A stretch of DNA of 49,788 nt, from contig JAJZMY010000005.1 of NCBI GenBank assembly GCA_021848125.1, forward strand, positions 1-49,788. The letters are read 5' to 3'. The DNA comes from Microcaldota archaeon (GTDB taxonomy: Archaea; Micrarchaeota; Micrarchaeia; Micrarchaeales; Micrarchaeaceae). The notes below the pieces were generated by a model. The model was not told the DNA's origin. It did no database searches and saw only the letters and a list, made by a program, of their open reading frames with translations. Shown piece by piece: positions 1-49,788 of the stretch; the first letter of the stretch is position 1; the number at the start of each line of letters is the position of its first letter. The position numbers and the translations under genes were made by a program.

Positions 1-96
1 CATCTTATTTGGAATCGTTTTATAATTATTATCGCCAGTCCTAATTAATGCTATTTGATTTTTATCTTTTTGTTCATTTATTTTATTATATAGCAT
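1..96 (-). CDS. Partial hypothetical protein (N-terminal 32 codons)
   Basis: The gene runs off the left edge. An ATG at 96-94 opens a frame that stays open to base 1. It is preceded, about 9 bases upstream, by GAGG (a Shine-Dalgarno-like site at 106-110 read on the minus strand). The visible residues are hydrophilic (starting MLYNKINEQKDKN) and show no motif I recognise. The start is well supported by the ribosome site; the product is unknown. Confidence 0.5.
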   Translation of the reverse strand, partial: MLYNKINEQKDKNQIALIRTGDNNYKTIPNKM

Positions 97-162
97 ATTT
101 TTCAACCTCAGAATAAATAAATATTTTTTATTACATTCTTTTGCTGATTTTTTTATATATAT

Positions 163-642
163 TTAATTTATTGTTTTTCCAAAATATTCATCAATTATTT
201 CACTTGTTTCTTTTTTCAATTTTTTGATTTTATTCATTAAAATTATTTCCCTAGTTATTCTATCAAATAATTGCCTGTCTTTATCATCTGCAATATTTTT
301 TGATATAACAAAAACATCATATTTTTTATTCTTAAATTCTTCAATACCTTTATTTTTATTGCTATTATATTTATTCAATCTTTCATTTTCAATCTTTATT
401 AATGTCTCCTCTGCAATCCTATAATCATGTACTGCATAAATTATGTATTTGCTAATAGTTTTTAGATCATTATATTTTTTGATAAAATCCAAATATTTTT
501 CTATATTGTTAACATAGTCTTCAGCAATTTTTAAATAATCTAATTTATTTTCTTGACGAATAAATTTTTTAGCATCTTTATTTATCTCTGGTTTATTCTT
601 ATAATTATGCTTATCGCCTATGTTATATACTGAATAGAACAT
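163..642 (-). CDS. Hypothetical helical protein, about 159 aa
   Basis: I do not recognise this gene. The protein is rich in Lys, Asn, Ile and Glu and looks mostly alpha-helical, with no membrane segment and no cysteines. An upstream GTG at 651 extends the frame by three codons, but the ATG at 642 is the simpler start. A promoter-like element (ACAAAAAGTTTTTA on the minus strand, 707-694) lies about 50 bases upstream of the start. It is followed on the left by another leftward gene and preceded by cysN, 128 bases away, so it is probably its own unit. Confidence 0.6.
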   Translation of the reverse strand: MFYSVYNIGDKHNYKNKPEINKDAKKFIRQENKLDYLKIAEDYVNNIEKYLDFIKKYNDLKTISKYIIYAVHDYRIAEETLIKIENERLNKYNSNKNKGIEEFKNKKYDVFVISKNIADDKDRQLFDRITREIILMNKIKKLKKETSEIIDEYFGKTIN

Positions 643-693
643 AACAACCACTAAAATATTGAATATTAATAAAATAACTATATAAAAAAGTTA

Positions 694-707
694 TAAAAAC
701 TTTTTGT
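694..707 (-). promoter_or_regulatory. BRE/TATA-like promoter of the 163-642 gene
   Basis: Read on the minus strand this is ACAAAAAGTTTTTA. The same 14 bases occur at 24797-24810 and 45562-45575, each time upstream of and pointing at a gene. In archaea a purine-rich BRE followed by a T/A-rich TATA box has this look. The surrounding bases also form a hairpin: AAAAAGTT (685-692) pairs with AACTTTTT (698-705). Confidence 0.4.
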
Positions 708-770
708 GCAATAAGCTATTTACCTAAATTCATCAAAAATAACAAAACAAGCAACCGACTATTTATTTTA

Positions 771-2003
771 TTAAAAAACAATTCCAATCCCTGCAAATTT
801 GTTTTTGTTAAATATCAAAAATCTTCCAAATTCCTCAAATTCATTAAATTTTTCAATCGGGTATCTGCAATTTAGGTTTATTTCTGCATTAATACTATAA
901 TCTGGTTTTATTATCTTTTTTAAATCCATTAATTTACCCGATAGCGGAGAAATTGCCTTTAAAATATTTATTTTATTGATTCCAAATTCATTATTATTAA
1001 AAATGATTTTTATATTTTTTAAATTTTTTAGATCAATATTATTTATTAGAAATATTTTAGCCCTGAACTTGTCCAAATAACTAGGATCTGAATTTAAATC
1101 ATATATAATATCTCCCCTTTTAACACCCAAATCTTTATCAAAAAATGAAATTAAAACATTTTTTAGATTAGAGCTTTTCGAAGATCTGTTTAAAAAAGAA
1201 ACTGACTTTATTTTCGCTTTTATATTTTTTGGAAGTATTTTAATTTTGCTATTTTTTATTAATTTTCCAGAATAAATAATACCTGAAAAGGATTTATTAT
1301 TTTCATCAAATGTGTCTTGTATCAGGACTCTTATTTTGTTTTTATTTTTTCCATTACCTTTTTTATTATTTTTTAAACCTGTTATTGTTTCTAATAATGA
1401 TTTTCCATTATACCATTTTATTTTTTGTGATTTAACTGTTAGATTTTCATTATCATATGCTGAGATGGGGATGAATATAGGCTTAATTTTAATATCAAGC
1501 ATATTTAAAAAATCATTTATTTGTTTTTTTAATCTATTAAAAATTTTCTCATTGTAATCCAGTTCATCCATTTTATTGACTGCAATTATTACTGTTTTAA
1601 GATTAAACATTGATGCCAAAAACAAATGCCTTTTTGTTTCCAGTTTAAAACCCTCATTTTTTTTAGCAGAAACAACTAAAACAGCAATTTCGCTGCTAGA
1701 TGCGCCGGTCATCATATTTTTTATTAATTCCAAATGTCCTGGAACATCTATTAACTCAATCAGTTTATTTTTATATGCTATATTGGCTCTTGTTGTATCT
1801 ATTGTCATGCCCAAATCTCTTTCTTCTGAAAATGCATCTAAAATATATGCAGGTTCAAATCTTGTCTTGTTTTTTTTAGAAATATTTTTTACCTCATTAA
1901 TTCTTTCATGTGAAACTGATTTAGAAGCAATAAGGAGATTTGCCAATAACGTAGATTTGCCATGGTCTTTTTCTCCAAGCATTACTATTTTATATTTTTC
2001 CAT
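771..2003 (-). CDS. cysN: Sulfate adenylyltransferase subunit 1 (CysN-like GTPase)
   Basis: The 410-aa protein is an EF-Tu-type translational-fold GTPase. Visible motifs are G1 GEKDHGKST (residues 10-18), an ERDLGMTID switch I, DVPGH for G3 and NKMDE for G4, followed by two beta-barrel domains. In the ATP sulfurylase family, CysN hydrolyses GTP to drive CysD to make APS from ATP and sulfate. The assignment to CysN rather than EF-1A rests on the neighbouring cysD 50 bases upstream in the same operon and on the short length. G1 has DHGKS rather than the DDGKS usual in bacterial CysN. No APS kinase lies nearby. Confidence 0.75.
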   Translation of the reverse strand: MEKYKIVMLGEKDHGKSTLLANLLIASKSVSHERINEVKNISKKNKTRFEPAYILDAFSEERDLGMTIDTTRANIAYKNKLIELIDVPGHLELIKNMMTGASSSEIAVLVVSAKKNEGFKLETKRHLFLASMFNLKTVIIAVNKMDELDYNEKIFNRLKKQINDFLNMLDIKIKPIFIPISAYDNENLTVKSQKIKWYNGKSLLETITGLKNNKKGNGKNKNKIRVLIQDTFDENNKSFSGIIYSGKLIKNSKIKILPKNIKAKIKSVSFLNRSSKSSNLKNVLISFFDKDLGVKRGDIIYDLNSDPSYLDKFRAKIFLINNIDLKNLKNIKIIFNNNEFGINKINILKAISPLSGKLMDLKKIIKPDYSINAEINLNCRYPIEKFNEFEEFGRFLIFNKNKFAGIGIVF

Positions 2004-2053
2004 AAAACCAGCTTAATTTTGTTTGACGCCTATTAATTTTTAGCAGATAAACA

Positions 2054-2839
2054 TTACATATATCCAATACTTCTAAGCTTTTCCATTATATATTCTTTTT
2101 CTTTATCCTGCTGTCTTCCGCTTCTTTCCTCAATTTTTGTTGATTTTAATTCCTTGATTATTTCATCAATTGTTCTTGCATTTGATTTTATCGGTGAAGT
2201 GCAATGAGTACATCCAAGACTTCTAAATCTATATTTATTTTTTGATAAATATAATGGATTTATTGGAATATTCTGTTTTTTAATATAATTCCAAACATCA
2301 ATTTCATTCCAATCAAGAATCGGATGAATTCTAATATGATTTCCCTTATCTATTTTTGTAACATAATTATTCCATATTTCAACATTCTGGTTTTTGTAAT
2401 TCCATTTAAAATTTTTATCTCTTAAACTCATATATCTTTCCTTGGCTCTGATACCATGCTCATCTCTTCTTATCGAAACAATAATCCCATCAAAACCATT
2501 ATCATTTAAAACTTTTTTAAGTGCAGCTGTTTTATTTGCTCCGCAACAGCTAAAACCAGAAACTTCTTTTTTTATTTCACTTTTGGCAACAATTAAATTC
2601 AATTTCCATTTTTTTGCTAAATTATCTCTAAATTCATATGTTTCCGGAAAATCAATCCCATTATCAATATGAATGACAGGAAATATTACTTTATTAAATG
2701 CCTTTTTAATTAAATACAAAACAGCTGTGCTGTCTTTTCCCATTGACCATAATACTGCAATATTTTTTAATTTTGCATTGGCCTCCCTTAATATAAATAT
2801 GGATTTTTCCTCTAATTCATTAATATTTTGTTGAATCAT
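2054..2839 (-). CDS. cysD: Sulfate adenylyltransferase subunit 2 (CysD), with APS-reductase-like cysteines
   Basis: This 261-aa PP-loop ATP pyrophosphatase carries the loop SMGKDS (residues 32-37) where SGGKDS is usual. It has the CysD signature RAKERYMSLRD (131-141), an IHPILDWNEIDVWNYI stretch, and RFRSLGC followed by SNARTIDEII and SGRQQDKE, all typical of CysD. It should adenylate sulfate together with CysN. Unusually it also has a Cys-Cys pair (C98, C99) and a CxxC (C210, C213), the arrangement that binds a 4Fe-4S cluster in assimilatory APS reductases (CysH). It starts four bases after the stop of the upstream 106-aa gene, so the three form one operon. Confidence 0.82.
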   Translation of the reverse strand: MIQQNINELEEKSIFILREANAKLKNIAVLWSMGKDSTAVLYLIKKAFNKVIFPVIHIDNGIDFPETYEFRDNLAKKWKLNLIVAKSEIKKEVSGFSCCGANKTAALKKVLNDNGFDGIIVSIRRDEHGIRAKERYMSLRDKNFKWNYKNQNVEIWNNYVTKIDKGNHIRIHPILDWNEIDVWNYIKKQNIPINPLYLSKNKYRFRSLGCTHCTSPIKSNARTIDEIIKELKSTKIEERSGRQQDKEKEYIMEKLRSIGYM

Positions 2840-2843
2840 AAAA

Positions 2844-3164
2844 TCACCTGGTATTTAATGTCAAACCTTTTAAAAATATTGTTGCACCTTCAATTTTACC
2901 TCTGTTATTTGATATTACTGGCACTTTAAATACAGCCTTAAAATAAGAATCATATAGAATAGCATATGCTTTAATTAAATTATTCTTCCCTTTTAGTTCA
3001 TCAGGATAAATTATTTTATAATATTTGATCTTTTTTATCTTAATAATATTCTGCAATTTGTCCCAGTTTTCAATAGTCGGATTTTTATTAAGTTCTTCAA
3101 TATCATTATTAATATTTTTTTTAATTTTAAATTTTATTTCACTTTTTTTTATCTTTTTTTCCAT
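2844..3164 (-). CDS. Hypothetical protein, first gene of the cysDN operon
   Basis: The 106-aa protein is not one I recognise. It is lysine- and isoleucine-rich with a basic N-terminal third and no cysteines or membrane segment. It ends four bases before cysD and is the promoter-proximal gene of the leftward cysDN operon, so translation is probably coupled and the function linked to sulfate activation or use of the product. The start ATG at 3164 faces the divergent RHH gene across a 141-bp region holding several palindromes. Confidence 0.65.
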   Translation of the reverse strand: MEKKIKKSEIKFKIKKNINNDIEELNKNPTIENWDKLQNIIKIKKIKYYKIIYPDELKGKNNLIKAYAILYDSYFKAVFKVPVISNNRGKIEGATIFLKGLTLNTR

Positions 3165-3196
3165 ATTATCTCCATTTAATTTAATATTTGAAATTA

Positions 3197-3297
3197 TAAT
3201 TATATATAATTAATCAATTTAAATAATTATATATAATTAATTATATAAATATTTCTATTATTAATATATATTAACTAAAATAAATCTATAATTATAG
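3197..3297. promoter_or_regulatory. Palindrome cluster between RHH gene and cysDN operon (candidate operators)
   Basis: The divergent intergenic region contains two copies of the perfect 16-bp palindrome TAATTATATATAATTA, at 3197-3212 and 3224-3239 (27 bp centre to centre, inside identical 19-bp repeats). A third palindrome, TTAATATATATTAA, is at 3261-3274, and a fourth, CTATAATTATAG, at 3286-3297, nine bases before the RHH start codon. Ribbon-helix-helix repressors usually bind short palindromic or tandem sites at their own promoter. The low sequence complexity means some palindromes could be chance. Confidence 0.45.
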
Positions 3298-3305
3298 TTG
3301 ATTTA

Positions 3306-3530
3306 ATGAAAGTGAAAAGAGAAAAAAAACAAGAATTTACATCAATTTCAATACCATTGCCATTATTCAAAAAAGTGGAAAAGCACATACAAAATACCGG
3401 GTTTCAATCAGTTTCAAGTTATATGAGTTTTTTATTAAGAATTATTTTGAGTGAAAAAAATCTTGATGATAAGAAATTTTATGAAGCAAAATTAATAAGA
3501 AAAAAACTTAAGCAGCTTGGATATATTTAA
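3306..3530 (+). CDS. Ribbon-helix-helix transcriptional regulator
   Basis: A 74-aa protein. Residues about 11-48 fit the RHH (MetJ/Arc/CopG) fold: a short beta strand (FTSISIPLPLF), helix A (KKVEKHIQNTG), a turn, then helix B (SVSSYMSFLLRIIL). A basic tail follows. It is transcribed away from the cysDN operon and the shared region carries palindromes, so it is a likely regulator of itself and of sulfur metabolism. The target genes are inferred from position only. Confidence 0.75.
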   Translation: MKVKREKKQEFTSISIPLPLFKKVEKHIQNTGFQSVSSYMSFLLRIILSEKNLDDKKFYEAKLIRKKLKQLGYI

Positions 3531-3592
3531 TTATTTTTTTAACATTGTTCGGCATAATCGCAATTATCTGCTACTAATTATTCCAAGAATTA

Positions 3593-5689
3593 TTATTCAT
3601 TTTCACGTCTCACTACTTTTATTATTCCTGGTTTTGGCATAAATATGTCTCCGCTTCTTTCCAGATCATTAATATATTTGTTTGCTGTGCCAGAATCAAT
3701 ATTTGCTTTTTCCGCCTCCTCAATTATTCTCTGCATTTTTGCATACCCCTCATCCTGCTCTAATTTTTTAATTATATTTATTATTGCATTCAGTTTATCT
3801 ACTTTTTCTTTGGGCAGTCCAGTCAATAATGTATCTATATCTCTTCTTCCGCTTTTATCAACAGTAAGGGTTTTAAACATAAATTCTGCCAAGTTTATTG
3901 CTCTTTCAGCATCAACCCCTTCAACATTGTCGCTCAATCTTGTTTTTGCGCTTGCTTCGGCCATTCTCACCAATCCTTCAATCTGCCTTGGTGTTATTGT
4001 AATGTATCCCTCTTTTTTACCGCTTTTTCTCAGTTCAATATAATATGTTTTTATTTTATCTGAAGCTTCATTACTTAGTTTCGGATTCCTGTTTTTCTTT
4101 GCATATGCAATATATTTTCTTAACAATTCACTATCAATAGGCGGCTTTTCTATTTCTCTATATATGTTTTCTTCATTATTTTTGCTCTTGTTTTCATTTT
4201 CAAAATTATTGCTTACTGCAGAATGCTGTATTAATATATGGGTTGCAATATTCTTATCAAGTTCTTCATCAGCAATATCTGTTATTGGAAATATCAAATC
4301 AAATCTAGATAATAATGTTGGTGGAATATTGAATTGTTCGCTAGGATATTCAGTCTGGTCGAATCTGCCGTATTTTGGATTTGCTGCAGCCAATACAGAC
4401 GCCTTTGCATTGAATGTTGCTATTATGCCTGCCTTTGCAACGCTTACTGTCTGGGATTCCAATGCTTCATGTAATGACGCCCTATCTTCATCACCGATTT
4501 TATCAAATTCATCAATACATACAATACCGCCGCTTCCGAGTACCAGCGCCCCTGCTTTTAATGTCCATCCGCCTTCTGAAAAATCATCTCTTTCAGCAAC
4601 AGCAGTCATGCCACCGCCAGTTACTGATTTTCCGGAAACATAAATTCCCTTAGGCACTAACTTTGTAACTGTTTGCAGAATTCTAGTTTTTGCGCTGCCA
4701 GGGTCCCCAATAAGCAACACGTGTATATCGCTTCTTATTAATCCGCCGTCAATCAGTACTTTTCCGCTAGTTCCCCCAAACAATTGCAATGCAATTGCCT
4801 GCTTTATTTCATCATGGCCATAAACAGAAGGTGCGATTGATTTTCCGATTTTTTCAAATATATTGGGATCTTTTGAAAATTCCAGTATTAATCTTTCTTC
4901 TTCATCAGAAATTGAAAGTTCTGCAAATTCTTTCTGTTTTGGTATTATTGATACAGTATTTACATACATTGTGTATAAATTAGTTTCATTTGCCTTTTTT
5001 CCGTGGCTGGGCTTTCTTTGCCTTATCCTAAGTATTCCTGTTAAATCTATTCTATCTCCAGGAATTACAGTGTTTACTAGATCATCCTCAATCCATACTT
5101 CTAATTGCCATGTTGGCGAGTTTCCGCGAAGTTTTTCTAGCGGATCCTGTATTGCAATTTTTTGCATATTTATAAATTCTGCATCTTCTTGTGATTGTTT
5201 TAATGACTTTCTTTTGCATTGCGGGCATAAATCCGGAACTTCATCCTTATCAAGCCTGAATTTAAATATAGAATTACAATAAGAGCATTTAAAAACACCT
5301 ATTTTTATCATTGGGCTGATCTCAGATCTTTTAACAATCAAGCAGTCAAGCAAAATCATTTTATTTATAAAATCAGACCCAACATCCTGAACAAGAGGTG
5401 TATAAATATTTTGCCCAAAAAACCTTGCATGAACTTCTTTGTTTGTTTTTTCCTCCTCAATGCTCTCTATTTTTTGCTTTAACGACTCATTTGCAGCATT
5501 TAGTATTATGTCTGGTTTTTCAATTAATTCATATGCTAAATTAGGATCAAATTTCTCAAGATCCTTGATATCTATATTAAGGCTTCTTTTTTCAGGAAAA
5601 GAGATGATTAACGAGTCTATTTCTGTTCTATAGAATCTTTCAAAAAAATCATCAAATTTTGCTTTGAATGTTTCTGACAATGCGTCCAT
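3593..5689 (-). CDS. mcm: Replicative DNA helicase MCM
   Basis: This is the archaeal minichromosome maintenance helicase that unwinds DNA at the fork. Counting from the ATG at 5689 (698 aa), there is a zinc ribbon with two CxxC pairs (about 135/138 and 155/158), Walker A GDPGSAKT (about 328-335), Walker B IDEFDK with D393/E394, an SRF arginine finger (about 461-463) and a C-terminal winged helix. Length and domains are complete, with no intein. The frame extends upstream to a TTG at 5722 and an ATG at 5698, but MDALSETFKAKF looks like the natural N-terminus. It is transcribed alone, converging on the RHH gene. Confidence 0.95.
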   Translation of the reverse strand: MDALSETFKAKFDDFFERFYRTEIDSLIISFPEKRSLNIDIKDLEKFDPNLAYELIEKPDIILNAANESLKQKIESIEEEKTNKEVHARFFGQNIYTPLVQDVGSDFINKMILLDCLIVKRSEISPMIKIGVFKCSYCNSIFKFRLDKDEVPDLCPQCKRKSLKQSQEDAEFINMQKIAIQDPLEKLRGNSPTWQLEVWIEDDLVNTVIPGDRIDLTGILRIRQRKPSHGKKANETNLYTMYVNTVSIIPKQKEFAELSISDEEERLILEFSKDPNIFEKIGKSIAPSVYGHDEIKQAIALQLFGGTSGKVLIDGGLIRSDIHVLLIGDPGSAKTRILQTVTKLVPKGIYVSGKSVTGGGMTAVAERDDFSEGGWTLKAGALVLGSGGIVCIDEFDKIGDEDRASLHEALESQTVSVAKAGIIATFNAKASVLAAANPKYGRFDQTEYPSEQFNIPPTLLSRFDLIFPITDIADEELDKNIATHILIQHSAVSNNFENENKSKNNEENIYREIEKPPIDSELLRKYIAYAKKNRNPKLSNEASDKIKTYYIELRKSGKKEGYITITPRQIEGLVRMAEASAKTRLSDNVEGVDAERAINLAEFMFKTLTVDKSGRRDIDTLLTGLPKEKVDKLNAIINIIKKLEQDEGYAKMQRIIEEAEKANIDSGTANKYINDLERSGDIFMPKPGIIKVVRRENE

Positions 5690-5813
5690 AAATATCATTA
5701 AAAAATTAAATAAATTAAACAAATAAAAATAAGTTATAATTATACTATTTTAAAATAAATATAGTATATGAGAAATTAATTATTATAATAAATACTTAAA
5801 TATAAATTTCTTT

Positions 5814-6860
5814 TTATGTATTTTTTTTAATTTGCCTATATCTATTTTTTAATAAATATATGAGTAAATCAATCCCCTGCGGTTTATTTTTATATTTTTT
5901 AATCAGGGCACTGATTACTGAATCTTTGTTAAGGCCTAAAAATTTTATTATGCCTATTTTATTTATTATTTTTGATATTTCAAATACGTCTTTAGAATCC
6001 TCTTCTTTTTTCCATTTTTTAATCTGCTTCAAAAGATTTATACCAGATTTAATTATATCAATTAAATTTATCTTATTTGATAATCTTTTTGAAAATCCAG
6101 AATTTTTTATCAAATAAAACATAAAATAATCTATATTGCTTAGTTCTTTTTCAGGTTTTTTAAATCCCAATTTTTCATATAAAACAATAATTGAATTTAT
6201 TATTTTTATAATAAAATTATTTTTATTTTTAAACAGCATAAATTTATAAATATTTTCTGATATCTCTTGATTCATTGTATTATAACTCATTCTGAAATAA
6301 AATTTATCTAATTTTCCATATTCTCTTGGCCTTGCATTGTAGTTTATATTATGGTTCATAAAATATTTTTCTTGTAATCTTTCAACAGTTCCATTTATAT
6401 TGGCTAATTCGTGTGTTAAACCTTTATATTCTGCCTTATTTTTTCTATAAAGTCTTATCTGCCAGGTAAATCCAATAAATTTTTGTCTATCATTAAACTT
6501 CTCAAATCTTTTTATTGCAAACCCGTCAACATTTTTTACATTAATTATTTTTTTAATATCTCTTTTTAAATCCTCATTTAATCTTTCATCTGTATCAATC
6601 AGAAAAACCCAATTCCCACTACATTTACTCAGCCCCCACATTCTTAAAGGCGCAGGGTCTCCCAAAGCAATAGAATAGAATATTTTTAATTTTTTGAAAT
6701 TATTTTCCTTTTTTTTATTTATTAAGAACTTATGTTTTTGATCATCACTCTGGTCAATAACAACAACTTCATTGCAAATGCTATATACATCTTTAATTAA
6801 TTCAAATGCGTCTTCAACGTCATTTCTAGAAAAAATAATAATACTTAACTGATTCTTCAT
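5814..6860 (-). CDS. Family 2 glycosyltransferase
   Basis: A 348-aa protein whose first 200 residues form a GT-A domain. It has the N-terminal strand LSIIIFSRND, a VVVIDQSDD segment and the metal-binding FLIDTDERL motif, as in the LgtF/WaaE-like branch of GT2 enzymes that add one sugar to a cell-surface glycan. The remaining 150 residues are helical and charged, without clear membrane segments. The donor and acceptor cannot be told from sequence. A sugar nucleotidyltransferase at 8864-9544 could supply the donor. Confidence 0.8.
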   Translation of the reverse strand: MKNQLSIIIFSRNDVEDAFELIKDVYSICNEVVVIDQSDDQKHKFLINKKKENNFKKLKIFYSIALGDPAPLRMWGLSKCSGNWVFLIDTDERLNEDLKRDIKKIINVKNVDGFAIKRFEKFNDRQKFIGFTWQIRLYRKNKAEYKGLTHELANINGTVERLQEKYFMNHNINYNARPREYGKLDKFYFRMSYNTMNQEISENIYKFMLFKNKNNFIIKIINSIIVLYEKLGFKKPEKELSNIDYFMFYLIKNSGFSKRLSNKINLIDIIKSGINLLKQIKKWKKEEDSKDVFEISKIINKIGIIKFLGLNKDSVISALIKKYKNKPQGIDLLIYLLKNRYRQIKKNT

Positions 6861-6894
6861 CCCATCATGAATTTATAAATTTATAATATTAAAT

Positions 6895-7992
6895 TTAATA
6901 TATTTTTAAAATATAAATTAATTCTAATATAACCTCAATTATTATTAAAAATATAATTATAAATTCTAAGGAATCAGAATGAATAGATTCAATTGTATCT
7001 GAAATGAAATTTCTTCTTTTTTCAATTAGTTCCAAATTATCCTTTAAAGAATTTTTTGATAGGTCTAATTTAAAAACATTTGAGAATAAAAAATATAATT
7101 TTGATAAATACCATTCACCAAATCCAAAAGGAGTCTCAATTACATTATTTAACATATCGTTTGTTTTATCATAGAATTTTCCAAGTATTAAATTTGAGTT
7201 ATTCAAGTCTTTTTTATATAATTTTTGCAGGAAATTAATATTTGAATTTTCAGATACAATGGCACGAGTTGATTTTAGCATATTAATTATTTCTTTTCTA
7301 TAAACACGCATTTCAAGAAATTGAATATTTGCAATTTCAGCAACAATTAATTCATATTCATAGGACTTTAATTTATCTATAATTACTGCACTTTCCCACC
7401 CAACAAAAAATATATCATCAATATTATAAGATATATTTTTTGCAAGTATTTCTTTTATATAATTTTCATCCAATGTGTCAACTATTGGTTCATCAATCAA
7501 TAAACCTGCAATGAATTTTTTATATTTTTTAAGTATGTCTTTTTTTTCACCATTTATATAATAAAATTCATAATACTCAGTAAATTCATTAATTTTTATG
7601 TTTCTTATTTTTGCTAAATTATTTTCAATTTTTGATTTGGATTTTTCAGCAAAAATTTTTATCTGTGCCTTTATTTTATTATCAAAACTTAATTTATGCA
7701 ATTGTTCCATTGTTATGTTATTCAAAATACTTCTTAATCTTATTGAAAATGATCCTGTATTATAAATAGCAACCTGTGCCTTTATTTTTATTGGAGTACT
7801 ATCTATATTGATTGTTTCATCATTTAAATTGAATATCAATGGAATGTTAAATATTGAAATTTCTTCTGGTGTTGGCCGTGTGAATTCGTATTTTGAAAAA
7901 TCTTCCTTATTTTTAAGCAGTTTATTTAATTCTTCATTAATAAAAGGAGTACCTGTATTATACATGAATAAGTAAATAATTTCTCCATTCAT
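6895..7992 (-). CDS. DUF155/RMD1-like protein with C-terminal membrane anchor
   Basis: The 365-aa protein has the layout of the DUF155 (RMND1/Sif2) family. The mid-region has VAEIANIQFLEMRVYR, then a helical region with GFGEWYLSKLY, a coiled segment with EKRRNFISDTIES, and a final hydrophobic helix EFIIIFLIIIEVILEL. In mitochondria, family members are inner-membrane proteins linked to translation. In archaea their role is unknown. The membrane helix at the very C-terminus suggests the bulk is cytoplasmic. The family call rests on remembered motif pattern, so it is moderate. Confidence 0.55.
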   Translation of the reverse strand: MNGEIIYLFMYNTGTPFINEELNKLLKNKEDFSKYEFTRPTPEEISIFNIPLIFNLNDETINIDSTPIKIKAQVAIYNTGSFSIRLRSILNNITMEQLHKLSFDNKIKAQIKIFAEKSKSKIENNLAKIRNIKINEFTEYYEFYYINGEKKDILKKYKKFIAGLLIDEPIVDTLDENYIKEILAKNISYNIDDIFFVGWESAVIIDKLKSYEYELIVAEIANIQFLEMRVYRKEIINMLKSTRAIVSENSNINFLQKLYKKDLNNSNLILGKFYDKTNDMLNNVIETPFGFGEWYLSKLYFLFSNVFKLDLSKNSLKDNLELIEKRRNFISDTIESIHSDSLEFIIIFLIIIEVILELIYILKIY

Positions 7993-8077
7993 AATTCCAC
8001 TATAAAATTAGTTTTAAATAATTAAATAATATTAATTATAAGCTATAGAAATAATATTAAAAAGAGTTTATAAATAA

Positions 8078-8100
8078 AATACAAATCCAGTTTTTGTATT
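8078..8100 (-). terminator. Hairpin just after the 8111-8416 gene
   Basis: AATACAAA (8078-8085) and TTTGTATT (8093-8100) form an 8-bp stem with a 7-base loop, 11 bases beyond the stop of the leftward 101-aa gene. The position suits a transcript end. A+T-rich composition makes chance hairpins common, so this is weak. Confidence 0.3.
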
Positions 8101-8110
8101 ATTTACATAT

Positions 8111-8416
8111 TTAATTGTCTGCTGTTTGATTTTTCATATTTTCTTTTAATTTTTCTATAACAACAAGAAATTGAGGTTTATTACCATCATTTATTATTTT
8201 TGTTGCCTCTATCCATTCTTTTGTATTCCCAAAACCGCTTAATTTTTGGTATACCTGCAGCTGTCTAAAATTAGGATTACTTATGATTTTTATTACTTTT
8301 CCTTTATGTTTTTCATTTAATAATACTTCTCTATCAATTTTATAGGGTAATTCTCTTAATGATGCTACTATTCCTTTTTTTAAAAAATAATCAATCTGCT
8401 TATCAATAACTTTCAT
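8111..8416 (-). CDS. Hypothetical protein, 101 aa
   Basis: I do not recognise this gene. It encodes a soluble, mixed alpha/beta-looking protein with no cysteines, no membrane segment and no repeated motif. The ATG at 8416 faces the promoter of the divergent gene at 8566, so the two share a roughly 150-bp control region. It may be followed by the hairpin at 8078-8100. Confidence 0.6.
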   Translation of the reverse strand: MKVIDKQIDYFLKKGIVASLRELPYKIDREVLLNEKHKGKVIKIISNPNFRQLQVYQKLSGFGNTKEWIEATKIINDGNKPQFLVVIEKLKENMKNQTADN

Positions 8417-8502
8417 ATTATCTGTTTTTATCTATATTTCATTATTTAAATTAATTATTAATTAAATCAACAAGATATATATTTTTTAGCATTAATTAAA
8501 AG

Positions 8503-8515
8503 AAAAGTTTATATA
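8503..8515 (+). promoter_or_regulatory. BRE/TATA promoter of the 8566 gene
   Basis: AAAAGTTTATATA is a classic archaeal BRE plus TATA box. The most upstream ATG of the following frame (8515) lies inside this box, so it cannot be the start. A transcript beginning about 25 bases downstream would fit the ATG at 8566. Confidence 0.5.
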
Positions 8516-8565
8516 TGAAGTTGAATTTAATATTTTATTATTTAAAAATAAAATTAAGTAATTTT

Positions 8566-8850
8566 ATGAATCAGAAATCTAAATTAAATGTTTTGTATAA
8601 TAATGATTTTCATTCCAATGAATTTAAAGCAGGTATTGACTGTTTAAAAACAGCAAGAGCAATAGATAAATTAAAAATGAATCAATATAAAGCTGTTGAA
8701 AGATGGTATGAAGAAGCAGCACATCATTTTGAAAATGCAAATCATATCCAATTAGCAATACAAATGTATTCTTTTTCTGGAAATAAAAAAGAAATTGAAA
8801 GATTAAAAATACAGCAATTCGAAGAACTTAAAAAATTTCACAGAAAATAA
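8566..8850 (+). CDS. Small helical (TPR-like) protein
   Basis: From the ATG at 8566 the protein is 94 aa and all-helical. Its middle (AVERWYEEAAHHFENANH, then IQLAIQMYSFSGNKKEIERL) has the small/large residue rhythm of two TPR-like helices, so a protein-binding role is plausible. An upstream in-frame ATG at 8515 falls inside the TATA box and is rejected. It converges on the sugar nucleotidyltransferase, ending 13 bases away. No family assigned. Confidence 0.6.
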   Translation: MNQKSKLNVLYNNDFHSNEFKAGIDCLKTARAIDKLKMNQYKAVERWYEEAAHHFENANHIQLAIQMYSFSGNKKEIERLKIQQFEELKKFHRK

Positions 8851-8863
8851 AATGCAGCAATAT

Positions 8864-9544
8864 TTATAAGGTATATATTTTTTTGAGCTTCAAGTCTAAT
8901 GAACCTTCTTCCATATCTTTAATTGAATCAATAGACCTCCAGTAGATATTTGTAAATTTTACACCATTTATTCTATTTTTTAGTGCCAATTCCTGAAATA
9001 ATTTTTCAACATCCCCTTTTTCTGGAAGATAATTAAATATTTTTTTTGACATTAAATAAATTCCAGCATTTAACCAATAACCTTTTAGTACTGGTTTTTC
9101 TCTAAATTCCACAACTCTTAAATTTCTTGTTTTTATAACACCATATGGGCTTTTTAAAGGGACTAAAGCCATTGAAACAAGATCATTTTTTGATAAAAAT
9201 AATTTTGAGCAGTCCAGATTTGTTATTATATCCCCATTTATAACCATAAATTTTTCCTCATTTTTAAGTATGTCCTCTGCATTTTTTATTGCACCCCCAG
9301 TTCCCAATGGCTCAGTTTCAACAACATATTCAACATTATGATTTTTTTTCTTAAAATGACTGATTAATTTATGTTTTAAATAGCCTAAACCTATTACAAA
9401 TGAATTGATATTATTTGATTTAAGCCATTGTATTTGCCATTCAATAATTGGTTTGTCGTCAAGCATTATCAATGGCTTTGGAATTTTATTTGTTAAAGGC
9501 CTTAATCTTTTGCCATATCCTCCTGCAAGTATAAACACTTTCAT
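8864..9544 (-). CDS. Sugar-phosphate nucleotidyltransferase
   Basis: A 226-aa NDP-sugar pyrophosphorylase of the RmlA/ManC-like fold, which makes an activated sugar from NTP and sugar 1-phosphate. It has the N-terminal signature FILAGGYGKRLRPLT with IPKPLI, then ETEPLGTGGAI, the metal site INGDIITNLD and FREKP. It lacks the C-terminal left-handed helix domain of longer relatives. The base and sugar cannot be decided. It starts right at the stop of malic enzyme (9544/9545), so it is the last gene of the leftward operon. Confidence 0.88.
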   Translation of the reverse strand: MKVFILAGGYGKRLRPLTNKIPKPLIMLDDKPIIEWQIQWLKSNNINSFVIGLGYLKHKLISHFKKKNHNVEYVVETEPLGTGGAIKNAEDILKNEEKFMVINGDIITNLDCSKLFLSKNDLVSMALVPLKSPYGVIKTRNLRVVEFREKPVLKGYWLNAGIYLMSKKIFNYLPEKGDVEKLFQELALKNRINGVKFTNIYWRSIDSIKDMEEGSLDLKLKKIYTL

Positions 9545-10828
9545 TTATTCGCCCAAATCTTTTTCAATTTTATCATAATTTTTAAATAACTCTTCTGTTC
9601 TTTTCAATATTTCCCCCATATTTATTCTTATTGCAGTAGCCTTTATTTTCATTGCTTCCTTTGCGACCTCGTTTGCAATTGCAGCTGTTATATTTATTGT
9701 TGTTTTTTCATCTTTAAATTTAGGTATTATGTATTCAGAATTCAATTCTCTATTTTTAATTATTCCAGCAAGTGCATCGCTTGCCTTAATGAGCATTGAG
9801 TTGTTTATTGTTTTTGCATGTACATCAAGAAGACCTCTTAATATTCCTGTAAATGCAATAAAATTGTTAATCTGATTTGGGAAGTCGCTTCTTCCTGTAG
9901 CTACAATAGCAGCCCCTGCATTTTTTGCATCATTATAACTGATTTCAGGAATTGGGTTCGCTAGCGCAAAAACAATTGCTTTATGATTCATTTTTTGTAT
10001 TAATTCCTTAGAAAATGCATTTTTAGTTGATGCGCCAATTAATACATCTGCACCATCAACAGCATCCTCTATTTTTCCCTTCTTTAAGTTTTGATTTGTT
10101 TTTTCAGATATTTCTTTTTTGAATTCATTCATATTTTCTTTTCTTCCCTTATATATAATTCCACTAGTATCGCACATAATAATGTTTTTAATTCCTGAAT
10201 TTATTAAAATATTTGCAATTCCAAGCCCTGCTGCACCTGATCCATTAATTACAATACTTATTTTATTTATATCCTTATTAACCAATTTTACTGCATTTAT
10301 TAATGCTGCTCTTGCCACAATCCCAGTACCATCACTATCATCATAAAAAACAGGAATTTTAAGTTCCTGTCTTAGTTTATGAACAATTCTTAATGACATT
10401 GGCATCTGGATATCCTCAATATTAATTGCCCCAAATGAAGGTTCTATCATTTTCACAAAATTTATTATTTCATTTTCTTTTTCTGCATTTATTGCCAAAG
10501 GAATGGCATCAATTGCACCAAATTTTTTCATCAATAATGCCTTGCCTTCCATTACAGGCATCCCTGCCTCTGGTCCAATACTCCCCAAACCCAATATTCG
10601 AGACCCATTTGTTACGATTGCAACATTATTTCCGCGATTAGTATATTCATATGATAAATTTTTATTTTTAGCTATTTCAAGGCAGGGATATGCAACTCCA
10701 GGTGTGTAATAAATTTTAAGATCGCTATATTTTATTTTCATTTTTCCAATTATCTGGATTTTCCCCCTATATTTTTTATGTTTGATTAATGATATCTTTT
10801 TTAATTCATCTTTATTATTTTGTTTCAT
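9545..10828 (-). CDS. Malic enzyme (malate oxidoreductase, decarboxylating)
   Basis: The 427-aa protein converts malate to pyruvate, CO2 and NAD(P)H. It has the N-terminal malic domain (YYTPGVAYPCLEIAKN; catalytic Lys in MPVMEGKALLMKKFG; metal ligands in INIEDI) and a Rossmann domain with INGSGAAGLGIA, then ALANPIPEI and ATGRSDFPNQINN. It corresponds to the short, single-function form without a phosphotransacetylase tail. The usual HDDQHGT motif reads YDDSDGT: the Asp pair is kept while both histidines are replaced. Its operon position after PriL is odd for a metabolic enzyme. Confidence 0.92.
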   Translation of the reverse strand: MKQNNKDELKKISLIKHKKYRGKIQIIGKMKIKYSDLKIYYTPGVAYPCLEIAKNKNLSYEYTNRGNNVAIVTNGSRILGLGSIGPEAGMPVMEGKALLMKKFGAIDAIPLAINAEKENEIINFVKMIEPSFGAINIEDIQMPMSLRIVHKLRQELKIPVFYDDSDGTGIVARAALINAVKLVNKDINKISIVINGSGAAGLGIANILINSGIKNIIMCDTSGIIYKGRKENMNEFKKEISEKTNQNLKKGKIEDAVDGADVLIGASTKNAFSKELIQKMNHKAIVFALANPIPEISYNDAKNAGAAIVATGRSDFPNQINNFIAFTGILRGLLDVHAKTINNSMLIKASDALAGIIKNRELNSEYIIPKFKDEKTTINITAAIANEVAKEAMKIKATAIRINMGEILKRTEELFKNYDKIEKDLGE

Positions 10829-10846
10829 TTGATCAGTTTAATATTA

Positions 10847-11002
10847 TTATTTTTGTTTATTATTTTTTAAATATAATCCAGATTTGCAATTTATACATAA
10901 ACCTGTTTCTTTATTATAATGCAGGTCGCAAACTGATTTTTTGCATTTAATGCAGATACTATTTGCTTTATTTGAACAAATATAACAAAAACTTATTATC
11001 AA
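10847..11002 (-). CDS. Tiny zinc-binding protein (TTG start)
   Basis: A 51-aa frame lies between PriL and malic enzyme in the same direction. From a TTG at 11002 it carries C6, C9, C17, C20, C25, H28 and a final CxxC (C35/C38). The spacing CxxC-CxxC-CxxH-CxxC would bind two zinc ions, as in B-box or small treble-clef fingers common in archaea. No ATG is in frame, and ATA codons flank the TTG. The spacing of ligands in a frame with no other reason to be cysteine-rich argues that it is real. It begins 24 bases after the PriL stop. Confidence 0.6.
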   Translation of the reverse strand: MIISFCYICSNKANSICIKCKKSVCDLHYNKETGLCINCKSGLYLKNNKQK

Positions 11003-11025
11003 TAAATTACCATTCTATTTTAAAA

Positions 11026-11958
11026 TTAATTTTTTAAATCATCTAAATTTAATACACTATTTAATAATTCCTTTGCCCTCTCAAATGACAAAGGCCTTAA
11101 TTTTTTATTTTTAGCATATCTGCACTGGTATTTTATATAAGAATCATTTATTTTTGTATTGCCCTCAAGCTGTTTGCATTTTTCAATATATTCAGATATT
11201 ATTTCAAATGCTCTTTGTTCATCAAAATTTCTAATATTTATAAAATATGGGGCAAGAATCAGATTTACAATCCTATGCCTTACATCAGGAATTGGAATAT
11301 TAATCAATTTTTCAATCCATATGTATTGCTTTGGAGATCTTGCTTCAGATTCTTTTGCTTTAAACTCCTCAATTTTAATCTGCCTTGCATATTCAAATGC
11401 CTGTTTAGGTATTTTATTTTGAGAAATAGGCAGATTTTTTTTGATTGATTTTTTTATCGGCTCTTCAATAATTTTAAGCAATTCAAATTTTTTTAAATAA
11501 ACTAATCCTTCATTTAATCCTAAATTCACTAAATTTAATTGATTATGTTTATTGTTTTTTAATAATTCTGAAATTGGTATTGAAAATAAAATGCTTTTAT
11601 TTAAATATTTTAAATTAATATTGATCTTTAATTGGTTTGCAAGATAAATTATTTTATCATTGTTTTCCTTCTGCATTGCTTCAATGCACCTTTTTACTTC
11701 AGCATCAACATAGACATCAAGCAAATAATAATTTTTTAATGCACTAATAATAATTCTTGCAAAAACATAACTTATTATAAATTCTAACTTTCCAGAATCA
11801 TAACCAATATTTAAGTATTCTATTCTATTGTTTTTTAATGCCTCTTCGACTCTAATTTTCCCAATATTTAAATAAATAGCATTATTTGAATCTATTTTTT
11901 GTTCTGAAATTATTTGTTTTGCTTCATCTGAAAATGGATATTTGTATGCAAAATCCAT
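11026..11958 (-). CDS. priL: DNA primase large subunit PriL
   Basis: A 310-aa protein with the archaeal PriL layout: an N-terminal helical domain (MDFAYKYPFS; the conserved RCIEA segment) and a C-terminal region with IPIPDVRHRIVNLILAPYF and SYIKYQCRYAKNKKLRPL. It partners PriS in primer synthesis. The family normally holds a 4Fe-4S cluster through four cysteines in this C-terminal half. Only three cysteines exist in the whole protein, and the usual first and last ligand positions are W (IWIEKL) and non-Cys (LRPLSF). PriS is not in the window. It sits between the pilin gene and the zinc protein. Confidence 0.8.
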   Translation of the reverse strand: MDFAYKYPFSDEAKQIISEQKIDSNNAIYLNIGKIRVEEALKNNRIEYLNIGYDSGKLEFIISYVFARIIISALKNYYLLDVYVDAEVKRCIEAMQKENNDKIIYLANQLKININLKYLNKSILFSIPISELLKNNKHNQLNLVNLGLNEGLVYLKKFELLKIIEEPIKKSIKKNLPISQNKIPKQAFEYARQIKIEEFKAKESEARSPKQYIWIEKLINIPIPDVRHRIVNLILAPYFINIRNFDEQRAFEIISEYIEKCKQLEGNTKINDSYIKYQCRYAKNKKLRPLSFERAKELLNSVLNLDDLKN

Positions 11959-11978
11959 TATTTCTATCTAATCACCAA

Positions 11979-12446
11979 TTATTTTATTTTTAATAACACG
12001 TGTGCTGAATTGCTATGTGGAAATTGTGATTCAATGTCTGTATAATTTATTGTGATATAGCCATCAAATATTGAACCAATTGGTCCTGAAAATTTAGTTG
12101 AATTTGAAAAACATTGGATTGAAAATGAATAATTATCACTAATTGCCAAAATAGTATTTGGAGTAATGCTATTTGAATAATCTGTTGGATTGGTATTGCA
12201 ATTAATTGAAGTGATATTAATGGGCGAATTTGTATTTTGTACTATATTAATATCTGCTGTTCCATTTGTAAATAATATAGCGCTTTGGCAAGTTATTCCG
12301 GATTCAAAAACACAGAATGTTTTAGCAAATGCTGACGGATTAAAAACACCGAGCATGTCAAGCGCTGCCAATACAACTGCTATTATTAAAATAGCCCAGC
12401 CGTATGTCATTAAATATTCCATTGCACTTTGTAATTTAAAGTTCAT
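11979..12446 (-). CDS. Archaeal type IV pilin-like secreted protein
   Basis: A 155-aa protein with a class III-type N-terminus: a short charged leader MNFKLQSAMEYLMTYGW followed by a hydrophobic helix (AILIIAVVLAALDMLGVF, about residues 18-35). The QSAMEYL pattern is typical of DPANN pilins. The rest is a Ser/Thr/Asn-rich beta-type domain with five cysteines that could form disulfides outside the cell. Its ATG overlaps the aIF1A stop by four bases, so translation is coupled to an initiation factor, which is an odd partner. Confidence 0.75.
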   Translation of the reverse strand: MNFKLQSAMEYLMTYGWAILIIAVVLAALDMLGVFNPSAFAKTFCVFESGITCQSAILFTNGTADINIVQNTNSPINITSINCNTNPTDYSNSITPNTILAISDNYSFSIQCFSNSTKFSGPIGSIFDGYITINYTDIESQFPHSNSAHVLLKIK

Positions 12447-12784
12447 ATACTCAATTTTTTCATTTCTCTTAATTTATTTATTTCAAAAAAGGCATATCTA
12501 TAAACTATATCTCCACGAACATCGCTTTGAACAACCCACGGTTTAACAATTACAATATCATTCAATTTAATTCTAAATCTTCTTTTGAATTTTCCAGGAA
12601 CTCCGCATATTCTTTCTTTTTCGTCAACACAATTGACGTCAAATCTTGTTGCACCAAGTATTTTAATAACCCTTCCAATAACTTCTTCGCCCATTGGCAG
12701 CCTCAATTTTTGAAATTGTTGTTCAGGATTATTATTATATTTTTTATATTTTGGCCTATAATTTTTAGTATTAATAATTATCAC
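12443..12784 (-). CDS. eif1a: Translation initiation factor aIF1A
   Basis: An OB-fold initiation factor that binds the A site of the small subunit. The core PMGEEVIGRVIKILGATRFD, the MPGKF-like GVPGKFKRRFRIKL, IVIVKPW and GDIVYRY are diagnostic. There is no ATG at the front. The frame opens with a TTG (12787) then GTG (12784), and GTG is taken here. It starts a few bases after aIF2-beta and overlaps the pilin gene by four bases. Confidence 0.93.
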   Translation of the reverse strand: MIIINTKNYRPKYKKYNNNPEQQFQKLRLPMGEEVIGRVIKILGATRFDVNCVDEKERICGVPGKFKRRFRIKLNDIVIVKPWVVQSDVRGDIVYRYAFFEINKLREMKKLSI

Positions 12785-12791
12785 CAATATT

Positions 12792-13208
12792 TTAATAATA
12801 TTTTACACCATATCTTGCTCCACAGGCTTCGCATATGAAATTGTACATTCCACCCCCAATTACTTCTAAATGGGAGTCAGGTTTTTTGCATTCTTTGCAA
12901 ATAACATAAGTATGAAAATATTTTTCAATTCTTTTATCCAAATCTTCTGTTGTAAATTTTCCATTAATTATGATTCTTTGCTCTTCATTATTAACAGGAA
13001 CTCCAAGCTCTTTGCTTAAAAATCTAGCAATATCTATTATTTTTCTTCTTCCTTTGTCAGCAATTATTCCAATATTTCTTATTATTGTTTTATTTCCTTC
13101 AATAAAAGCATCAACTTTTGGTATTTTAAAATCAGAAATATCAATTGCTAAATCAGGTCTTTTTGAAAATGCCCTGTCTAATAATTCAAAGTACTCTTCG
13201 TTTTTCAA
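12792..13208 (-). CDS. eif2b: Translation initiation factor aIF2, beta subunit
   Basis: The 138-aa protein has the aIF2-beta core (TIIRNIGIIADKGRR, RFLSKELGVP, INGKFTTEDL) and the C-terminal zinc ribbon CKEC...CEAC. It is the beta subunit of the factor that brings initiator tRNA to the ribosome. The alpha and gamma genes are more than 32 kb away in this window. The start is a TTG at 13208 preceded by GGTG at a suitable distance. It is the first gene of the leftward operon reaching the nucleotidyltransferase. Confidence 0.95.
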   Translation of the reverse strand: MKNEEYFELLDRAFSKRPDLAIDISDFKIPKVDAFIEGNKTIIRNIGIIADKGRRKIIDIARFLSKELGVPVNNEEQRIIINGKFTTEDLDKRIEKYFHTYVICKECKKPDSHLEVIGGGMYNFICEACGARYGVKYY

Positions 13209-13316
13209 TTTTACACCATTTTTTATAAATAATCAATAATTATTAATTAATAATTTTAATATAATCAAATATAATATATATTACTATTTATATTTTTAAT
13301 AATTAAACTAAATTCT

Positions 13317-14375
13317 CTATTTTATAAAAATCAAAAAAGTAATGAACAAATTTATTATTGCCAAAGGCAATAGATAATTCCACCCAAATTTTATTATTTT
13401 ATCAAGTCTCATACGAATCATTGTTGCACGTATTAAAATTATTATTAATGTGATAATAATTACTTTTGTAAGAATCCAAAAAATAGGCAGTAAAAATGAA
13501 GGTCCAAGCCAGCCACCCAAAAATAATATTGAGATTAGTAAAGAACCTATAAATATCCTAAGATAATCAATAAATAATACAAGTGCATAATAAGGGGCGC
13601 TTACATCATTCAACCATCCTGCTATTAATTCACTGTCTGCCTCCCTCAAATCAAAAGGCTGTCTTTCAAGTTCTGCTAATAATGTTATAAAAAATACAAT
13701 AAATCCAATCGGCATAATAAACAAAAACCAGTAATGCTGCTGCGCATTTACCACTGAACTGAAATTAAAACCATGCGCAAGCGCTATTATTGGAATTAAT
13801 GAGACTAGCATTGGAATTTCATAACTTATCATCATCATAATTGATCGCTGTGCACTAATTGATGAAAATTTATTTCCACTTGTCCAGCCAAGCAAAAACA
13901 TCATAAGCGGGCTAAAAGAAAGCAATGCAAATATAATAATAATTCCAAGACTTGTCTCAAATCCAATAAAATTCTGAGTTATAGGTATAAAAATCAGCAT
14001 AAAGAAAAACAAGGCAAAAGCAATTGGTATCAGGCTAGGAAATATTTTATCAGCATTATCTGGATTAATATGCTCTTTTGATAATAATTTTACAAGATCC
14101 GCAAAATTCTGCAATATGCCAAATTTTCCAACATATGTCGGGCCATGCCTTGACTGCATTCTTGCCATTAATTTTCTTTCTATCCAGCCAACAAAATAAA
14201 CAAATAATGAAACAATCAAGGATAATGCAATCAAAAAAACTATTATTGCAATAACAAGCCCGACTATTTGGATATACGGGTTAAAATAGCTAACATGAAT
14301 AAAACTAAAAAAATTTTTTAAAATAATTATTATGTAATTATAATAATAATTTATAATTGGTGAATTAATTTCCAT
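13317..14375 (-). CDS. NuoH/FpoH-like membrane subunit (complex I subunit 1 family)
   Basis: An integral membrane protein with about eight hydrophobic segments. It has the subunit-H signatures GWIERKLMARMQSRHGPTYV, GILQNFADLVKLLSKE, and the loop ERQPFDLREADSELIAGW. In complex I and related hydrogenases this subunit forms the quinone or ferredoxin-side membrane anchor and the start of the proton channel. The usual TEYSG after the loop is replaced by NDVSAP. No other complex I or hydrogenase subunit lies in the window. The ATG at 14375 is preferred to an in-frame TTG at 14396. It is divergent from mevalonate kinase. Confidence 0.85.
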   Translation of the reverse strand: MEINSPIINYYYNYIIIILKNFFSFIHVSYFNPYIQIVGLVIAIIVFLIALSLIVSLFVYFVGWIERKLMARMQSRHGPTYVGKFGILQNFADLVKLLSKEHINPDNADKIFPSLIPIAFALFFFMLIFIPITQNFIGFETSLGIIIIFALLSFSPLMMFLLGWTSGNKFSSISAQRSIMMMISYEIPMLVSLIPIIALAHGFNFSSVVNAQQHYWFLFIMPIGFIVFFITLLAELERQPFDLREADSELIAGWLNDVSAPYYALVLFIDYLRIFIGSLLISILFLGGWLGPSFLLPIFWILTKVIIITLIIILIRATMIRMRLDKIIKFGWNYLLPLAIINLFITFLIFIK

Positions 14376-14556
14376 TGGCTCAACAAATATTAACAAATAA
14401 TTTACTAAAGTTTTGTAAATTTTAAATGAAGTAAAAATATTTATTATTTTGTTCTATTTACAACTGTATATTATCCCAAAATAATGCTCTATTGATAAAT
14501 AAAATAAACATTCTTGACGAAATATTATTTATGAGGAAATTAAATAGTGTTAAATA

Positions 14557-15654
14557 ATGGCCAATATTTTATCCAGGGCTCCTGGAGTTCTGAAATTGTT
14601 TGGAGAGCATGCTGTTGTTTATGGCAAAAAATGCGCTGCAATAACAATTAATAGATTTGCAATTGCAAAAATACAAAAGTACAAAAAAGACTTAATTGCT
14701 ATTTATTTGAAAGATAAAAATCAAACAATCATACTTAATAAAAAATTAATAGAGAAAATCCGGGACAATTATAATAAAAATTTCAATAACATAAATAATT
14801 TTGATTTCAAAAATCTTTTAATTTATAAAAAATATATTGATCCTAAATTAGTAAAGCAAATTGAAACTAATAAAGATTTATTGCAGCAGATATTTGCCTA
14901 CGGCTTGATTTCTGCAAAATTACTTGAAAATAATATCAATATATTTGGAAAGAAAGTGGAAATAAGTTCAGACATCCCTGAAAAAAAAGGCCTTGCAAGT
15001 TCTGCTGCATGTTTTATTGCATTTACTATTTCTTTAATCAGTATGGCTGATAAAAAATTAAAAGACAGTGAAATAACTGAAATTGCAAGACATGGGGAAA
15101 TAATTGCGCATAAAAATAAGAATGCTGGAAAAATTGATATTGCGGCATCATATTTTGGGGGGATTATATCATATAAAAATTCAAAAATCAGATCTTATAA
15201 TATAAATAATATAAAAAATTTAGATTTGGTTATAATTGATACAGGCCCGAAAAAAAGCACTGCTGAAACAGTTCTGCATGTTTCTAAATTATATAATAAA
15301 AATAAAGCCAGAACAGGAAAAATACTGAATCAAATAGAATTGTGCTGCAATAGGGGCTTGGGATATTTGAAAAAAAATAATATAATAGAATTTGGGAAAC
15401 AAATTTATAAAAATCATGAGCTGCTGAACAAATTGGGTGTTTCAACAAATAAGTTAAATAAAGCTATTTTATTATCAAAATTAAATAAAGCATATGGCGC
15501 AAAATTAAGCGGAGGCGGGGGAGGCGGGATTGCAATTGCATTTATTGATAAGAATAAATCAAGCCATTTAATTGATATAATGAAAAAAAATAACTTTAAT
15601 GCATTTAAATCAGAAATAACAGAAGTTGGTGCAAGGCATTTTATAAAAAAATAG
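14557..15654 (+). CDS. mvk: Mevalonate kinase
   Basis: A 365-aa GHMP kinase that phosphorylates mevalonate on the route to isoprenoid lipids. It starts SRAPGVLKLFGEHAVVYG, with the ATP loop DIPEKKGLASSAA (P-x3-GLGSSAA type, here GLASSAA), catalytic-region residues around KIDIAAS, and the C-terminal glycine motif KLSGGGGGG. Length fits archaeal Mvk. A stretch of about 25 residues near position 75-100 is lysine-rich and looks like a lineage insert. Confidence 0.93.
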   Translation: MANILSRAPGVLKLFGEHAVVYGKKCAAITINRFAIAKIQKYKKDLIAIYLKDKNQTIILNKKLIEKIRDNYNKNFNNINNFDFKNLLIYKKYIDPKLVKQIETNKDLLQQIFAYGLISAKLLENNINIFGKKVEISSDIPEKKGLASSAACFIAFTISLISMADKKLKDSEITEIARHGEIIAHKNKNAGKIDIAASYFGGIISYKNSKIRSYNINNIKNLDLVIIDTGPKKSTAETVLHVSKLYNKNKARTGKILNQIELCCNRGLGYLKKNNIIEFGKQIYKNHELLNKLGVSTNKLNKAILLSKLNKAYGAKLSGGGGGGIAIAFIDKNKSSHLIDIMKKNNFNAFKSEITEVGARHFIKK

Positions 15655-15781
15655 CAGATATTTCAAGAAAATAAAAATAATGGCAATTAACGAGCAGAAT
15701 AAAATCTTTAAATATTTTAATCTTTTATTAATCAAACTATAACTTGTAAATTTTAATTCAGATGCAAAGTGAGGTGATAAA

Positions 15782-16741
15782 ATGAATGAAAAATCAGAGC
15801 AATATTTAAAGAGCATAAAAAGGAAGGAGGCTATATTAAACAATATAAATTCTCCTATTTTGGATATAGCGGCCGTAGAAACTGGCAGCATTAGTAAAAA
15901 AATAGAGGATATAGATGAATTGCATAAAAATATAGAACTTTTTGTTGTAGATGTCGGTGGTGTATTAAGAGATACCCAAAAACTAGACAGCAAATCATTT
16001 GAAATAGGATTTAAATCCTGCAATTTAGACTACAAGTTTGATTCAGAATCAGTATGGCACTTAAAAGGATTGGGCCAATACAAAAACAGAAAAAAATGCA
16101 TAAATGCGCTTCTTGCAATCTCAGATATTAATAAAGAAAATGAATTAGACAATATCTTAAAAAAGCCTGATGCTGAAGATTATGTTATGAATATGGTTAA
16201 AAATTATACTGATAAAACAAGTGCTGCAGAAGTTGAAAGAATAACACAAATAATTTATGATGAGTATGGAGAATTTTTCAATTCAGAAGAAGGAAAAAAA
16301 TTAGTTGAAACTATTCCTGGATCAGAGTATGCAATGAAATTATTAAAAGAAAAGGGCTACAAAGTTGCATTATTTTCGAATGGAGGCCATAAAGCAGTTG
16401 AAAGAGATGTTCCTTATTATAACATTTTAGATGCAGTTATTTGCAAAGAAGATATTACAAAGGAAAAGCCTTCAGGAGAAGGAATAATAAAAGCTGCAGA
16501 AAAATTGGGTGTTGCTTTGGATAATGTATGCGAAATAGGAGATACTGTTGTAGATATATGGGCATCAAGAGATGCTGGATGCAAATCTTTGATAGTCCTT
16601 GATCATGGAATGAGTTTTCCTGAGCAGATAGCAAGAGAAAAACCAGACTTTGTATTTCAAAATATCCTGCATCTGGCTGAAACAATAAAACATAAGAATA
16701 CTTCCACAACCGCAACAATAAAAATAAAAATAAAGGAGTAA
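15782..16741 (+). CDS. HAD-superfamily hydrolase with altered catalytic motif
   Basis: The 319-aa protein has a 50-residue N-terminal extension, then a HAD fold. Motif I is VVDVGGVLRDT (nucleophile D57, but residue 59 is Gly where phosphatases have Asp). Motif II is LFSNGG, motif III is the Lys in EDITKEKPSGEG, and motif IV is EIGDTVVDI. Family members with a DxGG motif include haloacid-dehalogenase-like and non-phosphatase proteins, so the substrate is open. The start is well fixed by GAGGTGAT eight bases upstream of ATG 15782. It lies between mevalonate kinase and the L1 operon. Confidence 0.75.
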   Translation: MNEKSEQYLKSIKRKEAILNNINSPILDIAAVETGSISKKIEDIDELHKNIELFVVDVGGVLRDTQKLDSKSFEIGFKSCNLDYKFDSESVWHLKGLGQYKNRKKCINALLAISDINKENELDNILKKPDAEDYVMNMVKNYTDKTSAAEVERITQIIYDEYGEFFNSEEGKKLVETIPGSEYAMKLLKEKGYKVALFSNGGHKAVERDVPYYNILDAVICKEDITKEKPSGEGIIKAAEKLGVALDNVCEIGDTVVDIWASRDAGCKSLIVLDHGMSFPEQIAREKPDFVFQNILHLAETIKHKNTSTTATIKIKIKE

Positions 16742-16849
16742 TATTTTATTGATATATCTGCAGAAATATATCTTATGCGTCTGCAATTTTTGTTAATATT
16801 TAAATACTTTTTTGTTTTAATTAATTAATCAATTAATTCTAATTTTCCC

Positions 16850-16874
16850 GTAAAAACTGTATTTTACAGGAGGG
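16850..16874 (+). promoter_or_regulatory. Leader hairpin and Shine-Dalgarno of the L1 gene
   Basis: GTAAAA (16850-16855) pairs with TTTTAC (16862-16867) around a 6-base loop. The stem ends just before the ribosome site GGAGGG (16869-16874), ten bases upstream of ATG 16884. CCC at 16847-16849 could also pair with part of the GGAGGG. A TATA-like TATTTAAATA near 16797 leaves room for a leader of about 50 bases. L1 in other archaea represses its own mRNA by binding a leader structure, so this is a candidate site. Confidence 0.45.
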
Positions 16875-16883
16875 ACTGATTAT

Positions 16884-17516
16884 ATGGATAAAGAAATTTT
16901 TGATAAATTCAGTAAATTTATCAATGAAAATAAAGCGAAAAGAAAATTTGTTCAGACCGTGGAGCTTGCGATTAATTTTAAGGGGCTTGACTTTTCAAAT
17001 CAGGCAAATAGACTGAATATGGAAATAGTTTTGCCAAAAAGCAAGGGCAAGATAACTAATGTTGTTGTTTTTGCTGATAAAAGAGATATTACTGAAAAAG
17101 CAAAGCAACTTGGTGCAAAAGAAATAATCAGCAGCAATGCAATTCCCTCAATTGCAAATGATAAAATAAAAAGAAATGAATTGCTTTTAAATGACCTTCT
17201 TGCAGAGCCTGGCCTGATGCCGGTCATTGCAAAAAATCTTGGGCAGTTTTTAGGCCCGAGAAATAAAATGCCAAAACCATTGATAGGCGATATTGAAAAC
17301 GTGTTTAAGAATTTATCAAGTTCAATAACTTTAAAGAGCAAAGGAAAATATCTTCCGACAATCCACTGCGTTGTTGGAACTGAAAATATGGACGTAAAGG
17401 ATATTGCAGATAATATTGATGCTATTTTAAATTCAGTATCAAAAAAACTGGGCAAGCAAACCATAAAGTCGGTTTATACAAAATTAACAATGAGCAATGC
17501 ATTAAAATTAATATAA
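16884..17516 (+). CDS. rpl1: Ribosomal protein L1 (uL1)
   Basis: The 210-aa protein forms the L1 stalk of the large subunit near the E site. It has the N-terminal FVQTVELAINFKGLDF, the GKITNVVVFAD core, PGLMPVIAKNLGQFLGPRNKMP (the strongly conserved PG..GP.NKMP stretch) and the C-terminal IKSVYTKLTMSNALK. It opens the rightward operon L1-L10-P1-L30e-S12-S7. L11, which often precedes L1, is absent here. It has an unusually good Shine-Dalgarno and a leader hairpin. Confidence 0.96.
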   Translation: MDKEIFDKFSKFINENKAKRKFVQTVELAINFKGLDFSNQANRLNMEIVLPKSKGKITNVVVFADKRDITEKAKQLGAKEIISSNAIPSIANDKIKRNELLLNDLLAEPGLMPVIAKNLGQFLGPRNKMPKPLIGDIENVFKNLSSSITLKSKGKYLPTIHCVVGTENMDVKDIADNIDAILNSVSKKLGKQTIKSVYTKLTMSNALKLI

Positions 17517-17547
17517 TTAATAAATAATAATTAATGAATAATAATTA

Positions 17548-18402
17548 ATGAATGAGTTTATGTTCTCAAAATCTCAAAAAATTGAATTTGTAAAAAAAAT
17601 GCAGCAGGAAATAAATAATTACAGTACAATAGGCCTAGTTCAGATTCAAAATATTCCGGATAAATTATTGCAGAAATCAAAAAATAGTTTTAAAAAGGAC
17701 ACGAAAATAATATTTGCAAGAAAAAAAATATTATTAAGGGTTTTGGAAAAAGAAGCCAAATTGAAGCCCCTGTTTGATGAATTAAAAAATAACAAGGTGC
17801 AATATGTAATTTTATTAACTAATGATTCAGCTTTTGAAATATTTAAGAAATTCAAATCAAATTCATTAAAGCTTTTTGCAAAACCAAACCAAAAATCAAT
17901 TGAGGACATATTAATAAAAAGCGGGGAAACAAGTATTCAGCCGGGCCAGACAGTCACTGAATTAAAACAGGCAGGAATAAATGTACAGATCCAAAAAGGC
18001 AAGGTTGTTATAGGAACTGATAAAATAATCAGGAAGGATGAAGTAATAACGCCGCAGATTTCAAAAGTGCTGAGAATTTTAGACATAAAGCCATTTACAG
18101 TCTCAATAATTCCAAATTTAATATTTTATCAGGATTTATTGTTTAATAGAGAGGTTCTAAATATTAATAAAGACAAAATAGTCAATGATATGATAAAATC
18201 ATTTAATAGCGCATTGGCAATCTGCCTGCAGAAAAACATAATAAACAAATATACAATAAGCACATTTGTTGCAAAAGCATACAATAATGCAATATATCTT
18301 GGATTAAAAGCGCAGTTATATGAAAAAGGAATCATAGAAAAGCTTTTATTAAATGCATTTATAAATACAATTACATTAAATAATTCAATAAATAGCCAGT
18401 GA
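17548..18402 (+). CDS. rpl10: Ribosomal protein L10 (P0, uL10), lacking the stalk tail
   Basis: The 284-aa protein is the base of the GTPase stalk. It has the N-terminal rRNA-binding domain (KSQKIEFVKKMQQEINNY through IFARKKILLRVLE), the archaeal insertion domain (IQPGQTVTELKQAGI through ITPQISKVLRILDIKP), then a helical region that should bind P1 dimers. Archaeal P0 normally runs about 50 residues longer and ends in an acidic linker and a factor-binding tail like that of P1. Here it stops at INSQ with no such tail. The start is ATG 17548, or ATG 17560. Confidence 0.93.
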   Translation: MNEFMFSKSQKIEFVKKMQQEINNYSTIGLVQIQNIPDKLLQKSKNSFKKDTKIIFARKKILLRVLEKEAKLKPLFDELKNNKVQYVILLTNDSAFEIFKKFKSNSLKLFAKPNQKSIEDILIKSGETSIQPGQTVTELKQAGINVQIQKGKVVIGTDKIIRKDEVITPQISKVLRILDIKPFTVSIIPNLIFYQDLLFNREVLNINKDKIVNDMIKSFNSALAICLQKNIINKYTISTFVAKAYNNAIYLGLKAQLYEKGIIEKLLLNAFINTITLNNSINSQ

Positions 18403-18482
18403 AAAAATTAAAAATAAATTGAATAGAAATATTATAAATTAATAATTAAATATATAAATAATGATTTTTTAAGGTGAAAAAT

Positions 18483-18788
18483 ATGGAATATGTATATGCA
18501 GCACTTCTAATAGATGCAGCAGGAAAAGAAATAAATGAAAAGAGTTTGCTTGAAGTAGTAAAAGCAGCAGGGTTCAGTCCTGATGAAGCAAAAGCAAAAG
18601 CAATTGTTGAATCATTAAAAGACGTGAACATAAAGGAAATACTGAAATCAGCTGAAAATATGCAGATGGCATCCCCTGCAGGACAAGCAAAGGCAGAGAC
18701 GAAACCAGAACACAAGGAAAAACCAAAAGAAGAAAACAAAAAAACAGAAGAAGAGGCAGCATCTGGATTAGCAGGATTATTCGGTTGA
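18483..18788 (+). CDS. rpl12: Ribosomal protein P1 (aL12)
   Basis: The 101-aa stalk protein MEYVYAALLIDAAGKEI... has the helical dimerisation domain, an Ala/Lys/Glu-rich hinge and the factor-binding tail SGLAGLFG. It recruits EF-2 and other translation GTPases to the ribosome. The ATG at 18483 has AAGGTG eight bases upstream. The GTG inside that site (18474) would add three residues and is rejected. It follows L10, as usual. Confidence 0.95.
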   Translation: MEYVYAALLIDAAGKEINEKSLLEVVKAAGFSPDEAKAKAIVESLKDVNIKEILKSAENMQMASPAGQAKAETKPEHKEKPKEENKKTEEEAASGLAGLFG

Positions 18789-18843
18789 TTTTGATTCTTG
18801 CTTTATTATTTTATTTTAAAATAATTTTTTATAATTGATAAAA

Positions 18844-19284
18844 ATGATACATTCAAATGACATACGTTTAGCTGTTGACAGCGGAGAAGTAATGCTTGGA
18901 ATAAAGCAGGTATTGAAATCCATTGAGAATAATTCAGTAAAATTAGTTATTATGGCATCAATCAATAAAGAGGATAATTTAAATGACATAAAATATATTT
19001 CAAATATTGCAAATATTAAATTGGAATTGTTCAATGGAACATCTGCTGAATTGGGATCAGTATGCGGCAAGCCTTATTCAGTATCAGTATTGTCAGTTAT
19101 AAATCCAGGAAATTCAAATATACTTAAGAATTTAGATAATAATAATGCCAATATTGAAGACAGTAATATTATTAATCAGGAAGGCAATAATTCAGATAAT
19201 AACAATAGTGCTAATATTGAAAACAGTAATATTATTAATCAGGAAGGCAATTCAAAAGAATTAGAAGAAAAAGAAAAAAGATAA
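18844..19284 (+). CDS. rpl30e: Ribosomal protein L30e with a duplicated C-terminal extension
   Basis: Residues 1-95 are L30e (NDIRLAVDSGEVMLGIKQ, VKLVIMASINKEDN, FNGTSAELGSVCGKPY, VSVLSVINPG). The family normally ends here. This one continues for about 50 hydrophilic Asn/Glu-rich residues made of a 21-aa unit (ANIEDSNIINQEG...) and a partial second copy, then an EKR-rich end. The matching DNA repeats with a 63-bp period. An in-frame TTG at 18835 is an alternative start. In most archaea the next gene is nusA. It is missing here and S12 follows at once. Confidence 0.92.
   Translation: MIHSNDIRLAVDSGEVMLGIKQVLKSIENNSVKLVIMASINKEDNLNDIKYISNIANIKLELFNGTSAELGSVCGKPYSVSVLSVINPGNSNILKNLDNNNANIEDSNIINQEGNNSDNNNSANIENSNIINQEGNSKELEEKEKR
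19147..19251 (+). repeat. 63-bp in-frame tandem duplication in L30e
   Basis: The stretch 19147-19209 is repeated from 19210 with few changes (GCCAATATTGAAGACAG versus GCTAATATTGAAAACAG, then a longer identical run). The period of 63 bp keeps the frame, giving a 21-residue unit. The second copy is partial, ending near 19251. Confidence 0.8.
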
Positions 19285-19311
19285 AAAAATAAAGAAAAAC
19301 AAAGTGATTAA

Positions 19312-19740
19312 TTGGGAAATGGAGAATTTGCAGCTCGTAAATTGGTAAGACAAAGGAAACACCAGAGGCTGCTGAAAAAATGGCTGAAAAGAAAAAAATT
19401 CAAACTTAAGCAAAAATTTGATCCAATGGGAACAGTCCCTAGAACAAAGGGCCTTGTCCTGCAGAAATTTGCACTTATGCAAAAGCAGCCGAATTCAGGG
19501 CAAATAAAATGTGTCAGAGTGCAGATAATTAAGAATGGAAGAACAGTGGGCGCATTTGTCCCTGGTGATAAAAGCATAACATATATTGATGAGCACGATG
19601 AAGTGACAATAGAAGGGCTTGGAGGATCCCAAAGAGGACAGATGGGGTGCATACCTGGAATGAAGTACAAAGTTGTTGCTGTAAACGGTGCAAATCTGAA
19701 ATTATTAAGAAAGGGCAAAATTGAAAAACCAAAGAGATGA
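19312..19740 (+). CDS. rps12: Ribosomal protein S12 (uS12)
   Basis: The decoding-centre protein, 142 aa. It has the archaeal features GNGEFAARKLVRQRK, RTKGLVLQKF, KQPNSGQIKCVRVQI, and the loop EVTIEGLGGSQRGQMGCIPG with VVAVNG. The frame has no ATG upstream of conserved sequence, so the TTG at 19312 is the start, with GTGAT just before it as the ribosome site. The stop overlaps the S7 start by four bases. Confidence 0.96.
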   Translation: MGNGEFAARKLVRQRKHQRLLKKWLKRKKFKLKQKFDPMGTVPRTKGLVLQKFALMQKQPNSGQIKCVRVQIIKNGRTVGAFVPGDKSITYIDEHDEVTIEGLGGSQRGQMGCIPGMKYKVVAVNGANLKLLRKGKIEKPKR

Positions 19741-20348
19741 TGACTATGGCTAATTTATTATTTGACAAATACAGTTATGATGTTAATGTAACAGACCCCA
19801 GCCTTGTAAATTACATTAATTTAAATGATTTGAAATATCCTGTATCATTCAGAAGAACCAGCCAGAAAGATTTCTCAAAAGCAAAAATAAACATAATTGA
19901 AAGACTGGCAAACTCATTAATGAGAGGAGGAACTGGAGGGAAAATTAGCGGGCATGTAATAAGAACAAAGGGAAGGCTGCAGGGCAAAAAATTAAAAGTA
20001 ATACACATTATTGAAGATGCATTTGATTATATATTTGAGCAGACGAAGCAGAATCCTTTGCAGGTTTATATTCAGGCGCTTGAAAATTCAGCTCCAATTG
20101 AAGATACAACCAGAGTGAGATATGGAGGAATAATTTCAAATATTGCATTGGATATAAGCGCGAGCAGAAGGCTTGACGTTTCACTGAGAAATATTGCTAT
20201 TGCAGCAATTCTGGCATCTTTTGACAAAAAAACAACACTGACTAATGGATTGGCAAATGAACTTATTCTGGCTGCTAAAAATGATCCGAATGGCTATGCA
20301 ATAAAAAGAAAGAATGAAATTGAAAGAATGGCAAGAAGCGCAAAATAG
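19737..20348 (+). CDS. rps7: Ribosomal protein S7 (uS7)
   Basis: The 203-aa small-subunit head protein has INIIERLANSLMRGGTGGK, the long helix region with QNPLQVYIQALENSAP, TTRVRYGGII and RRLDVSLRNIAIA, and the C-terminal NGYAIKRKNEIERMARSAK. Three candidate ATGs (19737, 19740, 19746) lie at the front. The first overlaps the S12 stop, consistent with coupled translation. Confidence 0.96.
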   Translation: MMTMANLLFDKYSYDVNVTDPSLVNYINLNDLKYPVSFRRTSQKDFSKAKINIIERLANSLMRGGTGGKISGHVIRTKGRLQGKKLKVIHIIEDAFDYIFEQTKQNPLQVYIQALENSAPIEDTTRVRYGGIISNIALDISASRRLDVSLRNIAIAAILASFDKKTTLTNGLANELILAAKNDPNGYAIKRKNEIERMARSAK

Positions 20349-20455
20349 CAAATCAAATATTTTTAATAAAGCAGAAATATTTTATTTATTTTTGAGAAGT
20401 ATGAAAGCAATGCTTGAAATTTAGACAATTAATAATATAAATCAAGGAGATAAAT

Positions 20456-21013
20456 ATGAAAAAAACAAAAATAATAGATAAATATAATTTTAATGACTTA
20501 TCAAAAGTAATTGACAATAAGGGAACAACAAAAGCATATAAATTAGCAGAGGATAATAATCTGCCTAGGGAATGGATGACTTTGGAAATTCTTAAATTAG
20601 AAAACCCAAGAATTTATCCGAAAAATAATTATAATACTATTGCATCTTTATTGGCATCAAACAATAAATTGCCAAAAGAATATATGACTTTGGAAATTCT
20701 TAAACTGCCTGCTTATTATTATGTTAATGGAGATACAATAGCCCATTATTTAACAAAATTTACATATAATGAACTGCCAGATCAATGCATGAATAAAGAA
20801 ATTCTTTCTTTAACAAATGAGGATTTGCGAACACCTGCGCATAATTTGGCAGTGCATGGCAATTTGCCAAAAAAATTTCGCACTAAAGAAATTCTTGGAT
20901 TAAAAGACAAATTAAATATTTCTGTATCTGATGAATTAAATAATTATAATAGAGCAAATCCAGAATTTCATAAAAAAATTGAAAAGTTTTTAATAAAATT
21001 TTTAAGAATTTAA
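20456..21013 (+). CDS. Repeat protein with four LP...EIL units
   Basis: I know no named family for this 185-aa protein. It holds four units of 30-36 residues, each with a short helix (AxxLA), then a loop with LP, then the motif MTxEILxL. The LP pairs are at residues 36, 72, 107 and 137, and EIL at 44, 80, 115 and 145. The helix-turn-helix rhythm and TPAHNLA in the last unit recall degenerate ankyrin repeats, so protein binding is likely. A good ribosome site (CAAGGAG) precedes ATG 20456. It sits between S7 and EF-2, where no such gene is expected. Confidence 0.7.
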   Translation: MKKTKIIDKYNFNDLSKVIDNKGTTKAYKLAEDNNLPREWMTLEILKLENPRIYPKNNYNTIASLLASNNKLPKEYMTLEILKLPAYYYVNGDTIAHYLTKFTYNELPDQCMNKEILSLTNEDLRTPAHNLAVHGNLPKKFRTKEILGLKDKLNISVSDELNNYNRANPEFHKKIEKFLIKFLRI

Positions 21014-21046
21014 TTTGGATAATAAACAGATAAAAGCAGCGGTTTT

Positions 21047-23239
21047 ATGGTAAGAAAAGAATTTGTTGTGTCTGAAATAACAAAAATAATGTCTGATGTT
21101 GAAAGTATAAGAAATGTTGCAATAATTGCGCATGTTCATCATGGGAAAACAACACTGACTGATTCTTTACTAGCAAAAGCTGGCTTGATCTCAAAATCAG
21201 TTGCAGGCGAAATTCTATATACAAACTATGAGGCAATTGAAAAAGACAGAAGAATGACTATAAAATCAGCATACATATCTTTGGGATTCAATTACAAAGA
21301 TAGGGATTATTTAATAAATCTGATTGATACTCCGGGGCATGTTGATTTTGGAGGGCATGTAACAAGAGCAATGAGAGCAGTTGACGGAGTTGTTTTAGTT
21401 GTTGATCCAGTAGAAGGCATTATGCCCCAAACAGAAACAGTCCTTAGGCAGGCATTGAAGGAAAAAGCGCGCCCTGTTTTGTTTGTTAACAAGGTTGACA
21501 GGCTTTTGAATGAATTAAGATTAACAAAAGAGCAGACATTTGAAAGATTATTAAAATTAATAAATGACATTAATAAATTAATATCCCAGTTTGCTCCTGA
21601 AGAATTTGCAGAGCAGTGGAAGGTTAGTGTTGAAAATGGCGCTGTTTGCTTTGGTTCTGCAATGAAAAAATGGGCTGTTTCAAAAAGAACAATGGAGCAG
21701 AAAAACATTTCTTTTAAAGATATTTTTGAATTAACTGGAAAAGGCGATGAAGCCAAACTTCAGGAAATAGCTCCAGTTGATGAAGCAGTGCTGCCAATGA
21801 TTATTGAACATCTGCCAGACCCAAAGCATGCCCAGGTGTATAGAATCCCTCAAATCTGGCATGGGGATTTGGAATCTGAAAATGCAAAATTTATGCTAAA
21901 TACAGATCCAAATGGAAAGGCAAATATTGTTGTTTTTGGAATAAAATATGACCAGCATTCCGGTGAGGTTGCAGTCGGGCGCATTTTTTCAGGAGTAGCC
22001 AAAAAAGGGATTGAATTAAATGTTTCTGGAAAAACACAAAAACAAAGGCTGCAGCAGATTGCAATATACATGGGTCCTGAAAAAGTAATAGTTGACTCAA
22101 TTCCTGCTGGAAACATTGTCGCGCTTGTTGGGCTTAAAGATCTTTCTGTTGGAGACACTTTAAGCGAGGATGAAATAGAGGCATTTGAAGAAATAAAACA
22201 TTATTCGCAGCCAGTCGTAACAAAGGCAATCGAGGCAAAAGATTCGAGGGATACAACAAAATTAATTGAGGCACTGCGGGAATTGACAAAAGAAGACCCA
22301 ACAATAAAAGTTGAAATAAACAAGGATACTGGGGAGCACCTAGTCAGCGGAATGGGGGAACTCCACTTAGAAATAATTGAAACAAAATTAAAAGATGATT
22401 TCCAAATCCCAATCATATCCGGCGAACCAATTGTTTTGTATGTTGAAACAATTTCTAAACAAGCAGGTCCTGTTGAGGGAAAATCGCCGAACAAGCATTC
22501 GAAATTTTATGTTACAGTTGAGCCATTGCCTGAAACAGTTATAAATGCAATGAACGAAGGTTTAATACATGAGGGAAAGCCAAAAGGCCAATTAGCAATT
22601 GAAACAATGATTACTGCTGGCTTAGAGCGGCAGATAGCAAAAAATGTGGAATATGTTAAAAACAATTGCATGCTTGCTGACGTGAGCCATGGGGTCCAGT
22701 ACATGAATGAAGTAATGGAATTATTAATTGACGGGTTTGAAGAGGCAGTAAAGGATGGTCCGTTAGCAAGGGAAAAATGCAGCGGAGTTCTGGTTGGCAT
22801 CACAGACGCAACAATTCATGAAGATCCAGTTCACAGGGGTCCGGCGCAGATAATTCCAGCAATAAGACGCGCAATTTATGCTGCAATGCTTACATCAGGA
22901 GTTAGTTTGCTAGAGCCGAAGCAGAATTTTACAGTAAACATTCCTCAGGATTTCATGTCAAGTGTTATTTCATTATTGCAGACAAAAAGAGGACAGGTTT
23001 TGAATGTAATGCAGGAAAATGAACAAGTTACAATAATTGCAAAACTTCCTGTTTCAGAAGTAATAAAGGGCTTTTCAAATGAACTGAGAAGCATTACACA
23101 GGGGAGGGCAATCTGGTATCATGAATTCGCAGGATACGAGAAGCTGCCGCAGGAACTTCAAGCAAAAATTGTAAGAGAAATAAGAACAAGAAAAGGCCAG
23201 CCGCCTGATCCTCCGACTGCTCAGCAGTTTATGGATTAA
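21047..23239 (+). CDS. fusA: Translation elongation factor EF-2
   Basis: The 730-aa GTPase drives ribosomal translocation. Its G domain has AHVHHGKTT (G1, 28-36), RMTIKSA (switch I), DTPGHVDF (G3) and NKVDRL (G4), followed by domains II-V. The diphthamide target His is H596 in DPVHRGPAQ. G1 has His at position 31 where AHxDHGKT is usual. Complete length. It ends the rightward translation operon and is likely the partner of the P1 tail encoded upstream. Confidence 0.97.
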   Translation: MVRKEFVVSEITKIMSDVESIRNVAIIAHVHHGKTTLTDSLLAKAGLISKSVAGEILYTNYEAIEKDRRMTIKSAYISLGFNYKDRDYLINLIDTPGHVDFGGHVTRAMRAVDGVVLVVDPVEGIMPQTETVLRQALKEKARPVLFVNKVDRLLNELRLTKEQTFERLLKLINDINKLISQFAPEEFAEQWKVSVENGAVCFGSAMKKWAVSKRTMEQKNISFKDIFELTGKGDEAKLQEIAPVDEAVLPMIIEHLPDPKHAQVYRIPQIWHGDLESENAKFMLNTDPNGKANIVVFGIKYDQHSGEVAVGRIFSGVAKKGIELNVSGKTQKQRLQQIAIYMGPEKVIVDSIPAGNIVALVGLKDLSVGDTLSEDEIEAFEEIKHYSQPVVTKAIEAKDSRDTTKLIEALRELTKEDPTIKVEINKDTGEHLVSGMGELHLEIIETKLKDDFQIPIISGEPIVLYVETISKQAGPVEGKSPNKHSKFYVTVEPLPETVINAMNEGLIHEGKPKGQLAIETMITAGLERQIAKNVEYVKNNCMLADVSHGVQYMNEVMELLIDGFEEAVKDGPLAREKCSGVLVGITDATIHEDPVHRGPAQIIPAIRRAIYAAMLTSGVSLLEPKQNFTVNIPQDFMSSVISLLQTKRGQVLNVMQENEQVTIIAKLPVSEVIKGFSNELRSITQGRAIWYHEFAGYEKLPQELQAKIVREIRTRKGQPPDPPTAQQFMD

Positions 23240-23423
23240 GAATAAGAATTATATAAAAAAATTTTCAATTGGATAAAAAATGATGCCAGAATCTATTTAT
23301 TTCTAATCCTTCAAATATATTTTGTATTTTTATTATAAAATTAGTATTTGCTTTATTCAGCATGGCTCAATAGCAATGTATATATATGATAAAAAATATT
23401 AATAATATATCACAAGGGAGGGC

Positions 23424-24392
23424 ATGGAAATTAAAAAACAAAATAAGAGCACAAAAAGTTTTTTAAGAAAAGCAGCAGAAAATAAAGAACAAGATCAGCC
23501 ATATAAAAAAAATAATATTAAAAAACTTATTCAAAATTTTGCAATTGCTTCTAGCACTGCATTAATGTTATTTTTATCTCCTATGCAGGTATCAAATTAT
23601 TTGCCTGCGCCAAAATCTAATTCCATTCTGTTTTACAATCAACATATTACAAAAATTGATTTTTATAAACATGCATTAAAAAGTAGAAATTGGAGCGGGT
23701 ATATTGCCACTGCAAAGTCGCAATTCCTAAAATCAGAAGTTATTACTGGAGTTTCAGCACAATGGGATATCCCGCATATAAATGCAAATTCAATCAATAC
23801 TGAAAATCCAAAAATATATAAACTGCTTTGGCTAATCCCTTTGTTTTCAGTTCCAACAAATGAAGTAACATGGATAGGCATTGGCGGATTAATAAGCAAT
23901 AATGACTTAATCCAGACAGGAACTGAATCCTATTACTCTCAACAAAGGCATAAAATTTCATATCGTGCTTGGTATGAGCTTCTTCCAGGATTTCCGCATT
24001 ATATTAATTCCAAAATTTTTCCTGTAAAGCCAGGTGATGAAATATCTGCAAAAATCAAATTGCTTAATACACCAAATACCTGGGATAATATATGGAAAAT
24101 TGAATTGAAAAATTTGACTGAAAATAAAACATTTAAAACAACTGTTGATTACAGCTCATCAATGTCATCTGCAGAATGGGTTGTTGAAAGACTGTCTGCA
24201 GACTTGATTTATTCTTATTTTAAATCAAATTTGGAACAATTTGGAAAAATAAAGTTTAAAGATGCTGCAGCTCAGATTAAAAAACACAATACTTTGGTTT
24301 ATAGGCCAGTTGAAATGATAAATAAGAATAACCAGATTATTGCAAAACCTACTAAAATCAATGACGGATTGAATTTCAGCATTGAAAATTAA
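23424..24392 (+). CDS. Glutamic endopeptidase, G1 (eqolisin) family, membrane-anchored or secreted
   Basis: The 322-aa protein has an N-terminal basic segment, a hydrophobic helix (about 36-54, signal or anchor), then a G1 peptidase domain: NWSGYI (89-94), WIGIGG (150-155), LIQTGTES with the presumed catalytic Gln Q164, AWYELLP, and SAEWVVER with the presumed Glu E251. In fungi these enzymes cut proteins at acidic pH outside the cell. GGGAGG precedes the ATG. The stop overlaps the end of the opposite SemiSWEET gene by four bases. A second copy lies at 24847. Confidence 0.85.
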   Translation: MEIKKQNKSTKSFLRKAAENKEQDQPYKKNNIKKLIQNFAIASSTALMLFLSPMQVSNYLPAPKSNSILFYNQHITKIDFYKHALKSRNWSGYIATAKSQFLKSEVITGVSAQWDIPHINANSINTENPKIYKLLWLIPLFSVPTNEVTWIGIGGLISNNDLIQTGTESYYSQQRHKISYRAWYELLPGFPHYINSKIFPVKPGDEISAKIKLLNTPNTWDNIWKIELKNLTENKTFKTTVDYSSSMSSAEWVVERLSADLIYSYFKSNLEQFGKIKFKDAAAQIKKHNTLVYRPVEMINKNNQIIAKPTKINDGLNFSIEN

Positions 24393-24691
24393 CTTTTCTT
24401 TATTTTTTGATCTTTTTTCTTTTTGGATTTTCTTAAATCATTTTTAATTTTTATAATTAATATCGGAAGAATAAAGACAGCCAAAACAAAATTAGTTATT
24501 ATAAGAGGCAGTGATTTTAAAATTATCCCATATGTTATCCAAAGCGCATCCCCTATAAATATAAGAAGACTGAACAGCAGTGAAATATCGCCTGTTGATT
24601 TTGTTTTTATTGTTTTATGCACTTGCGGTATATATGCAATAATTAAAAACAATCCTGCAATAAAACCAATAAGAGATATAAGAGCCATCAT
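24389..24691 (-). CDS. SemiSWEET-type PQ-loop transporter
   Basis: A 100-aa membrane protein with three hydrophobic helices (about 4-24, 37-57, 62-82) and the PQ-loop YIPQVHKTIKTKST between the first two. It has the size and layout of SemiSWEETs, which work as dimers to move sugars or amino acids down a gradient. A lysine-rich tail (KKKKDQKIKKS) lies at the C-terminus. It is placed between two secreted peptidases on the opposite strand, so uptake of small breakdown products is a reasonable guess. The start could be either of the two ATGs, 24691 or 24688. Confidence 0.8.
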   Translation of the reverse strand: MMALISLIGFIAGLFLIIAYIPQVHKTIKTKSTGDISLLFSLLIFIGDALWITYGIILKSLPLIITNFVLAVFILPILIIKIKNDLRKSKKKKDQKIKKS

Positions 24692-24796
24692 CCAATCAAC
24701 AATAACATAAACAATTACTTAAATATTAAATTATAAAGATTTAATAATAAAATAATTACTACATAAACTTTTGCTTTAAATATTTCGCTTTGTTAT

Positions 24797-24810
24797 ACAA
24801 AAAGTTTTTA
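24797..24810 (+). promoter_or_regulatory. BRE/TATA-like promoter of the second G1 peptidase
   Basis: ACAAAAAGTTTTTA, the same 14 bases seen at 694-707 and 45562-45575, followed by AAT. It lies 37 bases upstream of the GTG at 24847. It overlaps the longer reading frame that begins at 24790, arguing against that upstream start. Confidence 0.4.
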
Positions 24811-24846
24811 AATGGCATTATTGATATTTTAATAATAACTGGTTGT

Positions 24847-25770
24847 GTGCATATTGATAAAAGCAAAAAAAATATTAATAATTTTAACCCCATTGCTAAT
24901 AGTGATAACAGAAGCGGCAAAGGCTCGAAAAATTTTATAAGTAATAGCAGCAATGCAGATTTTTTAAGAAAAGAACAGCATAAAAATAAAGAAATGAAAA
25001 AATTAAATATTAAAAAAGCATTAAAAACAGCAGCTATTATTGCTGCTTCATCATTAATGCTTTATTTTTCAATGCCCCATAATTATAACAATAAAACAAA
25101 ATCATTTAAATTATTCAATTGGAGCGGGTATATTGCTGCATCAAGTTTTACAAACCCAATGCCTATTATTTCTGGCGTTAGCGGAGAATGGAGAATTTCA
25201 AAGATAAATAATTCTGATTCAAAAGGTGTTGTTCTGGATTGGATAGGCATTGGAGGCATACATATTAAGAAATTTAATAATGATAAAACATTAATCCAAA
25301 CTGGCACTGAATCGTATTATTCTGAAAAACATCAAAAATTTATTACTGCTGCATGGTATGAGCTTCTTCCGCATAGTTTAAAACAAATTAAAAATTTCAA
25401 TATTAAAACCAAGGATAAAATAGTGGCAGAAATAAAATTGATCAATAAACCTGCACAGGAGTGGGAAATAGAACTTAAGGATATTAATCAAAATGAATTA
25501 TTTAAAAAATTTGTGCATTATAAATCTTCTATGCTGTCTGCAGAATGGGTTGCTGAAAGGCCAGAAATAATAGGGTTTATATACCCTTATCTAGCGCATT
25601 TTAACAAAATAAAATTTATATATGATTCTGCAAAAATCAATTCAATTACTTCTCCATTGGGCATGCTGCATTATAAAAAAATAGATATGATTAACAGCAA
25701 AGGCCAAGTTCTTGCGCACCCGTCTAAATTAAAAAATAATAGCAGCTTTGATATTGTAAGAAACAGGTAA
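24847..25770 (+). CDS. Glutamic endopeptidase, G1 family (second copy)
   Basis: A paralogue of the 23424 gene: NWSGYIAA, WIGIGG, LIQTGTES, AWYELLP and SAEWVAERP are all kept. It has a basic N-terminus with FLRKEQHKNKE (aligning with FLRKAAENKEQ of the first copy) and a hydrophobic helix (ALKTAAIIAASSLMLYF). Because the two N-termini align, the start must lie upstream of ATG 24994. GTG 24847, 37 bases after a promoter-like element, fits. The segment between the GIGG and QTGT motifs is five residues longer than in the first copy. Confidence 0.82.
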   Translation: MHIDKSKKNINNFNPIANSDNRSGKGSKNFISNSSNADFLRKEQHKNKEMKKLNIKKALKTAAIIAASSLMLYFSMPHNYNNKTKSFKLFNWSGYIAASSFTNPMPIISGVSGEWRISKINNSDSKGVVLDWIGIGGIHIKKFNNDKTLIQTGTESYYSEKHQKFITAAWYELLPHSLKQIKNFNIKTKDKIVAEIKLINKPAQEWEIELKDINQNELFKKFVHYKSSMLSAEWVAERPEIIGFIYPYLAHFNKIKFIYDSAKINSITSPLGMLHYKKIDMINSKGQVLAHPSKLKNNSSFDIVRNR

Positions 25771-25875
25771 ATATTTTTTATTATCAAGGCATGAATACAA
25801 TGACTTTTAAGTCATTGATGAATTGCATTGCGGTTTGATAAAATTTTTATAATAAATTTATTAAAAAATTTAGAA

Positions 25876-27309
25876 TTATCCTTTTGTGACTCCGACTGGT
25901 GTCATTTTTGCAATAATGCTGGATATGTTTGCGCCTTCAATGCTCTGCACAACATTATCAACATTCTTGTAAGCCCATTCTGCCTCTTCGCTAATAAGCT
26001 TCTTGTTTCTGACTCTTATCTCTATGTGCTTTGACTTCAAGTCGCTCAAAGTTCTTTGCTGGGATATTTCTCTTATTGCCTGGTGCCTTGACATTACTCT
26101 GCCAGACCCATGGCATGATGATCCAAAGGTTTCTGCCATTGCCTCGTTTCTGCCGACAAGCACATAGCTTGCAGTGCCCATGCTGCCTGGAATTATGACT
26201 GGCTGCCCAGTATTTCTATAAATTTTTGGAACTTCTGCACTGCCTGGCCCGAATGCTCTGGTTGCGCCTTTCCTATGCACAACAAGGTCTTTATATTTCC
26301 CATTTACAATGTGATTTTCTATTTTTGCAATATTGTGCGCAACATCATAAAGCAATTCCATGCCCAGCGCATCAGAGCTTTTTCCAAATACCTGCTCAAA
26401 GCTTTTTCTTATTGAATTAGTCATTATCTGCCTATTTGCAAATGCAAAATTAACAGCAGAAAACATAGCCCCCTGGTAATTATCTGCTTCTTTTGAGCCA
26501 ATAAATGCATAGGCTAGCTCGGGATCAGGAAGTGCTATATTATTCTGCCTTTGATAATCTGAAAGTATTTTTAGATAATCACTGCAGACCTGGTGGCCAT
26601 AGCCTCTTGATCCGCTGTGAAGCATTACAACTACCTGGTTTTCATAAAGCCCAAGCCTGTCTGCAATGCTCTTGTCAAATATTTTGCCAACTTTCTGGAC
26701 TTCAAGAAAATGATTTCCAGCGCCAAGTGTTCCGAGCTGCTGCTTTCCACGCTCATTTGCAAGATTTGACACTTTGTCGGGATCAGCATTTTTTATGCAT
26801 CCGTTTTCTTCTATTCTTTCCAGATCCTGGTCAATTCCATAGCCTTTTTTTATAATATATTCAACTCCTTCAAGTGCAATTTTTTCAAGATCTGATTTTG
26901 TAAATCCCATATTTATTTTGCTTCCAACTCCGCTTGGGATATTTTTGAATAAAGAATCCATAAGGCTGTTTATCCTAGGTTTAACATCCTCAATTGAAAG
27001 GTTTGTTTTTATCAATCTAACGCCACAGTTGATGTCAAAGCCGACTGCACCTGGGGATATTATTCCATTTTCAGCATCAAATGCAGCAACCCCTCCAACT
27101 GGAAATCCATACCCTTCGTGTCCATCAGGCATTATGATCATGTTTTTGACAATTGATGGCAATTTTGCAACATTTGCTGCCTGCATAAGTGTTCTGTCTT
27201 TCTGCATTGTGTTCATGATTTCCTGATTTGCATAAATCTTTATAGGGACATTCATGCCGTTTTCCTTATCAATTTCCCATATAAATTCATTTAATTTTTT
27301 AATATTCAT
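25876..27309 (-). CDS. rtcB: RNA ligase RtcB
   Basis: The 477-aa GTP- and manganese-dependent ligase joins tRNA halves after intron removal. It has MPDGHEGYGFPVGGVAAFD, the metal-site cysteine in GFDINCGVR, NHFLEVQ, HSGSRGYGH, and the C-terminal SSCHGSGRVMSRHQA with the guanylylation-site region. There is no intein, unlike many archaeal copies. An intron-bearing tRNA-Gly at 36275 is a natural substrate. Single gene, divergent from the phosphate-transport pair. Confidence 0.96.
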   Translation of the reverse strand: MNIKKLNEFIWEIDKENGMNVPIKIYANQEIMNTMQKDRTLMQAANVAKLPSIVKNMIIMPDGHEGYGFPVGGVAAFDAENGIISPGAVGFDINCGVRLIKTNLSIEDVKPRINSLMDSLFKNIPSGVGSKINMGFTKSDLEKIALEGVEYIIKKGYGIDQDLERIEENGCIKNADPDKVSNLANERGKQQLGTLGAGNHFLEVQKVGKIFDKSIADRLGLYENQVVVMLHSGSRGYGHQVCSDYLKILSDYQRQNNIALPDPELAYAFIGSKEADNYQGAMFSAVNFAFANRQIMTNSIRKSFEQVFGKSSDALGMELLYDVAHNIAKIENHIVNGKYKDLVVHRKGATRAFGPGSAEVPKIYRNTGQPVIIPGSMGTASYVLVGRNEAMAETFGSSCHGSGRVMSRHQAIREISQQRTLSDLKSKHIEIRVRNKKLISEEAEWAYKNVDNVVQSIEGANISSIIAKMTPVGVTKG

Positions 27310-27396
27310 ATTTCATCTTGCCTTGTTATTTTTATATTTAATAATCTGATTATTTTAAATCATGTTTAGTATATTTTATAATAAATATATATTTAT

Positions 27397-27428
27397 TTAT
27401 AAAATTATAAAATTATAAAATTATAAAA
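27397..27428. repeat. Four tandem TTATAAAA units
   Basis: Four exact copies of the 8-mer TTATAAAA run without a break, 28 bases before the DUF47 start. Each unit resembles a TATA box, so the array may offer several start points or may be simple AT slippage. Confidence 0.6.
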
Positions 27429-27456
27429 TTTAGTTTAATAATATCAGTTGATTTTA

Positions 27457-28101
27457 ATGAAATTATTTGATAGTTTTGTTAATAAATTTTTCAATTCTGA
27501 AGAAAAAACAATAGTTGAAAAGTTTATTGAAATTGTTAAAATAGGAATAAAAACAAATGAAAAAATTCCTAAATTATTTGATAGCAACGCTAGCATTGAT
27601 GAAATAAGAAAACTGGAAAGACAAAGCGACAGAAAAGCATTTGAAATATATAATATAATTATTTCAGGGGCAATTGCGCCGAATCTGATTGATATATTAT
27701 TGGAATTTGTAAATATAGAGGATAATATAATTGATACGCTCTATAATTTAGCAAGAGAAATTTTAAGATATAAAGTAAAAAATATAGAAATACAGAAATA
27801 TATTAAGGATTCAGTATTGCAGGGAACTGTTCTTATTGGCAAAACGCTGCTGCTATTACATGAAATGGAAAAATTAGACGACTTATATGCAATCAAAAAA
27901 ATACGGGCAAAAATACAAAAAAATGAACAGCTTGGAGATAAATTAAAAGATTCGATATTTGATTTTGCATATGAACAAAAAGTAGATTTTAAAACCTTCT
28001 ATCATTTGCTCGAAATCGGACATAAACTAGATGATGTTTTAGACAGCTGCGAGGATTCTTCAGATGCATTTATGACATTTATGTCATCACTTGTCACCTA
28101 A
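27457..28101 (+). CDS. DUF47/PhoU-like protein, Pit accessory
   Basis: A 214-aa all-helical protein (MKLFDSFVNKFFNSEEKTIVEKF...) with the PhoU-like pattern of a three- to four-helix bundle (IRKLERQSDRKAFEIY; VNIEDNIIDTLYNLA; HKLDDVLDSCEDSSD). DUF47 proteins regularly accompany Pit phosphate permeases and probably control them. The permease follows 25 bases downstream. ATG 27457 is preferred to the TTG nine bases upstream. Confidence 0.85.
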   Translation: MKLFDSFVNKFFNSEEKTIVEKFIEIVKIGIKTNEKIPKLFDSNASIDEIRKLERQSDRKAFEIYNIIISGAIAPNLIDILLEFVNIEDNIIDTLYNLAREILRYKVKNIEIQKYIKDSVLQGTVLIGKTLLLLHEMEKLDDLYAIKKIRAKIQKNEQLGDKLKDSIFDFAYEQKVDFKTFYHLLEIGHKLDDVLDSCEDSSDAFMTFMSSLVT

Positions 28102-28126
28102 TTAATAAATTTAATAGGTTATACTC

Positions 28127-29050
28127 TTGTTTGATATTTTAATATTAATTATTGGCTTTATATTAGTGTCATTTGTTTCTGGAAATAATTTGCCAGCATG
28201 CTCAGGAACAATAATCGCAAGCAAGATGGTTTCAAAAAAGAATGGGGTATTACTTACAATTGCTGGGTATGTCCTGGGTTTGGTATTGGAGGGAAAATTT
28301 CTAAAGCAAGTTTCGACCTTGCTTCCAGGAGCAGGATTTCAAAACCAGTATTTATTTACTTTTATATTATTTGCAATTGCTGCATTGATATTCTTTTTTG
28401 CAAATAGGCAGAAAGTACCGCAGTCGCTTTCAATTATATTTACAAGTTCAATAATAGGCATGGATATTGCATTGAATATAAAAATACCTCTTTATTTTCT
28501 GATAAAATTAATTGGATTTTGGATAATTGCCCCATTAGTTTCTTTAATATTCAGTTTAATTCTTATACGCGCATTTTATAAAAAAAGATCAAAAAATATA
28601 TTTTCTGCATTAAAGACATTAAAATTTCTTTCGGTTTTATTTGCATTTCTGACTGCATTTACACTTGGTGCAAATACAATAGGCCTTATTCTTGTATCAA
28701 TGCCTTATTATAATTATTCTATTATTGTTTTAATCCTTGGTATTATTTTTGGGTCAATATTTCTAAATAAGAATAGTTTAAAAAGAATAAGCAGTGAAAT
28801 AGTATCGCTAAAGTATCTTAATTCAGTAGTATCGCAGGCAGCATCATTTATTTTTGTTGAGGTAGCAACACTTTTCAGCATTCCTCTTTCAAATACACAG
28901 ATATTTGTAACAAGTCTTTATGGAACTGCATTTGGATACAGACAAAGACTGCTTGTAAAGAAGACAATGTTTTCAATAATGTCGTCCTGGATTTTATTGA
29001 TTGCAGTAAGTATTGCCTCTTCATTTGTTATAATTAGCATAATTCATTGA
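28127..29050 (+). CDS. Inorganic phosphate transporter, PiT family
   Basis: A 307-aa membrane protein with about eight to nine hydrophobic helices and the two-fold Pit repeat: SGNNLPACSGT near the N-terminus and SIPLSNTQIFVTSLYGTAFG near the C-terminus, standing for the GANDVxNxxGT and STTH motifs. It should import phosphate with a cation. It is shorter than most relatives. The start is a TTG at 28127 (protein MFDILILIIGF). It is co-transcribed with the DUF47 gene. Confidence 0.85.
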   Translation: MFDILILIIGFILVSFVSGNNLPACSGTIIASKMVSKKNGVLLTIAGYVLGLVLEGKFLKQVSTLLPGAGFQNQYLFTFILFAIAALIFFFANRQKVPQSLSIIFTSSIIGMDIALNIKIPLYFLIKLIGFWIIAPLVSLIFSLILIRAFYKKRSKNIFSALKTLKFLSVLFAFLTAFTLGANTIGLILVSMPYYNYSIIVLILGIIFGSIFLNKNSLKRISSEIVSLKYLNSVVSQAASFIFVEVATLFSIPLSNTQIFVTSLYGTAFGYRQRLLVKKTMFSIMSSWILLIAVSIASSFVIISIIH

Positions 29051-29123
29051 TTGAAATAAAGATTCAGCAAACTATAGGAGAAATAAAAAACAAACTAAAA
29101 ATGTAAAAAAATATTATATTATA

Positions 29124-29576
29124 TTAAAAATAATTATTTTTTTTAGTTTCATACTTGTTTTCAGCATGCTTTTTCCATATTTCTTCAATATCCTTTTCAT
29201 AATTATATAATCCATTTGCATGGCAGATTCTAATTGCTTTTTTGTATATTTTATCAGCAGCAACATCAAATCCATATTTGTATGAAAGATTAAGTGCATC
29301 TAGAAGATTTGCCACTGATTTTTTTATTGGTTGAATGCTTCTTTTTTCAATTTTGCTTTCATCATCCAGATTCTTTTGTGCAATATGCGTATAGAGTATA
29401 ATCATCTTTTTTGCAATTGCTTTTTCTTTCTGAATATTTTTTAATGTGTTGTAATAATCCAGCAAAACATAATACTTATTAAGCCCTTCTTTTAAATTTC
29501 CATCACTGATTTTCTTATCTGCATCTTCTTCCATTTTATCAAATGCATTTTTTCTGGCAAGAGTTTTTTCATTCAT
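29124..29576 (-). CDS. Hypothetical helical (TPR-like) protein
   Basis: About 150 aa from ATG 29576 (further ATGs at 29582 and 29585). It is all helical, with units such as GLNKYYVLLDYYNTLKN and AADKIYKKAIRICHANGLY that resemble TPR or MIT-type helices. No family is assigned. A frame on the same strand at 29114-29299 overlaps it and is a shadow. It is convergent with the phosphate transporter. Confidence 0.65.
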   Translation of the reverse strand: MNEKTLARKNAFDKMEEDADKKISDGNLKEGLNKYYVLLDYYNTLKNIQKEKAIAKKMIILYTHIAQKNLDDESKIEKRSIQPIKKSVANLLDALNLSYKYGFDVAADKIYKKAIRICHANGLYNYEKDIEEIWKKHAENKYETKKNNYF

Positions 29577-29766
29577 CGTCATCATATTATTTTTATAAAT
29601 TTAAATAAGATATTACAATAAATTAATTATAAAATTCTATTATTATAAAACTTCTGAAAAATAAAACCTAATAATATTCTTGGCTTTTTTTCTTTTCCAG
29701 CTTTTGCAAAACTCCAATGTTGCCTACCGAAAAACTCATATTTCTATTCTCCAATATATTATTTGT

Positions 29767-29810
29767 ATTTGGTGTTGTCATAGTGATCAATAATGATTGA
29801 CACACCAAAT
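29767..29810. other. Imperfect 44-base hairpin
   Basis: ATTTGGTGT (29767-29775) pairs with ACACCAAAT (29802-29810). After a single bulged T, GTCA (29777-29780) pairs with TGAC (29798-29801). Beyond a five-base internal loop, ATCA (29786-29789) pairs with TGAT (29794-29797) around ATAA. Seventeen base pairs in all, with more G and C than its surroundings. It ends four bases before the 40-bp repeat. It could be an operator, an RNA hairpin or a mobile-element end. Confidence 0.55.
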
Positions 29811-29814
29811 ATCA

Positions 29815-29854
29815 ATTATTTATTTTATTAAATTATAAAACTGGCGAAGTTAAG
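29815..29854 (+). repeat. Perfect 40-bp inverted repeat, left copy
   Basis: These 40 bases are the exact reverse complement of 37007-37046. The match breaks on both sides at once. The core is CTGGCGAAGTTAAG (29841-29854), preceded by an AT-rich part. The two copies enclose about 7.15 kb. Confidence 0.9.
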
Positions 29855-29897
29855 TTATTAACAAATGCATTAAATAATTTAATGGCAATGGCAATTA

Positions 29898-30482
29898 ATG
29901 ATTAAAATGAGTTTTGAAAAAATTTTTAAATCAGATATTATTAATAAAAAAATAAACAACAGGTATCTGCAGACTTATAAAGAAAGACCGCACATTTCAA
30001 AATACAGGCTAGAGACCAATGAAAATTCTAATTATATTAATATTAATGAAAAAATTCTAATAAATTATTCTACTAAACTGTCTAAAACATATATTGCTGC
30101 AATAAATATTGTCAATGATCTATTTGTCACATTATACAGCATTAATTCAAGAAATATGTTTGTATTTAGACTTGATTTAAATAATAATAATAACAATATA
30201 AAAGAATTTGAACAATATTTAAATAAGAACAAACATAATAATTTAGAATTAAGATTATTTGGATTTCAAAATGCTGATATTAATAATAATGCTTTTATGG
30301 TTTTGAATAAACTTGCTGATATTGCTATTAAATATGCCATTCCCATATCTGAAATAGACTTATTTGGAAATGAAATAAGACATATTGCAATTGATTTAAA
30401 AATAGGATCAACATTTAATATTTTATTAGAAAATAGGCTGTACAGGCCTGGAGAATTAATATCACAGCCACAAAATAAATAA
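29898..30482 (+). CDS. Hypothetical protein, 194 aa
   Basis: I cannot assign this gene. The N-terminal 60 residues are polar. The C-terminal half (LELRLFGFQNADINNNAF, VLNKLADIAIKYAIPISEIDLFG, AIDLKIGSTFNILLENRLYRPGEL) alternates strands and a helix in a way faintly like CheD-type deamidases, but no catalytic Cys/His is visible. It holds a run of six asparagines. A second ATG at 29907 is possible. It begins 43 bases after the 40-bp repeat and is followed by the SAM synthetase gene. Confidence 0.6.
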   Translation: MIKMSFEKIFKSDIINKKINNRYLQTYKERPHISKYRLETNENSNYININEKILINYSTKLSKTYIAAINIVNDLFVTLYSINSRNMFVFRLDLNNNNNNIKEFEQYLNKNKHNNLELRLFGFQNADINNNAFMVLNKLADIAIKYAIPISEIDLFGNEIRHIAIDLKIGSTFNILLENRLYRPGELISQPQNK

Positions 30483-30536
30483 AATATTAATATGTTAAAT
30501 ATTATTTATTAATTAATTTAAAAATAAAATGATTTT

Positions 30537-31727
30537 ATGAAAAATATTGTAATATTAGAATCAAAAAATACACCTCTTTCAGAACAAGAAATAGAATATG
30601 TTGAAAGAAAAGGCAGGGGCCATCCAGATTCTTTAATAGACGGGATTGTAGAAACTGCAAGTATAGAACTAAGCAAGTATTATTTAAATAAGTTTGATAT
30701 TATTTTACATCACAATGTTGATAAAGGTTTAATTATCGGCGGAGAATCAGATGCAGTTTTCGGAAAAGGAATAATTATAAGACCAATTGAAATAATATTA
30801 GCAGGAAGAGCAACAAGTCTTTTTGAGAATATAAAAATACCTATTGAAGAAATTGTAATAAAATCAACAAGAGATTATCTAAAAAAAAATACAAGATTTT
30901 TAGATATTGATACCGAAGTTATAATTAATTCAAAAATATATCCTGGGTCTTCAGATTTAAATAATATTTTTTTAAGAAAATCAGAGGTCCCGCTTGCAAA
31001 TGATACGTCTTTTGGAATTGGTTTTGCGCCATTAACGGAAACAGAAGAGTTATCTCTCAAAATTGAGCAGTATCTTAATAGCACCGACTATAAAATTAAA
31101 ATGCCTGCTGTCGGAGAAGATATAAAAGTAATGTCAGTAAGACAAGATGATGAAATAAATATTACGCTTGCAATTGCATTTATTGCAGACCTTGTCAATA
31201 ATATTGAAGATTATATTACACAAAAAGAAAAAGTTCAAAATGATGTCTTAAAACTTGCAAAAGATTTGACAGGCAAAAAAATAAATATTATAATTAATAA
31301 TGGCGATTCTTACGAATTGAATAATGTATATTTAACAAAATCAGGCTTAAGTTGCGAAGCAGGTGATGATGGATCTGTTGGTCGCGGAAATAGGATCAAT
31401 GGATTAATAACACCATTTAGAAATATGACATTAGAGGCAGCAAGCGGAAAAAATCCAGTTAATCATGTTGGAAAAATTTATAATATCATGGCCAATGAAA
31501 TTGCAAAGGATGTTGTTAAATTATACCCTCAAATAAAAGAGTGCAATGTGTCTATTGTTTCTCAAATAGGCCGCAAAATTAATGATCCTAAAAATGTAAG
31601 ACTGGAAATAATAGGTGAAAATACAGAAAAAATAAAATCAAAAGTAATTGCTATTTGTGAAGAGGCATTAAATGAAACAAAAGAATTAACAAAAAATATA
31701 ATTTTGGGAAAATACCATACGTTCTGA
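30537..31727 (+). CDS. mat: S-adenosylmethionine synthetase, archaeal type
   Basis: The 396-aa enzyme makes AdoMet from ATP and methionine. It belongs to the archaeal family: [69 protein letters not shown] and [17 protein letters not shown]. Full length. It supplies the methyl donor for the radical SAM protein in the window among many others. The Pth2 gene follows four bases after its stop. Confidence 0.96.
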
Positions 31728-31731
31728 TATC

Positions 31732-32097
31732 ATGGCCAATGAAATAGAAATTAAGCAAGTAATAATATTGAGATCAGATTTAAATATGAGTAAAGGAAAA
31801 TTAGTTGCACAAGGAGCACATGCATCTTTAATGAGCTATTTAAAAACAAAAAATCAAGATCCCAAAATCGCTGAAAACTGGATAGAAACAGGAGAAAAAA
31901 AAATAGTATTAAAAGTTAGCAATGAAGAAGATTTAATAAAATTATTCAGGGTATTTGAATTTAAAAAAATTCCATGTGCTTTAGTTACAGATGCAGGTTT
32001 AACTGAAATACCGCCTGGATCAAAAACAGCATTGGGTATCGGCCCATGGAAAAGCAATGAAATTGATTTTATTACAGATAAATTAAAGCTTCTTTAA
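31732..32097 (+). CDS. pth2: Peptidyl-tRNA hydrolase Pth2
   Basis: A 121-aa enzyme that frees tRNA from stalled peptides. Characteristic are IKQVIILRSDLNMSKGKLVAQGAHAS, the central KIVLKV strand, and the C-terminal TDAGLTEIPPGSKTALGIGP. It is co-transcribed with the SAM synthetase gene. Confidence 0.96.
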   Translation: MANEIEIKQVIILRSDLNMSKGKLVAQGAHASLMSYLKTKNQDPKIAENWIETGEKKIVLKVSNEEDLIKLFRVFEFKKIPCALVTDAGLTEIPPGSKTALGIGPWKSNEIDFITDKLKLL

Positions 32098-32117
32098 TAA
32101 TGCTAATAATTTTATTT

Positions 32118-32942
32118 TTACTTAAAAACCAAAGAAGAATATGCAACAACATTTGAATAATCTTTAGTTTCTTCTCCTGAATTTGAATAAGAAAGCAAAT
32201 GTCCTTTTTTTGCTCCTAATTTTTTTGCAAATAAAAGCGCTGTTGTTATCGGACCAAAACCGCAAACAGTGTCATTTAATTTAATTATTAATTCATTAAA
32301 TTTTTTATAGTCTAGGCTAATCAATGCCTTTATTAATTTATTATCTTTTTCATTACAAATTTCGCGAGATTCATAATGGTTAAAATCAGAGCTTGCAATT
32401 ATTATTGCATTTCTATTCAATTTTTTAACAGCATTTATTATTGCATCTGATAATTTAATGCTTGCGCCTAGTGACTGATCCAACATGCAAATAAAACAAA
32501 ATTTCTTATCAGGCACAAGAAAATTTAAAAAAGGCAACTGAACTTCTATTGAATGTTCATTTATATGTGCGGTTTCATTTATTTCTATTTCATCAACTTT
32601 TGAAATTTGTAAGGATAATTCTTTGTCATTTTTTAATATTCCAAATGGTGTTTCCCAATCTTGCAATGAAACAGCAATATTTGTGCCATAACCCGTATGA
32701 TTCGGCCCAATGATTATTATAGTATCTATTATTTCCAAATTTTTGTTTAAAGACAATGCCTTGTATGTATACCCTGCTGTTTTTCCTGAATATATATAGC
32801 CGGCATGCGGTGAAATATAAGAAAATCCAGATCTAACACTTTCAGGAATTTCTGCTGCTTTGATATAATTATTTACTTGTTTTTGTAATTCTTGTCTATC
32901 ATTTGAATAAAAAGTTCCAGAAAATTTATATTTTCTCATCAT
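32118..32942 (-). CDS. MEMO1-family protein (AmmeMemoRadiSam system protein B)
   Basis: The 274-aa protein has FSGTFYSND near the N-terminus, ISPHAGYIYSGKTAGYTYKAL, IIIGPNHTGYGTNIAVS, HINEHSIEVQLPFL and ASSDFNHYES, the histidine and aspartate pattern of MEMO proteins (distant relatives of extradiol dioxygenases). It is often encoded with AMMECR1 and a radical SAM protein. Neither partner is adjacent here. It follows trxB on the same strand with an 11-base gap. Confidence 0.92.
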   Translation of the reverse strand: MMRKYKFSGTFYSNDRQELQKQVNNYIKAAEIPESVRSGFSYISPHAGYIYSGKTAGYTYKALSLNKNLEIIDTIIIIGPNHTGYGTNIAVSLQDWETPFGILKNDKELSLQISKVDEIEINETAHINEHSIEVQLPFLNFLVPDKKFCFICMLDQSLGASIKLSDAIINAVKKLNRNAIIIASSDFNHYESREICNEKDNKLIKALISLDYKKFNELIIKLNDTVCGFGPITTALLFAKKLGAKKGHLLSYSNSGEETKDYSNVVAYSSLVFK

Positions 32943-32953
32943 TTTTATCCTAT

Positions 32954-33877
32954 TTATAATAAATTTTTTCTTTGTAAATAAAACCTTGTCTGCAATGCTG
33001 CTTCTGCTCCCTTTCCAGCAGCAGTAATCGCCTGCTGATAAATTTTGTCACTAACATCTCCTGCAACAAAAACACCATCAATTTTTGTTTTTACTTCATC
33101 TTTTGTGATAATATACCCCTGCTCATCCAATTCTAATTTATTTTTTAGGAAATTTGTATTAGGTAAATGCCCAATTGCAACAAAAACACCATCAACATTA
33201 AGTTGCTCTTCTTCATTTGTTTTTATATTTTTTATTTTTATCCCACTAACTGTTTTATCACCTAAAATTTCTGTAATAGTAGAATCCCAAATAATATTTA
33301 TTTTTTGATTTGAAAGAATTTTATCTTGTGATGTTTTATTTGCTCTAAATTCATTTCTTCTGTGTATGATTGTGACATTTGTTGCAAATTTTGTCAAAAA
33401 GATCGCGTCTTCAAGTGCAGTATCTCCGCCACCAACAACAGCTACTTTTTTATTTTTAAAAAAAGGGCCATCACACGTTGCGCAAGAGCTTACCCCCCTG
33501 CCAATGAATTTTTTTTCAGATTCTATTCCAAGCCATTTTGCAGATGCGCCAGTTGCAATTATTATTGAGTGTGTTTCAAATTCTTCTGTATCTGTTTTTA
33601 CCTTAAAAGGATATGAGTTAAAGTCAATATCACTTACATCTTCGCCAATAAAGCGCGCCCCAAATTTTTCTGCCTGTTTTCTTATAGAATCAATTAAATC
33701 ACTGCCATAAATTCCATCAGTAAATCCAGGAAAATTTTCAACTGTTGTTGTGAGCATCAATTGGCCTCCAGCAGCAACCCCTCCAACAATTACTGGTTTC
33801 ATATCATCTCTTGCAGTATATAATGCAGCTGTCAATCCTGCAGGCCCGGATCCTATAATAATTACTTTTTCAACCAT
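32954..33877 (-). CDS. trxB: Thioredoxin reductase
   Basis: The 307-aa flavoprotein has the FAD site IIGSGPAGLTAALYTAR, GGQLMLTTTVENFPGF, the redox pair CATC (in SCATCDGPFFKNK), the nucleotide site VVGGGDTALEDA with HRRNEFRA (basic residues favouring NADPH), and GVFVAGDV near the end. It reduces thioredoxin-like proteins. This is relevant if the CysD-like or another sulfur enzyme needs thiols. No thioredoxin gene is adjacent. Confidence 0.95.
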   Translation of the reverse strand: MVEKVIIIGSGPAGLTAALYTARDDMKPVIVGGVAAGGQLMLTTTVENFPGFTDGIYGSDLIDSIRKQAEKFGARFIGEDVSDIDFNSYPFKVKTDTEEFETHSIIIATGASAKWLGIESEKKFIGRGVSSCATCDGPFFKNKKVAVVGGGDTALEDAIFLTKFATNVTIIHRRNEFRANKTSQDKILSNQKINIIWDSTITEILGDKTVSGIKIKNIKTNEEEQLNVDGVFVAIGHLPNTNFLKNKLELDEQGYIITKDEVKTKIDGVFVAGDVSDKIYQQAITAAGKGAEAALQTRFYLQRKNLL

Positions 33878-33963
33878 GCTATCATTTAATTATTTGATAT
33901 AACATATTTTTATATTTTATATTATTTAATAGTTTATTATTATTTAATTTATTTCTTGATAAT

Positions 33964-34905
33964 ATGCTTAATATCAATAATCTAAAAATTTCTTTGGATC
34001 AGAAAAATAATGGTTCAACAATTGATTTTATTTCACATGCGCACTTTGACCATATTTCTGCATTAAATTCATCCAAACATATTATTGCGAGCCAGCAAAC
34101 TATTGAATTAATCAAGACAAGATCAAAAAATTTAAATTCAAATTATTTAAATTTTGATTACGAAAAATTTAATATAGAACTTTTAAATTCAGGGCATATT
34201 TTAGGATCAAAACAACTATTCATCCAGGATAATATTAAAAATGAATCAACTATTTATTCTGGCGATTTTCAAATAGACACACCATTAATTGCAGAACCAA
34301 TTCAAATAAAGCCTGCAGACATTTTAATATTGGATTCAACATACCCTGATCCAAAAATAAAATTTGATGAAAAGAAGAATGTAAAACAAGAACTTAAAAC
34401 ATGGGTTTCAGAAAATATAGATAAAGGCATTATTCTATTCGGCGCATATTCTCTTGGCCGCGCCCAGGATCTAATAAAAATATTAAACGAAATAGATATT
34501 ATTCCTTTAGTCAACAAAGAAATTAACAATATAAATAAAATTTATCAAAAAAATGGGTTTGCATTAAGATATGCCTCTGTTTACGATGAAAACAGCAATT
34601 GCAATGAATTATTAAAACATAATTTTGTCGGAATTGTGCAAATAAATAAATTAAAAGAGCTGAAAATAAATTTAACAAAGATTTATAATAAAAGAATATA
34701 CAGCGCTGTTGCAACTGGAATGGTAAATGTATTTAATTTTAATGTTGACGCAAAATTTGAATTAAGCAATCATGCAGATTTTGAACAGAGCGTTTCATAT
34801 ATTGAACATATTAATCCTAAAAAAATATTCACTTATGGCAAAAACAAAGAAATATTTGCAAACAATCTTTCAAAATTAAATTATACTGCCACCCCATTTT
34901 TATAG
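33964..34905 (+). CDS. MBL-fold RNA-processing-type hydrolase (COG1236-like)
   Basis: The 313-aa protein has the metallo-beta-lactamase metal motif SHAHFDHI, LNSGHILGS, YSGDF, LDSTYPDP, a YSLGRAQ segment and a C-terminal LSNHADF, the order seen in CPSF73/YSH1-like exonucleases and SNM1-like nucleases. The beta-CASP insert is reduced compared with long relatives. A nuclease acting on RNA or DNA ends is likely but unproved. It is followed 20 bases later by gatD. Confidence 0.8.
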   Translation: MLNINNLKISLDQKNNGSTIDFISHAHFDHISALNSSKHIIASQQTIELIKTRSKNLNSNYLNFDYEKFNIELLNSGHILGSKQLFIQDNIKNESTIYSGDFQIDTPLIAEPIQIKPADILILDSTYPDPKIKFDEKKNVKQELKTWVSENIDKGIILFGAYSLGRAQDLIKILNEIDIIPLVNKEINNINKIYQKNGFALRYASVYDENSNCNELLKHNFVGIVQINKLKELKINLTKIYNKRIYSAVATGMVNVFNFNVDAKFELSNHADFEQSVSYIEHINPKKIFTYGKNKEIFANNLSKLNYTATPFL

Positions 34906-34925
34906 TCAAAATTTAATTTGATTTT

Positions 34926-36263
34926 ATGTATAATAAAAAATTGCAAAAAATATTTGATTTGAATTCAATCAGAGTCGGAGATCTGATAAAAATAGAACCG
35001 AATAATATTGAAGGAGAATTAATGCCAAAGCCTGATTATAGCAATGAAAACACAATCATTATAAAATTAAAAAGCGGATATAATGTTGGAATTGAATTCA
35101 AAAACAGCACAAAAATAACAAAAATCAAAAACATAAATATTAACCTAGAATTTCCAAAATCAGACTTAAAGCAGAACAAATCTCTTCCAAATATCTCATT
35201 AATTTATACCGGAGGCACAATAGGCAGCAAAATTGATTACAAAACAGGTGGCGTTCACATGCTCCTAAAACCCGAAGAATTATTTTATGAGGTTCCAGAA
35301 TTATCAGACATAGCAAACATTAATGTTGAAAATTTATTCAGCATTGCAAGCGAGGATATGACATTTATTGAATGGAAAAAAATAGCAGAGCACATTGTTC
35401 AAATTGTCAAAAAAAATAAAGACACAAAAGGAATTATAATAACACATGGAACAGATACAATGCACTATACTGCCTCAGCCTTGAGTTTTATGCTGACTAA
35501 TCTTAATATTCCTATTGTGCTTACAGGTTCCCAAAGGAGCAGCGATAGAGGTTCTAGTGACGCATTCATGAATTTGATATGTTCCTCATATATTGCCTCA
35601 AGATCAGATATTGCAGAGGTTGGAATTTGCATGCATAGTTCATCAAATGATGATTACTGCTCTTTTATAAGGGGTGTTAAAGCCAGAAAACTGCATACAT
35701 CAAGAAGAGACGCATTTAAGGCAGTTAATGACAAGCCACTTGCATATGTTAAATTAAATGGAGAGATCAAGCCAGCAAATGAATATAAGAAAAAATCAGA
35801 TCAAAAACAAAATACAATAGATGCAAAAACAAATTTTGATAATAAGGTTGCATTATTAAAAATTTATCCTAATGCAAACCCAGATATTATTAATTATTAT
35901 ATTGAAAAAAAATACAATGGAATTATAATTGAGGGTACTGGTCTTGGGCACATACCTGTATCAGGGGCGCATAAAGAATTAAGATTTCTAGATAATATAA
36001 AAAAAGCAATTGACAGTAATATAATTATTGGAATTACATCCCAATGCTTATTTGGTAGAGTAAATCCATATGTATATAGGAATTTGAGGCTGTTGAGCGA
36101 TCTTGGCGCTATTTATTGCGAAGATATGCTGCCAGAAACAGCATACGTAAAACTCGGATGGCTGCTTGGAAATTATAAAAAAGAACAGTCAAAGGAATTA
36201 TTAAATAAAAACCTTGCTGGAGAAATCAAAGAAAGAACAGAATTTGATGATGAATTTATCTGA
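34926..36263 (+). CDS. gatD: Glu-tRNA(Gln) amidotransferase subunit D
   Basis: A 445-aa asparaginase-like subunit that releases ammonia for converting Glu-tRNA(Gln) to Gln-tRNA(Gln), together with GatE. It has an N-terminal small barrel (VGDLIKIEPNNIEGEL), then the asparaginase domain with YTGGTIGSKIDYKTGG, ITHGTDTMHYTASAL, TGSQRSSDRGSSDAF and GTGLGHIPVSG. GatE is not in the window. The tRNA-Gly gene begins 12 bases after its stop. Confidence 0.95.
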   Translation: MYNKKLQKIFDLNSIRVGDLIKIEPNNIEGELMPKPDYSNENTIIIKLKSGYNVGIEFKNSTKITKIKNININLEFPKSDLKQNKSLPNISLIYTGGTIGSKIDYKTGGVHMLLKPEELFYEVPELSDIANINVENLFSIASEDMTFIEWKKIAEHIVQIVKKNKDTKGIIITHGTDTMHYTASALSFMLTNLNIPIVLTGSQRSSDRGSSDAFMNLICSSYIASRSDIAEVGICMHSSSNDDYCSFIRGVKARKLHTSRRDAFKAVNDKPLAYVKLNGEIKPANEYKKKSDQKQNTIDAKTNFDNKVALLKIYPNANPDIINYYIEKKYNGIIIEGTGLGHIPVSGAHKELRFLDNIKKAIDSNIIIGITSQCLFGRVNPYVYRNLRLLSDLGAIYCEDMLPETAYVKLGWLLGNYKKEQSKELLNKNLAGEIKERTEFDDEFI

Positions 36264-36274
36264 GTTTTGCAATC

Positions 36275-36360
36275 GCGCTAATAATCTAGCCTGGTAGGAT
36301 ATCAGCTTCCCAATGAAAAGAAAAAAGCTGAATGCCCGGGTTCAAATCCCGGTTGGCGCA
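36275..36360 (+). tRNA. tRNA-Gly (anticodon CCC) with a 13-base intron
   Basis: Acceptor stem GCGCTAA (36275-36281) pairs with TTGGCGC (36353-36359), with A73 at 36360 and no encoded CCA. D stem ATC/GAT encloses TAGCCTGGTAG. Anticodon stem TCAGC (36302-36306) pairs with GCTGA (36327-36331). T arm is CCGGG-TTCAAAT-CCCGG. The anticodon loop TTCCCAA is followed by 13 extra bases, so an intron lies at or next to position 37/38 (36313-36325 or 36314-36326). Anticodon CCC is at 36309-36311. Removing 13 bases gives a normal 73-base tRNA. The intron is near the shortest known. Confidence 0.88.
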
Positions 36361-36405
36361 AAGATAATAAAAGGTAATAAGAAGTTGAGTTTATATTATT
36401 TCATA

Positions 36406-36421
36406 TTTTCAACAGTCTTAA
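36406..36421 (+). repeat. 16-bp imperfect inverted repeat, left end
   Basis: TTTTCAACAGTCTTAA matches the reverse complement of 38781-38796 (TTTTCAACAGCCTCAA) at 14 of 16 positions. The two face each other around the GNAT, CYTH and radical SAM genes. GxCTGTTGAAAA-type ends occur in some insertion sequences, but no transposase is seen. Confidence 0.4.
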
Positions 36422-36469
36422 CATTAGATAGTGCATTGAATTTTTAATATTATTTTATAGGGGTGCTAT

Positions 36470-37033
36470 ATGAAAAAATTAAATGTAAAGAAGATTCGTC
36501 TAAAGAAAAGAAAACTACTACTATATAAGCCTATAAAACATCCGAAAGCAAAAAAAATCGACATAGTAAAAAACTTAGATTCTTTATTTACTCTTGATGT
36601 AAAAATTGCAAAGGCAAGCCCATATCTTTTACCCCTTCAAACCAAAAAAGAACTTTTAGACTTTTTGATAAAAAAACATAAATCAGAGACTTGGGTATGG
36701 TATGATCCACATGGGACTATTGTAGGATATTTCTCGCTTGTAGATATGCCAAAAGAAAGTGCTATGGAAGTTTTGAACATCGGCGTTGACCCTGATTTTC
36801 AGAGTAAGGGGTATGGCAGAGCGATGATGGCGTTTATTGAGGGACTGGCAACCAAAAACAAGAGAAGGAAGATTATATTAGTTACAAATAAAAAGAATTT
36901 GCATGCAATAAATTTCTATAAAAGCATCGGTTATACCTCAATTAAAGAAATAGCTAACTATTATGGCGATGGGGAAACAAGGATTTTATTTGAAAAAACC
37001 TTGAATCTTAACTTCGCCAGTTTTATAATTTAA
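36470..37033 (+). CDS. GNAT-family N-acetyltransferase
   Basis: The 187-aa protein has a 40-residue basic N-terminus, then a GNAT fold. The acetyl-CoA loop is DPDFQSKGYGRAMMAFIE (Q/RxxGxG/A type), preceded by the strand MEVLNIGV and followed by LVTNKKNLHAINFYKSIGY. The substrate is unknown. A strong ribosome site (AGGGGTG) precedes the ATG. The last eight codons and the stop lie inside the right copy of the 40-bp repeat, so the natural C-terminus has probably been altered. It is just downstream of tRNA-Gly. Confidence 0.85.
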   Translation: MKKLNVKKIRLKKRKLLLYKPIKHPKAKKIDIVKNLDSLFTLDVKIAKASPYLLPLQTKKELLDFLIKKHKSETWVWYDPHGTIVGYFSLVDMPKESAMEVLNIGVDPDFQSKGYGRAMMAFIEGLATKNKRRKIILVTNKKNLHAINFYKSIGYTSIKEIANYYGDGETRILFEKTLNLNFASFII

Positions 37034-37046
37034 TAAAATAAATAAT
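37007..37046 (-). repeat. Perfect 40-bp inverted repeat, right copy
   Basis: Exact reverse complement of 29815-29854. It begins CTTAACTTCGCCAG and overlaps the 3' end of the GNAT gene by 27 bases. A hairpin follows at 37061-37084, mirroring the hairpin outside the left copy. Confidence 0.9.
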
Positions 37047-37060
37047 CTTGGGCATACATA

Positions 37061-37084
37061 CTTAACGTCGATATTTACGTTAAG
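37061..37084. other. Hairpin outside the right 40-bp repeat
   Basis: CTTAACGT (37061-37068) and ACGTTAAG (37077-37084) form an 8-bp stem with an 8-base loop. Its first ten bases, CTTAACGTCG, nearly match the start of the 40-bp repeat (CTTAACTTCG). The bases from here to 37256 show no convincing gene. Confidence 0.5.
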
Positions 37085-37256
37085 AATGGAAAGTCAAATA
37101 TAAATGGCAACGATTTATTCCGCCAGATGAAAGAGGTAAAATATTTCCGAATGCAACTAAAACATATATGATGATGCCTTTGGCCACCTTAAAAAAGCAT
37201 GTTGATTTTATATTTATCATTGATTTGCAAAAGCTTTTCTATAATGATTTGAATTG

Positions 37257-37856
37257 TCAACCGTTTTTAACTGAACAATTCAAAATATTCTTTATAACTT
37301 TCAATTCTGTTTCCATAGTGCCAGAGTTATTGGCTTTTGGCTTTTTATTAGCAGATAGTAAATCACTGTAAGACTTTTTCTCTTTTTTATATTTAGAAAG
37401 ATTTAACTTTTTTACAATTTCATTGAATTCCTGTATCGAATATTTAATACTTTTGTTACCCACAACAGTCTCAAGTTCCAAAAAAGTTCCTAAGGTCTTA
37501 ACTTGATCAAGATGTATACGAGTATTTTTATACAGCCAAAGATCCCTATTTTTTTCTACTATTACTAGTTTACCAAAGGTTTTAGCGAATCTATATTTTA
37601 GTGTTTTTATTGATTCTTTTTTTAAATCAAAAATATAATAATTAGAAATTTTTCTAGTGAGTTCATCTGGTCGCAGGTAAAATATCAATTCGTAAGCAGA
37701 ATTGTTAATTTCTCTTAATTTCAATCTACCGAACATTGAATTATAATAAGTGTCAACTTGATGTAAATGCTGTATGTGTTTAGCATTTATTTTATTTAGT
37801 TCTTGAATTAACTGCGTAAAGCTATTTAAGTATATTTTAAGTTCTATATTTTTCAT
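37257..37856 (-). CDS. CYTH-domain protein (class IV cyclase/triphosphatase fold)
   Basis: A 199-aa protein with the CYTH tunnel-fold pattern: N-terminal IELKIYL, HQVDTYYN, GRLKLREIN, YELIFYLRPDE and the later strands NTRIHLDQVKTLGTFLELE. Family members are triphosphatases or CyaB-like adenylate cyclases acting on triphosphate compounds. The E/K/R pairs in each strand are largely present, so it may be active. It starts five bases after the stop of the radical SAM gene, so the two are one operon. Substrate unknown. Confidence 0.8.
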   Translation of the reverse strand: MKNIELKIYLNSFTQLIQELNKINAKHIQHLHQVDTYYNSMFGRLKLREINNSAYELIFYLRPDELTRKISNYYIFDLKKESIKTLKYRFAKTFGKLVIVEKNRDLWLYKNTRIHLDQVKTLGTFLELETVVGNKSIKYSIQEFNEIVKKLNLSKYKKEKKSYSDLLSANKKPKANNSGTMETELKVIKNILNCSVKNG

Positions 37857-37860
37857 TAAT

Positions 37861-38691
37861 TCACTTTATAAATTTTAAATAATTTATTGCATCTGCAGCA
37901 CCCTCGAATATTTGCTTTTTGTTGGTCTGTACAATAGTAGTTAATAGTTCCATCTGTTCAGGTTTTTCTAGTTTATAAAAAAGATTTCCTTGAGGCATCC
38001 AATGCGGTTGTATTTTTTCTATTTTAAGATCTTTAGAAATTCGTTTAAAAAATAGAGATTCTTCTAAATTTTTGACATATAACGGACCCGAGTAATAACC
38101 ATTGCAGTAATCTTTAGTTAAAGTCACTATGTCTTCAAGTTCTTTCTTTCCTATATTTGGTAGCAGAGGCCTTATTGCAACTAAAGTTTTAATATTTAAA
38201 TTATGAAGTGCTTTTAAACTTTCGATTCTTTTGTATGGATCTGAAGAAGACGGCTCAAAATCTTTTACGTGATATAACACAGGCAATGAAATAGAAAAAA
38301 CAAAAATATGATTTGCATTACTTAATTTTTCATTTATTTGTTTTATTTTTTCTATATAGATTTTTGATAGAGGTATTTTAGAAATTAAAGAAATATCTTT
38401 ATCTAAATCAGATACTTTATCAAGTACTTTCATAGGATGTAATGAATGAAAAAATTCAGTATCACAACCTAACATTATAAGATTTACTTTTGAAGGTAAT
38501 TTTTCTAATAAATTTAATTGCTCAATTGATAAATATTCATTATTTTTTGTTTTATTTTGATTCATCCCTGCTTTAAAACAGTATTTACAATTAAATAAAC
38601 ATGATGATTGTGAATAGATTATTACTCTGTTTTTATCTATTTTTAAACCCTTATTCTCAAAACGCTGATTTAATAAATACGCCTTTTTCAT
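37861..38691 (-). CDS. Radical SAM protein
   Basis: The 276-aa protein has the cluster motif CLFNCKYC (C31, C35, C38), followed by a TIM-barrel-like run (NLIMLGCDTEFFHS; IFVFSISLP; TLVAIRPLLPNIG). There is no second cysteine cluster, so it is a basic radical SAM enzyme. The substrate cannot be told. It pairs with a CYTH gene, an arrangement I do not know from a described pathway. Its base usage is similar to its neighbours. Confidence 0.85.
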   Translation of the reverse strand: MKKAYLLNQRFENKGLKIDKNRVIIYSQSSCLFNCKYCFKAGMNQNKTKNNEYLSIEQLNLLEKLPSKVNLIMLGCDTEFFHSLHPMKVLDKVSDLDKDISLISKIPLSKIYIEKIKQINEKLSNANHIFVFSISLPVLYHVKDFEPSSSDPYKRIESLKALHNLNIKTLVAIRPLLPNIGKKELEDIVTLTKDYCNGYYSGPLYVKNLEESLFFKRISKDLKIEKIQPHWMPQGNLFYKLEKPEQMELLTTIVQTNKKQIFEGAADAINYLKFIK

Positions 38692-38780
38692 AAATTCATC
38701 TAAGTAATTAATATCTATTAAACATTAATTATAAAATATTTCATAAATATATATTTATATTATTATTTTTACTATTTATT

Positions 38781-38796
38781 TTGAGGCTGTTGAAAA
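38781..38796 (-). repeat. 16-bp imperfect inverted repeat, right end
   Basis: TTGAGGCTGTTGAAAA on the plus strand. Its reverse complement matches 36406-36421 at 14 of 16 positions. It lies just past the end of the HepT gene and marks the right boundary of a 2.39-kb block. Confidence 0.4.
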
Positions 38797-38805
38797 TTTA
38801 AAAGA

Positions 38806-39231
38806 CTATGCAAGAAGCTGCCCCACTTCCTTTATAAATTCAGTAACATCTGCTGTGTTGTATGCTTGTTTGAAAGACTCTTCTTCATAGCTAGAATTGG
38901 CATACGCATGTATTAACAAATTCCTCAAAGTTCTCCTTTCCTTTATTTTATTTATGCTCTTTTTGCTAAGCTTGCCGCTCAGGCTCTCTATTAATGAGAG
39001 ATCGTCACCGCTAAGCTTGAGTTCAAGGCCTTTGTATAAAAGAGCCAGAATATCAAGTTCTACGTCGCTTACTAGCTGGAGGTTTCTCTCAATTGCGCTT
39101 TTAAGTATAATATCGGTGTTTTTGTAGGAATCAGAATCACTAGGCACAATTGAGCTAAGCCGCTTTGAATAAATCTTAAGATCAGATAGCTTTTCTTTTA
39201 TTCGCTCTTTATCAAGCATTTCCTTCGCCAC
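38806..39231 (-). CDS. hepT: HepT-like HEPN ribonuclease toxin (DUF86)
   Basis: The 141-aa all-helical HEPN protein has the catalytic RX4HXY motif (R103, H108, Y110 in RNLLIHAY). HepT is an RNase toxin held inactive by its MNT partner, which adds AMP groups to the tyrosine. The start overlaps the antitoxin frame by 20 bases. Start is GTG 39231, or ATG 39219. Its composition is less AT-rich than the surrounding genes. Confidence 0.85.
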   Translation of the reverse strand: MAKEMLDKERIKEKLSDLKIYSKRLSSIVPSDSDSYKNTDIILKSAIERNLQLVSDVELDILALLYKGLELKLSGDDLSLIESLSGKLSKKSINKIKERRTLRNLLIHAYANSSYEEESFKQAYNTADVTEFIKEVGQLLA

Positions 39232-39727
39232 TTAAAATATTTAACCTATAACTATAATTAGACCATTTTTCTGCTATCTGTATGCTATAGTCATACAATT
39301 TATTTTTATCGTTTAGGAAAATAATCTTAGCTTCATTAAGCACACGCGTCTGTACATTCAAAGGAAGATCATTGAGTATTGAGATATCGAATTTAATATC
39401 ATCTTCTATTGTTGAATATTTGTTAAGCTCATCGAAGGATTTAATTTCATTGTCAATCAAAATTGCAATATCTATATCTCTGTAATTCTTTTCCCTTCTA
39501 GCATAACTACCAAATAATAGAATGGCAATGACATGTCTGTCTTTCTCAGCGATTTTTATTATTCCCTGTATCTTATTCTTTATTGCATGTTGTGTGTTCA
39601 ACCATTGGATTATTGCTTCTTCTACGGCGCTACTTATTGACCCTCTGCCGTAGCCAAACCGCTCCATTGCAAGCGCCCTAAGCTTTGCGTCGACCTCGTC
39701 TGCAATGTAAATCTTCGTTTCTGCCAT
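39212..39727 (-). CDS. mntA: MntA-like nucleotidyltransferase antitoxin with N-terminal RHH domain
   Basis: The 171-aa protein has residues 3-45 resembling a ribbon-helix-helix DNA-binding domain (TKIYIADEVDAKLRALAMERFG, then SSAVEEAIIQWL). A minimal nucleotidyltransferase domain follows with LLFGSYARREKNYRDIDIAI: GS at 73/74 and the metal Asp pair at 84/86. MntA AMPylates HepT. The fused DNA-binding domain would let the antitoxin repress its own promoter, and an 18-bp palindrome covers its TATA box. It is the first gene of the pair and overlaps hepT. Confidence 0.85.
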   Translation of the reverse strand: MAETKIYIADEVDAKLRALAMERFGYGRGSISSAVEEAIIQWLNTQHAIKNKIQGIIKIAEKDRHVIAILLFGSYARREKNYRDIDIAILIDNEIKSFDELNKYSTIEDDIKFDISILNDLPLNVQTRVLNEAKIIFLNDKNKLYDYSIQIAEKWSNYSYRLNILSGEGNA

Positions 39728-39744
39728 ATTAATATCTTTAGGGA

Positions 39745-39762
39745 TAAAGGTATTTATACCTT
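39745..39762 (-). promoter_or_regulatory. Operator palindrome over the mntA TATA box
   Basis: AAAGGTAT-TT-ATACCTTT is an 18-bp inverted repeat with perfect 8-bp arms. On the minus strand it contains GGTATAAATACC, a TATA box about 25-30 bases upstream of ATG 39727, suiting a nearly leaderless transcript. Binding of the antitoxin's RHH domain here would block TBP. Confidence 0.6.
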
Positions 39763-40021
39763 TTTATTAACTATATTTAAGGTGTATGAAAATGAGGTAA
39801 TAAATGGTGAAATGACTAAAAAACAAAAGAAAATATGCAAGATTTAAATCTAGTAGTACCTAAAAATCGGGAATTTAGGATTTTAATAGCTTCATTTCTT
39901 AATAATAAAAGCATATAAATATATTTTTAATTATTAAAATAAATAATATAAAATAATATACTTTTTTTATATTTTTATATTTTATTTCATAATTATATTT
40001 ATAATAATAGCAAGTGATGAA
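39763..40021. other. Gap before S8e with short remnant frame
   Basis: Mostly AT-rich. On the plus strand a 27-codon frame from ATG 39835 to 39918 (beginning MQDLNLVVPKNREFR) could be the broken front of a gene, as it reads like a real N-terminus and stops abruptly. No repeat of the tRNA-Gly 3' end is seen. Confidence 0.3.
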
Positions 40022-40417
40022 ATGGCCCAATTTGGAATACAGATTCATAGAAAATCAAAAACAAAAATAAATGGAAACGGCAAAAAAATAGTTGTAGCTA
40101 GAGACAAGAAGAAATATGAGATTGGTAATTATTTTTCTGCGACAAAATTATATGAAAAAAATGTAACAAAAGAAATGAAAGAGCGTGGTGGAAAAAGAAA
40201 GAAAATATTAAAAAGAGCTGGATTTGTTAATTTATTAACAAAAAAAGGATATGAAAAAGTTCAGATTAAAGGTGTTGTTGAATCAAAAGATAATAGGAAC
40301 TTTGCAAGGCAAAATATTTTAACAAAGGGGACAATAATAAATACAGAACTTGGAAAGGCGGTTATTATAAATAGACCAGGAAGAGAAGGAAATATAAATG
40401 CAAAACTATTAGAATGA
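40022..40417 (+). CDS. rps8e: Ribosomal protein S8e (aS8e)
   Basis: The 131-aa protein has the archaeal short S8e pattern: an N-terminal HRKSKTKINGNGKK, a central GKRKKILKRAGFVNLLTKKGYEKV, and ILTKGTIINTELGKAVIINRPGREGNINAKL. It is a small-subunit component. It opens a unit with the 121-aa gene, four bases downstream. Confidence 0.95.
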   Translation: MAQFGIQIHRKSKTKINGNGKKIVVARDKKKYEIGNYFSATKLYEKNVTKEMKERGGKRKKILKRAGFVNLLTKKGYEKVQIKGVVESKDNRNFARQNILTKGTIINTELGKAVIINRPGREGNINAKLLE

Positions 40418-40421
40418 TTGA

Positions 40422-40787
40422 ATGGCTATTAGAGTTTATGAATGTGATGAATCAGAAATTGAAGAATTAAAAAAATTATTAAACTATGACCCATATACAG
40501 ATAAAGGCATTGATATTAACAATATAAAAAATGACAAATACAATGATGTTATATTTAAAAGGCAAGAATATGAAATAAAAAACGGTTCAATGATTTCATT
40601 GCCAAGTTCAAGATATTTTTTATATTTAAAGGCAAATGAAGATTTTTTAAAAAAAGCAGAAGAACTTTTCAAAGAAAAATTCAAAACAGTAAAAAGAACG
40701 GATAAAGATATTGAAGAAAAAATAATAAAATATATTAATGATGAGGAATCAAAAGCAAATCAGGGTTTTGGCGCAATTTTTGGATAA
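40422..40787 (+). CDS. Small acidic/basic protein ending in a stalk-like GFGAIFG tail
   Basis: I do not know this 121-aa family. The body is charged and helical. The C-terminus reads ESKANQGFGAIFG, which resembles the factor-binding end of ribosomal stalk protein P1 (SGLAGLFG in this window). That P1 tail docks on EF-2, ABCE1 and other GTPases. The gene follows S8e by four bases, so it is expressed with ribosomal protein. A ribosome- or factor-linked role is inferred from tail and context. Confidence 0.7.
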   Translation: MAIRVYECDESEIEELKKLLNYDPYTDKGIDINNIKNDKYNDVIFKRQEYEIKNGSMISLPSSRYFLYLKANEDFLKKAEELFKEKFKTVKRTDKDIEEKIIKYINDEESKANQGFGAIFG

Positions 40788-40810
40788 TTTGTCTTTATTT
40801 TTATAATTTT

Positions 40811-41503
40811 ATGGTGAGAGATATGGTAAATAACTTATTTTGGATAGGCCATGCAAGTTTTTATATAAAAGATACCAAAGATAATTTGAATATTTATATA
40901 GATCCATTTAATTTAAATGATTCAACTGCTAAAAATAAAGCCGACATTATATTAATAACACATGCGCACTTTGACCATTACAGCAAGCCAGATATTAATA
41001 AAATAATAAAAGAGAATACAAAAATCATAGGACCTGACAACTGTTTAAAAGATGGTGAATTTAAAAATTTAAAAATATTAAAACCTTATGAAAAATATTC
41101 AGTTGAAAATATTAAAATTGAAACAATACCTGCATATAATAATAAACAAGAAAAATTACAATTTCATCCGAAACAAAATAATTGGATGGGATATATTATA
41201 GAAGTAAATAATATTAAAATATATCATGCAGGAGATACTGATTTTATTGAAGAAATGAAAGAATTGAATAATAAAAATATTGATATTGCGCTATTGCCTA
41301 TGGGCGGCCATTATACAATGGATCTTAATGATGCAGTAGAAGCAGCAAGGGCAATAAATGCTAAAAATACAATACCAATGCATTATAAAAATTTACTTGG
41401 AAAAGATAAATCTGAAAAATTAGAAAATGAATTAAAACAAAAAATAAAGAGTACAATAATATTAAATGAAATTCAAAATCCAACATATGGATTTGAAAGT
41501 TAA
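40811..41503 (+). CDS. MBL-fold metal-dependent hydrolase (UlaG-like)
   Basis: The 230-aa protein has WIGHASFYI, a IYIDPFN strand, the zinc motif THAHFDHY, IYHAGDTDF, LLPMGGHYTMD and PMHYK, the layout of the small UlaG-like branch of metallo-beta-lactamase proteins (COG2220). The substrate is unknown. ATG 40823 is a second possible start. It probably belongs to the S8e unit. Confidence 0.88.
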   Translation: MVRDMVNNLFWIGHASFYIKDTKDNLNIYIDPFNLNDSTAKNKADIILITHAHFDHYSKPDINKIIKENTKIIGPDNCLKDGEFKNLKILKPYEKYSVENIKIETIPAYNNKQEKLQFHPKQNNWMGYIIEVNNIKIYHAGDTDFIEEMKELNNKNIDIALLPMGGHYTMDLNDAVEAARAINAKNTIPMHYKNLLGKDKSEKLENELKQKIKSTIILNEIQNPTYGFES

Positions 41504-41523
41504 TTGAAATAAAATTATATTAG

Positions 41524-41946
41524 TTAAATATTTCTATTTTTTATATTTTTATAGTCTATAATTGTTTTTCTTGTTGCCGGTTCTAAATCTAATTTCAATG
41601 CAGCATCAATATCGCACCATTGAAATTTTTCTGCTTCCTCATTTAATATTATTTTTTTATTACCTTTTATGCTGCAGTAAAAATTAATAAATATAAAATG
41701 CTTTTTCTTCCAAAATGTTTTTCCAAACACAAATTCTTGAATAGATAAAAATTTTAAACCATAAATATCCAGATTTGTTTCTTCTTTTATCTCCCTTTTA
41801 AGCGCATCTTCCATTTTTTCGCCCAATTCAATATGGCCTCCAGGGATAACGTATTTATTATGCCACTTATGGGATTTAACTAATAAAATTTTGTTTTGGC
41901 TATTTAAAATTAATGCGCCAACGGTCGGCTCAGGATACTTGTTCAT
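41524..41946 (-). CDS. NUDIX hydrolase
   Basis: A 140-aa protein with the full Nudix box GGHIELGEKMEDALKREIKE followed by ETNLDI (GX5EX7REUXEEXGU). It hydrolyses a nucleoside diphosphate linked to another group. The N-terminus is VGALILNSQNKILLVKSHKW. ATG 41946 is preferred to the TTG just upstream. It starts nine bases after the stop of the membrane winged-helix gene. Confidence 0.9.
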   Translation of the reverse strand: MNKYPEPTVGALILNSQNKILLVKSHKWHNKYVIPGGHIELGEKMEDALKREIKEETNLDIYGLKFLSIQEFVFGKTFWKKKHFIFINFYCSIKGNKKIILNEEAEKFQWCDIDAALKLDLEPATRKTIIDYKNIKNRNI

Positions 41947-41954
41947 CAAATAAC

Positions 41955-42650
41955 CTATATTTTATTTAAAATATTTATTTTAAAGAGAATGAATAAAACT
42001 ACTATTAGGGCAATTACAATTATTGCTATTAATATTATTTTTTTATTTATTAATTCTGTTTTTTGCAATTTTTGTTCAAATTCTGCATATATTTTATTGG
42101 AATTGTTATTAGAATTATTTTTTGTATTATTAAGTATGTTATTAGCAAGTTGGGTATTTTCTATTGGTTCGGGTTTTATTTCAGTTGCGGCTTGCTGCTG
42201 GCTTGATTTTATTTTCATAAATCCAGATTCAGTAAGCATTAATTCAATATTTGCATTATGGATTGTATATGAAATAAAATTTTGTTTCAATAATTTATAA
42301 AGCCTTAATGCAAGATCTGAAGATATGATATTCAATGTGCTGGATAAATCTGTAAGATGTCTTTTTGCCACAGATAATTGCTTTAGAATTTCCAAATCTA
42401 AGAGATCAAACTCTGTTTCTGCTTTGCTGTTTGCGTCATCAATTAGTTTTTTTCCAATATCTGTAATTATTATCTTGTTTTGCTCTGGAAAATTTACTGT
42501 GAAGTCTATCAGTCCTTTTTGCTTTAGTGTTCCAAGGATATTGGATGAATCGAAAAATGATGAATTTATCTCGCTGCCAAATTTTTCTACACTTGTTTCT
42601 GGCTTAATTCTTGTTAATGCAATTAAATCTAAAAAATTAATATTATCCAT
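41955..42650 (-). CDS. Membrane-anchored winged-helix-like protein
   Basis: The 231-aa protein seems to contain two winged-helix-like domains: about 1-75 (ILGTLKQKGLIDFTV, ITDIGKKLIDDA) and 80-150 (EILKQLSVAKRHLTDLSSTLNI, LYKLLKQNFISYTI, LTESGFMKI). A Gln/Asn-rich linker follows, then a single C-terminal membrane helix (IILIAIIVIALIVVLFILF). A DNA- or RNA-binding protein tethered to the membrane from its C-terminus is inferred. ATG 42650 is preferred to the TTG at 42662. No named family. Confidence 0.65.
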   Translation of the reverse strand: MDNINFLDLIALTRIKPETSVEKFGSEINSSFFDSSNILGTLKQKGLIDFTVNFPEQNKIIITDIGKKLIDDANSKAETEFDLLDLEILKQLSVAKRHLTDLSSTLNIISSDLALRLYKLLKQNFISYTIHNANIELMLTESGFMKIKSSQQQAATEIKPEPIENTQLANNILNNTKNNSNNNSNKIYAEFEQKLQKTELINKKIILIAIIVIALIVVLFILFKINILNKI

Positions 42651-42744
42651 AATAATACACAAATAATTGATTATAATTATATTTTATAAATATATATAAA
42701 CAATAAATATAAAATTAAATTAGTATTATAAAATATGTGGTATT

Positions 42745-43014
42745 ATGGCTGATAAAAACAATAATAAAGTCTTAGATATAAATATGGCTAGGCAGTCGCT
42801 TATAGAAGAATTGCAAGCGCAAAAATGGTATGATGAAAGAATAATTGCAGCAAAGGATGTTGAATTAAAAAAAATTTTAGAACATAATAAAAATGATGAA
42901 AAAGAGCACGAATCCCTATTATTAGAATGGCTGAGAAGAAATGATTTGCATCTTGACAAAGAATTAAAGGAGATTTTATTTAAAAATGAAAAATTTGAAA
43001 AATTATGGGATTAA
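42745..43014 (+). CDS. Encapsulated-ferritin-like (EncFtn) protein
   Basis: The 89-aa two-helix protein matches the EncFtn core: SLIEELQAQKWYDERI, then ILEHNKNDEKEHESLLLEWLRR. Aligning with Rhodospirillum EncFtn by spacing, the ferroxidase ligands are E22, E52 and H55, the conserved Trp is W28, and the entry-site Glu 31 is E21. The second entry-site Glu is Gln (Q24). EncFtn decamers oxidise iron and are normally cargo of an encapsulin shell. No shell gene is in the window and no clear cargo-loading peptide follows the helices. Confidence 0.8.
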   Translation: MADKNNNKVLDINMARQSLIEELQAQKWYDERIIAAKDVELKKILEHNKNDEKEHESLLLEWLRRNDLHLDKELKEILFKNEKFEKLWD

Positions 43015-43046
43015 AATTAGAAGTCCAGTAAAAAATTAAGGAGTTT

Positions 43047-43931
43047 ATGCATTTTGTTGTTTTTATATATAATGATGATCTTGCTAGTTCAATCGGTAAA
43101 AAGAGCTCTGAAAATGGCATAATATTTTATAACAGGTTAATTGATGATGATGTTGTAGTTGGGCTTGGTGTGATTGATCTAGAAAAGAAGTTTCATGATG
43201 TTGCTCAAGCAATGCTAATCTCAAACCAAATTGTAATTAGCACTAAAAATATTGACACTGCATTTGGAGAACTGGTTATTGCTGCTGAACTTTGTAATAA
43301 AAGAATAATATTTAGCAATGATAATAATATTGATAAAATTATATCTAGTTTAAATTTGAATTACATTATTTGCAATCAGCAGGAGATTCTTAATAATATA
43401 ATTTCTTATAAAAATAAGGCAAATAATGAAGATACGCGAATAGACATAGACGCTGCATTTAATGTAAAGGGCATTGGATGTGTTGTATTGGGTATAATCA
43501 CAAAAGGAAACGTGAATGTTCATGATTCTTTATATCATTCATCTGGAAGGCAGGTAATTGTCAAATCAATACAGAGCCAGGATAGGGACCTAAAAACTGC
43601 AGATACGAATACAAGAGTTGGTCTGGCATTAAAAGGCATAGATGTGGAGGATATTGAAAAAGGGGACTTATTAACAGCGCATAAAACAAATAAAGTAAGC
43701 AGCATTAAAGCAACCATTAAAATAAATAAACTTGCTAGTGAAGAAATTGCAAAGGGAAATAGGTATATTTTTATTTCTAATTTTTCTTATAGGGCATGTA
43801 TTATTGAGGAAATTAATAACAATGAAATAACATTGAATTTTGAAAAGGCCATTGTGTTGCAAAAAAATGATTATTTTTTTCTTTTAAGAAATAAGGCTCC
43901 AAGAATTTTTGGCATTGGAATAACATGCTAA
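43047..43931 (+). CDS. EF-Tu/SelB-like protein with domain II but no G domain
   Basis: Residues about 130-210 of this 294-aa protein look like translation-factor domain II (AAFNVKGIGCVVLGIITKGN, VHDSLY, VKSIQSQDRDL, RVGLALKGIDVEDIEKGDLL). A third barrel follows. The first 125 residues lack every GTP-binding motif and may be a decayed G domain. Similar GTPase-less paralogues of SelB occur in archaea, with unknown function. It begins 33 bases after the EncFtn gene on the same strand. Confidence 0.7.
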   Translation: MHFVVFIYNDDLASSIGKKSSENGIIFYNRLIDDDVVVGLGVIDLEKKFHDVAQAMLISNQIVISTKNIDTAFGELVIAAELCNKRIIFSNDNNIDKIISSLNLNYIICNQQEILNNIISYKNKANNEDTRIDIDAAFNVKGIGCVVLGIITKGNVNVHDSLYHSSGRQVIVKSIQSQDRDLKTADTNTRVGLALKGIDVEDIEKGDLLTAHKTNKVSSIKATIKINKLASEEIAKGNRYIFISNFSYRACIIEEINNNEITLNFEKAIVLQKNDYFFLLRNKAPRIFGIGITC

Positions 43932-43991
43932 AATTCCACTAATTTTGTTAAGCATAATGTTTTTAAATTTAATTAACATAATATATACTGA

Positions 43992-44064
43992 TTTACAAAA
44001 ATTGTAAAGAGAAAACTGGTCGCCTTGCCAGTGCTTATCCGCACTGGCCTTTTTCTATTTTTTT
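43992..44064 (+). terminator. Double hairpin with T tracts between convergent genes
   Basis: Hairpin one is TTTACAA/TTGTAAA (43992-43998, 44002-44008). Hairpin two is GCCAGTGC (44027-44034) with GCACTGGC (44041-44048), an 8-bp G+C-rich stem followed by TTTTT and TTTTTTT. ACTGG at 44015-44019 can pair instead with CCAGT (44028-44032), which would prevent hairpin two. This is the geometry of a terminator with an antiterminator, though a small structured RNA is also possible. Confidence 0.5.
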
Positions 44065-44186
44065 ATAATGTTTAGCTCTACTTTTGACTATTCTAAATTA
44101 CAAAATATACTGCTTATTTTATATTTCTAATAGTTCAACGGCACGGGCAGGAAACACCTCATGTTTTGGGGGTGGAAGAATACATA

Positions 44187-45530
44187 TTATACTGTTGTTT
44201 TATTTTTTAAGGTTTTTTTGCCGTCTGTATTAGGCATTTGAGCTTTGTTTATGGCTTTGCTTTTCTCAGTGCATCTTAAAAATCTGAAATAGTGCTTTAT
44301 CTTTTCTGGGATTTTTGCCTTGTTTTGCTTTTGTCTTATATACTTCTCGCTATTTTTAAAATCAATGCATTTCATTTCTTTATTAAATGGCCATCCGTCA
44401 AATAAGCAAAGTTCAGATCTTATTTCTTTTTTTAAATCAAATAGTTTTGCACTATTCTGTTGGATTATTTGAGAATATGTTTTTCCTGCTTCTGTTAATT
44501 TTCTTTCCATTGTATTCAGATCAACATCAATAATAGAAAAATTTGAATTAAACCCATTATTCCATTCATATCCGTGCAAAAAACACCAATTAAAATAGCC
44601 ATCTATTTTAATATGGTCTTTTTCAATTGAGTCTTCTACTGCTTTTAAATGCTCAATCAAATATGCGGATTTTAGATCATCATTTTTAGTTGGTATGCCA
44701 TTTTCAGTTATAATTATTGGTTTTTTGTGCTTTGAATAGACTGAATTTAAAATATGCCTTAAACTATCTGGATTTATTTCATACTTTTTTTTGAATAAAT
44801 TTTTGAATGCCACATAATAATTAAGGCCTATAAAATCTGAATTTTTTGATGTCCTATTTAAAATAATATTTGGAAAATACATAAGCATATTTTGCATTGA
44901 ACTTAATAATTTATTTTTATTATGAACAATGGAAATCGCATTCACAGAGCCAACCTTTGCCGCAGGATTAATATTTTTAATTATTTTATATGCTTCTGAA
45001 TGAATTTCTAGAATATTTTTCATTGATTTGAGCATTCCAAAAATGTTGTTTTTATTGAAGGGCGGCAGCTTTGCAGTAATTAATGAAGAACATAAATAAA
45101 GCGAGGGTTCATTAAAAATAATAAAATAATCAATATCATTTTTAAATTCTTTAGCGATTAAGGCAGTATAATCTAAAAATTTGTTTTTTATGTATTTGGA
45201 TTCAAATCCATTGTATTTGTGCACCCAATTTGGATTTGTAAAATGATGTAGAGTAACAAAGATTTTAACATTGTGCTTTTTAAGTTCATTAAAATAATTA
45301 TGATAAAATTCTATTGCTTTCTTATCAATAAAATTTTCTTTTGGTTCTATTCTTGCCCATTCTATATTAAATCTAAATGCAGACAAATGAAGCTGATCAA
45401 TGAATTGAAAATCTTTTGCATAGTATTTTTTATGATTTATTGATGATAATTTTGGCAGGTCACATTTGCTATTTCCAAAATGCTGATAATCACTAACATT
45501 ACTCCCAAATAAAAAATTGTCTGGAAACAT
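44187..45530 (-). CDS. Glycoside hydrolase family 1 (beta-glycosidase)
   Basis: From ATG 45530 the enzyme is 447 aa. GH1 motifs are FPDNFLFGSNVSDYQ at the N-terminus, FRFNIEWARIEP, TLHHFTNP, the acid/base FNEP (Glu about 141) and the nucleophile ITENG (Glu about 276), then YFNWCFLHGYEW. It cleaves beta-linked glucosides or galactosides. There is no signal peptide, so it is probably cytoplasmic. A tail of about 75 basic residues follows the barrel. TTG 45539 could add three residues. Confidence 0.9.
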   Translation of the reverse strand: MFPDNFLFGSNVSDYQHFGNSKCDLPKLSSINHKKYYAKDFQFIDQLHLSAFRFNIEWARIEPKENFIDKKAIEFYHNYFNELKKHNVKIFVTLHHFTNPNWVHKYNGFESKYIKNKFLDYTALIAKEFKNDIDYFIIFNEPSLYLCSSLITAKLPPFNKNNIFGMLKSMKNILEIHSEAYKIIKNINPAAKVGSVNAISIVHNKNKLLSSMQNMLMYFPNIILNRTSKNSDFIGLNYYVAFKNLFKKKYEINPDSLRHILNSVYSKHKKPIIITENGIPTKNDDLKSAYLIEHLKAVEDSIEKDHIKIDGYFNWCFLHGYEWNNGFNSNFSIIDVDLNTMERKLTEAGKTYSQIIQQNSAKLFDLKKEIRSELCLFDGWPFNKEMKCIDFKNSEKYIRQKQNKAKIPEKIKHYFRFLRCTEKSKAINKAQMPNTDGKKTLKNKTTV

Positions 45531-45561
45531 GCAACCCAATACTTGATTGGTTTTTTATATT

Positions 45562-45575
45562 TAAAAACTTTTTGT
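45562..45575 (-). promoter_or_regulatory. BRE/TATA-like promoter of the GH1 gene
   Basis: Read on the minus strand this is ACAAAAAGTTTTTA, preceded by TGC as in the copy at 694-707 and followed by AATATA. It ends 32 bases upstream of ATG 45530, right for a leaderless or nearly leaderless transcript. Confidence 0.45.
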
Positions 45576-45597
45576 GCAGAATTTAGAAATTATATTT

Positions 45598-46824
45598 TTA
45601 TATCAATAGACCATATCCGACTAGGCGCCATCTTTGCAAAATATTTCTCATAACAGCTATTTTGCTGCTTTTCTCAATGCATGCGCTATGCTTTAGAGTT
45701 ATATTGACTGTATCTTTTTTAATATTTTTTACGTATCCTATCAATGTTGCTGTTCCAACACCTAATATCAATGCTTCATTTTCTTTAAATATTGAATAAG
45801 GTATGTCGCTCCTGTTAATCTTAAAAAATTTAATATTTATTTCATCTACAAGAGCTGGAATTTTATTCGGATGCCCAACTATATTACCCACTAAATTATC
45901 TGCTTTTGTAAATGTTGGGTCAACCTGGGTTGCAATTCCTATTAATCCGCCTGGCTGGGCTTTTTCTAGGCTAATGTTCCCGCTATACATATGAACAATT
46001 TTAGTTATTATTGGTTTATATGTTATTTTATTCTTCTCTTTTTTTGTTTCAATTTTAATTCCAGGGCTTATTTCTATTTCATCGCCAACATTAAAAATTC
46101 CTTTTGTGATTGCACACCCTATGACACCGCCAGACAGAGTCTCTATTTTGGCGCCTGGTTTATTAACATCAAAAGACCTTACAACATACATTATTGGGTC
46201 AGATTTAAGGTCTCTTTCTGGAATTTTAAAATTGGCTATTTTTTCTAACAGTACGTCTATATTTATATTCTGGTTGGTCATTACAGGGACAATTGGCGCA
46301 TCTTCAATAACACTTCCTTTTATAAAATCTTTAATTTGATTATAATGCTTAATTGCTTTATCCTTTCCGACAAGATCTATTTTTGTCTGAATAATTATTA
46401 TGTTTTTTATTCCAAGAATATTTATTATCATCAGATGCTCTTTTGTCTGCTGCATTGGGCAGGGCTCATTTGCTGCTATAATGAACAAAATCGCATCAAT
46501 TACATTTGATCCTGCAATTGCTGTTGCCATAAGTGTTTCATGACCTGGCGCATCCAATATTGAAATTTTAAGAAGAGGTTTTGCGATTTTATTGCACCCG
46601 CATTTTTCATTTATTGTGTATGCCTCTGGTCCTATGCAGTCATCGCATTTATTTATAATTGAATCCGCGTAGCCTAATTTTATTGTCATGTTTCTTTTAA
46701 TGCTTTCACTGTGCTTATCTGTCCATTGATTTGTTATTGCTTTTGTTATTGAGGTTTTTCCGTGATCAATATGGCCAAGAGTGCCTATATTTAAAATACT
46801 TTGTTTAATATTGTCTATATTCAT
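45598..46824 (-). CDS. eif2g: Translation initiation factor aIF2, gamma subunit
   Basis: The 408-aa GTPase that carries initiator Met-tRNA. G1 is GTLGHIDHGKTS, with the switch KRNMTIKLGYAD, a zinc knuckle (CDDC...CGC), DAPGHETLMAT for G3 and QTKIDLVGKD for G4. Domains II and III follow with the end RWRLVGYGLL. Start ATG 46824. GTG 46827 adds one residue. Complete. The alpha subunit is encoded three genes upstream. Confidence 0.96.
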   Translation of the reverse strand: MNIDNIKQSILNIGTLGHIDHGKTSITKAITNQWTDKHSESIKRNMTIKLGYADSIINKCDDCIGPEAYTINEKCGCNKIAKPLLKISILDAPGHETLMATAIAGSNVIDAILFIIAANEPCPMQQTKEHLMIINILGIKNIIIIQTKIDLVGKDKAIKHYNQIKDFIKGSVIEDAPIVPVMTNQNINIDVLLEKIANFKIPERDLKSDPIMYVVRSFDVNKPGAKIETLSGGVIGCAITKGIFNVGDEIEISPGIKIETKKEKNKITYKPIITKIVHMYSGNISLEKAQPGGLIGIATQVDPTFTKADNLVGNIVGHPNKIPALVDEINIKFFKINRSDIPYSIFKENEALILGVGTATLIGYVKNIKKDTVNITLKHSACIEKSSKIAVMRNILQRWRLVGYGLLI

Positions 46825-46859
46825 CACTTTAATTTTTAAATTTTATTTTACTGATTAAT

Positions 46860-47591
46860 TTATAGTATAATTAAAAATAAAAGAATTCCTATAAAACCCG
46901 CACTTAAACTCGCAATAAAATTTGTCGTGTGTTTTGTTCCTATTTTTTTTGTTTCAAAATAGCCGAGAATTGAGTCTAACACCGTTCCAATAAAACCTGA
47001 AATAAATATAATAAAAAACAACAAAATCAATTGACTAAAGTTTGTAAGATAACCAAATGGCATAAAATAAAAATAAATTAAATAAAATGTTGCTATTAAT
47101 AAAGATGCAAATAATCCTGACAAGAGGCCAAGAGGGGTTATTCCTCCTGAAACGCCTTTTTTGACTTTTTTAAAACCAAAAATCATTCTTGGCTGACCAT
47201 CAAGAACCCCAAGTTCACTACTAAATTTGTCTGCAGTTATTGCAGAAACAACACATACAAATCCAATAAATGCAAAAAATTTATATTCAGATAAATTTTG
47301 CAACTTAAAAATAAAAAACAAAAATGCCATTATTAATGTTGGTAGGCCATTTGATAAAACATTTTTTACGCCTCTTGTTGGCTCATATAAATTGATATTT
47401 TTTTTGTAAACTTTTTCAATATTAGTGACAATACCTGAAAGAAATAGAAAGATAAGCATAGATAAAACAAATAAAAGGCCATATTTAGGCCCTCCAAAAT
47501 AAAATAGCAGCACGGCAATAAATAATGCAACAAGCAATCCTTTAAAATTTAAAGTTAAAAAATTAATTTTATTTTTCATAAGCACCAGCAT
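46860..47591 (-). CDS. DUF92-family membrane protein (VTE6/TMEM19-like)
   Basis: A 243-aa protein with six or seven hydrophobic helices and the DUF92 signatures TRGVKNVLSNG, ADKFSSELGVLDGQPRMI, KKVKKGVSGGITPLG and GTVLDSILG. Plant VTE6 in this family phosphorylates phytyl phosphate, so a polyprenyl-phosphate role is possible in archaea. The start overlaps the PAC2 stop by one base. Confidence 0.88.
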   Translation of the reverse strand: MLVLMKNKINFLTLNFKGLLVALFIAVLLFYFGGPKYGLLFVLSMLIFLFLSGIVTNIEKVYKKNINLYEPTRGVKNVLSNGLPTLIMAFLFFIFKLQNLSEYKFFAFIGFVCVVSAITADKFSSELGVLDGQPRMIFGFKKVKKGVSGGITPLGLLSGLFASLLIATFYLIYFYFMPFGYLTNFSQLILLFFIIFISGFIGTVLDSILGYFETKKIGTKHTTNFIASLSAGFIGILLFLIIL

Positions 47592-48370
47592 TATCTTATA
47601 TAAGACGGTGTGGGCGCAGAGTCAGAGGCCTCTGAAAATTGAGGCATTGGCAGTTCATTGATTTGAGAGTTTGTTAATTTTATCATTTTATCTAGCTCTT
47701 TTGTGTTTATATTAATATTAAAAATTTTATTTAGAACGCTTGCAACTGCTTTTACAGAGGCAGGATCAAATTCAGGATTTTGTGTTTCACCCATTAAACA
47801 TAAACCATTAATATTCTGCATTTTTGCAAACGCCATCAGCAAACCCAATGACCCAAAAATAGTGCCTTGGGATTCCTTAAAAATAATATTATATTTTTTA
47901 AATTTATCAATTAATTTTTTATTTGTTACATTACCAAAAACTCTTGGAATTGTTATATTTTCTTGGGTATTAATATATCCGCCAATAGTAAAAATAAACC
48001 TGCCTTTTAGTTTATTTTTAAAATAATCTAGGATTTTTGAATTTACCTCATATTGCCCTTCTGGTGTTATTGCTTGAGTGTCTCCTGTTAATACAATAAG
48101 ATCTTGACTTTTGTTAAAAGATTTAATCAGATAAAATCTATTATTCAGCAGACGTACTGTGCCATTTTTTAGCATAATGGCCTGGTGAGGAAAATGATTT
48201 GAATAAACTGAGGCTATTTTTATACCTTTAAACTGTTGGATTAAAAGATCTGCAATTATTACTCCAACATTTCCTAAACCAGGTAAACCTGCAATAAGTA
48301 TTGGATTTTTTACTGGTATCTGCTTATATTTTTTATTTGTTACAATTATTGTTTTATTAAAATCAAACAT
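47591..48370 (-). CDS. PAC2-family protein (proteasome assembly chaperone-like)
   Basis: The 259-aa protein has NPILIAGLPGLGNVGVIIADL near the N-terminus, an LIVLTGDTQAITPEGQYEV segment and LLMAFAKMQNINGLCLMGET. These belong to the PAC2/PbaB-like family, which includes assembly chaperones of the proteasome. In many archaea it lies near aIF2-alpha and Nop10. Here it overlaps the end of aIF2-alpha by eight bases and no Nop10 is present. Confidence 0.9.
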   Translation of the reverse strand: MFDFNKTIIVTNKKYKQIPVKNPILIAGLPGLGNVGVIIADLLIQQFKGIKIASVYSNHFPHQAIMLKNGTVRLLNNRFYLIKSFNKSQDLIVLTGDTQAITPEGQYEVNSKILDYFKNKLKGRFIFTIGGYINTQENITIPRVFGNVTNKKLIDKFKKYNIIFKESQGTIFGSLGLLMAFAKMQNINGLCLMGETQNPEFDPASVKAVASVLNKIFNININTKELDKMIKLTNSQINELPMPQFSEASDSAPTPSYIR

Positions 48371-49169
48371 TTAATTCATCAATTATATTTTCTTTTTGTT
48401 TTTTTAATTTTTCTTTTTCAATACTAAATTCTCCTTTTTTTAACATTTGTTTGACAAGTTCTGCTGCATGTTTTATTTTTTCTTCTGCTTCAAAATAATT
48501 TATTTTTGATAAAGAAACCAAACGATATTTTGGTGCGCTTATATATGAAACATCAATGTCTTGATTTTTCAAGGACATTAGAATAGAATTTAATTCGGAA
48601 ATTCCTGAAATTGTATTATAGGTCATCAGTGTGAGAATATATGAAACAGTATATATTTTTTCTTTTTTATTTGCCTCTATTATTTTTATTAGGTTGTCTT
48701 TTAATTTTTTGGGCAATAATGAAGATTTAAATTCTTTGGTGTTATTTGTTGCATTGTATATTAAATTTATAAATGAATTAAACTCAGAAAAACAAGTGTT
48801 TATTAGTTCTGCTTTTTTTGATTGTTCCTGGGACTTGTTTATTGCCTGAATAAATAAATTTTCTAATCTCCTTTCTAAATTATATTCTTTTATCTTTTCC
48901 TTTGATTCTTTTGGCGTTACTTTTTTAATAGAAATATCAATAGTGTTTCTTTCTTTATCAAAATAAATTACACGACATACAATTTTCTGATTATTATGAA
49001 TAAAAACATGGATGTTCTTTATCCAGCCTGATGAAACTTCTTTTATTGGTAAAAAAGCATCAGCATTATTGTATTCAATTAATTTGCAATAAGCGCCAAA
49101 ATTAGTTATTTTTACTACTTCTGCAATTACAAGATCTTTTAAATATGGGATTTTTTTAATATTAATCAT
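48363..49169 (-). CDS. eif2a: Translation initiation factor aIF2, alpha subunit
   Basis: The 268-aa protein has an N-terminal S1 domain (LVIAEVVKITNFGAYCKLIEY, AFLPIKEVSSGWIKNI, IVCRVIYFDKERNTIDISIKKV), a helical middle domain and an alpha-beta C-terminal domain (KIYTVSYILT, VSYISAPKYRLVS, EEKIKHAAEL). It stabilises tRNA binding by the gamma subunit. The position equivalent to the eukaryotic Ser51 loop is not phospho-conserved. It follows L44e by 56 bases. S27e, usually between them, is missing. Confidence 0.95.
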   Translation of the reverse strand: MINIKKIPYLKDLVIAEVVKITNFGAYCKLIEYNNADAFLPIKEVSSGWIKNIHVFIHNNQKIVCRVIYFDKERNTIDISIKKVTPKESKEKIKEYNLERRLENLFIQAINKSQEQSKKAELINTCFSEFNSFINLIYNATNNTKEFKSSLLPKKLKDNLIKIIEANKKEKIYTVSYILTLMTYNTISGISELNSILMSLKNQDIDVSYISAPKYRLVSLSKINYFEAEEKIKHAAELVKQMLKKGEFSIEKEKLKKQKENIIDELNV

Positions 49170-49225
49170 TTTATCAAAATAAGAATGTTAATAAAAAATA
49201 AAGTTTAAATAGCGTTAAAAATAAA

Positions 49226-49507
49226 TTAGGATTTAAATTCTAATTTCTTTTTTGTTCTATAATCAAATACTCTTTCAACATTAAACTTGCAGTCTAAACA
49301 TTCTAAAATCATTTTCTGCCTTTTTGCTACTTTTTTGACTGTTGCCTGGCCTTTTACTTTTCCAGTATATCCTTTTAATTTTCTCTTTCTTCTTCTATTT
49401 CCCATATTTAAACCGCTGTCTTGTTTTTTAGTATATAATTTTACTTTATGTAATGTATGTTTGTTGCACTTTGGACAATAGACTTTGATTTGTTTTGTAA
49501 TTTTCAT
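49226..49507 (-). CDS. rpl44e: Ribosomal protein L44e
   Basis: A 93-aa zinc-ribbon protein of the large subunit: YCPKCNKHTLHKV, the basic stretch NRRRKRKLKGYTGKVKGQATV, and CLDCKFNVERVF. Both CxxC pairs are present. It lies downstream of the partial gene at the right edge. Confidence 0.96.
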   Translation of the reverse strand: MKITKQIKVYCPKCNKHTLHKVKLYTKKQDSGLNMGNRRRKRKLKGYTGKVKGQATVKKVAKRQKMILECLDCKFNVERVFDYRTKKKLEFKS

Positions 49508-49564
49508 AAAACCAATTATTAGAATGTTTAGAGATTTTATTAATTTATTTTAATTTATTAAAAA

Positions 49565-49788
49565 TTAAATTTTTATACATATTGAATTGTTTATCAAATA
49601 ATTTATATCTTCGCTTTCAGATGAATTTATTTTAATTATTTCATTTTTGTTTAGAGGCCCTAATTTTTGGCCAGAAGGTAAAATTATTTCTGGCAGCTCT
49701 GCTATAATTTTTAATTGTATTTTTTGATTTTGTTCAGGAACATCTAAGACATATATTTTTTTAAGTTCATAAATTTTATTATAAGATC
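49565..49788 (-). CDS. Partial protein, C-terminal domain resembling archaeal GINS
   Basis: The gene enters from the right edge. 74 codons are visible. After KKIYVLDVPEQNQKIQLKI comes LPSGQKLGPLNKNEIIKINSSE then INYLINNSICIKI, recalling the small beta domain of GINS replication factors (a Gly-Pro turn, a Lys-rich strand, then a helix and a final I-x-I strand). The call is by pattern only. GINS genes often sit near primase or translation genes in archaea. Confidence 0.35.
   Translation of the reverse strand, partial: SYNKIYELKKIYVLDVPEQNQKIQLKIIAELPEIILPSGQKLGPLNKNEIIKINSSESEDINYLINNSICIKI

What the first reader, a model, noticed from the sequence alone, without database searches (positions are those of the whole stretch)
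39212..39762. RHH-MntA fusion with an 18-bp operator on its TATA box
The HepT/MntA antitoxin is usually only a nucleotidyltransferase. Here an RHH-like domain is fused in front, and a perfect-arm palindrome covers GGTATAAATACC, the likely TATA box. One protein could AMPylate the toxin and repress the operon.
Basis: partly seen in the sequence, partly recalled or inferred. Interest (0 to 1): 0.6.

Follow-up and report, generated by a model that had tools for sequence, protein, structure and literature searches.

The report
Toxin-disarming enzyme with built-in repressor
In a tiny archaeon, the enzyme that is predicted to disarm a self-made RNA-cutting toxin carries an extra DNA-grip domain, and the promoter of its own operon holds a conserved row of evenly spaced short sites that this domain very probably reads, so one protein likely both switches off the toxin and regulates its own genes.

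Summary
The window lies in a Micrarchaeota genome. MntA (39212-39727, -) has an intact nucleotidyltransferase domain and is followed by HepT with RX4HXY. Its residues 1-48 are a ribbon-helix-helix (RHH)-like domain related to VapB-type antitoxins that sit beside PIN toxins. The same fusion, with HepT behind it, occurs in about 16 of 301 Micrarchaeota genomes and in 5 of 390 genomes of the phylum of a Thermoplasmata MAG.

The 18-bp palindrome is not unusual by itself, since AT-rich DNA gives many. It is half of a larger operator: four 6-bp sites (ATNYCT, either orientation) at an exact 8-bp phase, covering the TATA box to the start codon. Across 21 fusion genes, 66 sites were found (12 expected), 40 pairs lie exactly 8 bp apart (0.1 expected), and 17 genes have three sites in a row. 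Slot 3 flips to its exact reverse complement in some lineages. Twelve MntA-like genes without the domain show no such array.

Best reading: an RHH-armed, self-repressing AMPylating antitoxin with a MetJ- or omega-like operator. Binding and AMPylation are inferred, not shown. Autorepression by an MntA without an RHH domain is already published.

The parts
39212..39727 (-). mntA: RHH-MNT fusion antitoxin gene, 171 aa
   Evidence: ORF; Pfam Polbeta 1.6e-15 and NTP_transf_2 5.6e-6; NCBIfam MntA_antitoxin E 4.5e-13 (49 bits, below the 60-bit cutoff); Foldseek top matches are MntA-HepT and HEPN-MNT crystal structures
39584..39727 (-). RHH-like N-terminal domain (residues 1-48); K5 and Y7 of the presumed DNA-contacting strand invariant
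   Evidence: alignment; profile finds standalone RHH antitoxin-like ORFs; Pfam RHH_6; helices 10-24 and 33-61
39305..39565 (-). minimal nucleotidyltransferase (MNT) domain, residues 55-141
39470..39511 (-). catalytic GS-X9-DXD motif (residues 73-86, GSYARREKNYRDID); one residue shorter than the published GSX10DXD
   Evidence: sequence; invariant (G73, S74, D84, D86)
38806..39219 (-). hepT toxin gene (likely start ATG 39219, as in homologs; the ORF list gives a GTG start at 39231); overlaps mntA
   Evidence: Pfam HepT-like 3.6e-9; one search shows HepT directly downstream in every intact homolog
38902..38925 (-). RX4HXY motif of HepT (RNLLIHAY): RNase R and H plus the tyrosine that is AMPylated in known systems
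   Evidence: motif as defined in PMC7641770
39756..39761 (-). operator slot 1, AGGTAT (-34 to -29)
39740..39745 (-). operator slot 3, ATCCCT (-18 to -13); replaced by its reverse complement AGGGAT in several homologs
39732..39737 (-). operator slot 4, AGATAT (-10 to -5)
39746..39763 (.).
39751..39758 (-). putative TATA box TATAAATA (-31 to -24), placed as for a leaderless transcript
   Evidence: sequence; position inferred from general archaeal promoter knowledge

Best explanation
This is a chromosomal HepT-MntA (HEPN-MNT, type VII) toxin-antitoxin operon of a Micrarchaeota archaeon in which the antitoxin has acquired an N-terminal RHH DNA-binding domain from VapB-type antitoxins. Two MntA chains pair their N-terminal strands to make one RHH dimer. 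Dimers bind side by side on a four-site operator with 8-bp phase (sites ATNYCT, either orientation) that runs from the upstream edge of the TATA box to the start codon, so bound MntA, or MntA-HepT, excludes TBP/TFB and RNA polymerase. The MNT domain AMPylates the tyrosine of the HepT RX4HXY motif and silences the RNase. Shown here by sequence: the fusion, intact catalytic motifs, operon order, and the conserved phased array tied to this gene. Inferred: RHH dimerisation, binding, repression and AMPylation.
For: Domain calls. RHH assignment: A2 profile finds standalone ORFs at E down to 1.2e-13; one such relative matches Pfam RHH_6 at 1.7e-5 and 9 of 17 family members match RHH_6, mostly weakly; four standalone relatives lie directly before PIN toxin genes (Pfam PIN 9e-13 to 9.7e-16); AlphaFold helices 10-24 and 33-61 with an unpaired N-terminal strand; weak Foldseek hits include RHH proteins TraM and PrpA. 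Fusion recurs with HepT (RX4HXY) downstream. Operator: 66 sites vs 12.3 in shuffles, 40 pairs at 8 bp vs 0.1, 17 of 21 genes with three in a row vs a maximum of 1 in 2000 shuffle sets; motif-free test peaks at 8 and 16 bp, z about 12; identity 0.70 over -42 to -1 against 0.26 just upstream; slot 3 orientation changed at least twice on the protein tree; 12 MntA-like genes without RHH: 4 sites, no 8-bp pair; a pattern covering slots 2 and 3 hits 15 places in 301 genomes, 14 at these operons; exact CTTTATCCCTAAAG only once in the own genome. A distant RHH-PIN relative on a Halomarina plasmid has an 8-bp direct repeat AGGTACGT AGGTACGT before its gene. The N-terminal domain is more conserved (75% mean column identity) than the whole protein (59%).
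Against: No direct match of the window's own N-terminus to Pfam RHH passes a cut-off (RHH_6 E 0.054). The monomer model cannot show the ribbon, and PDB searches gave no significant RHH hit. The site regex was derived from these same sequences, which share ancestry, so shuffle statistics overstate independence. In some homologs slot 1 is lost. A TATA box is expected here anyway and explains part of slots 1 and 2. No expression or binding data exist.
Confidence: 0.76

Rival explanations
1. The upstream conservation is just a strong core promoter (BRE, TATA, initiator, leaderless start) with no repressor; the N-terminal domain serves only as a dimerisation or HepT-docking extension.
For: Slots 1 and 2 straddle a TATA-like TATAAATA at the position expected for a leaderless transcript; RHH-like domains in some antitoxins also help multimerise (general knowledge).
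Against: Core promoters do not require an exact 8-bp phase of one 6-mer in both orientations, nor reverse-complement replacement at slot 3. The array is absent from 12 MntA-like genes without the domain and the slot 2-3 pattern is almost confined to these operons in 301 genomes.
Confidence: 0.12
2. The RHH domain does bind the array, but the MNT domain no longer acts as an AMPylating antitoxin; neutralisation is by complex formation as in type II systems, or the pair is an ordinary regulatory module.
For: The motif is GSX9DXD (X8 in some homologs) instead of GSX10DXD; NCBIfam scores for MntA and HepT are below their equivalog cutoffs.
Against: G73, S74, D84 and D86 are invariant; HepT keeps the RX4HXY tyrosine in every intact homolog; closest folds are MntA-HepT structures.
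Confidence: 0.1
3. The array is the site of a separate trans-acting regulator (or of the MNT domain itself, as suggested for Shewanella SO_3165), not of the N-terminal domain.
For: SO_3165, an MntA without a recognisable DNA-binding domain, was reported to bind and repress its own promoter (PMC4621449).
Against: The array tracks the presence of the N-terminal domain across two phyla, not the MNT domain, and its core is not found elsewhere in the own genome.
Confidence: 0.08

Closest known systems
HepT-MntA (HEPN-MNT) type VII toxin-antitoxin system (Shewanella SO_3166-SO_3165, Aphanizomenon HEPN-MNT, Thermococcus cleftensis CL1)
   Same: Gene order antitoxin-toxin with overlap, MNT domain with GS...DXD, HepT with RX4HXY; structural matches 7ae9, 6m6u, 7bxo
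   Different: Known MntA proteins have no recognised DNA-binding domain; here an N-terminal RHH domain is fused and the promoter has a phased octad operator. GSX9DXD instead of GSX10DXD.
VapB-type RHH antitoxins (VapBC, RHH-PIN)
   Same: N-terminal domain is homologous to standalone RHH ORFs that precede PIN toxins in other Micrarchaeota and, weakly PIN-like, on a Halomarina plasmid
   Different: There the RHH carries a short toxin-binding tail; here it carries a whole enzyme and the toxin is HepT.
omega repressor (pSM19035) and MetJ operators
   Same: RHH dimers reading tandem short sites in direct or inverted orientation; omega2 binds 7-bp heptads in either orientation (PMC9499535, PMC4803016); MetJ met boxes are 8 bp (general knowledge)
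   Different: 8-bp phase with ATNYCT sites, in an archaeal leaderless core promoter; sequence relation to omega or MetJ not shown
paREP1 RHH-HEPN fusions of Pyrobaculum (Makarova 2009)
   Same: RHH joined to a component of the HEPN-MNT family (PMC2701414)
   Different: There RHH is on the HEPN side and the gene is not in an operon with MNT; here it is on the MNT antitoxin
AbiE (type IV) systems
   Same: An antitoxin with a DNA-binding domain represses through inverted repeats, with a nucleotidyltransferase in the pair (PMC7319586 abstract)
   Different: In AbiE the nucleotidyltransferase is the toxin and the DNA-binding domain is on the other protein

Membership tests
HepT-MntA (type VII) toxin-antitoxin | MNT-domain gene directly upstream of and overlapping a HEPN-domain gene | tested here: met
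HepT-MntA (type VII) toxin-antitoxin | HepT RX4HXY motif | tested here: met
   RNLLIHAY, and equivalents in all intact homologs
HepT-MntA (type VII) toxin-antitoxin | MntA GSX10DXD motif | tested here: inconclusive
   GS and DXD invariant but spacing is X9 (X8 in L009, L008)
HepT-MntA (type VII) toxin-antitoxin | NCBIfam equivalog cutoffs for MntA and HepT | tested here: not met
   49 and 30.7 bits against a 60-bit cutoff; Pfam Polbeta and HepT-like cutoffs are met. Filed as a divergent relative of the system, not as an equivalog.
HepT-MntA (type VII) toxin-antitoxin | AMP transfer to the HepT tyrosine and neutralisation of toxicity | not testable with these tools
   needs biochemistry
RHH (MetJ/Arc/CopG) superfamily | strand-helix-helix of about 45 residues with alternating strand and G-S turn between helices | tested here: inconclusive
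   helices 10-24 and 33-61 in AlphaFold and the sequence pattern TKIYIAD...GRGSIS fit; the strand itself is not formed in the monomer model
RHH (MetJ/Arc/CopG) superfamily | significant sequence match to an RHH family | tested here: inconclusive
   own sequence 0.054; homologs found by its profile match RHH_6 at 1.7e-5
RHH (MetJ/Arc/CopG) superfamily | intertwined dimer binding DNA through a two-stranded ribbon | not testable with these tools
   only monomer prediction available
MetJ/omega-type tandem operator | contiguous short sites at fixed phase, tolerant of orientation | tested here: met
   8-bp phase, slots 3 and 4 in both orientations

The most novel reading that the evidence does not exclude
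A single archaeal protein family couples enzymatic disarming of a toxin (AMPylation) with promoter occupancy on an orientation-tolerant 8-bp octad array over the TATA box, joined by one continuous helix from RHH to MNT, so that the amount or AMPylation state of HepT is read out directly as transcription of the operon; this would be an enzyme-antitoxin that is its own transcriptional sensor.
Probability: 0.3. Interest if true: 0.72.

Novelty: new variant of a known kind. Interest (0 to 1): 0.5.

Why it matters
HEPN-MNT is described as the most abundant toxin-antitoxin family in prokaryotes, yet how its operons are regulated is almost unstudied and its antitoxin usually lacks a DNA-binding domain; Makarova and colleagues (2009) even suggested that a DNA-binding component might be encoded elsewhere. 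Here that component is fused to the antitoxin and comes with a clear, testable operator. It also gives a rare sequence-defined repressor site in DPANN archaea and suggests that RHH domains move between VapB and MntA antitoxins.

Tried and rejected
Palindrome statistics in the window alone: not significant, so the argument was moved to conservation. Direct RHH proof by PDB profile searches and by Foldseek of the isolated domain: no significant hit, only weak matches including RHH proteins. Viral contigs and phages: no relatives, so no sign of a phage-borne form; plasmids: one standalone RHH relative only. Empty-site test with same-genus genomes: the S8e side is present in three genomes without the operon, but the other flank was not found near it, so a precise empty site could not be shown. 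TATA positions over the window's 64 ORFs gave only a weak peak at -32 to -25. The one off-operon hit of the array pattern (G015, L098) does not precede an ORF start and was set aside as chance. Paper searches found no described RHH-MntA fusion, but the library is incomplete.

Full report
What is there. The window lies in a Micrarchaeota genome (776 kb in 41 contigs; homologs in records titled Candidatus Micrarchaeota). On the minus strand, mntA (39212-39727) and hepT (38806 to about 39219) overlap. MntA residues 55-141 match Pfam Polbeta (1.6e-15) and NTP_transf_2 (5.6e-6); HepT matches Pfam HepT-like (3.6e-9) and has RNLLIHAY, the RX4HXY motif. Foldseek of the AlphaFold model puts MntA-HepT and HEPN-MNT crystal structures first. 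The catalytic motif is GSX9DXD rather than GSX10DXD, with the GS and DXD residues invariant in 14 aligned homologs. NCBIfam equivalog scores are below cutoff, so it is a divergent relative.

The N-terminal domain. Residues 1-48 (MAETKIYIADEVDAKLRALAMERFGYGRGSISSAVEEAIIQWL...) have the layout of a ribbon-helix-helix domain. The window's own sequence gives only marginal Pfam RHH matches (RHH_6 0.054), but a profile of 14 homologs finds standalone 45-120-residue ORFs in other Micrarchaeota at E down to 1.2e-13. One of these matches Pfam RHH_6 at 1.7e-5 and another at 6.9e-5, and four standalone relatives precede PIN-domain toxin genes. A relative on a Halomarina plasmid (E 3e-5, 42% identity) precedes a weakly PIN-like ORF. 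This is transitive evidence that the domain is an RHH domain of VapB-type antitoxins. AlphaFold gives helices 10-24 and 33-61, the second running on into the MNT domain, and leaves residues 1-9 extended, as expected when the partner strand of the dimer is missing (low confidence in residues 1-12). K5 and Y7 of the presumed DNA-facing strand are invariant. The first 50 residues are more conserved (75% mean column identity) than the whole protein (59%).

How common. The fusion is in 7 of 60 near relatives, about 16 of 301 genomes of the phylum and 5 of 390 genomes of the phylum of a Thermoplasmata MAG, in all intact cases examined followed by HepT with the motif. It was not found in viral contigs or phages. 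None of the three same-genus genomes has it. The patchy spread fits a mobile toxin-antitoxin module.

The operator. The 18-bp palindrome is real, but an 18-bp palindrome as such is unremarkable in this AT-rich DNA: 45 in the window, 26-49 in shuffles. Aligning 21 upstream regions shows what matters: AGGTAT-2-ATACCT-2-ATCCCT-2-AGATAT, four 6-bp sites at 8-bp phase, from -34 to -5 (39732-39761). Slot 3 is ATCCCT in some lineages and exactly AGGGAT, its reverse complement, in others; slot 4 is AGATAT, AGGGAT, ATCCCT, ATACCT or ATATCT. With the site written as ATNYCT in either orientation there are 66 sites in 21 x 50 bp against 12.3 in dinucleotide shuffles, 40 pairs exactly 8 bp apart against 0.1, and 17 of 21 genes have three in a row (at most 1 in any of 2000 shuffle sets). 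A test without any motif, counting near-identical 6-mers at each spacing, peaks at 8 and 16 bp (z about 12). Identity among same-register homologs is 0.70 over -42 to -1 and falls to 0.26 just upstream. The regex came from these sequences and they are related, so these numbers are upper bounds; the independent checks are the orientation changes (at least two for slot 3 on the protein tree), the negative control of 12 MntA-like genes without RHH (no 8-bp pair), and the phylum-wide pattern search (15 hits, 14 at these operons). In the own genome the exact slot 3 core CTTTATCCCTAAAG occurs once. The Halomarina RHH-PIN relative also has an 8-bp direct repeat before its gene (AGGTACGT twice).

How it most likely works. 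The TATA-like TATAAATA lies between slots 1 and 2, at -31 to -24 from the ATG, which fits a leaderless transcript; slots 3 and 4 reach the start codon. RHH dimers reading short sites in direct or inverted orientation at a fixed phase are known from the omega repressor (7-bp heptads) and from MetJ (8-bp met boxes, general knowledge). The likely mechanism is that MntA dimers fill the octads and block TBP/TFB and polymerase, while the MNT domain AMPylates HepT. Shown by sequence: fusion, motifs, operon, conserved array tied to the fusion. Inferred: dimerisation, binding, repression, AMPylation, any coupling between the two activities.

Against what is known. HepT-MntA systems AMPylate the toxin (PMC7641770). 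Shewanella SO_3165, an MntA without a recognised DNA-binding domain, was reported to bind and weakly repress (1.6-fold) its own promoter (PMC4621449), so self-repression is not new in principle. RHH-HEPN fusions exist in Pyrobaculum but not in MNT operons, and the same paper speculated about a DNA-binding component in trans (PMC2701414). No paper in the held library describes an RHH-MntA fusion or this operator, as far as the searches reached. It is a new variant of a known kind.

Noticed in passing
L104:1632-12280 (relative genome G012): A 1974-bp unit made of a pilin/LamG-like gene plus mntA and hepT is repeated four times in tandem, followed by three more pilin-like copies; L020 also has a pilin-like gene beside the TA pair.
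   Followed up: partly
L025:887-1204 and L039:1147-1644: Two homologs have an in-frame stop soon after the RHH domain (after residue 45 or 52). In L025 hepT is gone and MNT is cut short; in L039 the remaining MNT and hepT sequence is still there. The RHH part and the operator are kept in both; assembly error not excluded.
   Followed up: partly
L088:2001-2704 (Halomarina plasmid NZ_CP100459.1): Annotated as two hypothetical proteins: an RHH relative and a weakly PIN-like partner, with an 8-bp direct repeat AGGTACGT AGGTACGT upstream; looks like an unannotated VapBC-type pair.
   Followed up: partly
L068, L069, L070, L071, L072: The fused TA pair forms separate clades in genomes of the phylum of a Thermoplasmata MAG; possible exchange between Micrarchaeota and their Thermoplasmatales partners.
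   Followed up: no
L041-L048 upstream regions: Standalone RHH relatives with other strand residues (GRIDIV, GRMQIV, ARLDII) tend to have TGTG/CACA-type repeats or palindromes instead, suggesting that strand and site co-vary.
   Followed up: no
window 40422-40787 (+): Small ORF after ribosomal protein S8e, conserved in the genus with the same order (S8e, this ORF, MBL-fold protein); no clear Pfam match.
   Followed up: no

Follow-up and report, generated by a model that had tools for sequence, protein, structure and literature searches.

We report here a previously unnamed family of small proteins that is found throughout the phylum Micrarchaeota and that ends in a stalk-type tail, in a lineage whose stalk base protein P0 (uL10) is tail-less. 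The member described lies in the window, by which we mean the whole stretch of 49,788 nucleotides that was analysed, from an organism with a whole genome of 776 kb (Table 1). The open reading frame is a real gene, because homologues are found in 59 of 60 relatives when the single window protein is used as query and, when a profile of 35 homologues with the tail included is used (profile A1), in 263 of 295 genomes of the class (95 of 96 among the good ones) and in all 75 high-quality genomes sampled across the phylum. The gene is near-universal in Micrarchaeota and is otherwise uncharacterised. Sequence searches with the window protein matched no Pfam or NCBIfam family, and searches of Pfam, NCBIfam, and PDB sequences with the window protein and 31 homologues gave isolated noise matches only; no relative was found in collections of phages, plasmids, and viruses, and a literature search with most subscription journals outside it found no description of the family.

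Table 1. Features of the window discussed in the text, with positions counted from its first nucleotide.
Feature	Position	Strand	Evidence or remark
Stalk-tailed small protein gene	40422..40787	+	ORF list; ATG start; 121 aa plus stop
Body, then start of long C-terminal helix	40422..40733	+	AlphaFold2; body predicted as ferredoxin-like alpha/beta, residues 1 to ~93
Acidic helical lead-in INDEESKANQ, residues 105-114	40734..40763	+	Acidic as in P1; one Glu conserved
Stalk-type tail GFGAIFG, residues 115-121	40764..40784	+	Homologue conservation; register as P1 GLAGLFG
Ribosomal stalk protein P1 (L12), ends SGLAGLFG	18483..18788	+	PF00428 match 18528-18782; P. horikoshii P1 3a1y_A, E 1.8e-14
Ribosomal stalk base P0 (uL10), ends LNNSINSQ	17548..18402	+	PF17777, PF00466
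Ribosomal protein S8e, immediate upstream partner in one order only	40022..40417	+	PF01201, E 1e-22
HepT-like ribonuclease and nucleotidyltransferase pair	38806..39727	-	PF01934, PF18765
Peptidase_A4 protease gene, first	23424..24392	+	PF01828, E 1e-24
Peptidase_A4 protease gene, second	24790..25770	+	PF01828, E 2e-17

The window protein ends in ...NDEESKANQGFGAIFG-stop, with EESKANQGFGAIFG as its last 14 residues, and P1 of the same genome ends in ...EEEAASGLAGLFG (KTEEEAASGLAGLFG). The resemblance between GFGAIFG and the SGLAGLFG end of P1, which the earlier note had pointed out, is borne out, in that the two have the same register and no other part of the family is as conserved as the tail. 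The register shared with P1 of the same genomes is Gly, a hydrophobic residue (phi), a small residue, any residue, Ile or Leu, Phe, and Gly, and the GL-x-x-LFG-type C-terminal peptide by which P1 is recognised is present in the family. A C-terminal G-phi-x-x-[LI]-F-G in the same register, preceded by small and acidic residues, is likewise common to the family and to archaeal P1 (aP1) as exemplified by SEEEALAGLSALFG of P. horikoshii. There are also differences between the two. At the first hydrophobic position the family mostly has Phe, and at the third residue Gly, whereas P1 has Leu and Ala or Ser at these positions. The residues ahead of the tail are small and acidic in both, although the lead-in is less acidic in the family, with a mean of 3.8 Asp or Glu in the 12 residues before the tail as compared with 5.0 in P1, and this counts against the explanation that we think best. 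The family also has a wider range of tail variants than P1, whose end does not vary in the same genomes and is GL[AS]xLFG in all 30 of the Micrarchaeota genomes in which it is readable, so the set of partners may be narrower or different. Some variation has a counterpart in aP1 itself; that of A. pernix has Met in place of Leu and an extra, dispensable residue after FG (PMC6791870), and these are paralleled by family members ending in MFG and in IFGG or IFGD.

To avoid the tail bias of profile A1, a body-only profile (A3) was made in which each sequence was cut ahead of the acidic lead-in, and this matched in 52 of 65 chosen genomes, most of them belonging to other families of the class, and in all 22 genomes of one divergent family. 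Homologues that keep the body and not the tail, on whose existence the earlier note would have given up its reading, were looked for with this profile among 181 distinct homologues that match it and have a complete C-terminus. The motif G-phi-G-x-phi-F-x followed by zero to three residues ends 173 of the 181 (with Phe replaced by Leu in two), another seven have a close variant of the tail that ends in phi-F-G or phi-F-D (extra residues follow in some), and the last homologue ends in IFR. The outcome thus favours the reading of the earlier note. Use of the body-only profile rules out that the tail conservation is an artefact of a tail-containing query. In a set of 127 non-redundant members with less than 70% identity, the most conserved columns are a tail Gly (126/127), the tail Phe (126/127), and one Phe in the body (124/125), followed by the remaining two glycines of the tail, such that the tail accounts for four of the five columns of lowest entropy; one Glu of the lead-in is conserved in 116 of the 127 members. 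In the A3 set, column identity across the body is 42% on average, and only one residue of the body is invariant. By these alignments the tail is the most constrained part of the protein and the body drifts, because the tail columns top the conservation while the body averages 42% identity.

Strong conservation cannot tell an internal contact from an external one, and the single Phe of the body is as invariant as the tail, both of which would be compatible with a structural C-terminus that, without any outside partner, folds back against the body or serves as a contact within an oligomer. We regard this as quite improbable, given that the end of the helix is of low confidence in both of the structural models described below, which suggests that it does not pack on the monomer, that members end with zero to three further residues, and that the body diverges where the tail does not.

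A seven-residue motif can also arise for another partner, and a second alternative is that the tail docks elsewhere, for example on the alpha ring of the 20S proteasome, with the likeness to P1 being coincidental. Proteasome activators use hydrophobic-aromatic-X (HbYX) C-termini (PMC12352868), and the final I-F-G of the window protein fits this pattern. However, the family, whose endings are IFG, LFG, VFG, or MFG with zero to three extra residues and include IFGG and IFGD, does not have hydrophobic-Tyr-X as its very last three residues; the aromatic position is Phe (Leu in two members) and never Tyr, and in 45 of the 173 motif-bearing members the phi-F-x triplet is followed by one to three more residues, which shift the aromatic residue from the penultimate place that HbYX uses. 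Docking of this kind would also leave the conserved upstream G-phi-G unexplained, and we consider it very unlikely.

Tails vary in one genus, g76 (loci L261, L280, L335, L339, L341, and L343), where they include GISLFD, GVSMFD, and GVASIGNMFD, and P1 of the same genomes is unchanged, ending in GLASLFG or GLANLFG. The eukaryotic stalk ends in MGFGLFD (PMC11624264), and the spacing of GFGLFD in the eukaryotic P-stalk end EESEESDDDMGFGLFD is shared by the few members with GISLFD or GVSMFD, although these eukaryote-like endings are exceptions inside this genus, in which P1 keeps the archaeal end.

The window gene and the gene for P1 provide the only two matches in the 776-kb genome to the DNA pattern for G-phi-x-x-phi-F-G-stop, both at the gene ends, and a reversed-pattern control has zero matches in the whole genome. 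Matches in one genome alone are weak evidence and only suggestive, because genome-sized Markov simulations yield zero to two of them, with a mean of about 0.6. It is the conservation of the tail across genomes, as read from the aligned homologues, that is decisive in carrying the claim of more than chance.

The AlphaFold2 models of the window protein (pLDDT 88.8, pTM 0.80) and of a distant homologue (pLDDT 85.7) have the same order of elements, a predicted beta-alpha-beta-beta-alpha body and a long C-terminal helix, the end of which is the least certain part of both (block means of 62 and 43, and of 66 and 51). When the two models were used for fold searches, the matches were to PII-like, KH-like, and LepA-like proteins and to 2cve, at Z of 6 to 8.8, and Foldseek gave no match with E below 0.04. 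The best fold match is a domain of 2cve, which we take to be a YigZ/IMPACT-type C-terminal domain (Z 8.8, rmsd 1.7 over 63 residues, 6% identity), with PII-like folds close behind. Both the 2cve and the PII-like ferredoxin folds have the beta-alpha-beta-beta-alpha arrangement in common with the body, but the fold is a common one, and at 6% identity we claim no function shared with 2cve. The fold matches are middling, the family has no Pfam match to PII, YigZ, or other ferredoxin-like families, and no ribosome- or RNA-binding family was identified for the body. The matches to the predicted models appear to reflect a common ferredoxin-like arrangement, and we read no function from them. The body also has a weak match among PDB sequences to Pyrococcus EF-1beta (E 0.72). 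The archaeal factor aEF1B is the GEF of aEF1A, and we rejected the body as a replacement for it; 24 of 28 genomes, that of the window among them, have a canonical aEF1B, and the family has no match to PF00736 (EF1_GNE, aEF1B). We also note that many members of family f1 (for example L028, L036, and L041) have an insertion of ~15–35 charged residues after a conserved YDPYLD segment, and that the window protein has no such insertion.

The body had earlier been described as unrelated to P1, and by sequence this holds, because a BLASTP alignment of the window protein with P1 of its genome is limited to the last ten residues, at the tail. The N-terminal helical dimerisation domain of P1 binds P0. 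Pfam scans of the family found no match to this domain (PF00428), and the predicted body is alpha/beta; unlike aP1, the family is without an N-terminal helical dimerisation domain, and a canonical P1 is encoded separately in the genomes examined. The stalk is anchored to large-subunit rRNA by P0. The L10 RNA-binding domain of P0 (PF00466 and PF17777) has no Pfam match in the family, no common sequence was detected between P0 and the family protein, and P0 of the window genome is a separate gene. By these comparisons, the protein is a member of neither the P1 nor the P0 family.

P0 of P. furiosus aligns with the P1 tail up to its last residue (4v6u_Bk, 339 of 339), and is thus, like the family protein, a carrier of the stalk tail that is not P1. 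In contrast with Pyrococcus, a stalk-like C-terminal motif is absent from all 31 of the Micrarchaeota P0 proteins read (loci L195–L224 and the window), which represent 17 families. Nearly all of the Micrarchaeota genomes examined have both the tail-less P0 and the tailed small protein, and the stalk base of these archaea is, to judge from its sequences, without a tail while an apparently unrelated protein carries one. A more far-reaching version of events is that the tail of P0 was lost, and that a separate and exchangeable protein supplies an extra arm for factor binding, docked to either the ribosome or the factors, giving a divided and possibly regulated stalk; we think that this is unlikely.

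The archaeal and eukaryotic stalk peptide is a port that recruits translational GTPases and ABCE1, and ribosome-inactivating toxins and GCN2 likewise work through the stalk. The last 14 residues of aP1 suffice for binding of aEF1A, and loss of the last three residues, LFG, from the P. horikoshii peptide SEEEALAGLSALFG abolishes it (PMC6791870). Only Leu106 and Phe107 of aP1 take part in binding in both nucleotide states, and similar burial of the Phe recurs in complexes with aEF2, aIF5B, and ABCE1 (PMC6791870). From these published peptide data, and from the register and invariance of the tail, we infer that the tail is probably a working copy of the stalk peptide and that it docks on aEF1A, aEF2, aIF5B, and/or ABCE1. 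Of these factors, aEF2 is encoded in the window itself, at 21047–23239. Binding by aP1 has Kd values of 10–50 uM. The G-phi-x-x-[IL]-F-G end would insert into the hydrophobic sites on these factors that normally receive aP1, and a bound translation factor would be tied to whatever second partner is bound by the body. On balance, we think it fairly likely that the family acts as an accessory translation protein throughout the Micrarchaeota, composed of a small alpha/beta body and a P1-type factor-binding peptide on an acidic helix. The form of this that we favour is an extra, detachable stalk arm that would recruit or hold factors in a lineage with a tail-less P0; what the body binds, and whether recruitment or competition is the outcome, are guesses on our part.

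The gene was proposed at first to be coupled to that for ribosomal protein S8e, and this part of the earlier interpretation, unlike the tail likeness, the register, and the unrelated body, stands only within one order. The stop of S8e at 40417 is four bases upstream of the window gene start, and S8e precedes the gene in 49 of the 50 genomes from the order of the window, the exception being at a contig end. Elsewhere in the class, 30 genomes of other families all lacked S8e within about 1.5 kb of the gene, and inspection by eye showed no shared neighbour and no evident translation neighbour in those families. We therefore reject S8e coupling as a general clue and include it neither in the general mechanism nor in the definition of the family; the link with S8e is a local arrangement, and suggests co-expression with the ribosome. 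On the other side of the S8e gene, and divergent from it, lies the HepT-like ribonuclease and nucleotidyltransferase pair, which is a probable HEPN-MNT toxin-antitoxin. Elsewhere in the window are two adjoining genes for Peptidase_A4 (acid glutamic, G1-type) proteases, which are unusual for a reduced archaeon and fit an acidic habitat.

The family protein could also be a competitor or sequestering factor whose tail would capture translational GTPases away from the ribosome and withhold them from the stalk, for example as a brake or a store in starvation. Such a role draws on the same tail evidence as the accessory arm does, and is consistent with a body that has no sequence relation to the ribosome-anchored part of the stalk and with a gene that is not beside a recognised ribosomal gene outside one order. 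However, the six P1 tails per ribosome would be expected to outcompete a monovalent binder unless it were very abundant or bound more tightly, and presence in all 75 of the good genomes, which are reduced, is easier to reconcile with a housekeeping role than with a conditional brake. We rate the competitor as somewhat unlikely, and have a weak preference for the accessory stalk arm over it, because the gene is near-universal in reduced genomes and is situated behind S8e in one order.

The only carriers of the stalk peptide in the literature searched are P0, P1, and P2. An unrelated protein that keeps the peptide phylum-wide beside a tail-less P0 would, if our reading is correct, amount to stalk-tail sharing or competition occurring in nature, and loss of the P0 tail with its supply by a separate protein would, if true, mean a divided and possibly regulated stalk in reduced archaea, of a kind not known elsewhere. 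For the Micrarchaeota, the stalk-type tail offers a first functional lead for a near-universal and uncharacterised gene.
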